Positions 1-37,733 of a stretch of 37,733 nt of DNA are shown here, one piece after another. The stretch comes from Candidatus Kapaibacterium sp. (GTDB taxonomy: Bacteria > Bacteroidota > Ignavibacteria > Kapaibacteriales > Kapaibacteriaceae), in NCBI GenBank assembly GCA_018882895.1, contig VERF01000019.1, forward strand, positions 1 to 37,733, written 5' to 3'. The notes beneath the pieces were generated by a model. That model did no database searches and was not told the origin of the DNA. It saw only the letters and a program-made list of their open reading frames with translations. The position numbers were made by a program, and so were the translations under genes. Position 1 is the first letter of the stretch; the number at the start of each line of letters is the position of its first letter.

Positions 1-43
1 GATGATGTGGAAGAACTTCCCTGAAGACGAGCGAAAGGGCTGA
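1..43 (+). CDS. possible 3' end of an upstream gene (partial)
   Basis: Reading from base 2, an open frame ends with MWKNFPEDERKG and a TGA at 41-43, two bases before the next start codon. That spacing matches the tight packing of the operon that follows. A second frame, from base 1, closes at 22-24, so the assignment rests only on spacing. No function can be given from 13 residues. Confidence 0.3.
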   Translation, partial: MMWKNFPEDERKG

Positions 44-45
44 CG

Positions 46-648
46 ATGCGCGTGTTTGCTTTGTGCCTATCAATCGTTGCCGCACTGTTTCTCATCTCCT
101 GCGAAGAAGATGAAGGGGGCTCTGTGAACGAATTCAATGAGCAGGAGATCATCGAACTACGGAAGGCAAAGGACGAGGCGTTCAGCGCAAGTTCTACAAG
201 CCCCTTGCCTGAGGACAAGCGGGCTTCGTTCACTGGACTGAAGTACTTCGATCCCGATCCGGACTATGTTGTGGAAGCAGCGTTCGTGGCAAGCGCGCGG
301 CCTGACACGATAACGATGCAGACGTCCACCAGCGAGCCTCGGCAGGCGATCCGCGCCGGAGAGTTTCAGTTTGAGCTGCGGGGTGCAAAGCACAAACTGG
401 CGGCATACACGTTCATTGGAAGCGAGGGCACGTCATTCTTTGTGCCATTCACCGATCGGACCACGGGTCACGACACCTACTATGCCGGACGTTACCTTGA
501 CATCCCGAAGATTGATGCAGACCGTTACGTGATCGACTTCAACGAAGCCTATAATCCCTACTGCGCCTACAACGATCGGTACTCTTGTCCGCTCGTGCCT
601 CGCGAGAACGATCTTGCCGTGGCGATCCGTGCAGGGGAGAAGAAGTGA
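46..648 (+). CDS. DUF1684 family lipoprotein
   Basis: This is a 200-residue protein with a lipoprotein signal peptide: a basic start, a hydrophobic stretch, and a lipobox LISC with Cys19 as the predicted lipidated residue. It should therefore be membrane-anchored and face the periplasm or outer membrane. The C-terminal half carries the DUF1684 signature: FVPFTDRTTG, then YYAGRYLDI, then FNEAYNPYCAYNDRYSCPLV, then the ending NDLAVAIRAGEK. These motifs fit the family closely, but the family's biochemical role is not established. It is the first complete gene of a three-gene operon, and its TGA overlaps the GTG start of the next gene. The short acidic stretch after the lipobox (EEDEGG) is probably a flexible linker. 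Family assignment is confident; function is unknown. Confidence 0.85.
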   Translation: MRVFALCLSIVAALFLISCEEDEGGSVNEFNEQEIIELRKAKDEAFSASSTSPLPEDKRASFTGLKYFDPDPDYVVEAAFVASARPDTITMQTSTSEPRQAIRAGEFQFELRGAKHKLAAYTFIGSEGTSFFVPFTDRTTGHDTYYAGRYLDIPKIDADRYVIDFNEAYNPYCAYNDRYSCPLVPRENDLAVAIRAGEKK

Positions 649-1259
649 GACGTGCTCTACTTCTGCTGCTTGTCAGCGTCATCCTTCTTCCGTCGTGCCT
701 GTTTGTAAAGGCACCTGACGAAAAGGTTGACGTACAGAACGTTGCCCTCAGCCCGCAACCTGAGATTCCGATGAGCGACGAGCTGGTGCGCACGCGCGCC
801 GGCGACTTGATCGCATTGTTGCCGAAGACGTGGGTGTTTCTCGACACAAAGAACGAGGCCTCCGCGGAGATCATCTCCGTCGCGGTCAACCCCGAGTACA
901 CGTTATCAATGGTCGTCTCGGCCATCCCCGGGGCAGAGTCATCCAAGGAGTCCATGGAATCTGACGGACTGCTGGGTCTGGCTCGGGCAACCTTTCAGAA
1001 GCACCTCCGCAAGACCGGTGGACTTGCCAAACTCGTTGGCTCCTACCGCATAGCTCAGCTTGGCGCACGCCGCTTTGCAGCCTTCGATTTCAGCACCAAC
1101 GGCGGAAGTCTTCGCACGCGCTGCGCCGTGTGCGTGTCTTCGCTCGGCAACAGCTACGAGATCGCCCTTGTGCCCCTTACCGTCACCGGCAAGGACGTGC
1201 CTGATCCATTGGAACAGGAGCGCGTCTTTCGCTCCATCCTCGCCACCGTGCAATACTGA
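645..1259 (+). CDS. hypothetical lipoprotein
   Basis: This is a 204-residue protein. I chose GTG at 645 as the start because it overlaps the upstream stop (GTGA), is preceded by a purine-rich AGGGGAGAAG, and places a textbook signal peptide at the N-terminus (MRRALLLLLV, lipobox LPSC with Cys18). An earlier in-frame start at 585 would bury the signal peptide and run through the upstream gene. The mature part has alternating beta-type segments (LIALLPKTWVFL, YTLSMVVSAIP, YEIALVPLTV) and no catalytic motif I recognise. A fold like those of small periplasmic DcrB/PsbP-like proteins is possible but not supported by any clear motif. Translational coupling suggests it works with the DUF1684 lipoprotein. 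Confidence 0.75.
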   Translation: MRRALLLLLVSVILLPSCLFVKAPDEKVDVQNVALSPQPEIPMSDELVRTRAGDLIALLPKTWVFLDTKNEASAEIISVAVNPEYTLSMVVSAIPGAESSKESMESDGLLGLARATFQKHLRKTGGLAKLVGSYRIAQLGARRFAAFDFSTNGGSLRTRCAVCVSSLGNSYEIALVPLTVTGKDVPDPLEQERVFRSILATVQY

Positions 1260-1261
1260 TC

Positions 1262-1666
1262 ATGGACCTCTCACCCGAGACGGAAGCCGTCATAAACTTC
1301 CTTAACGATTCTGTGGAAGGGGGCTTGCGCAAACGCAACGATGTTGCCATCATCTTGGAGCTGGCAATGAGGTCCGACGATGCGGAACTCTTCAACGACA
1401 TCACACGCACCGGTGCTGCCACCTGGAAGGTCTACGGCACACTACGCCGTGTGCAGCAGGGTCAGGAAGGATACCGCCAGCTTGAAGACGAATTCGCACG
1501 TCAGCTCAACACCCTTCGCGAACTGATGGCCAAGCTCATGCCGGCAGCTGATGACGAAACACTCCGCCGATTCGATGACGTTTACTTCGGCATGTCACAA
1601 GGCGTTATGCGCAACCTTGTAGACTTATCGCACGATCTTGCCAAGATCAAGGATCTGCAGAGATAG
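1262..1666 (+). CDS. hypothetical all-helical cytosolic protein
   Basis: This is a 134-residue protein without a signal peptide or membrane segment. Sequence patterns suggest four or five amphipathic helices (for example AVINFLNDSVEGGL, VAIILELAMRS, QLNTLRELMAKLM). It is the last gene of the operon, beginning two bases after the upstream stop. No family is recognised. It is charged and leucine-rich, so a helical bundle or oligomerisation role is plausible but unproven. The word AGGGGGCT at 1318-1325 lies inside the gene, encoded as EGGL. Confidence 0.7.
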   Translation: MDLSPETEAVINFLNDSVEGGLRKRNDVAIILELAMRSDDAELFNDITRTGAATWKVYGTLRRVQQGQEGYRQLEDEFARQLNTLRELMAKLMPAADDETLRRFDDVYFGMSQGVMRNLVDLSHDLAKIKDLQR

Positions 1667-1983
1667 GCGGTCTGACTGCATGCCTTCAGATCGAGACTGC
1701 TTGGGATTCGTTGGCAATGGCAACATGATTTTGACGCTACCGACAACGAGGCTCCTGCTATGTAGATGGGAGCCATGTCCATTATAACGTGTGGGGAGCA
1801 TTCTAGTAACAGCAGAGCTCCATTTTGGGTTACTCTTCCACTGCAAAGCGGTCATTGATTGCGCATCCAAGACATAGATCATCTTCATTTCTGGTTCAAC
1901 GAAACATCATGTGGGTATATGGTAGCTGTTGACGATCTCAAACTGAGGAGCAGATTTTTTCAAGGGTATCAGCGAGGTATGCT
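1667..1983. other. intergenic region, no gene seen
   Basis: No convincing coding frame is seen here, and the base composition is more AT-rich than in neighbouring genes. A weak inverted repeat (GGCTCC near 1750 and GGAGCC near 1770) is present without a T-tract. The region must hold the promoter of the T9SS protein that follows, but no clear TAnnTTTG-type box was found. A Shine-Dalgarno-like AGCGAGG sits just before 1984. Confidence 0.6.
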
Positions 1984-4467
1984 GTGATTAATCTCAGTCA
2001 AGTTTGCATGATTATATGCCTAGCATCAATTACCGCTAGCGCCCAAGACTGGTCATGGATCATCAACCCCATTCGCAACCTCGGTGTGCAGCATGCTGTG
2101 CTGACTGGAGCTTCCGACTCGGTGATCGTTGTCGCAAAGGACAATGTGTACTCTGGCAATGGCGTATCGGCCGGCCGTGATGTCATGAATGCATCGGAGT
2201 TCGTACTCATTGAGGACAGACCTCGGCTTTTTGTCTTTCCAAGTGGACCATTCATCGTAGCAGGGAGCAGCCTTGATCAGACTCGATCAGCAGGGTTTCG
2301 ATTCAGCCGACGCCCGGACGGTGATTACGGCTATGAGAAGGCAACCTTCGATGATGCAGCATTCTCGGTTGGTTTCTCTGCGGGGGACATTAGCGTGCTT
2401 GGCAACACAACCATGCGACTGCGCAACTCCTACACGTTTGATGCCGGTGCAACATGGTACACCATGACCAACGAACCTCAACTTGGTTCCTCAGGAGCAG
2501 TCTCTCTGATCAACGGCAAGGGAGTCTATGTGCACAAGAAGGAGGCAAGCCAGTGGTTCTTTGTTGACACGGCCAGCCGAACCTACACGCCAACGACCGA
2601 CATCACCACGGATATATGCCACATCAGCGTGTTACCTTCAGGGGCGGCCATGGGCATACGTTGTATTAGTGGTGATGAGACTGATCTCGTTATCCGGCGT
2701 TCATCGTCGGCACCGTGGGAAACGGTGCCACGTCTGGCAACACCAAGCGGGAATCTCATTAATCCCAAGACTCAGGTGTACCTACGAGGCAGCTGGCTCG
2801 CAACTGTTTCGTCGGCGCGCACCCTGTTTGTCATAGACTCCGGAAGAGCCATTGAGTTCGATGGTGATTCAGTCAGACTGCGTCAACTTCACGATGTGGT
2901 GATTCCCGGAAAGCTCGCATCTGTCCTCAGCACACGACCCCGTGGAGAGGATATCCTGCGCGCTGTCTATGAAGTCCGCACAACCGCAGCACGTACGTAC
3001 ACGACAGTCGACATCTCTCTGGCAACCGGGCGTACGCAGGTCAAGCAAGGGCTTCGATATCAGCCCGTCGATATGAACGAGCGGGGCTACGTTAGCAGCG
3101 GACCATACTTCACTGACTGGTCGACCGGGATCAGTCGACCGGCGTTGCGGTTTTCGCCGGGCAGTAAAAGTCTTCGCGATGTTCAAGACCTCGCGCCTCA
3201 CTTGCGTCAGGTCGTAGCATTGGGGGCGACGCCCCTTACCGTAACAGATGTAGGAGAGGTACTTGTACTCGATCAAATTCAACGCCTCCCCTTTCTGTAT
3301 CCAGGTTCGTTTCCAAGCCGCACGGATACGAAAGCTGGCTCGGTGGTCCTGAATCGGGCATCCATACAAGTTGTTGACGATACCAGCTTCGTGTATCCAA
3401 GTCTCTACCCATCGCGTAACTCGAAGAGTGGGCAGAACTTCCGTCTGCCTAGCATTGACATCCTACGATCGAATGCGCGACTGACGTGCGGCGCTACCGA
3501 TGGACTTAACCGTCAGATTCTCGCCGGTTCTGCGATCATCCGCCTCAATGGTGCGACGTGGGACAGTATCCCGTTCCCCGACCGTTTTCGCGACTCTGCC
3601 GTTACGATATCATCGATCGTAGCGCTTGGTGCCGACACGATCATTGCTGCGGCAAGGGGCTATGGAATCGGATCATCGTCAGAACAACGATTTACGTATC
3701 GCCGCGGTGGCATCGTGTTGACAACAAACGGGGGACGTGACTGGAACTACGTCGAGCTACCCCTCAAAGAACAGTGGGTTGAGACCCTCACTATTGGGCC
3801 GGATGGTGCAGCCTATTGCTGGGCCGCCTCAATGATACTCGACGAGGACAATGGCTCCCTTGGAAGTATTCAACCACGGTATGGCTCGGCACGCGTTTAC
3901 CGTAGCACGGATATGGGGCAGACGTGGACCAGACTTTTCACTGATGAAGCAGATGACAACCTGCGACGTCCGGCGATAGATCATCAATGGTCAATCAGCT
4001 TCTCTCCGTCCGGCATCATGGCCATTAGCACGCCGTCGGCCATCTACGTCGCACCGGGCATCGGCGATCCATTTGTCAAGGTCCAATCGCTTCCTACCGA
4101 CGCTTCGTTCGGTGGCTGTGCCCTGGATGCCGACGGATACCTTTGGGTTGCCGGTTCGCATGGGCTTCATCGTCGAGAGTCGATCGCAAGCAGCATCAGT
4201 GCCGACCGGGCACCTCGTACCGGTGTGACAGTCTCGCCCAATCCGGCCCTTGACCGTTGCATGATCACGATCTCATGCGGAGAAAGCCCCCTGCGCCTAC
4301 CCGAACACGTAACGATCACCTCTGTTGACGGCAGTGTTGTCCAACATGTGCCCGGCGTTGATGGCCAGTACTCAGCCGCAACAACGAACCTTCCGGCTGG
4401 CGCTTACGTGGTCCATGCACTTGTCGGTGCAGACGTCGTCTCAACACTGTTCACGGTTGTGCGGTGA
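1984..4467 (+). CDS. T9SS-exported protein with Asp-box (BNR) repeats
   Basis: This is an 827-residue secreted protein. The GTG start is supported by AGCGAGG about seven bases upstream and by an immediate signal peptide (hydrophobic stretch then ITASAQ). At least two Asp-box motifs are visible, TTNGGRDW (about residue 580) and STDMGQTW (about residue 640), which indicates beta-propeller blades of the sialidase/BNR type. No sialidase active-site arginine triad or FRIP motif was recognised, so the propeller is more likely a binding or structural module. The last 80 or so residues form a type A T9SS sorting domain: VTVSPNPALDR, a middle VTITSVDGS segment, and a final NLPAGAYVVHAL strand. The product should be exported across the outer membrane and possibly surface-anchored. 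It stands alone, with unrelated genes on both sides. Confidence 0.85.
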   Translation: MINLSQVCMIICLASITASAQDWSWIINPIRNLGVQHAVLTGASDSVIVVAKDNVYSGNGVSAGRDVMNASEFVLIEDRPRLFVFPSGPFIVAGSSLDQTRSAGFRFSRRPDGDYGYEKATFDDAAFSVGFSAGDISVLGNTTMRLRNSYTFDAGATWYTMTNEPQLGSSGAVSLINGKGVYVHKKEASQWFFVDTASRTYTPTTDITTDICHISVLPSGAAMGIRCISGDETDLVIRRSSSAPWETVPRLATPSGNLINPKTQVYLRGSWLATVSSARTLFVIDSGRAIEFDGDSVRLRQLHDVVIPGKLASVLSTRPRGEDILRAVYEVRTTAARTYTTVDISLATGRTQVKQGLRYQPVDMNERGYVSSGPYFTDWSTGISRPALRFSPGSKSLRDVQDLAPHLRQVVALGATPLTVTDVGEVLVLDQIQRLPFLYPGSFPSRTDTKAGSVVLNRASIQVVDDTSFVYPSLYPSRNSKSGQNFRLPSIDILRSNARLTCGATDGLNRQILAGSAIIRLNGATWDSIPFPDRFRDSAVTISSIVALGADTIIAAARGYGIGSSSEQRFTYRRGGIVLTTNGGRDWNYVELPLKEQWVETLTIGPDGAAYCWAASMILDEDNGSLGSIQPRYGSARVYRSTDMGQTWTRLFTDEADDNLRRPAIDHQWSISFSPSGIMAISTPSAIYVAPGIGDPFVKVQSLPTDASFGGCALDADGYLWVAGSHGLHRRESIASSISADRAPRTGVTVSPNPALDRCMITISCGESPLRLPEHVTITSVDGSVVQHVPGVDGQYSAATTNLPAGAYVVHALVGADVVSTLFTVVR

Positions 4468-4514
4468 TATCCTGACGGCGTAGCGCCGATACTCCTCCAC
4501 CTCGAGGCCATAGC

Positions 4515-4895
4515 TTACGGCGTTGTTCTCGTGGAGATCTGCTCCTTAGCAAGTTTCCGAAGTGTCTCTTGTGTAGGAAGATGCTGGCCCCTTATCACAT
4601 GGCACACCATGGAATTGATCTCCGTATCGTATCGCATCCATGTCGGATCGGGGTCGACGTCCACCTGTTTCAGTGCCATGTAACGGCGGCAGGACATGGC
4701 ATAGGCCCAGACATAGACATCACGCAGTATCTCGATGCGATTGAGCTCATAGACGCCCAGGAGCCCCTCCACATATGCCCTTTCAGGAACGATCAGCAGT
4801 CGCGGCAGAACACTTCTCGCATAGGTTCCCGCTGGTCGGTCCAGACAATGCGACTTCCCGATCTGAAAAAGATCCGCACGAAGAGTCGGCGGCAA
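4515..4895 (-). pseudogene. Fic family protein remnant with internal deletion
   Basis: The 126-residue frame looks like the two ends of a COG3177-type Fic protein joined without the middle. The N-terminal part (LPPTLRADLF, then PAGTYARSVLPRLLI) resembles the opening segment of these proteins. It runs straight into VPERAYVEGLLGVYELNR, IEILRDVYVWAYAMSCRRY and DPTWMRYDTEIN, which resemble their C-terminal helical segment. Full-length relatives are roughly 350 residues or more. The whole core is missing, including the Fic loop that binds phosphate and carries the catalytic His. The frame stays open across the junction, so a short protein could still be made, but it could not AMPylate a target by the known mechanism. 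The most upstream plausible start is TTG at 4895, and an in-frame TGA lies about eight codons further upstream. It lies just downstream of the sigma factor gene on the same strand. Family match is from memory of the conserved segments. Confidence 0.6.
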
Positions 4896-4941
4896 ATAGA
4901 ACGTCTCGTTAGCAGAATATGATCAGGTTTTGGGTCCGGCT

Positions 4942-5430
4942 TTACTCTTGGCTCGTCACAAACATCTTCCGAGCATGCTTGAGCGCTCGCTCATGGCGTT
5001 TACGCATGCACTCAGCGGTGACGCCTGCGCAGCGAGCTAGCTCTTCGAGCGGTTTGCCCTCGAGGTAGTGCTGACGCAGAATCTCGGCGTGATTGGGTGC
5101 TAAGCACTCAAGCACGGCATGGGCATCATAGATGGTCTCGGAATCATCGTACGTCAGCAGCGGACCGTCCACATAATCAGGTTCCGGCGTGCCGAAGCGC
5201 ATATCGTTTCGAGATCGGTAGAACCGACGCCGGTACTCGATCATCCGGCACATGGCACGGTAGGCCACCACCGTCGAGTATGCCTGGGCATTGCGAGGGG
5301 GCTCTCGCAGAATAGCCACTTCCCATGTGGTGGCGATCGCCGTCTGGACGGCGTCTACCACATCGTCGGAATCGACATAGTTAAAGCGACGTGTAAGCAG
5401 ACGATACAGCTCACTACGATCTATATGCAT
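4942..5430 (-). CDS. ECF-type sigma-70 family sigma factor
   Basis: This is a 162-residue protein with the two-part layout of extracytoplasmic-function sigma factors. The region 2-like part includes SDDVVDAVQTAIATTWEVA and RAMCRMIEYRRRFYRSR. A region 4-like helix-turn-helix follows (PLEELARCAGVTAECMRKRHERALKHARKMF, about residues 125-155), which would read the -35 element. The start at 5430 is chosen because AAGGAGG lies six bases upstream. An upstream in-frame Met (5457) would bury that site. No anti-sigma gene is adjacent; the downstream neighbour is the Fic remnant. It lies beyond the glucan locus on the same strand, after a weak hairpin, so a regulatory link to that locus is possible but unsupported. 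Confidence 0.82.
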   Translation of the reverse strand: MHIDRSELYRLLTRRFNYVDSDDVVDAVQTAIATTWEVAILREPPRNAQAYSTVVAYRAMCRMIEYRRRFYRSRNDMRFGTPEPDYVDGPLLTYDDSETIYDAHAVLECLAPNHAEILRQHYLEGKPLEELARCAGVTAECMRKRHERALKHARKMFVTSQE

Positions 5431-5436
5431 AACAAT

Positions 5437-5443
5437 CCTCCTT
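5437..5443 (-). promoter_or_regulatory. Shine-Dalgarno site of the sigma factor gene
   Basis: On the minus strand this reads AAGGAGG, six bases before ATG at 5430. It is the strongest ribosome-binding site in the window and decides the start of the sigma factor gene. Confidence 0.75.
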
Positions 5444-5482
5444 GCTGCTGCGCGCAACGTAGAGCCTTGTCATGTCTGCTTC

Positions 5483-5507
5483 AATGCTCGGTAGGCAACC
5501 GGGCATT
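5483..5507 (-). terminator. weak hairpin downstream of the GH31 gene
   Basis: AATGCTCGG and CCGGGCATT can form a 9-bp stem with one G-U pair and a 7-base loop. It lies about 50 bases past the GH31 stop codon. No T-tract follows on the minus strand, so if it ends transcription it is not a classical intrinsic terminator. Confidence 0.3.
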
Positions 5508-5555
5508 TGCCGTATGTGAAGACCGTGAAATCGTCCGCCGACGGTCAGTCGGGCA

Positions 5556-8021
5556 TCACTGCCACGAAAGGGTCATCTCGTCTGAACCCATAGGCACCGT
5601 GAAGACACGGACCGCCAGGCCTGCATTGTCTGACGGGCCGCCCAGTGGATCGAACTTCTGAATGCCGCCAAGGAACGCGTGCTGCTGAGATTCAATGGCA
5701 ACCTCTTTGCCGTTCGCTCGCGCCGAGGTGGCGCTGCCGCTCGCGGCATGGAGCACAACTCGCATGTGCTTGAAATGGGGCTTATATGACCCGCTTGCCG
5801 CACCGACTACCAACCTTCGCTGCGCAGCGTCATGAGTAAGTGTGCGGATCGACGAGACTCCCTTCTCGTGATCGAAGGTCACCCCATCATCCGTGTACCA
5901 TGTGAGCGTGCGCTTCGACGTGCCGGGCCAGAGATGCACAATGAGTGTGTCGGTAGGCTTCTCCTGCAGCGACTGCACGAGCGACTGCGCTACGATGATG
6001 CCTCCATCGCGAACGAAAAGCGGAAGGCGCTCGATCGGCGAGTCAACGATCACACTGCTGCCGCCGACAAATGCTGCGTCGTCATGGATCGAGTACCACG
6101 AGCCCCCTGCCGGAAAGTACACCCGCGTGAAACGCTCATGGCTCGGCGTTGGGCACACCATAAGGTCGGCCCCGAGCGTGAACTGATGCAGATACTGCCA
6201 GTCGTACACGTTCTTGTCGAACGGATTGTCGATCACGATGGGCCGCATGACGGGCATACCGGTCTTGCTTGATTCGTGAAACGCCGAATAGATCGTTGGC
6301 ATGATGCGGTAACGCATGGAGATGTAGTTGCGACAGATCTGCTCGACGCGTTCGCCGAAGGACCATGGTTCCTGACTCTTGTTGTCGATGGCCACGTGGG
6401 CACGAAAGAACGGTGTAAATGCGCTGATCGACGTCCACCGAGCAAACAGCTCCTTTGAAGGATTGCCGGTGAAACCTCCTACGTCCATGCCCACGTAGGG
6501 AACACCCGTCAGGCCCATGCTATTGAGCAGGCGAACGCCAGCCATCATGTGATCATCGTTCGACTGATTGTCACCGGTCCACACGGCACTATAGCGCTGA
6601 ATGCCGCTGTAGCCGGACCGAGTGAGAATGAACGGACGTTCGTTCTTGAGCAGTGCACGCGTTCCCTCGTACGTGGCGCGTGCCATCTGCATGCCGTACA
6701 CGTTGCGACCAAGCAGATGCGAGGCCGGACCCGTTCCCTCAAAGCCAAAGAGAATGTTGTCGGGCATGAACTGACCCCATGTGGCGATCTCGTTCATGTC
6801 GTTCCAGAAGCCCCGTACGCCGTCAGAGACAAGCCCCTTGAACTGCTCTCCCCACCACGAGCGTGCCTTGGGGAGCGTGAAGTCCGTGAAATGACACCAG
6901 CCGGGCCAGACCTGACCCTGATAGAGCGTACCGTCGGAGTACTTCAGGAACATGTCCTTCGCAACACCGTCATCGTACTGTTTGTAACCGTCTTCGACCT
7001 TGATACCCGGATCGACGATGACCGTCATCTTGAACTTGAGGTCGGCAAGATTCTTGATAAGCCCCTTGGGATCCGGAAAGCGCGTAGAGTCCCACGTGAA
7101 GAGCTTGTAGTCCTTCATGTAGTGAATGTCCAGATAGATCACGTCAGCCGGAATGCCACGCTCGCGGAAGGTGCGAGCCACGTTCAGCACTTGAGCATCG
7201 GGGTAGTAGGAATAGCGGCACTGCTGAAATCCCAGCGACCAGAGCGGCGGCATGGGAGTTGTGCCGGTGAGGTACGAGTACGATGAGATGATACTCGGTA
7301 TGGAACTGCCTGCGATGACGTAGTAGCGCAGGTCTCCGTCCTCAACGCCGAAGGAGGAGAAGCGATTGTTGGAAGCGCCGAAGTTGAAGCGTGTGCGTGA
7401 TGAGTTGTCGAGAAACAATCCGTACATGTTCGACCCCGAATGCAGGCCGATATAGAACGGCGTCGACATATAAATCGGGTCCGCTCCGGATGGATATCCA
7501 AAGAAGTCCGTGTTCCAGTGCGTATAGCCGTTGCCTCGTCTGTCGAGCGGTCCGGTCTTTTCGCCAAGGCCGATGAAACGCTCGTCGTCGCGCATCACCT
7601 TGTAATTGGTCACATGAGAGCCGGCCCACGTCACACCGAAAGCCGGATCGTCCTCGACGAGTACGCCCGCCTTATGATCGAAGACACGCACGGTAAGGGG
7701 CTTGCGGTCCACATACACCTGCAAGGAATCTGTTGAGATTGCGATCACGTCATCATTGACCTTGATGGCCGGACGTATGGATTGCGCGCGACCTACAACA
7801 GCATACGAGAGTGTGTCGAACGTGCCTGCCTTGGTGACGTGGATCTTGACGATCGCCGGTGTGATGATCTCAACCAGCATTCGGCCATTGGTAGCAGTGA
7901 TCTCCACGCCTCGATCAAACGACCGGACGTTGGTGGCCTCTCCCAATCGGTCGACGCTTAGCCGTTGGGCTGCGGATGGAAAGGCAAGGACGAGCAGTAG
8001 AATCAGTTGAAGCATGCGCAT
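5556..8021 (-). CDS. secreted glycoside hydrolase family 31 alpha-glucosidase
   Basis: This is an 821-residue enzyme with a signal peptide (MRMLQLILLL, cleavage near SAAQ). GH31 hallmarks appear in order. The N-terminal beta-sandwich has FIGLGEKTGPLDRRG (about 149-163). The (beta/alpha)8 barrel has PADVIYLDIHYM (about 291-302). The nucleophile is in GFWNDMNE (Asp408) and the acid/base is in WTGDNQS (Asp484). PYVGMDVGGFTGNPS and FFRAHVAIDNKSQEPW shape the -1 site. The family releases alpha-D-glucose from the non-reducing end of oligosaccharides. Start 8021 is favoured because CGCAGG lies five bases upstream, inside the end of the GH13 gene; the two genes are two bases apart and surely co-transcribed. 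There is no lipobox and no T9SS sorting domain, so it is probably periplasmic. It would act on oligosaccharides brought in by SusCD. Confidence 0.93.
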   Translation of the reverse strand: MRMLQLILLLVLAFPSAAQRLSVDRLGEATNVRSFDRGVEITATNGRMLVEIITPAIVKIHVTKAGTFDTLSYAVVGRAQSIRPAIKVNDDVIAISTDSLQVYVDRKPLTVRVFDHKAGVLVEDDPAFGVTWAGSHVTNYKVMRDDERFIGLGEKTGPLDRRGNGYTHWNTDFFGYPSGADPIYMSTPFYIGLHSGSNMYGLFLDNSSRTRFNFGASNNRFSSFGVEDGDLRYYVIAGSSIPSIISSYSYLTGTTPMPPLWSLGFQQCRYSYYPDAQVLNVARTFRERGIPADVIYLDIHYMKDYKLFTWDSTRFPDPKGLIKNLADLKFKMTVIVDPGIKVEDGYKQYDDGVAKDMFLKYSDGTLYQGQVWPGWCHFTDFTLPKARSWWGEQFKGLVSDGVRGFWNDMNEIATWGQFMPDNILFGFEGTGPASHLLGRNVYGMQMARATYEGTRALLKNERPFILTRSGYSGIQRYSAVWTGDNQSNDDHMMAGVRLLNSMGLTGVPYVGMDVGGFTGNPSKELFARWTSISAFTPFFRAHVAIDNKSQEPWSFGERVEQICRNYISMRYRIMPTIYSAFHESSKTGMPVMRPIVIDNPFDKNVYDWQYLHQFTLGADLMVCPTPSHERFTRVYFPAGGSWYSIHDDAAFVGGSSVIVDSPIERLPLFVRDGGIIVAQSLVQSLQEKPTDTLIVHLWPGTSKRTLTWYTDDGVTFDHEKGVSSIRTLTHDAAQRRLVVGAASGSYKPHFKHMRVVLHAASGSATSARANGKEVAIESQQHAFLGGIQKFDPLGGPSDNAGLAVRVFTVPMGSDEMTLSWQ

Positions 8022-8023
8022 GG

Positions 8024-10783
8024 TTACCTGCGTATGAGTAGTGGCTTGATTGAGGTCGACGCGTCGCCACTGATGACGACGCTGTATGACCCGGCGGAGA
8101 GATCATCAACCGGAATGTTCACCGTGGATCCTGCAATGGAAGCATCAACGCGTCGAACCACGGAACCGAGCACGTCGAGAATCTCGATCTGCATCGTACC
8201 GCCGGGAATGCCGATCGTCACAACATCATCGGCCGGGTTCGGATAGACGCTCAGGTCCTGCAGGTCCACATCATCATCCACGTTTGTGGCCAGCCCCCTG
8301 AATGACTGAGTAGAGTACAGGCGATACTCTCCCGGCAGCAGGGTTACGGTGTTGTTGTCGAGATAGATGTTGACCTCGGTCGACGTGGCGAATTCGTACC
8401 ACCGCCCCTTGCGCGTGTACGGAATGGAGACCGTCCGCGATACCACGTCGAAGTTGCCGAGGAAGATGTAATCGCACGACGCGTCTCGGACAACGATGGA
8501 CTTCATCGGATCTACGGTTTGCAGCGTGGACGACAGTTGAGCAAACGCCTCATAACGCTTACGTGCTTCGTTCATATCGGCAACGGCCTGCATCACGCGG
8601 CGGCGGCGTGCGTCTCGCAGGTACGGGAAGCCCATGGGCTTGCGGCCGAGACGTCCATTCTCGTTGATCGAGATCGGATAGCCCAATTCATTGAATTGCC
8701 AGAGCATCTTCGGACCGGGAATGCAGAGCATCTTCACCATCAGTGCCTCAAGGCGCCTCAGGGCAATGGCGGTGTCGCGGGTGTTATGCGCGGCATTGTT
8801 GCTACCGGAGTTTACGGCTCGGTAGATGGTACGCTCCTCGTCATGGCTCTCAACGTATCCGATAAGTCCGTGGCGTGGGAAGCCCCTTCGCTGCGCACTC
8901 ATGCCCGAGGCGATGTCCTGATTGGAGAATGCCATCACGGCCTGACTTCCGGCGTAGTTCGAGTTAGCCCACAGCATGGCGCCGTTGTCGGACAGTTCCT
9001 TCTCCTCGTTGTTGTCGGCAAAGTGCTCAAGGATGTTGTAGAACCCGGGGTCGACCGAGCGTGTGGCCGACATCATGCGCTTCAGGATCGCGATTCGTGA
9101 GGCATCATAGCGTGACATCAGGCCGGCATCGCTTCCGCTGTTGAACTGCGTCAGCCCCTTGGAAAGATCAAAGCGGTAGCCGTCGAACTTGAACTCCGTG
9201 ATCCAGAACTTCAGGAATCGATCGACATATTGCTTTGTTGCTTCACTCTCATGGTTCATATCATAGCCAACATTGAACGGGTGCTTGGCCGTGACGTTGA
9301 AATACGGATTCTCCGGCGTCGGTCCGGCAACACTACCCCAGAGGTTGACAAGGGGCGACTGTCCGAACTGATGATTGAGAACGATATCGAGGATCACGGC
9401 CATGCCCTTGCCGTGTGCCTCATCGATGAGGCGCTTGAGATCGTTCTTAGTGCCGTAATACTTGTCAACGGCGAACTGATGGCTGACGTTGTAGCCCCAT
9501 GAGTCATTCCCCTCAAACTCGGTGATCGGCATGAGCTCAATGGCCGTCACTCCAAGGTTCTTAAGGTAGTCGAGGGAATCAATGACGGCCTGAAACGAAC
9601 TCTTGTCGGTGAAGTCCCGCACGAGAAGCTCATACACTAGCAGGCGCCGGGCGTCCGGCTTGCTAAAGGCCGTGTTCTTCCAGACATATTCGCCCATCTG
9701 CGTGTTGATCACGCTGATGATGCCAGAGGTCTTTCCTGTAGGATACTGGGGAAGCTGCGGGAAGCGCCACGACTCAATGAATCGGTCGCTCGGATCACAC
9801 AGTTGTTCGGCATACGGATCACTCATGCGTCGGTCATCGTCATATGACCACTGCCATAGCGTCTGCCCCTTGCGCTTGATCGGGATCTGCGTCCACCACC
9901 GCTGCTTATCCGGGGTCTGGTAGCAGAAGTACTCGGGAGCCCTTTTCCAGTCCGTCATCTCCCCTACAACGTAGATCTCGGACTTGCCCGGTGCGAAGAG
10001 AACAACCACAGCCGTGGAATCGTTGATGACGGTGACTCCATCGCCTGCCCCATTGGGAAGGGGCTTAAAGGTAACCTTCGGTCGGACCCGAAGTGTGAAG
10101 GTGTCGCGGATCTGACCGCCAAGTTCGTTGTACGTGATGACGTCGATCTTGGTCGTTCGCTCCACCGTATAGTTTGTGCTGATGGTGTCGTTGCTGACTC
10201 GGGCGATCTCCACGCCGTTGGCGGCGATCTGCATCAGTGGAACGTTGTTGGAGGCGATGGCACGGATGCGCACCACCTGACCGGAGTCGACCACGCGGTT
10301 GGCCGCTGTCGGCTCAAGCGTTCGCACGTAGGTGCCCGGTGCGTAAAGGTCAACGTAGATGTCTGTTCCATCCTCTGCTCTGCCGACGCGAGATCCGTCG
10401 GAAGAGCGGAAGACGAATGCCAGTTGGCGGATCACCTCGGTACCGGTGACGCCGTAGAATGCACGCGGATTCGGAATTGTAAGACGGTAGAGGTTCGCTC
10501 CTACGCGTGCCAGTTTGCACTCGGGTTTGTTCTCCGTCCACTGTGCTTTGACGAAGCGCCAATCAGTGGCGGATGTACTCAGGAATGTGATGACTCCCGT
10601 ATGCGCATAGATATCACCCGTGAATCCCTGCAGATCGCGGTTTCCTTGCGATGCGTCAAAGGTCACGGTGATCGTGTCTGTCTGCGACGGAAACGTCGGC
10701 GTGGTCGTCACGACCTGTGCTCTTGCAACAAAGCAGAGCACGATGGCAGCAACAAATCCTGAGATCAAACGGTGGCTGGTCAT
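8024..10783 (-). CDS. T9SS-exported alpha-amylase family (GH13) enzyme
   Basis: This is a 919-residue protein when started at the ATG before TSHRLISGFVAAIVLCF, which opens a signal peptide; a start 45 bases earlier would hide it. An N-terminal module (about residues 25-148) resembles the repeated modules of the SusE-like protein encoded upstream. An Ig-like segment follows, then a CBM48/E-set-like domain (VYVVGEMTDWKRA-type, read here as IYVVGEMTDWKRAPEY, about 270-320). The GH13 barrel shows DIVLNH (466-471), GYRFDLSK (nucleophile Asp539), ILEHF (acid/base Glu586) and ESHDEE (Asp648). The last 75 or so residues are a T9SS type A domain beginning LSVYPNPADDVV. The enzyme should be exported to the surface and cut alpha-1,4-glucan there. 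The upstream terminator at 10838-10871 suggests partly separate expression. Confidence 0.92.
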   Translation of the reverse strand: MTSHRLISGFVAAIVLCFVARAQVVTTTPTFPSQTDTITVTFDASQGNRDLQGFTGDIYAHTGVITFLSTSATDWRFVKAQWTENKPECKLARVGANLYRLTIPNPRAFYGVTGTEVIRQLAFVFRSSDGSRVGRAEDGTDIYVDLYAPGTYVRTLEPTAANRVVDSGQVVRIRAIASNNVPLMQIAANGVEIARVSNDTISTNYTVERTTKIDVITYNELGGQIRDTFTLRVRPKVTFKPLPNGAGDGVTVINDSTAVVVLFAPGKSEIYVVGEMTDWKRAPEYFCYQTPDKQRWWTQIPIKRKGQTLWQWSYDDDRRMSDPYAEQLCDPSDRFIESWRFPQLPQYPTGKTSGIISVINTQMGEYVWKNTAFSKPDARRLLVYELLVRDFTDKSSFQAVIDSLDYLKNLGVTAIELMPITEFEGNDSWGYNVSHQFAVDKYYGTKNDLKRLIDEAHGKGMAVILDIVLNHQFGQSPLVNLWGSVAGPTPENPYFNVTAKHPFNVGYDMNHESEATKQYVDRFLKFWITEFKFDGYRFDLSKGLTQFNSGSDAGLMSRYDASRIAILKRMMSATRSVDPGFYNILEHFADNNEEKELSDNGAMLWANSNYAGSQAVMAFSNQDIASGMSAQRRGFPRHGLIGYVESHDEERTIYRAVNSGSNNAAHNTRDTAIALRRLEALMVKMLCIPGPKMLWQFNELGYPISINENGRLGRKPMGFPYLRDARRRRVMQAVADMNEARKRYEAFAQLSSTLQTVDPMKSIVVRDASCDYIFLGNFDVVSRTVSIPYTRKGRWYEFATSTEVNIYLDNNTVTLLPGEYRLYSTQSFRGLATNVDDDVDLQDLSVYPNPADDVVTIGIPGGTMQIEILDVLGSVVRRVDASIAGSTVNIPVDDLSAGSYSVVISGDASTSIKPLLIRR

Positions 10784-10837
10784 GGCAAAGGAAAGCAGTT
10801 GTGGTGATGGCAGATCAGTGCGGTGCAATGTGCAGAA

Positions 10838-10871
10838 AAACCAGCCCCCTCATAATCGAGGGGGCTGGTTT
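10838..10871 (-). terminator. intrinsic terminator of the SusE-like gene
   Basis: A perfect 14-bp stem (AAACCAGCCCCCTC paired with GAGGGGGCTGGTTT) encloses a 6-base loop. On the minus strand it is followed by a run of five T residues (10836-10840 complement). It lies 26 bases past the stop of the SusE-like gene and before the GH13 gene. It probably lowers expression of the two hydrolases relative to the binding proteins. Each arm contains the AGCCCCCT word that recurs through the window. Confidence 0.88.
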
Positions 10872-10896
10872 GATCAATTCTGCTTCATGCTCCGGC

Positions 10897-13008
10897 TTAT
10901 CGGATGATCATCATCGGCACGACGGCCGAAGCGTTCACCGACTGGACGTTCACCATGTATGCACCTGGTGCAACGACGTTGCCGGCACTGTCACGTCCGT
11001 TCCACATCAGCTCGCCCGTGGCGGTGGTGGTGAACAGGACCTGACCCATTTGGTTGATGACGGAGACGCGAACCGACGTGCCGACAGGCAGCGTGATGCG
11101 GGCCATGCCCGGCGTCGGATTCGGGAACACGTTGATTGAAGCAGCGAGCTTCTCGTCTTCAACCGACGTTGGCGCATCGACGGGGATCTTGACGTCTGAA
11201 CCTTGACGTGTTCCATCGGCATTGCGGAAGACAAGGAGGATCTCCTTGAGCTTCTTGCCAGCCGGAACATTGTAGAAAGCATTCAGGTCGGCAACATTCC
11301 ATGTGGCCGTTCCATCATTGTTCATTGTCAGCTTCAGGCCCTCAGTAGTGCCGACGGAGCCCCAACCGGCCTTTTCGAGATAGCTGCCGTCCTCAGTCGT
11401 ACCGCCGGTGTAAACGTAGGCGGCCTCACCGACCATCTTGAACGAACCATCCTTCTTGTCGTTCCACGGATAGTAGGTCAGGGCAAGGGGCTTGCTGGCC
11501 GTAACATCCTTTGGCTCGGTCATCACCGTTGGCCCCGATCCGTCACCAACCTTCAAGTTCACATCACTACCCTGCTTGGAGCCATCAGCATTGCGGAACA
11601 CGAAGAGGAGCTCCTTCAGAACCTTTGTCTCTTCCACACCTGGGTAGAACTGCCAGATCGGACTTGGGATCGACCACTTGAATGTTCCGTCGGCATTCTT
11701 CGTGAGCTTCAGTGCCTCTGTTGTTCCAACGGCACCCCACTCGGACTTTTGCGCAAAGCCCCCTGCATAGTCACGGGCGCCGGTGTAGACGTAGGCATCA
11801 GCAACGCCCACCATCTTGAACTGGCCGTCCTTGACGTCGTTCTCGGGGTTGTACTGGATCTCGACGCCTTCGTTCTTGCTTGGTACTTCGGGGTTAGCCT
11901 TGATGACCCAGCCTTGGCCAAGCGGAAGAAGGTCGACGAAATCACGACCGTTGCCGTTGTCGATGAAGGCGCGAACCTTCGTCAGCCCATCGGCATTTCC
12001 GAATGCAACTGCCGTCAGATTCGTCGCACCGGGAAGATCGATCGGGTTGAAGGTGATCAATGCCGTCGACTGTCCGGCAGCCGACACGGCGAGCTTGTAC
12101 GTGCCGGCAGGAACTTCGATGCTGGCAACATCGCCATACTTGGCGTTGGAGATGATCGGTGGTGAAAGATCACCAGTCGGAAGCACTGCACGAACATCTA
12201 CGGCCGGTGTGGCGGCAGACCAGTGGATGAAGCGAAGCTTCGTCATTCCGGCCTTGGTCTCGACGTCGTCGGTCAGAACCTTGCTGGTAAACTCATCAGA
12301 AGAGTTGACACCGATCAGCACTGTGTACTTGCCGTTCTTTTCGAGCTTCTGATTCACATCGGCATAAATCGGAGCAGGTGCACCCGAGGCCTTAGCCTTG
12401 ATCTGGACGGCATCGCCTGCAGGCACGTCCTTGTAGACGGAGGCAAGCTGGAAGCCGATCTCTGTGATCTGAGGATTGTCTGCCTGAGCAGCGATCACGT
12501 CGACCTTCGGTGCCGAGCTGACACCGTTGATCAGACGCAGACCCGATGTTGCCGTGCCGCCGGCAGGATCCACGACGATGAGGCGGTCAGATCCTTGAAT
12601 CGTTCCGTCAACATTGCGGAACACAAAGAGCATTTCCCGCACCGGCTTGTCATCAGGGACATTATAGAATGCCTTGATGTTGTCGATCTTCAGCGTGTAC
12701 GTCCCGTCACCGTTGTTGGTGAGCTTCATCTCGGGATAGTTCTTCAGGTCGTTCCAGCCATACTTTTCATAGTACTTGGTCTGAGGATCCTGAGCGATCT
12801 GCGCTTCTCGGCATCCGGTGTAGGCCCAGATCTCGGAAACGTCGACCATTGGCGTTTTGCCATCCTTCTCGTCAAGAGCAGGACGGTAGGTGATCGTTAC
12901 GCCACCTGTCTCGAGCGGGCGAGCAGGATCGGTTTCGACCACCTTTTGAGCGAACACTGACGTAGCCAGCAGGAAGGCTGACACGGCAATGAGAAGAAGA
13001 TTCTTCAT
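10897..13008 (-). CDS. T9SS-exported SusE-like glycan-binding protein with DUF4397 repeats
   Basis: This is a 703-residue protein. ATG 13008 is chosen over a Met one codon upstream because AAGGAG lies five bases before it; a signal peptide follows (LLLIAVSAFLLATSVFAQ). Three related modules lie at about 22-146, 368-490 and 495-612. Each has an AYTG/VYTG aromatic motif and ends with LLFVFRN-DG--QGSD-type strands. Between the first and second are two DUF4397-like domains (about 155-250 and 255-350; for example LRFIHWSAATPAVDVR and VPAGTYKLAV). The C-terminus is a T9SS type A domain (INVFPNPTPGMARI to the end). Position after SusC and SusD matches SusE/SusF starch-binding proteins. It has no lipobox, so it must reach the surface by T9SS rather than as a lipoprotein. 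Binding to alpha-glucan is inferred from context. Confidence 0.82.
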   Translation of the reverse strand: MKNLLLIAVSAFLLATSVFAQKVVETDPARPLETGGVTITYRPALDEKDGKTPMVDVSEIWAYTGCREAQIAQDPQTKYYEKYGWNDLKNYPEMKLTNNGDGTYTLKIDNIKAFYNVPDDKPVREMLFVFRNVDGTIQGSDRLIVVDPAGGTATSGLRLINGVSSAPKVDVIAAQADNPQITEIGFQLASVYKDVPAGDAVQIKAKASGAPAPIYADVNQKLEKNGKYTVLIGVNSSDEFTSKVLTDDVETKAGMTKLRFIHWSAATPAVDVRAVLPTGDLSPPIISNAKYGDVASIEVPAGTYKLAVSAAGQSTALITFNPIDLPGATNLTAVAFGNADGLTKVRAFIDNGNGRDFVDLLPLGQGWVIKANPEVPSKNEGVEIQYNPENDVKDGQFKMVGVADAYVYTGARDYAGGFAQKSEWGAVGTTEALKLTKNADGTFKWSIPSPIWQFYPGVEETKVLKELLFVFRNADGSKQGSDVNLKVGDGSGPTVMTEPKDVTASKPLALTYYPWNDKKDGSFKMVGEAAYVYTGGTTEDGSYLEKAGWGSVGTTEGLKLTMNNDGTATWNVADLNAFYNVPAGKKLKEILLVFRNADGTRQGSDVKIPVDAPTSVEDEKLAASINVFPNPTPGMARITLPVGTSVRVSVINQMGQVLFTTTATGELMWNGRDSAGNVVAPGAYMVNVQSVNASAVVPMMIIR

Positions 13009-13067
13009 CATGACTCCTTGGTGTAAAATGGTTGTGTGATTGTGTTGATTGACAGAACGTGGTGTGC

Positions 13068-14423
13068 TTATGGGTTTTGTGTGCAGAGCGTGTTGGCATT
13101 CATCTCGATATCCGGGATCTTGAAGATCAGCGAGGCATCGTTCCATGGTCGTTGCTTGAGGTTGCGGCGCTGACGTTTCCGCTCAAGGAATATGTCGCCC
13201 TCAAATGCCAATTCAAGGTTGCGCTCACGGCGGATCGCATTGATCAGTGAGTTGCCGCCCGTTGTGCCCGGAAGGTCCTTCAGGCCGGCCCGCTGACGGA
13301 TCACGTTCACGTCAGCTAGTGCTCCCGAAGCATTGCCCTGCTGCGCCCGACATTCAGCGCGCGTCAGATACAGTTCCGCCAGGCGCACAACCGGCGTGTT
13401 CATCGCGATCCGATCCCACTTGGCAACATAGAGTCGGTTGTTGCGATACACATAGAGTGCCAGTCGCTTGTCGGTCGTATCGGTATAGATGGCATTGACG
13501 AAGTCCGTCCCGGCCCAATACCTGGGTAGTGAGTTGTCTGCCTGACGGAAGTCCCACACGATCGAACCCGCATTGTCGACCGGGGTATTGAGGATCTCGA
13601 ACACCGCCTCGGCAGTGCTGTTGGTTGTGACAACGTCAGCAACACTCGCGTTGAGCTTGAATGCTCCGTTATCGATGACTTCCGTGCACAGCGCCTCGGC
13701 CTTGGCCCAATCTCCCATGTGGAAATACACCCGCGAAAGCAGTGCCTTGGCTGCCAGCGATCCCATGTAGGGGGCATCCTTGACCGGCAGGATTTGGGCA
13801 GCATCCGTGAGGTCGGCGATGATCTGGTCGTAGCACTCCTTGAGCGTAGCACGAGCCTTGATCGTGCCAAGGTCACCCAAAGTTGGCTCCGTGCGAATGA
13901 TCACGCCCGGATGCGAATTGTCGGCTGTGTACCCCCACGGCTGAGCGAAGTACATACACAGTGCCCACAACGACGCACCGCGCAGAGCCAAAGCACGTCC
14001 GCGCAGGAGTTCCTTCTGACGGGCATCCGGAAACTCAACCGTCTCGAGTGCAAGCAGGATGTTGTTCGCACGATTGATGACACCATACCCGTCGCCCCAC
14101 ATGGAGCGGCCTTCGGGATTGAAGATGTTCAGGTTGTAGGACAGGATCTGCAGGCGGCCAAAGTCGGCGCCGACGTTTGACTCGACGTTGTTTGACCAAA
14201 GCTCTCCGATCGACATGGTGTTGCCGCCGTAGAATGCTCCCGACGAGAACTGATCAGCAGCACCGGTCATGGCGGCCACGATGCCTCCCGGGGTCGACAG
14301 TGCGACGTCATTGGAAATGTCAAGGGGCGGCGTTTGATCAAGCATTGAATCGCAGCCAAACGTGATGACTGCAAGCCCCATGACAACAAGTGATCGCATC
14401 GAATGTAGAAGTGGTGTCTTCAT
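13068..14423 (-). CDS. SusD/RagB family nutrient-binding outer-membrane lipoprotein
   Basis: This is a 451-residue lipoprotein with lipobox TFGC (Cys24). The sequence is helical and TPR-like, as in SusD: LALRGASLWALCMYFAQPWG, then AAKALLSRVYFHMGDWAKAEALC. The C-terminal family signature is present: RRERNLELAFEGDIFLERKRQ, then IPDIEMNANTLCTQNP. SusD proteins form the lid of the SusC transporter and capture the glycan at the cell surface. The start ATG lies two bases after the SusC stop, so the pair is co-transcribed. It is somewhat shorter than B. thetaiotaomicron SusD (about 550 residues), which mainly reflects fewer loop insertions. The next gene begins 59 bases downstream. Confidence 0.92.
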   Translation of the reverse strand: MKTPLLHSMRSLVVMGLAVITFGCDSMLDQTPPLDISNDVALSTPGGIVAAMTGAADQFSSGAFYGGNTMSIGELWSNNVESNVGADFGRLQILSYNLNIFNPEGRSMWGDGYGVINRANNILLALETVEFPDARQKELLRGRALALRGASLWALCMYFAQPWGYTADNSHPGVIIRTEPTLGDLGTIKARATLKECYDQIIADLTDAAQILPVKDAPYMGSLAAKALLSRVYFHMGDWAKAEALCTEVIDNGAFKLNASVADVVTTNSTAEAVFEILNTPVDNAGSIVWDFRQADNSLPRYWAGTDFVNAIYTDTTDKRLALYVYRNNRLYVAKWDRIAMNTPVVRLAELYLTRAECRAQQGNASGALADVNVIRQRAGLKDLPGTTGGNSLINAIRRERNLELAFEGDIFLERKRQRRNLKQRPWNDASLIFKIPDIEMNANTLCTQNP

Positions 14424-14425
14424 GA

Positions 14426-17400
14426 TCAGAACCCCGCGTTGATGCCAATGACAAGCTGCCGTGCCTGTGGAGGCGTGAGATACGTTACGCCGGCGCCAAG
14501 GTTGCGGCCTTGGGCACCGTCCTGATCACGCATGATCTCAGGATCCCAGCCCGGGTAATTCGTCCACGTGAGCAGGTTTTGTCCCGTCAGGTAAACGCGC
14601 AGACTCGACAGACCGCTCATCTCGAGATAGTCACCCGGCACGGTGTAGCCGAGTGTGAGCTGGCGCAGTCGAACGAACGATCCGTCATAGATGAATCGGT
14701 CAGTGTTGATGTCGTAGTTCTCCGTCAACGACAGACGTGGTACATCCGTGACGTCACCTTCGTTCTGCCAACGACGCTCCGTAAGATCCTTTACTTGATT
14801 GAAGTTCGAACCAAGGTTGCCCACTTGACGCTTTGCGGCATCATCATAGATCTGGTTGCCGAACTGGTAGTAGATCATTGCCGTGAGGTCGAATCCCTTC
14901 CAGTTGATCGTGTTGGTGAATGAACCAAACCACGTTGGATATGGATTGCCCAGGGCAACGCGATCATTCAGATCATATTGATCGGTGATGCGACCGTTGA
15001 GATTGTAGAACAACTGTGATCCTCCGACGACGACCACCGTGGTGTCGTAGAACTGTCCCCAGCGCGGATCGCTCTTGTCGGTGATGAAGTTGACGCTGTT
15101 GCCCGAGCGACGTCGCTGCACAACCACTGAGTCCGTGCGTGACTGAACACCGGCCGAGCGATTGATGAAGAATGTGCCGACTGGGTATCCTACCAGGATG
15201 CGGGTTTCGCCCGGACCACCGATGGCATCGGGCGGAAGGGTCGCATTATCGAGAACCTTGTTGGCATTGTGCGCTACTGAGAAGTCGACCCGCCATGTCA
15301 GCTCGCCGGAGCTGATCGGATAGCCGCTCAAGACAACTTCGACGCCGGTGTTCTCGAATGAGCCGACGTTCTTGAGAATTGACGAGAACCCTGTCGATGC
15401 AGGTACGGCCACATTCAGAAGCACGTTCGAGGTGAGCTTGTGGTACCACGACACCGTAGCCTGCAAACGACCGTTCCAGAATCCTGCTTCGGTTGTGATG
15501 TCGATCTGACGTGTCTGTTCCCAACCGAGGAGTGGGTTTGAAAGTCGATCAGGGCGGATGCCCGGAGTGCCACCATAGTCGGCTCCGGCCTTATATGTTC
15601 CCTGCCATTGATAGTCGTCAATCCCATCGGCATTGCCCGTAAGACCTACACTTGCCCGAAGCTTCAGAAGCGAGATCGCGTCCACGTCCTTCAGGAAGTC
15701 TTCATTGGACATGATCCAACCGGCCCCGATCGACGGGAAGAAACCATAACGGTTCTCACTACCGAACCGCGAAGATCCATCCGTCCGCCCCGTAAGGCTC
15801 ACATAGTACTTGTCGAGGTAGTTGAAGTTCCACCGTGTGATGTACGAGAGGAAGGTGAACGCCGTCTCGAACGAGTAGGCATCACGCACCACGGCCGAGG
15901 TCGGGTTGCGAAATGCAGGGTTCGGGAAATTGCGTCCACGCAGGCCGGTCACAAGTTGGTTGGATGTCTGCGTTTCCGTTGCCAGAATGGCGCTCAACTT
16001 CAGCCCATCCATGATGGTGTTATCGTACGAGAGCGTTGCGTTGAGGATGACGTTGTTGACGCCAACCTTTCGGGCCTCTGCCTCTGCCTCGGACTGCACG
16101 ATCTGCGATGTGTAGCGACGATCGGTGAAGTTCAAGAGGTCAAAGCCCCCTTGCAGACGCAAAGCAAAGTGCTCCGGCAGAGCGATCTGCGCATAGAGAT
16201 TGGTCAGCAGGCGCGTCTCAGTGTTCTCGAAGGTATTCTCGTTCAGCTGTGCCACGGGGTTGTACATCGCATACCATGGACGCTGCGGCTCGAAGTACGT
16301 TCCGTCTGCATTGTACACCGGGAAGTACGGAAGCGCAGAGCTTTGCGCGGCACCGATGCCCCCTGCCCATGCACTCGGAACGCGAGTGTTCATCGCATAG
16401 TTGAGGTTCGTGCTAATGCCGATGGATACCTTGTCGGTGGCCTTGAAGTCGACATTTGCCCGACCGTTGATGCGCTCAAAGGTGTTGCCAACGGCAAACG
16501 ACGACTCATCGCGATAGCCGAGACTGGTAAAGAACGTTACCGCATTGGTTCCGCCCGATGCGGTGATCGCCGCGTCCGTGATCTGACCCTGCTGCATGGT
16601 CAAACCCAGCCAGTCAGTATTAGCGAACTGAGTCGGCGCAAGTCCGCCGGGAAGGGGCTTGGCAGTAAAGCGCGCCGTTGGGCGAAGGATCGACAGTGCG
16701 ATGGAATCCTGACGGTTGGCCTCTGACCACATCGACCGAAACTCATCGCCATTGAGCATCGCAAGGCGATTCGTCTCCGTGGCCTGTCCGCGGAAGAGAC
16801 TCACATTGAACCGCGTGGTTCCGGAGGCCCCCTTCTTTGTGGTGATCAGAACAACGCCGTTGGAGCCGCGAGAGCCATAGATAGCGGCCGCATCGGCGTC
16901 CTTGAGGATCTCGATCGATTCAATGTCGTTGGGATTGATCGATGCCAGCGCATTGGTCTGCGTGGCCAGCCGATCCTTGCCGCCAAAATCGCCTTGGGTC
17001 ACGGGTATCCCGTCGATCACATACAACGGCTCACCGGACGCCGTCAACGAGCCCACGCCGCGCACCCGAATCGTCATGGCGCTTCCGGCCATACCATTGG
17101 AGTTGATAACCTGGACGCCGGGGGCGCGACCGACGATCGCGTTCTCGAAGTTTCCGTAGGTGTTCTGCGCGATCTCCCGCGAATCGATCTGGGCCACCGA
17201 GCCGGTTAGCTCCACACGCTGCTTCGTGCCGTAGCCAACGACCACGGCCTCCTTGAGCTTAAGGTGATCTGTTTCGAGAGTGATACGAAGGGGCTTGTCA
17301 AACTCATCAGCCTTAACGTCGACCTCTTTGGCCTTGTATCCCACCATGGAAACATTCAACCGAAGGTCAGCAGCCGATGGCATGGTAATGGAGAAGGCAC

Positions 17401-17566
17401 CCTTGCTCTTGGTGTACGCCCCATACCGCGCGTTGGCAACTCGGATGGTGGCTCCCACAATAGGAGAACCATCGCGGTCGGTCACGGTTCCGCTTAGCGT
17501 TGCCTGCTGTGCATGCACGCCAAGGGAGAGGCCGACGATGAATGTAAGAAGGAGCAATATTCTCAT
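14426..17566 (-). CDS. SusC/RagA family TonB-dependent outer-membrane transporter
   Basis: This is a 1046-residue protein starting at the ATG that overlaps the transporter stop codon (ATGA). A signal peptide (MRILLLLTFIVGLSLGVHAQ) is followed by a carboxypeptidase-regulatory-like domain (about 21-100; TLSGTVTDRDGSPIVGATI). The SusC signature with TonB-box character, AVVVGYGTKQRVELTGSV, lies near 107-124. Next come the plug (SIEILKDADAAAIYGSRGSNGV) and a long barrel with the usual GWEQTRQIDITTEAGF and GFDLTAMIYYQFG strands, ending LVIGINAGF. It imports oligosaccharides across the outer membrane with SusD, using TonB energy. The frame stays open upstream into the transporter gene, but that extension is out of register with any signal peptide and is rejected. 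Confidence 0.94.
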   Translation of the reverse strand: MRILLLLTFIVGLSLGVHAQQATLSGTVTDRDGSPIVGATIRVANARYGAYTKSKGAFSITMPSAADLRLNVSMVGYKAKEVDVKADEFDKPLRITLETDHLKLKEAVVVGYGTKQRVELTGSVAQIDSREIAQNTYGNFENAIVGRAPGVQVINSNGMAGSAMTIRVRGVGSLTASGEPLYVIDGIPVTQGDFGGKDRLATQTNALASINPNDIESIEILKDADAAAIYGSRGSNGVVLITTKKGASGTTRFNVSLFRGQATETNRLAMLNGDEFRSMWSEANRQDSIALSILRPTARFTAKPLPGGLAPTQFANTDWLGLTMQQGQITDAAITASGGTNAVTFFTSLGYRDESSFAVGNTFERINGRANVDFKATDKVSIGISTNLNYAMNTRVPSAWAGGIGAAQSSALPYFPVYNADGTYFEPQRPWYAMYNPVAQLNENTFENTETRLLTNLYAQIALPEHFALRLQGGFDLLNFTDRRYTSQIVQSEAEAEARKVGVNNVILNATLSYDNTIMDGLKLSAILATETQTSNQLVTGLRGRNFPNPAFRNPTSAVVRDAYSFETAFTFLSYITRWNFNYLDKYYVSLTGRTDGSSRFGSENRYGFFPSIGAGWIMSNEDFLKDVDAISLLKLRASVGLTGNADGIDDYQWQGTYKAGADYGGTPGIRPDRLSNPLLGWEQTRQIDITTEAGFWNGRLQATVSWYHKLTSNVLLNVAVPASTGFSSILKNVGSFENTGVEVVLSGYPISSGELTWRVDFSVAHNANKVLDNATLPPDAIGGPGETRILVGYPVGTFFINRSAGVQSRTDSVVVQRRRSGNSVNFITDKSDPRWGQFYDTTVVVVGGSQLFYNLNGRITDQYDLNDRVALGNPYPTWFGSFTNTINWKGFDLTAMIYYQFGNQIYDDAAKRQVGNLGSNFNQVKDLTERRWQNEGDVTDVPRLSLTENYDINTDRFIYDGSFVRLRQLTLGYTVPGDYLEMSGLSSLRVYLTGQNLLTWTNYPGWDPEIMRDQDGAQGRNLGAGVTYLTPPQARQLVIGINAGF

Positions 17567-18828
17567 GCGCTCGCACTCCGCGCGTCTTGTTGAACATTCG
17601 AACCAACGAACCCGTAGTATGCGATGTAGATGTAGCATGCCACGGGGATGAGATACGATAGGGTCAGTCCACCCATACTGTCGGCTATGATGCCCTGCAC
17701 CTGCGGCACCACTGCCCCACCGAGGATAGCCGCAATGAGCCAGCTCGATCCACGATTGGTCATCACACCCAGGTCCTTGATGGCGAGCGTGAAAATGGTT
17801 GCGAACATGATGCTGTTGAGCAGGCCACAGCCTACCAGGATCATTGCCGATGTCGGACCCGACGTTACAATTGTGCCGGCGGTGAGCAACACATTCACCA
17901 CGGCCATCATGCCAAGCAGAAGTCCGGGGCGCATGAGCGTCAGAAGGTACGAGCCAACGAATCGGCCCACCATCGCGCCGCCCCAGTAGTACGTGACGTA
18001 TGTGGTTGCAGCCTGCTCGGTCATACCGGGAACCTTCTCCATGAAGTAATTCACCATGAAGGAACCAATGGCTACCTCTGCGCCCACATAGGCGAAGATG
18101 GCCCACACGCCCTTGAACAGGTGTGGAACCTTGAGCGGCGCAAACAGTGACACAGCTCGCTGGTCATCACCCTCGACGTCATCGATCTTCGGGAGTCGCA
18201 AAAACGCAACAACGACGGCAAGCACGGCCAGCATGGCCGTCAGCACCAAATACGGCATCTGCACGGCCGAGGCCTGCTGACTCTTGTATGCGGCCACCTG
18301 ATCAGTGGTAAGAGCCGCGATCTGATCGGCCGTCAGAACCGACGCACCCAGGATCAGGATCCCGCCAAGTTGCGGAGCGATCGTTGTGCCCACCGAGTTG
18401 AAGGCCTGCGACAGCACGAGCCGTGCTGAACTGCTCTGCGGCGGGCCAAGCACGGCCACGTATGGGTTCATGGCCGTCTGCAGAAGTGCGAACCCTGATG
18501 CCAGCGTAAACAGGCCAAGCAGGAACATCGGATATGACTGCTGGATAGAGGCCGGATAGAACAGCGCGGTTCCCAGGGCAGAGACCCCAAGACCCACAAT
18601 GATCGAGCGCTGATAGCCGAGTCGAGATATCAGACTCGACGAAGGAAACGCGATCACGAAGTATGCCGTGAAGAAGCAGAATTGTACCAGGGCGGCCTGC
18701 GTGTACGAGAGGTCAAAGACACTCTTCATGTGCGGCACAAGGATGTCGTTCAGACAGGTGATGAACCCGATCATGAAAAACAACACACCCATGGCCGCAA
18801 ACGGACCGCGGTAATTCGGTGAATTCAT
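17563..18828 (-). CDS. sugar MFS transporter, FucP/GluP-like
   Basis: This is a 421-residue inner-membrane protein with about twelve hydrophobic segments. The opening FMIGFITCLNDILVPHMKSVF and the following YTQAALVQFCFFTAYF are typical of the FucP/GluP branch of the major facilitator superfamily, which imports L-fucose, glucose or galactose with protons. It is the first gene of the glucan locus, its stop overlaps the SusC start, and context argues for glucose or a glucose-containing sugar as substrate. It stands where Sus loci more often carry a maltose transporter. The promoter must lie in the 161-bp gap shared with the divergent sulfur operon; no SusR-like regulator is in view. Confidence 0.9.
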   Translation of the reverse strand: MNSPNYRGPFAAMGVLFFMIGFITCLNDILVPHMKSVFDLSYTQAALVQFCFFTAYFVIAFPSSSLISRLGYQRSIIVGLGVSALGTALFYPASIQQSYPMFLLGLFTLASGFALLQTAMNPYVAVLGPPQSSSARLVLSQAFNSVGTTIAPQLGGILILGASVLTADQIAALTTDQVAAYKSQQASAVQMPYLVLTAMLAVLAVVVAFLRLPKIDDVEGDDQRAVSLFAPLKVPHLFKGVWAIFAYVGAEVAIGSFMVNYFMEKVPGMTEQAATTYVTYYWGGAMVGRFVGSYLLTLMRPGLLLGMMAVVNVLLTAGTIVTSGPTSAMILVGCGLLNSIMFATIFTLAIKDLGVMTNRGSSWLIAAILGGAVVPQVQGIIADSMGGLTLSYLIPVACYIYIAYYGFVGSNVQQDARSASA

Positions 18829-18947
18829 TGCGTGTTACCCCAGATTAACGCCAGCGCGAAGATACTTTTGCCGCATGTTGTCACACGGAAAAAGTTACGC
18901 ACACACTTGTACCATTGTTGATCAGCATTTAGTTCCCGGCAGTCGGG

Positions 18948-18955
18948 TAGTTTTG
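18948..18955 (+). promoter_or_regulatory. candidate -7 box (TAGTTTTG) of the sulfur operon
   Basis: TAGTTTTG matches the Bacteroidota -7 consensus TAnnTTTG and lies 35 bases before the ATG at 18990. A clear TTTG-type -33 box at the usual spacing is missing. A second match, TACTTTTG, lies at 18863-18870. This is a candidate only, and it lies in the divergent region shared with the glucan operon. Confidence 0.3.
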
Positions 18956-18989
18956 CATCTCACCACATAACTTTTGACGGAGCCGAGGG

Positions 18990-20402
18990 ATGTTCTTTCA
19001 GCAGATCTACGAGACTGGCCTGGCCCATGCTTCCTACATGGTGGGATGCCAGAAGACCGGCGAATGCCTGGTGATTGATGCCAAGCGCGATGTGGACACC
19101 TACCTGCAGATCGCCAAGCGAGAGGGCCTGCGAATCACGCATTTGGCCGAAACGCACATCCATGCCGACTTCCTGAGCGGAACCCGGGAACTGGCCGCTC
19201 TGACGGGCGCGCCGATGTACCTCAGCGATGAAGGGGGCTCGGAGTGGCAATACGAGTTCGACCACGTTGGGGTGCGCGACGCGGACGTCTTCATGGTCGG
19301 CAACATCAAGATGCAGGTCATGCACACGCCGGGCCACACCCCCGAACACATTTGTTTTCTGGCCACCGACACCCCGGCCATTGCCGATCAGCCGATCATG
19401 ATCTTCACGGGTGACTTCGTCTTTGTGGGCGACGTTGGACGTCCGGACCTCTTGGAGAAGGCCGCCGGCTACCGTGGGACGATGGAGGTGGGAGCTCGCC
19501 AGATGTGGGAGTCGCTCAAGAAGTTCAGGGCGCTGGCGGACCATATCCAGGTTCACCCCGCGCACGGCGCCGGCTCGGCCTGTGGCAAGGCCCTGGGCGC
19601 AATTCCATCGTCGACCGTCGGATATGAGAAACTCGTCAACTGGGCCCTGCGCCATACAGACGAACAGGCATTTGTAGACGAGCTCCTGGCGGGTCAGCCA
19701 GAGCCCCCTCGCTACTTCGCCATGATGAAGAAGCTCAACAAGGTTGTGCGTCCGCTGCTGACCGAGGTGCCGACGCTCCGGCAGCTCACGGTCGAGGACC
19801 TGTCGGCGGCGGTTGCGAATCACGACATGATCATTGATGCCCGCTCAAAGGTTTCCTTTGCAGGGGGCCACCTGCCGGGGTCGATCAACATCCAGAACAA
19901 CAAGTCCTTCTCGACATGGGCCGGGTGGATGGTGCCGTATGACCGCCCCTTTGTCATCATCGCCCACGATGAGCATGTTGAGGAGATCACGCGCAAGCTC
20001 ATGAGGATCGGACTCGACGCTATCGCAGGGGTCAGCAACAACGTTACCGACTGGCAGGGGGCTGGCCACGACCTTGTAGAGCTCCCTCAGATACACCTCG
20101 ACGAGCTGGCTGATGCATACAATGCTCCGGACATTGCCGTCATCGACGTGCGGGCATTCTCCGAGCACGTGTCCGGCCACATTCCCGGCGCCCGGCACAT
20201 CCATGGCGGGTATCTGCGGGATCACCTGCAGGAGATCCCGAAGGACCGCACGGTGGTGATCGCATGTCAGGGCGGCGACCGCTCCAGCATTGCTGCGAGC
20301 TACCTCCAGCGCGAGGGCTTCACCAACATCCGCAATTTCCCACAGGGGTTTGGTGGCTGGAAGGCTGCCGGCAACCCCATCGAAGAAGGAATCACACAAT
20401 GA
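18990..20402 (+). CDS. persulfide dioxygenase-rhodanese fusion (CstB-like)
   Basis: This is a 470-residue cytosolic protein. The metallo-beta-lactamase domain (about 1-240) has ETHIHADFLSG (His56, His58, Asp60), HTPGHTPEH (His116), GDFVFVGDVGRPD (Asp142) and a later HPAHGAGS. These are the ligand positions of ETHE1-type persulfide dioxygenases with one iron. A central rhodanese-homology domain (about 262-360) lacks the active cysteine (IIAHDEHVEE). A C-terminal rhodanese (about 370-465) keeps it in ACQGGDRSS (Cys426). The same three-part order is known from staphylococcal CstB, which oxidises persulfides to sulfite and thiosulfate. The Phe after HAD, where many enzymes have His, is common in this subfamily. 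It overlaps the next gene by four bases. Confidence 0.88.
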   Translation: MFFQQIYETGLAHASYMVGCQKTGECLVIDAKRDVDTYLQIAKREGLRITHLAETHIHADFLSGTRELAALTGAPMYLSDEGGSEWQYEFDHVGVRDADVFMVGNIKMQVMHTPGHTPEHICFLATDTPAIADQPIMIFTGDFVFVGDVGRPDLLEKAAGYRGTMEVGARQMWESLKKFRALADHIQVHPAHGAGSACGKALGAIPSSTVGYEKLVNWALRHTDEQAFVDELLAGQPEPPRYFAMMKKLNKVVRPLLTEVPTLRQLTVEDLSAAVANHDMIIDARSKVSFAGGHLPGSINIQNNKSFSTWAGWMVPYDRPFVIIAHDEHVEEITRKLMRIGLDAIAGVSNNVTDWQGAGHDLVELPQIHLDELADAYNAPDIAVIDVRAFSEHVSGHIPGARHIHGGYLRDHLQEIPKDRTVVIACQGGDRSSIAASYLQREGFTNIRNFPQGFGGWKAAGNPIEEGITQ

Positions 20403-20692
20403 TCAACGAGATCATGCCAGATGCGCTCAAGGCACGCCTTGCATCAAACGAAAACGTCATCCTGCTCGACGTGCGTCAACCCGAGGAGCACGCAGAAAAG
20501 AACATTCCGAACTCGATGCTCATCCCGCTCGGCGAACTGCCGATGCGCATGGGCGAACTCGATGCCTACAAAGACAAGGAGCTGATCGTCTACTGCCGCT
20601 CCGGTAACCGCAGCGGTCAGGCCTGCATGCTCCTGCAAATGTCGGGCTTTGCAAACCCGGTGAACCTGCGCGGCGGCATGCTGGCCTGGTAG
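20399..20692 (+). CDS. single-domain rhodanese (sulfurtransferase)
   Basis: This is a 97-residue protein started at the ATG overlapping the upstream stop (ATGA). An earlier in-frame start would read through the end of the fusion gene. It has the rhodanese pattern VILLDVRQPEEHAEKNIPNS, then the active loop YCRSGNRSGQA with the catalytic Cys, then NLRGGMLAW. It should carry sulfane sulfur as a Cys persulfide, either feeding the dioxygenase or receiving sulfur from low-molecular-weight persulfides. It is similar in size to GlpE/PspE-type sulfurtransferases. Confidence 0.9.
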   Translation: MINEIMPDALKARLASNENVILLDVRQPEEHAEKNIPNSMLIPLGELPMRMGELDAYKDKELIVYCRSGNRSGQACMLLQMSGFANPVNLRGGMLAW

Positions 20693-20708
20693 GCCGAGCT
20701 CTGCAACG

Positions 20709-21455
20709 ATGGTCCTGCTCTCGATCATTGCCCTCGTCATCGGCATCTCACTCGGCCTGATCGGCGCCGGCGGCGCCATTGTGGCCGTGCCGGCGCTGGT
20801 GTACATCGGGAACATCGAGCCGCACCTGGCCAGCGGCTACGCCCTTTTCATGGTCGCCGTGGCCTCGGCCATCGCCTCGGTGCAGCACATACGGCAACGC
20901 CGGGTGGACGTGCCATCGGTGCTGGCTTTCGGCAGCACCACGATCATCTCCATCCTGCTGGTGCGGCGCTTCGTGGCACCACTGGTGCCTTCCACGGTTC
21001 AGATGATCTGCTTCGGAGCAGTCCTCCTGATCGCCGCCATCCGTATGCTACAGGCCTCGTCGCCCCCTTCAGAGACTGCGCAGCGTCCGGCATTTCTGGC
21101 CCTCTATGGCCTTATAATCGGTGCCATCAGCGGTATCCTCGGTGTGGGAGGGGGCTTTTTGATGACGCCCGCCCTTGTGCTCTGGGCTGGCCTCGATATG
21201 AAGCGAGCCGTAGCCACATCGCTGGTTCTGATCAGCATCAACTCCGCCGTTGGCGTGGCTGCCGACGTGTGGGCCGGCACCCCCTACGACTGGCCCCTCG
21301 TGCTCGGGTTCACGGGTCTGACCACGCTCGGCATCCTGGCCGGCATCATCCTCTCCCACCGCATCGATGGCTCAACCCTGCGCAGCGGCTTCGGCTGGGT
21401 GGTGCTTGCCATCGGTCTGGCAGTGCTGGTAAGAGAAGCACTCAATAGTTACTAG
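20709..21455 (+). CDS. TauE/SafE (TSUP) family sulfite exporter
   Basis: This is a 248-residue inner-membrane protein with about eight hydrophobic segments in two homologous halves. The repeat signature GLIGAGGAIVAVPAL near the start and GILGVGGGFLMTPAL in the middle are typical of the TSUP family. Placed behind a persulfide dioxygenase and a rhodanese, it most likely exports sulfite or thiosulfate made by them, as in cst-type operons. The start is 16 bases after the rhodanese stop. The stop codon TAG lies inside the second unit of a tandem heptamer array, so the last residues NSY are encoded by the start of the repeat. Confidence 0.88.
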   Translation: MVLLSIIALVIGISLGLIGAGGAIVAVPALVYIGNIEPHLASGYALFMVAVASAIASVQHIRQRRVDVPSVLAFGSTTIISILLVRRFVAPLVPSTVQMICFGAVLLIAAIRMLQASSPPSETAQRPAFLALYGLIIGAISGILGVGGGFLMTPALVLWAGLDMKRAVATSLVLISINSAVGVAADVWAGTPYDWPLVLGFTGLTTLGILAGIILSHRIDGSTLRSGFGWVVLAIGLAVLVREALNSY

Positions 21456-21525
21456 TTACTAGTTACTAGTTACTAGTTACTCGTTACTAGTTACTAGTTA
21501 CTAATAATAGTTACTAGTTACTAGT
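21446..21525 (+). repeat. tandem heptamer array (TAGTTAC)n
   Basis: About ten copies of TAGTTAC run from the 3' end of the TSUP gene, with one variant unit (TCGTTAC) and one TAATAA interruption near 21502. The array begins inside the coding sequence and contains its stop codon. It ends at TAGTGACG, where a palindromic element starts. Two copies of the same heptamer precede the der gene at 22976-22993, again ending in TAGTGACG. Confidence 0.9.
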
Positions 21526-21532
21526 GACGGAT

Positions 21533-21585
21533 CGTCATCCAGACGAAAGCCGGGATCCAAATCCAGGCGAAAGCTGGGATCCATG
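21533..21585 (+). repeat. two degenerate REP-like palindromes in tandem
   Basis: CGTCATCCAGACGAAAGC with CGGGATCC, followed by ATCCAGGCGAAAGC with TGGGATCCATG, are two imperfect versions of the hairpin unit at 23001-23028. GAAA forms the loop in both. They directly follow the heptamer array. Such short palindromes often act as REP-type elements or transcript-end hairpins. Confidence 0.7.
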
Positions 21586-21641
21586 GGTTGCCAATGCATT
21601 GACGCATGGGCCGCGGACTGTGCCGGGGAGACGGTGGTGGC

Positions 21642-21662
21642 GGGCGAGACGGCGTCTCGCCC
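21642..21662 (-). repeat. perfect palindrome directly after the der stop codon
   Basis: GGGCGAGAC and GTCTCGCCC form a 9-bp stem around GGC. The palindrome touches the der stop codon (21663-21665). It lacks a following T-run, so it could be a transcript-stabilising hairpin, a factor-assisted terminator or part of a dispersed palindromic repeat. Confidence 0.6.
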
Positions 21663-22970
21663 CTACTCTCTGGACTTCTTGCGGAAGACGAAGCTGATTG
21701 GTACGCCCTCGAAGTCGTGGATCTGCCGCAACTGACGCTCAATGAATCGCTTGTAGGCATCGGGTAGCAGTTCGGGGAAGTTCAGGAAGAAGGCAAAGAG
21801 AGGGGGCTCGGTCTTAACCTGGGTGACGTAGTTGATGCGCAAGTCTCGTGCCTTGACGCTTGGAGGGGGCGTGCGCTCCAGCATGGCAATGAGTTCTTCG
21901 TTCAGCTCGTGCGTTGGGATGCGAACACAGCGGCGTGCCTGAATCTGCTTGGCCATCTCGATGACCTTCGTGATGCGCTGCTTGGTTACTGCCGAGATGG
22001 TGATGATCGGCACGTAGTCGAGTGTGCGCAGCTCCTCGCGGATCTTTTGCATGAACTCGTCGGCAGTCTTTGTGTCCTTCTCGATCAGATCCCACTTGTT
22101 AAGGGCAATGATGATCCCCTTGCGGGCTTGCTCAACTTCGTTGATGATTCGTTTGTCCTGGGCCTCGAGTCCCTGCACGGCGTCGACCACAACGATCGCC
22201 ACGTCACATCGATCGATGGCCCGAGATGTTCGCATAGTGCTGTAGAGTTCGACGCTTTCTTTGATCTGGCTGCGACGTCGAAGACCTGCTGTGTCGATAA
22301 GTACGATCTGCTCTCCATAGTACGTAAGCACACTGTCGATCGCGTCTCGCGTAGTGCCGGCGACAGGGGTAACGACCATTCGCTCCTTACCCAGCAGAGC
22401 GTTTGTGAGCGAACTCTTGCCCACGTTCGGACGTCCCACGATGGCGATCTTCAGTCGTGTGTCTTCCTCGCCACTTCCCAGATCAAGGTGCTCAATGACG
22501 GCATCCAAGAAATCACCCGTGCTGCGGCCATTCAGAGCAGAGATCGGGAACGGATCGCCCAGTCCCAGCGCATAGAATTCCGACGCATTCATGTCAGCCA
22601 TAGCATTGTCGCACTTGTTCACCACAAGCACCACCGGTTTCTTTGAGGAACGGAGCATGGCACCGATCGTCTCGTCAACAGGGGTTATGCCATCGCGCCC
22701 GTCTACTGCGAAGATGATCACGTCGGCCTCCTCTATGGCAAGCATCGCCTGCTCACGAATGGCCTTCTCAAAAACATCTTCGCTTTGCGGCACGATACCG
22801 CCCGTATCCACGATCTGGAAGTGCTTTCCACCCCAATCCGCCTTGGCATACAGCCTGTCGCGCGTCACCCCAGGCTCACCCTCTACAATGGCATGCCGCT
22901 CCTCAATGATGCGATTAAACAGCGTGGACTTGCCAACATTCGGTCGGCCGACAATTGCTACGAGACCCAT
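21663..22970 (-). CDS. der: ribosome assembly GTPase Der (EngA)
   Basis: This is a 435-residue protein with the unique Der layout of two GTPase domains and a C-terminal KH-like domain. The first G domain has GRPNVGKST near residue 8, DTGG and NKCD. The second has GRPNVGKSSL near residue 178, DTAGLRRRSQI and NKWD. The C-terminal domain (about 350-435) contains RDLRINYVTQVKTEPP and FPELLPDAYKRFIERQLR, and ends FRKKSRE. It binds GTP and is needed for 50S subunit maturation in the cytosol. Start is ATG at 22970. The gene stands alone, flanked on both sides by heptamer plus palindrome repeats. Confidence 0.97.
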   Translation of the reverse strand: MGLVAIVGRPNVGKSTLFNRIIEERHAIVEGEPGVTRDRLYAKADWGGKHFQIVDTGGIVPQSEDVFEKAIREQAMLAIEEADVIIFAVDGRDGITPVDETIGAMLRSSKKPVVLVVNKCDNAMADMNASEFYALGLGDPFPISALNGRSTGDFLDAVIEHLDLGSGEEDTRLKIAIVGRPNVGKSSLTNALLGKERMVVTPVAGTTRDAIDSVLTYYGEQIVLIDTAGLRRRSQIKESVELYSTMRTSRAIDRCDVAIVVVDAVQGLEAQDKRIINEVEQARKGIIIALNKWDLIEKDTKTADEFMQKIREELRTLDYVPIITISAVTKQRITKVIEMAKQIQARRCVRIPTHELNEELIAMLERTPPPSVKARDLRINYVTQVKTEPPLFAFFLNFPELLPDAYKRFIERQLRQIHDFEGVPISFVFRKKSRE

Positions 22971-22975
22971 GGTGC

Positions 22976-23028
22976 AAGTTACTAGTTACTAGTGACGCAT
23001 CGTCATCCCCGCGAAAGCGGGGATCCAT
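22976..23028 (+). repeat. composite heptamer plus hairpin element upstream of der
   Basis: Two heptamer units (AAGTTAC, TAGTTAC) run into TAGTGACGCATCGTCATC. A perfect palindrome ATCCCCGC-GAAA-GCGGGGAT follows at 23005-23024. The order and junction match the larger element at 21446-21585, so this is a second, short-array copy of the same composite. Confidence 0.8.
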
Positions 23029-23086
23029 GCGTGAGCGCCTGATACAAGTCTTCGCACAACGCCTAACACACCGTGCTGCAGCTCAG

Positions 23087-23106
23087 CCCACGGCTTCAGC
23101 CGTGGG
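23087..23106 (+). repeat. perfect 8-bp hairpin
   Basis: CCCACGGC and GCCGTGGG enclose TTCA. It is unrelated in sequence to the neighbouring REP-like copies and has no T-run on either strand. Confidence 0.6.
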
Positions 23107-23127
23107 ACAACGTGGGACGCAGAAAGA

Positions 23128-23154
23128 TGGATTCCCGCCTTCGCGGGAATGACG
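23128..23154 (-). repeat. REP-like palindrome, inverted copy
   Basis: The perfect palindrome ATTCCCGC-CTTC-GCGGGAAT lies between TGG and GACG. It is the reverse orientation of the copy at 23001-23028 and the same orientation as the copy at 25845-25871. Confidence 0.8.
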
Positions 23155-23352
23155 AAGCTATCGGCAACCACAGATTAAGCAACATATGTACGTAAACATT
23201 GCTCGTGCACATTGCTGCGCCATAAGGTTGCCGCCATGTCTTCAAGGGTAAACCATCATCGTGGCGTGCTGGCCGGCAGGTATATGCCGTTGGGCTGTGG
23301 CATCGCTGACGCCAATGTGGCTGTGAATCAGATACCAAATTCTGGGAAACGC

Positions 23353-24261
23353 ATGAGCAAAAGTTGTCTCCTTATGCTGGCTGCGCTGTTGCTGCTCGGA
23401 TTTGACCGAATCCATGCGCAAACTCCATCAGACGGATTGATGATGAGTGGAAATGTGATGTGCCAAGTGCTTTCCTATTCCACTACGACATGGTCGGAGT
23501 ACTGGGAGGGTGCCAATAAGCGCATCAATGCCAACCTGGGTTCCTTTAGCTCCCAAAGCATCATGGCAATGGGCGCCTATGGCATTACGGATGACCTGAA
23601 CGTCATCTATGCCCTACCATACGTTACAACTGGCTTTTCCGACAGCTACCTTACTGGGTACAGCGGAGTGCAGGATGTTAGTCTTTGGCTCAAGTACAAG
23701 CCTTTTTCCTACACGACATCGTCCGGTGACAAGTACAGTGTCTTTCTCACCGGCGGCGTAAGCACCCCCACCCGTGATTACGTGGTAAATCAATTGCCGC
23801 TGTCAATTGGCATGGGGTCCAGCACGGCCTCGTTGCGTGGAGTACTCGACTTCCGCACCAACTCAGGATGGTACGTTACTGCACAGGCTGGCTATACGAA
23901 TCGCGGTAGCATAAAGACAGACGAAACATCCTACTTCTTTAACGGAGAGCTGTACTACACCAGTCAGGTGCCGGTGCCTGATGCCATAGACGCCACTGTG
24001 CGTATCGGATATCGTGATGCGAAGGGTCTGCAAGCAGACATCTTTCTGGACCGCTTTGCATGCGCCGATGGTGATGATATCAGGTACAATCTGATGCCCA
24101 CGCCCACCGTAAGAATGCAGAGTACATCGGCAGGGATTTTTGCCAAGTACAACATTGGGAACCTCGGCATCTTCGGCAACGTGGCCCACGTACTGGCCGG
24201 CAGGAACGTTGGCAGAGGCACCGCAATAGACCTGGGCTTCAGCTACATCATAAGAATGTAA
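23353..24261 (+). CDS. predicted outer-membrane beta-barrel protein
   Basis: This is a 302-residue protein. ATG 23353 is chosen because it opens a signal peptide (SCLLMLAALLLLGF, cleavage near IHAQ) and has TGGGAA upstream; longer in-frame starts lack a signal peptide and enter the repeat region. The body has many alternating beta-strand segments, for example NLGSFSSQSIMAMGAYG, VSLWLKYKPFSY and GWYVTAQAGYTNRG. It ends in FSYIIRM, with aromatic-rich barrel character. It resembles the broad MetA/transporter-like group of small barrels, but no specific substrate can be named. A PAP2 lipoprotein gene follows after 38 bases, suggesting joint transcription. The AGCCCC(C)T word common elsewhere is absent here. 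Confidence 0.7.
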   Translation: MSKSCLLMLAALLLLGFDRIHAQTPSDGLMMSGNVMCQVLSYSTTTWSEYWEGANKRINANLGSFSSQSIMAMGAYGITDDLNVIYALPYVTTGFSDSYLTGYSGVQDVSLWLKYKPFSYTTSSGDKYSVFLTGGVSTPTRDYVVNQLPLSIGMGSSTASLRGVLDFRTNSGWYVTAQAGYTNRGSIKTDETSYFFNGELYYTSQVPVPDAIDATVRIGYRDAKGLQADIFLDRFACADGDDIRYNLMPTPTVRMQSTSAGIFAKYNIGNLGIFGNVAHVLAGRNVGRGTAIDLGFSYIIRM

Positions 24262-24299
24262 CAGTCAAAACGAATCACAATCATTTGCCTGACCCTCCC

Positions 24300-25844
24300 A
24301 TGAAAAGCTATCTCAAAGCAAGCACGCCGCATGTTCTTCTCGTAGCATTTCTGCTGATCGCAGGTTGCTCTACCACCATTGACGGGCCAGAGACCGCACC
24401 TCAAACTCCTGCGACATTTGACGAAAGTGGCGGCACGTGGAAGACCTACATCATTGGTGCTGCAGACGAAGTACCCGTGCCTGCCCCGGATACAGCTCAG
24501 GCATTTCAAGCTGAGCTTGCCGCGCTCAAAGGCGTTAATCCGGATGAAAGCCAGATGAGTACGGCCCGTTTCTGGGCCGCCGGCGGCGTTATGCGCTGGA
24601 ATGAGATCGCGCGCGAGCTCATTGCTGCCTACAATACACCGCCCAAGAGCGACGCGGAAGGTAAATATCCGTTCCCGGATCCGACCAATCCTTTGAAGGA
24701 GCCCCGTTTCCCCTTTGCCAATCCACCCTATGCCTCGCGAACATTTGCACTGCTTTCCGTGGCCCAGTATGATGCCCTGGTAGCCACATGGCACTACAAG
24801 AAAAAGTATGCCCGCCAAGCCCCGTGGCAGGCTGATGCCTCGCTACGGCCCCTGCTTCCGCAGAGCAGCTTATCCTCGTATCCCTCCGAGGATGCAGTAG
24901 TAGCTGCGGCCTCTCGAGAGATACTGAAATTCCTTTTCCCTGGCGAAGTACCCATGCTGACAGCCAAAGCACAGGAGCACAAGGATAGTCGCAGGTGGGC
25001 ACGCATGAATGTACAAAGCGATCTGGATGCTGGTGAGGCACTTGGTATTGCAATTGCACAGAAGGTCATTGACTATGCGAAGAAGGATGGGATGGGCGGT
25101 GCAAACAACCAGGCTGCCTTTCCAACCCTGATACAGGATGCTCAGAGTCGCGGCTTCACTACGATCTGGACCAGCCGCGAAACACCACCACGGCCCCCCA
25201 TGCTGCCTTTCTTTGGCAACGTGAAAACCTGGAATTTCGGCCAGGCCGAAAAGGTAGCCATGCGCACCACCATAGGCCCGCCACCGAAACCAGGCGAAGC
25301 TGCATTTGAAAAGGAGATTCAGGAGTTGTTGGATATCTCCTCCAACCGCAGCCGAGAAATGGTGCGCATAGCCTCATATTGGGCCGATGGAGCCGGAAGT
25401 TACTCCCCTCCGGGACACTGGAACCGGAAGGCCACAGACTTGACGTATGCCGCACGGTATAGCGAGTTACGCACAGCCCGCACGCTGGCCCTAATGAATA
25501 CAGCCGTGATGGATGCCGGAGTATGCTGCTGGGATATCAAGTACTACTACATGACCGCACGCCCTACCCAGATAAACGCCTCCCTTACTACTTCTACGGG
25601 CATTCCGAATTTCCCGGCATATACATCCGGACACTCAACATTCTCAGCCGCTGCTGCCACCGTGCTGTCTGCGATCTTCCCCACTGAACAAGCCTCTCTG
25701 CTGGCATGGGCCAAGGAAGCCTCGGAGTCGCGTATCTATGGCGGCATCCATTTCCGCGCCGATTGCGAAAAGGGCCTTCAGCATGGCACTCTGATCGGTG
25801 CCTATGCAGTTGAACGCGGGAAGAAGGATGGGTCAGGGTTGTAA
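24300..25844 (+). CDS. PAP2 superfamily lipoprotein (phosphatase/haloperoxidase-like)
   Basis: This is a 514-residue protein with lipobox IAGC (Cys23) when started at ATG 24300; a TTG five codons earlier is less likely. The C-terminal third carries the PAP2 active site in order: YYYMTARPTQ (K-x6-RP type), then PAYTSGHSTFS with the catalytic His, then SRIYGGIHFRADCEKG with the second His. The preceding YSPPGHWN and long N-terminal helical part match vanadium-haloperoxidase-related members. It could be an acid phosphatase or a haloperoxidase; the sequence alone does not decide. It should be anchored in the envelope. A REP-like palindrome begins immediately after its stop codon. Confidence 0.85.
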   Translation: MKSYLKASTPHVLLVAFLLIAGCSTTIDGPETAPQTPATFDESGGTWKTYIIGAADEVPVPAPDTAQAFQAELAALKGVNPDESQMSTARFWAAGGVMRWNEIARELIAAYNTPPKSDAEGKYPFPDPTNPLKEPRFPFANPPYASRTFALLSVAQYDALVATWHYKKKYARQAPWQADASLRPLLPQSSLSSYPSEDAVVAAASREILKFLFPGEVPMLTAKAQEHKDSRRWARMNVQSDLDAGEALGIAIAQKVIDYAKKDGMGGANNQAAFPTLIQDAQSRGFTTIWTSRETPPRPPMLPFFGNVKTWNFGQAEKVAMRTTIGPPPKPGEAAFEKEIQELLDISSNRSREMVRIASYWADGAGSYSPPGHWNRKATDLTYAARYSELRTARTLALMNTAVMDAGVCCWDIKYYYMTARPTQINASLTTSTGIPNFPAYTSGHSTFSAAAATVLSAIFPTEQASLLAWAKEASESRIYGGIHFRADCEKGLQHGTLIGAYAVERGKKDGSGL

Positions 25845-25871
25845 TGGATTCCCGCTTTCGCGGGAATGACG
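25845..25871 (-). repeat. REP-like palindrome after the PAP2 gene
   Basis: TGG, then ATTCCCGC-TTTC-GCGGGAAT, then GACG: a perfect 8-bp stem that begins at the base after the TAA stop. Nearly identical to the copy at 23128-23154. It may also serve as the 3' hairpin of the PAP2 transcript. Confidence 0.85.
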
Positions 25872-25876
25872 CGTCC

Positions 25877-25930
25877 CGTACTTCCGTACTTCCGTACTTC
25901 CGTACTTCAGTACTTCAGTAATTCCGTACT

Positions 25931-25948
<18 letters not shown>
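25877..25948 (+). repeat. tandem octamer array (CGTACTTC/AGTACTTC)n
   Basis: Nine octamer units follow each other: four CGTACTTC, then mixed AGTACTTC, AGTAATTC, CGTACTTC and AGCAATTC. The last units lie inside the 3' end of moxR (minus strand), whose codons for ELLKY and stop fall in the repeat. Units furthest from the gene are the most uniform. Confidence 0.9.
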
Positions 25949-26902
<954 letters not shown>

Positions 26903-26916
26903 GAGGTAGGGGGCTT

Positions 26917-28074
26917 TCAGGATTGGTGGATTGTTGACATCTGCCGCGCGGCCGACGTCACAAGGAGAATAAGTCGATCGATCTCGGCGTCTGTTGTATT
27001 TCGTCCAAAAGAAAACCGCAGCGTGGCGTGTGCGTGGGCTTCATTGCGACCCATGGCGGCCATCACGGCCGATGGTTTCGGCTTCGATGTTGAGCACGCG
27101 CTACCCTTGGAACACAGAACACAGTCGAGTTCCATAAGGATGCGCTCTGCAGGCATCTCTCCAAACGTCACACTGCTGATGGTTGGCACCCTGTGGGCTG
27201 CGTGGCAATTGATGATGACATCCCCGGCGGCCATGAGAGCCCCCTCAAACCGGTCACGCAATGCACCGATGCGGTCCATCTCATTCTCACGCTCTTGCAG
27301 TGCTATTCGGCCTGCGGTGGCCAGGCCGACAATTCCCGGCACGTTCTGTGTTCCGCTGCGCAGACCGCTTTCCTGCCCGCCCCCTATCATGAGGGGCTTC
27401 ATTCTGGCGGCCAGACCACGACGGATGTAGAGGGCACCGATCCCTTTCGGACCATAGATCTTATGTCCGGAGAACGTCATCAGGTCAATTCCCATCCCAT
27501 CGACGTCGATCGGAATCTTACCGTAGGCCTGCGTTGCATCGGTCATGAAAAGTGCGCCGTTGCGATGTGCCATCTCGGAAAGGGCGGCTATATCCTGGAT
27601 GAGGCCCGTCTCGTTGTTAACGAGCATCACCGATACCAGCAGCACTGAATCGTCGATCATGCGCTCGGCCTCAGACATGATGATGCGCCCGTCGGCATCC
27701 AAGGGGAGCCAGCGCACCTCGAAGCCCTCATGCGAGCAACGCTCGACGGCATCACGGACGGCGGCGTGCTCGGAGCGAACGCTCACGAGGGTTCGCCGCG
27801 GCGACCCGGCCTCGCCAGCGGCGGCCGCTACCCCGGTAATGGCCATGTTGATCGCCTCGGTGGCACCCGAAGTAAAGACGATCTCATCAAAACGAGCACC
27901 GATGTGTCCGGCCACTTCCATGCGCGACCTCATCACGGCTGCCTGGGCCTGCAAGCCCCCTGCATGAGCGCTGGTGGCATTGAAGTACACGTCCGTCAGA
28001 TACGGCATCATGGCATCAAGCACGCGCCGATCAAGGGGCGTGGTGGCAGCATAGTCGACGTAGATCAATTCCAT
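26917..28074 (-). CDS. cysteine desulfurase (NifS/IscS class)
   Basis: This is a 385-residue PLP enzyme that moves sulfur from L-cysteine to its own cysteine for Fe-S cluster or tRNA thiolation. It starts VDYAATTPLD, has SGATEAIN, the PLP lysine in FSGHKIYGPKG (Lys205) and GGGQESGLRSGTQN. The catalytic cysteine is in CSKGSACSTSKPKPS (Cys327), in the extended loop typical of class I (NifS/IscS) enzymes. No IscU, SufE or MnmA gene is adjacent. The gene lies three bases after the DcuC-family gene and 14 before moxR. It may be one of several desulfurases in the genome. Confidence 0.93.
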   Translation of the reverse strand: MELIYVDYAATTPLDRRVLDAMMPYLTDVYFNATSAHAGGLQAQAAVMRSRMEVAGHIGARFDEIVFTSGATEAINMAITGVAAAAGEAGSPRRTLVSVRSEHAAVRDAVERCSHEGFEVRWLPLDADGRIIMSEAERMIDDSVLLVSVMLVNNETGLIQDIAALSEMAHRNGALFMTDATQAYGKIPIDVDGMGIDLMTFSGHKIYGPKGIGALYIRRGLAARMKPLMIGGGQESGLRSGTQNVPGIVGLATAGRIALQERENEMDRIGALRDRFEGALMAAGDVIINCHAAHRVPTISSVTFGEMPAERILMELDCVLCSKGSACSTSKPKPSAVMAAMGRNEAHAHATLRFSFGRNTTDAEIDRLILLVTSAARQMSTIHQS

Positions 28075-28077
28075 GGG

Positions 28078-29397
28078 CTACGAAAATACGAGGCCGTAAA
28101 GGATGGTCCCCAGCAGAGCGCTAACCATCGGGATCCAAACAAGGCGAAGAAGGTCGGGAATCGAAGCGCCGCTGATCGAGCCGGTGAAGTGCATCACGGC
28201 GGAAACGGGCGACATTGTGCGGCCGATACTGGCGCCGATGGCGCCGGCCACTCCGAGTGAGATCGCAAGCGTGAGCTGTCCTCCCTCGGCAAGGGCCGGC
28301 AGCACTCCCTGCGAGAAGGCCACGCTGGGGGCAGTGCCGGAGCCGCTTACCATGGCCAGCAGCCAGGTGATGACCGGACTCAGTACGGCGGCAAGATCAG
28401 TGTTGGAAGCAATCAGACCCGTGAACGCCCTAATGGCACCCACGCTCTCGAGTCCGGCAAGGAAGCACGTGGCCGCAATGATCACCGAAATCACGGCTGT
28501 GAAGGCATGGCCCATTCCCTTGAAGAACTCCAATGTGATCTCGTTGACGTGGCTTGCCAGCGGCCGTGAGCGGCCGGCGGTGAAGATCATCACCAGTGCG
28601 GTACAGACCAGCATGATGGCGCTCACGGCGATTCCGTTGGGCCAGATCTGCTGAAGTACCGGAACGAGGTTCCAGCGTGGCTGCAGCACAAGCAGCAACA
28701 TCACTGGTAAGGGGGCAAGCAGCGCCCGCACCACGTCGTGCAGGGTCATTGGCACGTCGGCACTCCGAGCAGCGCCGCTCTGTGTGGGCAACAGACCGCG
28801 TTTGGACAGGACCAGTATCAGCGCTATGATGGCAAGCGCGGCAGCCAATAGGGTCGGCGCCGTGGCTGAGGCGATGACGTCCGCAATCCCCACCCCGGTC
28901 GCCCCCTTCACAGCCACAATGTCGGGCTCACCCGGATTAAAGAGATTCCCACCAACGCTGCATCCGATCAGCAGCGTGGCGCCTGCGGAGGCGGGGGTGT
29001 ATCCGGCCGCCAGCATCAAAGGCAGCAGGATGGGCCCGACGGCAGCAGCCGCAGCAGTCTGACTGGTGATGGCCATGTTGGTGATGAAGCCGATGATCAC
29101 TCCGGCCGGAACAAGGGCCCACGAAAGGTCGCGCACCGGACGGATCAGCAGGCGCACCATCTGTGTGTCGCATCCGGTATGACGAAGCACAAATGCGTAT
29201 CCCATCGCCGTGCAGATCGGCCCTATGATGTCGCCCCGTCCGACGGCGGTCTGAAACACATCAAGGATGCGTGTGGGCGTTCCTGCCAGTGAGGCCAGAA
29301 GTGTACCGGCAATGATCAGGACCAGTCGAGCATCGACGCGCCGGGCGATCAGAGCGATCGACGCGCCAATGATCAGAATGGTCGCCACCGTTATCAC
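28078..29397 (-). CDS. DcuC family C4-dicarboxylate-type carrier
   Basis: This is a 439-residue inner-membrane protein with about twelve hydrophobic segments. MGYAFVLRHTGCDTQMVRLL, the segment NMAITSQTAAAAAVGPILLP and GCSVGGNLFNPGEPDI match the DcuC branch of anaerobic C4-dicarboxylate carriers in the ion transporter superfamily. Family members exchange or export succinate and related acids; the substrate here is not certain. GTG 29397 is used as start, five bases after the M16 gene, with CTGAGG just upstream. It is the second gene of the operon M16-carrier-desulfurase-MoxR. Confidence 0.82.
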   Translation of the reverse strand: MITVATILIIGASIALIARRVDARLVLIIAGTLLASLAGTPTRILDVFQTAVGRGDIIGPICTAMGYAFVLRHTGCDTQMVRLLIRPVRDLSWALVPAGVIIGFITNMAITSQTAAAAAVGPILLPLMLAAGYTPASAGATLLIGCSVGGNLFNPGEPDIVAVKGATGVGIADVIASATAPTLLAAALAIIALILVLSKRGLLPTQSGAARSADVPMTLHDVVRALLAPLPVMLLLVLQPRWNLVPVLQQIWPNGIAVSAIMLVCTALVMIFTAGRSRPLASHVNEITLEFFKGMGHAFTAVISVIIAATCFLAGLESVGAIRAFTGLIASNTDLAAVLSPVITWLLAMVSGSGTAPSVAFSQGVLPALAEGGQLTLAISLGVAGAIGASIGRTMSPVSAVMHFTGSISGASIPDLLRLVWIPMVSALLGTILYGLVFS

Positions 29398-29402
29398 GAG
29401 CC

Positions 29403-30737
29403 TCAGTATCCCTGTCGGTTCCAGGGTTCAACCACGTCGACGTAAGGTTGGATGGCTGACTCGACAAGTGCGGGCACGCCGGAGGCACCGACAACCCATG
29501 TATCGGTTGAGTACAGACGCCGTTGCACGTCGATAAGGTCATCAGCCGTCAGCTCCTGAATCCGTCGAACGTAGTGCTCGAAGAAGTCGAACGGCAGCGA
29601 ATAGGTCAGCAGCGTGTGAACGAGCCATGCCGTCTGCTGCGGCGTCTCACACGAGCGGGCAAACGAGCCCACGATGTACCGGCGCGCACTGTCAAGTTCA
29701 TCGTCACTGATCTTCTCCGAGCCCAAACGCGTCACCTCAGAGGCGATCGTTGCGATGGTATCGGCGGTAAAGTCATTACCGACACTCGTAGACAGGACCG
29801 CTGCCGCATCCAATGACCGCACGAGGGTGCTTGCATAAGCGCCATAGGTGTAGCCCTTTTCCTCGCGCAGGATCGTAAACAGCCGTGCGAGAGTGAATCC
29901 GCCAAGTACGTTCGTTATCAGTTGAGCAGCGGCATAGTCGGGATGACCCATAGGGAGGGCCGGAACGATGATCCGGAACGACGTCTGTACGGCATCGTCA
30001 AGTCCGGCTACGACGCCCACCCCTTGGCGCTTCACAGGAGGCGCTATATCGGCAAGGGCAGTTGATGCCGGCATCGCACCGAAAGCCCCCTCAAGCACCG
30101 ACATGGCACGTTCACGCGTGACCGGACCGGCAACAATGATCCAACGCGGAGCCGTCAGCAGCCGGTTGTGTGCCGCATGCAGATCACCGACCGTCAGCGT
30201 GGCCAGCGAGGCGGGACTGCCCAGACTCGCATGCGCATACGGATGCTTGTCGTAAGCCCCCTGACTGGCCGCACGCGACGCCAACCAATCAACATCTGCC
30301 ATGTCGATCATTAGGTCGGCAACAATGCGCGCGCGCAGCTTCTCGAGCTCTTCTTGCTCGAGAAGTGGTCTCAGTATGCAATCTGACATCAGGCCAGCAA
30401 GATCTTCGAACCACTCGCCCAGACCGGTTGCCTGAATGGATGCCCCATCGTGATCGACGGAGGTCCTGATCCAGCAGCCGCGACTTTCAACTTCTTCGTT
30501 GAAGTCCTTGGTGCTGTGGCGTTGCGTTCCCTGCTTGAGCATCTCCATGGTCATGGAGGTCTCTCCGCGAACTGCATCCCGGCTTGATCCCCCGCGCATG
30601 GCGAGCGTGATGGTGAGAATGTCCTTGGTGGTGGACGGTACGATATACACCGGGGTGCCATTCGAGAGCACTGCTGAGTCAAATTCAGGCATCACAAACG
30701 TCAGAGGCGTACTAGCTAGCAATGGGGCTGTATCCAT
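29403..30737 (-). CDS. M16 family peptidase-like protein without the zinc site
   Basis: This is a 444-residue protein with two M16-type halves. In the first, the place of the HxxEH zinc motif reads RGETSMTMEMLKQGT, so the metal ligands are lost. The second half keeps the substrate-contact segment LARLFTILREEKGYTYGAY, with the R and Y typical of non-catalytic subunits. In known M16B pairs this subunit partners with an active one to form a clam-shell protease. No active partner is in the window. There is no clear signal peptide. ATG 30737 leaves only 17 bases to the divergent SDR gene; Met at 30692 is an alternative start. Confidence 0.83.
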   Translation of the reverse strand: MDTAPLLASTPLTFVMPEFDSAVLSNGTPVYIVPSTTKDILTITLAMRGGSSRDAVRGETSMTMEMLKQGTQRHSTKDFNEEVESRGCWIRTSVDHDGASIQATGLGEWFEDLAGLMSDCILRPLLEQEELEKLRARIVADLMIDMADVDWLASRAASQGAYDKHPYAHASLGSPASLATLTVGDLHAAHNRLLTAPRWIIVAGPVTRERAMSVLEGAFGAMPASTALADIAPPVKRQGVGVVAGLDDAVQTSFRIIVPALPMGHPDYAAAQLITNVLGGFTLARLFTILREEKGYTYGAYASTLVRSLDAAAVLSTSVGNDFTADTIATIASEVTRLGSEKISDDELDSARRYIVGSFARSCETPQQTAWLVHTLLTYSLPFDFFEHYVRRIQELTADDLIDVQRRLYSTDTWVVGASGVPALVESAIQPYVDVVEPWNRQGY

Positions 30738-30754
30738 TTGATAAATTTACGGCA

Positions 30755-31519
30755 ATGAATCCCTCACACGTCATCATTACCGGCGCATCTTCAGGCATTG
30801 GCCGGGCCTGCGCCCATGCATTCGCCGAACTTGGCTCCAATCTGTCACTATGGGCCCGCCGGCAGGATCGACTTCAGGAGCTGGCCGAAGAGCTCACAAG
30901 CCGCCACGGCATCACGGTTCACACCGCAACGGTGGACGTGCGGCATCTCGCCGAGGTGCGCTCTGCAGTGGCGTCGCTGCCAGCCCCCTTTCAATCGCCG
31001 GATGTGCTGGTGAACAATGCCGGACTTTCGCGCGGACTCGTTCCGCTGCAGGAAGGGGAGATCCAGGACTGGGAGGAGATGATCGACACGAACATCAAGG
31101 GGCTTCTGTACGTTACCCGCTCGATCCTGCCGAACATGGTGAATCGAGCTACGGGGCTGATTGTGAACATCGCATCGATCGCCGGCATCCAGCCCTATCG
31201 TGGCGGCAATGTATATGGGGCAACCAAGGCCGCCGTTAAGATGCTCTCAGACTCTCTGCAGATCGATGTCAACGGCACGGGCGTGCGCATCTGTAACATC
31301 GACCCGGGACTGGTTGAGACGGAGTTCTCTCAGGTGCGCTTTCATGGTGATACCGACCGAGCAGCGACGGTGTACAAGGGATATCAACCGTTGAGCGGAC
31401 GCGATATCGCAGACTGTGTGATCTTTGCAGCCACACGTCCGGCGCACGTCAGCATCCAGGACATTCTCATCACACCAACGGCACAGGCTAGCGTGAACCT
31501 CACGGACAAGCGCCTGTAA
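30755..31519 (+). CDS. SDR family oxidoreductase, YdfG-like
   Basis: This is a 254-residue classical short-chain dehydrogenase. It has the cofactor loop TGASSGIG (9-16), NNAG, the catalytic Ser in NIASIAG and the YxxxK pair in VYGATKAA. An Arg pair after the second strand (WARRQDRL) favours NADP(H). The IDPGLVETEFSQVRFHGD segment is like that of YdfG-type 3-hydroxy acid dehydrogenases. The ATG at 30755 is chosen because the preceding in-frame codons are poor in family character. It begins a long plus-strand gene run, with acylphosphatase 18 bases downstream. Confidence 0.9.
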   Translation: MNPSHVIITGASSGIGRACAHAFAELGSNLSLWARRQDRLQELAEELTSRHGITVHTATVDVRHLAEVRSAVASLPAPFQSPDVLVNNAGLSRGLVPLQEGEIQDWEEMIDTNIKGLLYVTRSILPNMVNRATGLIVNIASIAGIQPYRGGNVYGATKAAVKMLSDSLQIDVNGTGVRICNIDPGLVETEFSQVRFHGDTDRAATVYKGYQPLSGRDIADCVIFAATRPAHVSIQDILITPTAQASVNLTDKRL

Positions 31520-31537
31520 CGTCTCAATGGATCATCT

Positions 31538-31807
31538 TTGGAAACCGTACACTACATCATCGAAGGTCGCGTGCAACGCGTTGGCTTCCGCCGCTTCGCT
31601 CTCCACCATGCGCACAGGCTCGACCTGCGCGGCTTCGTCACCAATCTTGAAGATGGCTCCGTCGAATGCGTCGCCCAAGGAACCGTGCAATCGCTGACAG
31701 AGTTTGAAATGGTCCTGCGCCAGGGTCCGCAATTTGCAGAGGTCACATCCGTTACATGCGCGGACTTTGCGCAGCATCGGGACTTTCACACGTTCCGAAT
31801 TCTTTGA
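31538..31807 (+). CDS. acylphosphatase
   Basis: This is an 89-residue protein that hydrolyses acyl phosphates such as acetyl phosphate. The family signature GRVQRVGFRRF holds the catalytic Arg, and GFVTNLEDGSVE holds the catalytic Asn. Size is normal for the family (about 90). The start must be TTG at 31538: the same frame reaches the stop of the previous gene six codons earlier and has no ATG or GTG in between. It sits between two SDR genes and is probably co-transcribed. Confidence 0.9.
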   Translation: METVHYIIEGRVQRVGFRRFALHHAHRLDLRGFVTNLEDGSVECVAQGTVQSLTEFEMVLRQGPQFAEVTSVTCADFAQHRDFHTFRIL

Positions 31808-31836
31808 CTTTTTTACAATTCGAGCAAAAGAGAGCC

Positions 31837-32718
31837 ATGAACCTCGACGTCAACTCCGTTGTCGTGATCACCGGCGCGTCCTCCGGACTTGGCGCCGCCC
31901 TTGCCACAAATGCTGCATCCCGTGGCTGCACTGTCGTGCTGGTGGCCCGCCGTGCGGACCGACTTCAAAGCGTTGCCGATGCGGTAACACAACGCGGTGG
32001 CAGGGCATTCTGCATCGTGGCAGATGTCTCCCAAGAGAGTGAATGCAACCGCGTCATTGGTGAGGTGATCGCCTCGCACGGTCGCATCGACGTGCTGATA
32101 AACAACGCCGGACGTGGCAACATGAACAGTGTTGAGGATACACCAACCGAGCAATGGCGATCGATGTTCGCAGTGAACGTCGACTCCGTCTTTTGGCTCA
32201 CCGCCCGTGCCCTGCCGCACATGCGTGCCCGCAACGCGGGAAGCATCGTTGCCATCTCGAGTGTTGCCGGACGCTATGGTCACCCCTTCAACGCCGCCTA
32301 TGTAGCTGCCAAGCACGCCGTGGTGGGATTCATCGCCGCCCTTCGAACCGAACTTGTGGGCACGAACATCAACGCCACGGTGGTCTGCCCTGCCGGCATC
32401 ACCACCGAATGGGGTGATGTTACCGAAGGGGGCTCTATCGGCGCACTCTACGGTGCGGCGATTCCGCGCTCACGCACCATCGCCCGCGAGAGCGGTCTGG
32501 CCACGGCGCCGCTTTCACGCATGATGTCGGCCGACGAGTGCGCGACGGTCATCATTGATGCCGTGCTGGCCGGACGCAGCGATGATGTGTTCACGCACAC
32601 GGGAACAAAGGACATAGCCGTTCAGACCGTCCAAGACCGCTGCGCCCAGGAAGACCGATTCGAGGCTCTCTGGCTGGCGATGCGGCAAGCATACGATTCA
32701 TCACATGGCACAACCTGA
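31837..32718 (+). CDS. SDR family oxidoreductase
   Basis: This is a 293-residue short-chain dehydrogenase, with TGASSGLG, ARRADRL (NADP(H) preference), NNAGRG, ISSVAGRYG with the catalytic Ser, and YVAAKHA as the YxxxK pair. The C-terminal extension of about 40 residues beyond the usual core contains a helical segment. Start ATG 31837 has AAGAGAG upstream; a longer in-frame version would overlap the acylphosphatase gene. It differs enough from the SDR two genes upstream that a recent tandem copy is unlikely. Substrate unknown. Confidence 0.9.
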   Translation: MNLDVNSVVVITGASSGLGAALATNAASRGCTVVLVARRADRLQSVADAVTQRGGRAFCIVADVSQESECNRVIGEVIASHGRIDVLINNAGRGNMNSVEDTPTEQWRSMFAVNVDSVFWLTARALPHMRARNAGSIVAISSVAGRYGHPFNAAYVAAKHAVVGFIAALRTELVGTNINATVVCPAGITTEWGDVTEGGSIGALYGAAIPRSRTIARESGLATAPLSRMMSADECATVIIDAVLAGRSDDVFTHTGTKDIAVQTVQDRCAQEDRFEALWLAMRQAYDSSHGTT

Positions 32719-32729
32719 GCGTTGACACC

Positions 32730-35132
32730 ATGCGGGCAATTGCGATATCTGCACTCCTTTGCCTCATCACGATCTCGGCCTCGGCCCAGCGTGAGCGCAT
32801 TGCTCTTGTCCTCACCGGAGGGGGCGCGCGCGGTCTGTCCCAGATCGGCGTCCTGAAGGTACTCGAACGCGAGGGCATTCGCCCTGACATGATCGTGGGT
32901 TGTTCCTTTGGGAGCGTGGTGGGTGCACTCTATGCGACCGGGCACACGGCCGATGAGATCGACAGTATCATGCGCGATATAGACTGGGACGACATCGTCT
33001 CGCTCAGGCCCGACTCGGAGCGCGAGTACATGTTTCTGTCGCAAAAGCAGGAAAGCGATCAGAATCTGCTGAAGCTGCGCTTCAACAACTTCTCAATGCT
33101 GCCCCCCACTGCCATCGGAGGAAGCGCGCGGTTCTCGCTTCTGCTGCAGCATATCCTCTGGAAGAGTCCGTACGGCCACGAGGTCGACTTCGATCAGCTG
33201 CGCATACCCTTGCGCGTGGTCTCAACGAACCTGGCCAACGGGCGACTCGCAGTGCTGAGCCGTGGCAATCTGGCTCTGGCCGTGCGGGCAAGTGCAACCT
33301 TTCCATTGCGGTACTCTCCGGTTCGGTGGAGTGATGACTCGATCCTGGTTGATGGAGGACTGGTGGCCAACATCCCCACCGATGTGGCTCGCGCGCTCGG
33401 TGCAACGAAGATCATCGTCGTCAACACCGTCAGCCCCCTGGAACGACCTGAAGCACTCACCACCGCTTTGTCGATCGCAGACCAAGCACTGATGTCGTCA
33501 ATGAAGCTGCGCGACTCGGCGCGGCTTGCCGATGCCGACGTGGTGATCACCCCGGATCTTGGTGGCCGCACGACATTTGACTTTGACGAAGTCGACTCCA
33601 TGGTTGCCTTCGGGATGCGATCTGCAGAAGCGCAGCTTGACGCACTTCGCCCCCTGGCGCGCACACGTTCTGCCACCAATGGCTCCTATGCGTGTCCGCC
33701 GATCCGCATCACGACGGTTGATGCCGATACCGCGCTGGCGGAATTGATCCAGTCCGACATGTCCGGCGTACGTTCCTACCCATCGCAGGAGATCTGCCGC
33801 CGCGAGATCCGTACGGATGTTCTCCGTGCCCTGCGCCGCCGTGGCTACGAGCATGCCTTCGTTCGGTCAATGAACACCGAGGGTTCGGACATCTCGATAC
33901 AGATCGATCGTGGCATAGCGGCGTCGACGGCGTTTCGACTGCATCCGGATGTGAGCCCGAGTGATGTCGACAGAGAGCTTGCCTTTCGGGGCAGCGACAC
34001 GCTCACGCTAAACGGCCTTGTACGCAGTTGGCAGAACCTTACCGCGAGCGACCTGCTGACCGAGGTCGACATGCGCACCGAGCCCCAGTCTGATCGGGGA
34101 ACTCTCGTCACGATCTCCGCCCGCAGTCAGGGTAATCAATCCGTCGGCGTTGGCCTGCGCGTCGACAACGAGCGCTACACCCAGGGGTCTCTTCAGCTGA
34201 CGCAGGAGAGTTTTTTCATTCCGGGTCTGCGTCTCTTTGCAAGGGGCTCGATAAGCGAGCGCATTGGCTCGCTGAACGTCGGATTGGAGATCCCTCGCAT
34301 CGCGGGTTCGCTCTGGACCACGACCATGCGGGCGTACACCAGCTTCCGAAACGTATGGGTGTATGGTGTGCGCGAGGGACGCCCCATTCATGATCCGGCA
34401 CTTTTGCGAGTAGCGGAGTTTTCCGAGGATCGCAATGGCCTGCGTCTTAGTGCCGGACGTCAGCTTGAGCGGAATGGTGTGGTGCTTGGAGAGTTTCGCT
34501 ATGAAAGACTCCGATACCGCGACCTGGCGTCAACCCAGCGCACATCCTTTCAAACGATCGGAACCGTAAGAGCTGTTGCTCGCTGGGATGATCGCGATCG
34601 AATTGCCTACGCCAGCCGCGGACGTATGATCGATCTGTTCGCCGAGACATCGGTTCTTCCTCTTTCCAACGACGTCTCGTTCACAAAGCTCTCAGCTGCC
34701 GCATCATCCGTCTTCGAGTTGGGCTGGCTTACGTTCACCCCGTCGGCAATGATCGGAGCTGCAGACAGAACGCTACCGTCGGCGGAGTTGTTTTCGCTGG
34801 GTGGACAGGATATGCTCTTCGGGATGCGGGAGGACCAGATCCGTGGACGTCAGATCATCGTCGGCAACTTTGACTTCCGCGCCCGAATGCCCTTCAAGAT
34901 CTTCTTCGACACGTACTTTTCAGTACGCTACGACGTTGGTGCGGTGTGGGAGAACCCCGAGTTCATTCGCATCGATCAACTACGTCAGGGCATCGGTGCA
35001 ACATTGGGCATCGATTCTCCGATCGGACCCGTCAACATCTCGCTGGGTAAATGCTTCTACCGTCTGCCACAGAGCACCCGAATCGTGGTCGAGCCGCTAC
35101 TGCTCTACTTCAGCCTCGGCGCACGATTGTAA
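32730..35132 (+). CDS. PlpD-like patatin phospholipase fused to an outer-membrane beta-barrel
   Basis: This is an 800-residue protein with a signal peptide (ALLCLITISASAQ). The patatin domain (about 22-300) has the oxyanion loop GGGARG (30-35), the nucleophile elbow GCSFG (Ser59) and the catalytic Asp in VDGGL (Asp208). This gives a Ser-Asp lipase dyad. A POTRA-like part follows, then a BamA/surface antigen barrel. The barrel is seen in strands such as SVGVGLRVDNERYTQGSLQL, FARGSISERIGSLNVGLEI and PVNISLGKCFYRL, ending YFSLGARL. This order is that of type Vd (PlpD) autotransporters, where the barrel displays the lipase outside or in the periplasm. It is co-directional with its neighbours, with 11- and 9-base gaps. 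Confidence 0.92.
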   Translation: MRAIAISALLCLITISASAQRERIALVLTGGGARGLSQIGVLKVLEREGIRPDMIVGCSFGSVVGALYATGHTADEIDSIMRDIDWDDIVSLRPDSEREYMFLSQKQESDQNLLKLRFNNFSMLPPTAIGGSARFSLLLQHILWKSPYGHEVDFDQLRIPLRVVSTNLANGRLAVLSRGNLALAVRASATFPLRYSPVRWSDDSILVDGGLVANIPTDVARALGATKIIVVNTVSPLERPEALTTALSIADQALMSSMKLRDSARLADADVVITPDLGGRTTFDFDEVDSMVAFGMRSAEAQLDALRPLARTRSATNGSYACPPIRITTVDADTALAELIQSDMSGVRSYPSQEICRREIRTDVLRALRRRGYEHAFVRSMNTEGSDISIQIDRGIAASTAFRLHPDVSPSDVDRELAFRGSDTLTLNGLVRSWQNLTASDLLTEVDMRTEPQSDRGTLVTISARSQGNQSVGVGLRVDNERYTQGSLQLTQESFFIPGLRLFARGSISERIGSLNVGLEIPRIAGSLWTTTMRAYTSFRNVWVYGVREGRPIHDPALLRVAEFSEDRNGLRLSAGRQLERNGVVLGEFRYERLRYRDLASTQRTSFQTIGTVRAVARWDDRDRIAYASRGRMIDLFAETSVLPLSNDVSFTKLSAAASSVFELGWLTFTPSAMIGAADRTLPSAELFSLGGQDMLFGMREDQIRGRQIIVGNFDFRARMPFKIFFDTYFSVRYDVGAVWENPEFIRIDQLRQGIGATLGIDSPIGPVNISLGKCFYRLPQSTRIVVEPLLLYFSLGARL

Positions 35133-35141
35133 TTTGCCGTT

Positions 35142-35576
35142 ATGGGACAACTGCTTGACCGTCTTCGCAACTACGTCAGAGCCTCCGTGTCGTCCGGCAC
35201 TGGCAGCTCGGGCAAGGCGTGGGCGGATCGCATGATCGACTCGGAGGACGATGAACTTCGGCGCATCATTGAGGAGCTCAGCAGTGAACCGGCACGCGGT
35301 GCGACGTCGGGTAGCGCGACGTCGGATTCTTCGTTCCGACGTTCAACACCTCCGCCGGACCTACCCACCGATGTCGTGCGAGCACACACAATGCTCAACG
35401 TCCCGGTCACGGCCGACGCGGCGGCCATCAAGCAGGCTTACAAGACAGCGATCGCCCGCTGGCATCCGGATCGTCACGCAAGCTCATCGGCCGAAGAGCA
35501 GGCACGTGCCCATCAGCGTGCCCGCGAGATCAATAGTGCCTACGCTACGCTCAAAAAGTTTTACTCGATCACATAA
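35142..35576 (+). CDS. small J-domain protein (DnaJ-like)
   Basis: This is a 144-residue protein with a J domain at its C-terminus (about 80-142): AHTMLNVPVTADAAAIKQAY, then RWHPDRH with the HPD motif at 108-110, then REINSAYATLKKF. The HPD motif stimulates a DnaK-type ATPase. No Gly/Phe or zinc-finger region follows, so this is a class III J protein. The first 75 residues are low-complexity and rich in Ser, Gly and Pro, with an acidic patch (DSEDDELRRIIEEL) that may bind a client. It starts nine bases after the patatin-barrel gene, suggesting a chaperone role for a neighbour, though that is inference. Confidence 0.87.
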   Translation: MGQLLDRLRNYVRASVSSGTGSSGKAWADRMIDSEDDELRRIIEELSSEPARGATSGSATSDSSFRRSTPPPDLPTDVVRAHTMLNVPVTADAAAIKQAYKTAIARWHPDRHASSSAEEQARAHQRAREINSAYATLKKFYSIT

Positions 35577-35581
35577 CGACC

Positions 35582-36586
35582 ATGGAACGTACCATCTTCG
35601 AACGCATCATTGCGCGTGAGATCCCGTCGACCATCGAGTACGAGGACGACGAGATCATTGCCATTCGCGACATAGCACCGAGCGCCCCTTTGCACCTGCT
35701 CATCATCCCGAAGCGGGTGATACGAAGCGTCGATACTCTCGAGCAGGCCGACGCCGAACTTGTGGGCCGTGTGTTCCTTGTTGCCCGCGACCTTGCCCGT
35801 AAGCACGGAGTGGCTGAAGATGGGTATCGTGTGGTGACCAACTGCAACGACCATGGTGGTCAGACGGTATTCCACCTGCACTTCCATCTGTTGGCTGGCC
35901 AGCCCCTTGGCCGCATGAACTCACAGGCACCGACGGCACCGAAGGCCTCATCCTCCATGCTCTTTGAAGGGGGCTTACTGGTGCTGGCAGCCATCTGCAT
36001 GGCGGCGGTGTTCAACTCCATGAATCCGAAGCAGATTCCCTGGGTGAAAAAGGAATACGAACGCACCCAGGCAACGTCGAGCGAGATCGAACGCTATCTG
36101 GCGCCAGCCCCGGTTCCTGGTGCTGCGCAAGGTGCCGTGCCGAGCATGCCGACGGCCCCGACAGAGCAGGCGACCAGTGCGACGTCAACGTCACCCAAGC
36201 CATCGGAAACCCCGGCAACGGCCGCCGAAAAGCCGGCTGAGCGTCCCAAGAGCACCTTCGTGGCCGAGCCCGGCATGGTGCGCGAGATCGGCTACGAGGC
36301 CTTCGTGCGCCTGATGTCTGCCGGCCCGTTTCATCTGATCGATGCCCGCGGAGCCGAGAAGTTTGCCGAAGGACACATCCCCGGTGCCGTGAACATCTAT
36401 GGTGGCGAGGCTCAATCACGTATTCCCGACATTCTTCAGTCACCCCGCGACCGCGTCATTCTGATCTATTGCGACGGCGGCGAATGTGAGCTTTCGCACC
36501 ACGTGGCCGACGTGCTAAAGCAGTTCGGATTCGGCCCAATCTTCATCTACACCGGCGGCTGGGCCGAGTGGCAGACCAAGCGCTGA
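35582..36586 (+). CDS. HIT-transmembrane-rhodanese fusion protein
   Basis: This is a 334-residue protein with three parts. Residues 1-110 are a complete HINT-type HIT domain: TIEYEDDEIIAIRDI, PLHLLIIPKR, and the nucleotide-binding HLHFH (His98, His100, His102). Residues about 126-147 are one hydrophobic segment (LLVLAAICMAAVF). A Pro/Ala/Thr-rich linker (about 165-230) leads to a rhodanese domain (about 231-334) with FHLIDARGAEKFAEGHIPGAV and YCDGGECELS (Cys297). HIT proteins hydrolyse nucleotide phosphoramidates in the cytosol; the rhodanese would then lie across the inner membrane. The usual HIT ending GWPPG is replaced by GRMNSQ. Met112 or Met126 could also start a separate membrane rhodanese. 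It lies in a tight gene run, with gaps of 5 and 9 bases. Confidence 0.88.
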   Translation: MERTIFERIIAREIPSTIEYEDDEIIAIRDIAPSAPLHLLIIPKRVIRSVDTLEQADAELVGRVFLVARDLARKHGVAEDGYRVVTNCNDHGGQTVFHLHFHLLAGQPLGRMNSQAPTAPKASSSMLFEGGLLVLAAICMAAVFNSMNPKQIPWVKKEYERTQATSSEIERYLAPAPVPGAAQGAVPSMPTAPTEQATSATSTSPKPSETPATAAEKPAERPKSTFVAEPGMVREIGYEAFVRLMSAGPFHLIDARGAEKFAEGHIPGAVNIYGGEAQSRIPDILQSPRDRVILIYCDGGECELSHHVADVLKQFGFGPIFIYTGGWAEWQTKR

Positions 36587-36595
36587 GCACCTCTT

Positions 36596-37733
36596 ATGCA
36601 ACCCTCGCGTCAACTTCTGCGACAACTGGCCGTTCGCTTTGGCCTCATCGGCGAGTCACCGGCGATGGTCCAAGCCATGTCTCGCCTTCTGCAGGTAGCT
36701 CCAACGGATATCTCCGTTCTGGTAACCGGCGAGACCGGCACCGGCAAGGAGGTATTTGCTCATGCCGTGCACGACCTGAGCGCCCGCAAGAAAGCCCCCT
36801 TCGTAAGTGTCAACTGCGGGGCCATCCCAGAGACGCTCCTAGAGAGCGAACTCTTTGGAGCCGAGAAAGGGGCTTTCACCGGCTCGGTAGAACAGCGCAA
36901 GGGCTTCTTCGAGACGGCGCATCGCGGCACCATCTTCCTTGATGAGATCGGCGAGATGCCCATCTCCACACAAGTAAAGTTGTTGAGGATTCTTGAGTCG
37001 GGAGAATACTCTCGCCTCGGTTCCTCCGACGTCCTGAAGGTCGACGTCCGCATCGTTGCCGCCACAAATCGCGACCTTGCCTACGAGGTGCGTCAGGGCC
37101 GATTCCGGCAGGACCTGTATTTCCGCCTCAACAGCGTGAACATCCATCTGCCACCGCTGCGGCAGCATCCCGAAGACATAGAGCATCTGGTGGAGCACTT
37201 TGCGCATCGTGCTGCCGAGAAGAACATCCTCACCTACAACGGTATCGACGCAAAGGCTCTGCAGCTGCTGGAACGTCAGGCATGGCCCGGCAACGTGCGC
37301 GAACTCCGCAACATCATCGAAACAATGGTAACCCTCGAGCAAGGGGCTCGCATTACAGAGGAGATGGTACTTCGCTACCTTCCCGTGGAACCGGATCACC
37401 AGCAGCCCCCGGCCACGGCACTGATGAGTCTGCCCTTGCCAAGTCAGCGCCCCCAAGACTTCGACGTACAGACACTCTACCGTGCCCTTCTTCAGCTTTC
37501 AACCGATGTAGCAGAGGTGAAGTCGATCCTCCGCCACCTGCTCTCGATGAGCGTCCAACACGTCGCCCCCCTGCCCGGCGATGCCCCCTCCCCCATGCCA
37601 CCCCCCGTCTCAGCAGATCCGCTGGAGATCCGCCCACGCGCCACCTCCCCCGCATCCCCCCTACCTACCGATCAACTCGACCTTGCAACCCTCGAACGCC
37701 AAGCCATCGAAACCGCCCTGCGCCGCACTCAAG
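36596..37733 (+). CDS. sigma-54-dependent transcriptional activator (3' end cut off)
   Basis: The frame opens at ATG 36596 and is still open at the window end (379 codons). It begins almost directly with the AAA+ domain, so there is no N-terminal receiver, PAS or GAF domain. Seen in order are Walker A GETGTGKE (45-52), the sigma-54 contact loop GAFTGS (92-97), Walker B GTIFLDEIGEM (111-121), the arginine-finger region FRQDLYFRLN and WPGNVRELRN. A long Pro-rich linker then follows, and LDLATLERQAIETALRRTQ is the beginning of a Fis-type DNA-binding domain. The loop normally reads GAFTGA; Ser replaces the last Ala. It follows the HIT-rhodanese gene by nine bases. It probably activates sigma-54 promoters, with activity set by partner proteins or its own level. 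Confidence 0.92.
   Translation, partial: MQPSRQLLRQLAVRFGLIGESPAMVQAMSRLLQVAPTDISVLVTGETGTGKEVFAHAVHDLSARKKAPFVSVNCGAIPETLLESELFGAEKGAFTGSVEQRKGFFETAHRGTIFLDEIGEMPISTQVKLLRILESGEYSRLGSSDVLKVDVRIVAATNRDLAYEVRQGRFRQDLYFRLNSVNIHLPPLRQHPEDIEHLVEHFAHRAAEKNILTYNGIDAKALQLLERQAWPGNVRELRNIIETMVTLEQGARITEEMVLRYLPVEPDHQQPPATALMSLPLPSQRPQDFDVQTLYRALLQLSTDVAEVKSILRHLLSMSVQHVAPLPGDAPSPMPPPVSADPLEIRPRATSPASPLPTDQLDLATLERQAIETALRRTQ

Follow-up and report, generated by a model that had tools for sequence, protein, structure and literature searches.

Does a HIT domain that runs on in the same reading frame through a membrane segment into a rhodanese form part of a genuine single protein, and if so, what would such a protein do and how did it arise? 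The locus that raises these questions lies in a stretch of 37,733 nucleotides from a Candidatus Kapaibacterium contig (VERF01000019.1), analysed whole and referred to here as the window. An ORF of 334 residues with an ATG start and no internal stop occupies positions 35582 to 36586 of its forward strand. The initial annotation had described this ORF as a HIT domain with an HLHFH motif joined in one frame to a transmembrane (TM) helix, a linker and a rhodanese with Cys297, a description confirmed by Pfam, by AlphaFold2 and by the ORF itself. From its N-terminus onward the protein consists of a HIT domain resembling E. coli HinT, a hydrophobic helix at residues 126-147, a linker rich in Ala, Pro and Thr, and the rhodanese. 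The features of the gene are:

35582..36586, forward strand: HIT-TM-rhodanese fusion gene, 334 amino acids (single ORF; Pfam HIT and Rhodanese)
35591..35911, forward strand: HinT-type HIT domain, residues 4-110 (Pfam; PDB sequence match; fold match)
35873..35887, forward strand: histidine triad HLHFH, residues 98-102 (alignment of 16 sequences; 23 family genomes)
35915..35917, forward strand: Met112, closing the C-terminal tail of HinT (23/23 family genomes; alignment with E. coli PLGPM)
35957..36022, forward strand: one hydrophobic helix predicted to span the membrane, residues 126-147 (AlphaFold2; Kyte-Doolittle)
36050..36259, forward strand: linker rich in Ala, Pro, Thr and Ser, residues 157-226 (composition; pLDDT below 50 at residues 176-224)
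36260..36583, forward strand: rhodanese domain, residues 227-334, with the loop C297-D-G-G-E-C302 (Pfam; alignment of 16 sequences)

Pfam places HIT at residues 12-107 (E 9e-24, above the curated cut-off), DcpS_C at residues 4-105 and Rhodanese at residues 241-332 (E 5.9e-18; 65.6 bits against a cut-off of 22.2 for PF00581). An AlphaFold2 model, built from the window protein aligned with 15 relatives (16 sequences in all), has a mean pLDDT of 71.0 and a pTM of 0.42. It includes a HIT fold, the helix at residues 126-147, disorder (pLDDT below 50) at residues 176-224 and rhodanese-type secondary structure, and it leaves the placing of the HIT and rhodanese domains relative to each other unfixed.

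Genome contigs were scanned with peptide patterns taken from the window protein, so that the scan covers fusions similar to it in sequence, and 80 of 97 relatives were kept. Nearly full-length matches were found at 16 of the 80 kept loci (at L015 starting from residue 10), and each of the 16 is a single ORF. Within the order 123 genomes were searched, 23 from the window's family and 100 from other families, and both halves were found in one frame in all 23 family genomes, including G404, in which the sequence ends with its contig at residue 308, and G407, which is without the first residues of the HIT domain. The two sets overlap, so that 23 is the count of species. The recurrence of the architecture in related genomes, which the initial annotation had put forward as a check, is thus established, and the single frame in 23/23 genomes rules out the assembly error or frameshift that it had considered. 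Because the 16 nearly full-length loci and the 23 family genomes all show one frame, chance is excluded as well, and the fusion is confirmed as a real, single gene. In the three close pairs tested, the HIT part has dN/dS values of 0.047-0.083 and the rhodanese part values of 0.058-0.091; both are under purifying selection. Values above those of both domains were obtained for the junction and helix (0.09-0.80) and for the linker, which was saturated in one pair and gave 0.23-0.33 in the other two.

Sequence and fold agree on the identity of the N-terminal half. Its best PDB sequence match is E. coli HinT (3n1s; E 2.7e-34, about 52% identity over 111 columns), followed in the ranking by HIT-family hydrolases and HINT1/HINT2. 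Foldseek also returned chains of 3n1s at the top (best E 1.1e-14, target-normalised TM 0.83-0.86); the best 50 solved matches listed are all HIT/HINT proteins, so that the fold comparison covers the HIT half. The nearest relatives are HinT/HINT proteins rather than Fhit, GalT or aprataxin, and the HINT motif H-x-H-x-H-x-x, in which x is hydrophobic, is present as HLHFHLL. All 16 aligned sequences share H38, N87, G93, Q94, T95, H98, H100 and H102, and 22 of the 23 family genomes keep a complete triad, the exception being G407, with Gln in place of the first His. With its catalytic residues intact the domain looks active, and H100 is expected to be its nucleophile. The score against the NCBIfam equivalog for purine nucleoside phosphoramidase is below the cut-off (PRK10687; 127.2 bits against 206). 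The C-terminal tail of HinT is also preserved, reading PLGRM in the window protein; its Met, Met112, is kept in 23/23 family genomes and falls opposite the Met of PLGPM when aligned to the E. coli tail. In E. coli HinT, Met113 is reported to extend into the pocket of the adjacent protomer (PMC12375108), and changes in the C-terminal loop are reported to alter both activity and specificity (PMC7157772).

The rhodanese half retains the catalytic Cys-x-x-Gly element as C297-D-G-G, and Cys-Asp-Gly-Gly is found in all 23 fused proteins. The loop, CDGGEC, ends in Cys instead of the Arg of CxxGxR, and its residues from C297 to C302 do not vary among the 16 sequences of the alignment. A loop of the form Cys-x-Gly-x-(x)-Cys was present in all 54 rhodaneses compared, 23 of them fused and 31 the stand-alone homologues described below. 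A pattern search of the window's genome gave six further rhodanese loops; these are of the CxxGxR type, with Arg at the end, and one of them is a residue longer. Compared with 6mxv, the stretch between the Cys and the next conserved helix residues is longer by two residues. Because this rhodanese is without the Arg that normally ends the loop, sulfurtransferase activity is unsure, and its two conserved cysteines suggest a persulfide/disulfide switch. The NCBIfam models for PspE gave scores far under their cut-offs (23.9 bits against 102 and 22.1 against 126.3). A separate sulfur-handling cluster lies elsewhere in the window, at 18990-21455; it includes a TauE/SafE exporter, a protein of metallo-beta-lactamase fold that contains two rhodanese stretches, and another rhodanese gene.

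Outside the family no stop-free join of HIT to rhodanese was found, either among the matches listed for the 100 genomes of the order's other families or among those listed for the 385 others in a 395-genome sample of the phylum. In the cases read there, HIT is mostly a short gene, and a homologue of residues ~123-333 is encoded at another locus. The initial annotation had named a pair of separate genes with a stop codon at the junction as the contrary case; no such pair was found, the two genes lying at different loci in the cases read outside the family. The stand-alone homologue has a short N-terminus followed by the helix, a linker and the rhodanese. Of these stand-alone TM-rhodanese loci we read 31, of which 30 belong to the order and the remaining one, L118, to the class; they were drawn from the matches listed, G467, G470, G480 and G481 being among those left out. 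At none of the 31 does a HIT gene lie beside the rhodanese.

Several loci that might have extended the distribution of the fusion were set aside. Matches running past residue 112 at L098 (G073) and L101 (G018) are stand-alone HITs that end at a stop, and L110 (G179) and L114 (G195) are HIT-only ORFs by BLAST; matches past residue 112 with inner stops in G135, G183 and G392 are among those left out. The large frame at L147 (G398) has no domain recognised by eye upstream of its rhodanese, that at L153 (G414) is a stand-alone HIT, and those at L195 and L196 encode a different HIT protein. No HIT-rhodanese fusion was found among the matches listed from the open full-text literature, a collection outside which subscription papers mostly fall. 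One paper that contains both HIT and rhodanese concerns, in the text available, a HIT fusion that is NitFhit and is separate from its rhodaneses (PMC13257105).

When 91 HIT domains were placed in a tree, a branch with 99/96 support, recovered in 99% of bootstrap trees, set the 23 fused ones apart from the rest. Since the fused domains fall on one side of a well-supported branch, a single origin of the fusion at the base of one family is the simplest reading, rather than a proof, from a short tree of 112 columns rooted at its midpoint. A HIT model matched the fused domain in 23/23 family genomes (77.7-94.5 bits) and gave a second, weaker match in 22 of them (42.9-71.1 bits; none in G403). The second HIT of the window genome, the only one of these that was read, is a 174-residue frame of another type. 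It thus seems that the family has no HinT-type protein other than the fused one.

The neighbours of the fusion gene bear on the order in which its parts came together. Three genes on the same strand adjoin it:

32730..35132, forward strand: patatin and Omp85 gene, separated by 9 bases from the J gene that follows (Pfam Patatin E 1.7e-32, Omp85 E 2.4e-15)
35142..35576, forward strand: gene for a J-domain protein, 5 bases before the fusion gene (Pfam DnaJ E 3.1e-10)
36596..37733, forward strand: gene for a receiverless sigma-54 activator, truncated where the contig ends (Pfam Sigma54_activat starting at residue 17)

The patatin-Omp85, J, fusion and activator genes stand in a row with gaps of 9, 5 and 9 bases, and the patatin-Omp85 gene is a recurrent neighbour. 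The stretch at 30722-32718, which leads into the patatin gene, carries two short-chain dehydrogenases and, between them, an 89-residue ORF (31538-31807) whose motif suggests a putative acylphosphatase. A J gene lies directly upstream of the fusion in 21/23 family genomes (not found in G404 and G101), and an activator lies directly downstream in 21/23 (not found in G404, at a contig end, and G377). The G377 locus (L194, G377:C49) has a J gene upstream of the fusion and no sigma-54 activator match within 3 kb downstream. At the stand-alone loci, the rhodanese is followed directly by the activator in 25/31 (not found at L117, L118, L126, L128, L186 and L188) and preceded directly by a J gene in 15/31, with one further J remnant.

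No receiver domain was found in the activator. Its AAA+ domain begins at residue 17 in the window protein and at residues 17-33 in the four full-length orthologues scanned, all four of which end in a Fis-type helix-turn-helix (HTH_8). The neighbour and its orthologues thus have the layout of PspF, a receiverless AAA+ sigma-54 activator with a Fis helix-turn-helix; the contig-cut window protein falls below the NCBIfam pspF cut-off (276.9 bits against 443.55). The window genome encodes a sigma-54 factor and gave one other strong activator match and two weak ones. A sigma-54 promoter pattern (-24/-12), allowed up to 2 mismatches, was matched 24 times in the window against 21.3 expected, and 33 shuffles had as many; no promoter stands out.

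An operon of J protein, two-cysteine TM-rhodanese and receiverless sigma-54 activator is found across the order, for example at L116, L120, L122 and L124. Because these neighbours are shared with stand-alone loci that have no HIT, HinT would have joined a pre-existing TM-rhodanese/activator operon later; gene order indicates that the operon is older than the fusion and HinT a late addition to it. The initial annotation had proposed that the fusion and the adjacent J-domain and activator genes could make a stress-signalling unit. The neighbours are there and recur in the order, which makes such a unit plausible as gene order only, but the HIT domain is a late addition and not part of its core. 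The pair of two-cysteine TM-rhodanese and receiverless activator, often accompanied by the J protein, looks like an envelope module; among the matches listed, the literature near this pair was phage-shock or other rhodanese work only.

Taken together, we regard the protein, with rather more confidence than doubt, as a membrane-tethered cytoplasmic HinT joined to a periplasmic two-cysteine rhodanese and captured once into an older operon, a reading in which we infer the catalysis, the dimer, the topology and any coupling. The N-terminal domain would be an E. coli-type HinT, most likely cytoplasmic and probably the usual homodimer; its candidate substrates are phosphoramidates of purine nucleosides or acyl-adenylates and, less surely, nucleoside thiophosphates. 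The HinT tail and a short spacer would lead into a single membrane helix, and a long flexible linker from there to the rhodanese in the periplasm, whose unusual CDGGEC loop could hold a persulfide or a disulfide. The TM-rhodanese would be the old part, kept across the order mostly in an operon with the activator and often the J protein; HinT would have been captured by in-frame fusion to its N-terminus, most simply once, at the base of the family, and the product would be expressed together with the J protein and the activator. HINT1 is reported to convert nucleoside thiophosphates to NMP and H2S (PMC8775712), and E. coli PspE is described as a periplasmic rhodanese that transfers sulfur from thiosulfate to give glutathione persulfide (PMC10215317). 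Given these two chemistries, sulfur chemistry on both sides of the membrane is conceivable, by an analogy that is no demonstration of coupling.

A serious rival, which we consider possible and yet clearly less probable, is that the fusion was an accident of rearrangement, kept as the family's sole copy of HinT, with two domains unrelated in function and a tether that serves no purpose. The TM-rhodanese does occur without HIT across the order, no HIT gene accompanies it at the stand-alone loci read, and both the linker and the spacer between HinT tail and helix vary among relatives in length and sequence. At L015:3680-4960 (the L142 sequence, from G407, one of the 21 genomes counted above as having an upstream J gene) a truncated J protein runs in frame into the HIT domain of the fusion, and at L183:2078-3046 a truncated J protein runs in frame into a TM-rhodanese. 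These may be true deletions or assembly faults; they suggest that joins can arise at this spot. As a J/TM-rhodanese fusion the L183 frame was rejected, holding only the N-terminal part of a J protein with no DnaJ in Pfam, and at L186 the J match is a chance one in the linker. Against an accident stand the 23 family genomes, none of which has split the fusion again and none of which shows a free HinT, and the purifying selection on both domains in the three pairs tested.

The tethered-HinT reading depends on which way the helix crosses the membrane. The best 19-residue Kyte-Doolittle mean is 2.26 in the window protein and 1.39-2.52 across the 23 fused proteins. The number of Lys and Arg in the 20 residues after the helix is at least that in the 20 before it in 22/23 fused proteins, and among the stand-alone TM-rhodaneses the count before the helix is at least that after it in only 7/14 (for L118 the window of measurement fell on another hydrophobic stretch). 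Because of these two counts, the positive-charge rule does not favour an inward N-terminus. The stand-alone proteins have a short N-terminus followed by the helix, in the manner of a signal anchor, with at least 2 N-terminal Lys/Arg in 10/14. Two features nevertheless favour an arrangement with HIT inside and the rhodanese outside, namely the type of linker and the fact that the ancestral helix is N-terminal; we judge this arrangement distinctly probable, though the charge counts do not support it. The proposal of the initial annotation that nucleotide chemistry takes place inside and sulfane-sulfur chemistry outside the inner membrane therefore stays plausible, but draws no support from the charges around the helix. 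In another family of the same order, L195:1232-2359 (G271:C28) and L196 (G471:C162, a sequence containing unknown bases) encode a HIT domain after a stretch that resembles a signal peptide by eye, followed by about 220 residues in which Pfam finds no domain at E 0.001. These are predicted to be an exported HinT-like protein, and if so, the L195 protein would mean that a HIT domain need not be cytoplasmic.

The charge counts also bear on a rather unlikely alternative, in which the two domains would share a compartment and act together as a direct sulfur-nucleotide enzyme. The HIT domain would free sulfide from a nucleoside thiophosphate or a sulfated nucleotide and the rhodanese Cys would take it up, the helix being merely a membrane attachment or inserted in the opposite orientation. 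The HINT1 reaction noted above and the positive charges after the helix in 22/23 proteins are in keeping with this scheme; the 22-residue helix and long disordered linker that separate the domains, and the signal-anchor-like N-terminal helix of the stand-alone relatives, argue against it. We know of no bacterial source of free nucleoside thiophosphates.

Marginally less probable still is an elaboration of the tethered HinT into a transmembrane sulfur-to-nucleotide switch, in which the CxGGxC rhodanese would sense reactive sulfur or oxidation, alter the HinT dimer and so set the activator. A persulfide or disulfide formed in the periplasm would act through paired membrane helices on the attached HinT dimer; AMP-type modifications or adenylates in the cytoplasm would change and, together with the J protein, set the receiverless sigma-54 activator. 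The spacer from the tail Met to the helix is 13 residues long in the window protein and 8-52 residues among the 23, a range that disfavours tight mechanical coupling of HinT to the helix; a rigid link to the HinT dimer interface is possible in the window protein and generally unlikely. A switch of this sort, if it operates, would represent a novel type of envelope stress system in which one family uses HinT as the signalling enzyme.

Very improbable is the idea that a second start or proteolysis also yields a free TM-rhodanese, as the initial annotation had suggested for starts at Met112 or Met126: the order's stand-alone TM-rhodaneses do begin shortly before the same helix, but Met112 belongs to the HinT tail and Met126 is absent in 11 of the 16 aligned sequences, and ribosome-binding motifs, visible neither before these two codons nor before real starts, carry little weight.

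HinT is widespread. Its role in bacteria has been described as poorly defined (PMC1173108). The present family has apparently swapped a free HinT for a membrane-anchored form, and so offers a natural experiment on the place and partners of HinT.

Among known systems, E. coli YgaP is also a membrane-attached rhodanese and is not known to have a HIT domain. Its soluble domain is described as cytoplasmic in the title of PMC3551814. To our knowledge, the phage shock operon contains no HIT or J gene. That system, as described in the portions of the papers available, does bring together a periplasmic single-domain rhodanese, PspE, and a sigma-54 activator, PspF (PMC10215317, PMC9239133); the PspE and PspF models match the rhodanese and activator here weakly, far below their curated cut-offs, and PspE has a signal peptide, whereas the protein described here has an anchor and a HIT domain. 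NitFhit of invertebrates likewise joins a member of the HIT superfamily to another enzyme, but it combines Fhit with a nitrilase, with no membrane helix described in the accessible part of its source, whereas the fusion here combines HinT with a rhodanese (PMC13257105). In the Mollicutes, the hitABL genes encode HinT together with the membrane proteins P60 and P80, and in M. hominis it is bound to a membrane complex at the surface; this HinT is a separate cytoplasmic protein, and rhodanese is mentioned nowhere in the paper, whereas in the present family the link is covalent (PMC1173108). The tie between the Mollicutes HinT and the membrane proteins of its operon provides a precedent for HinT at the membrane. 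With bacterial HinT itself (E. coli YcfF, of the HINT branch) the fusion protein has in common the fold, the histidine triad and the PLGxM tail; there the protein is free and ends after about 115-120 residues, whereas here it continues into the hydrophobic helix, the linker and the rhodanese.
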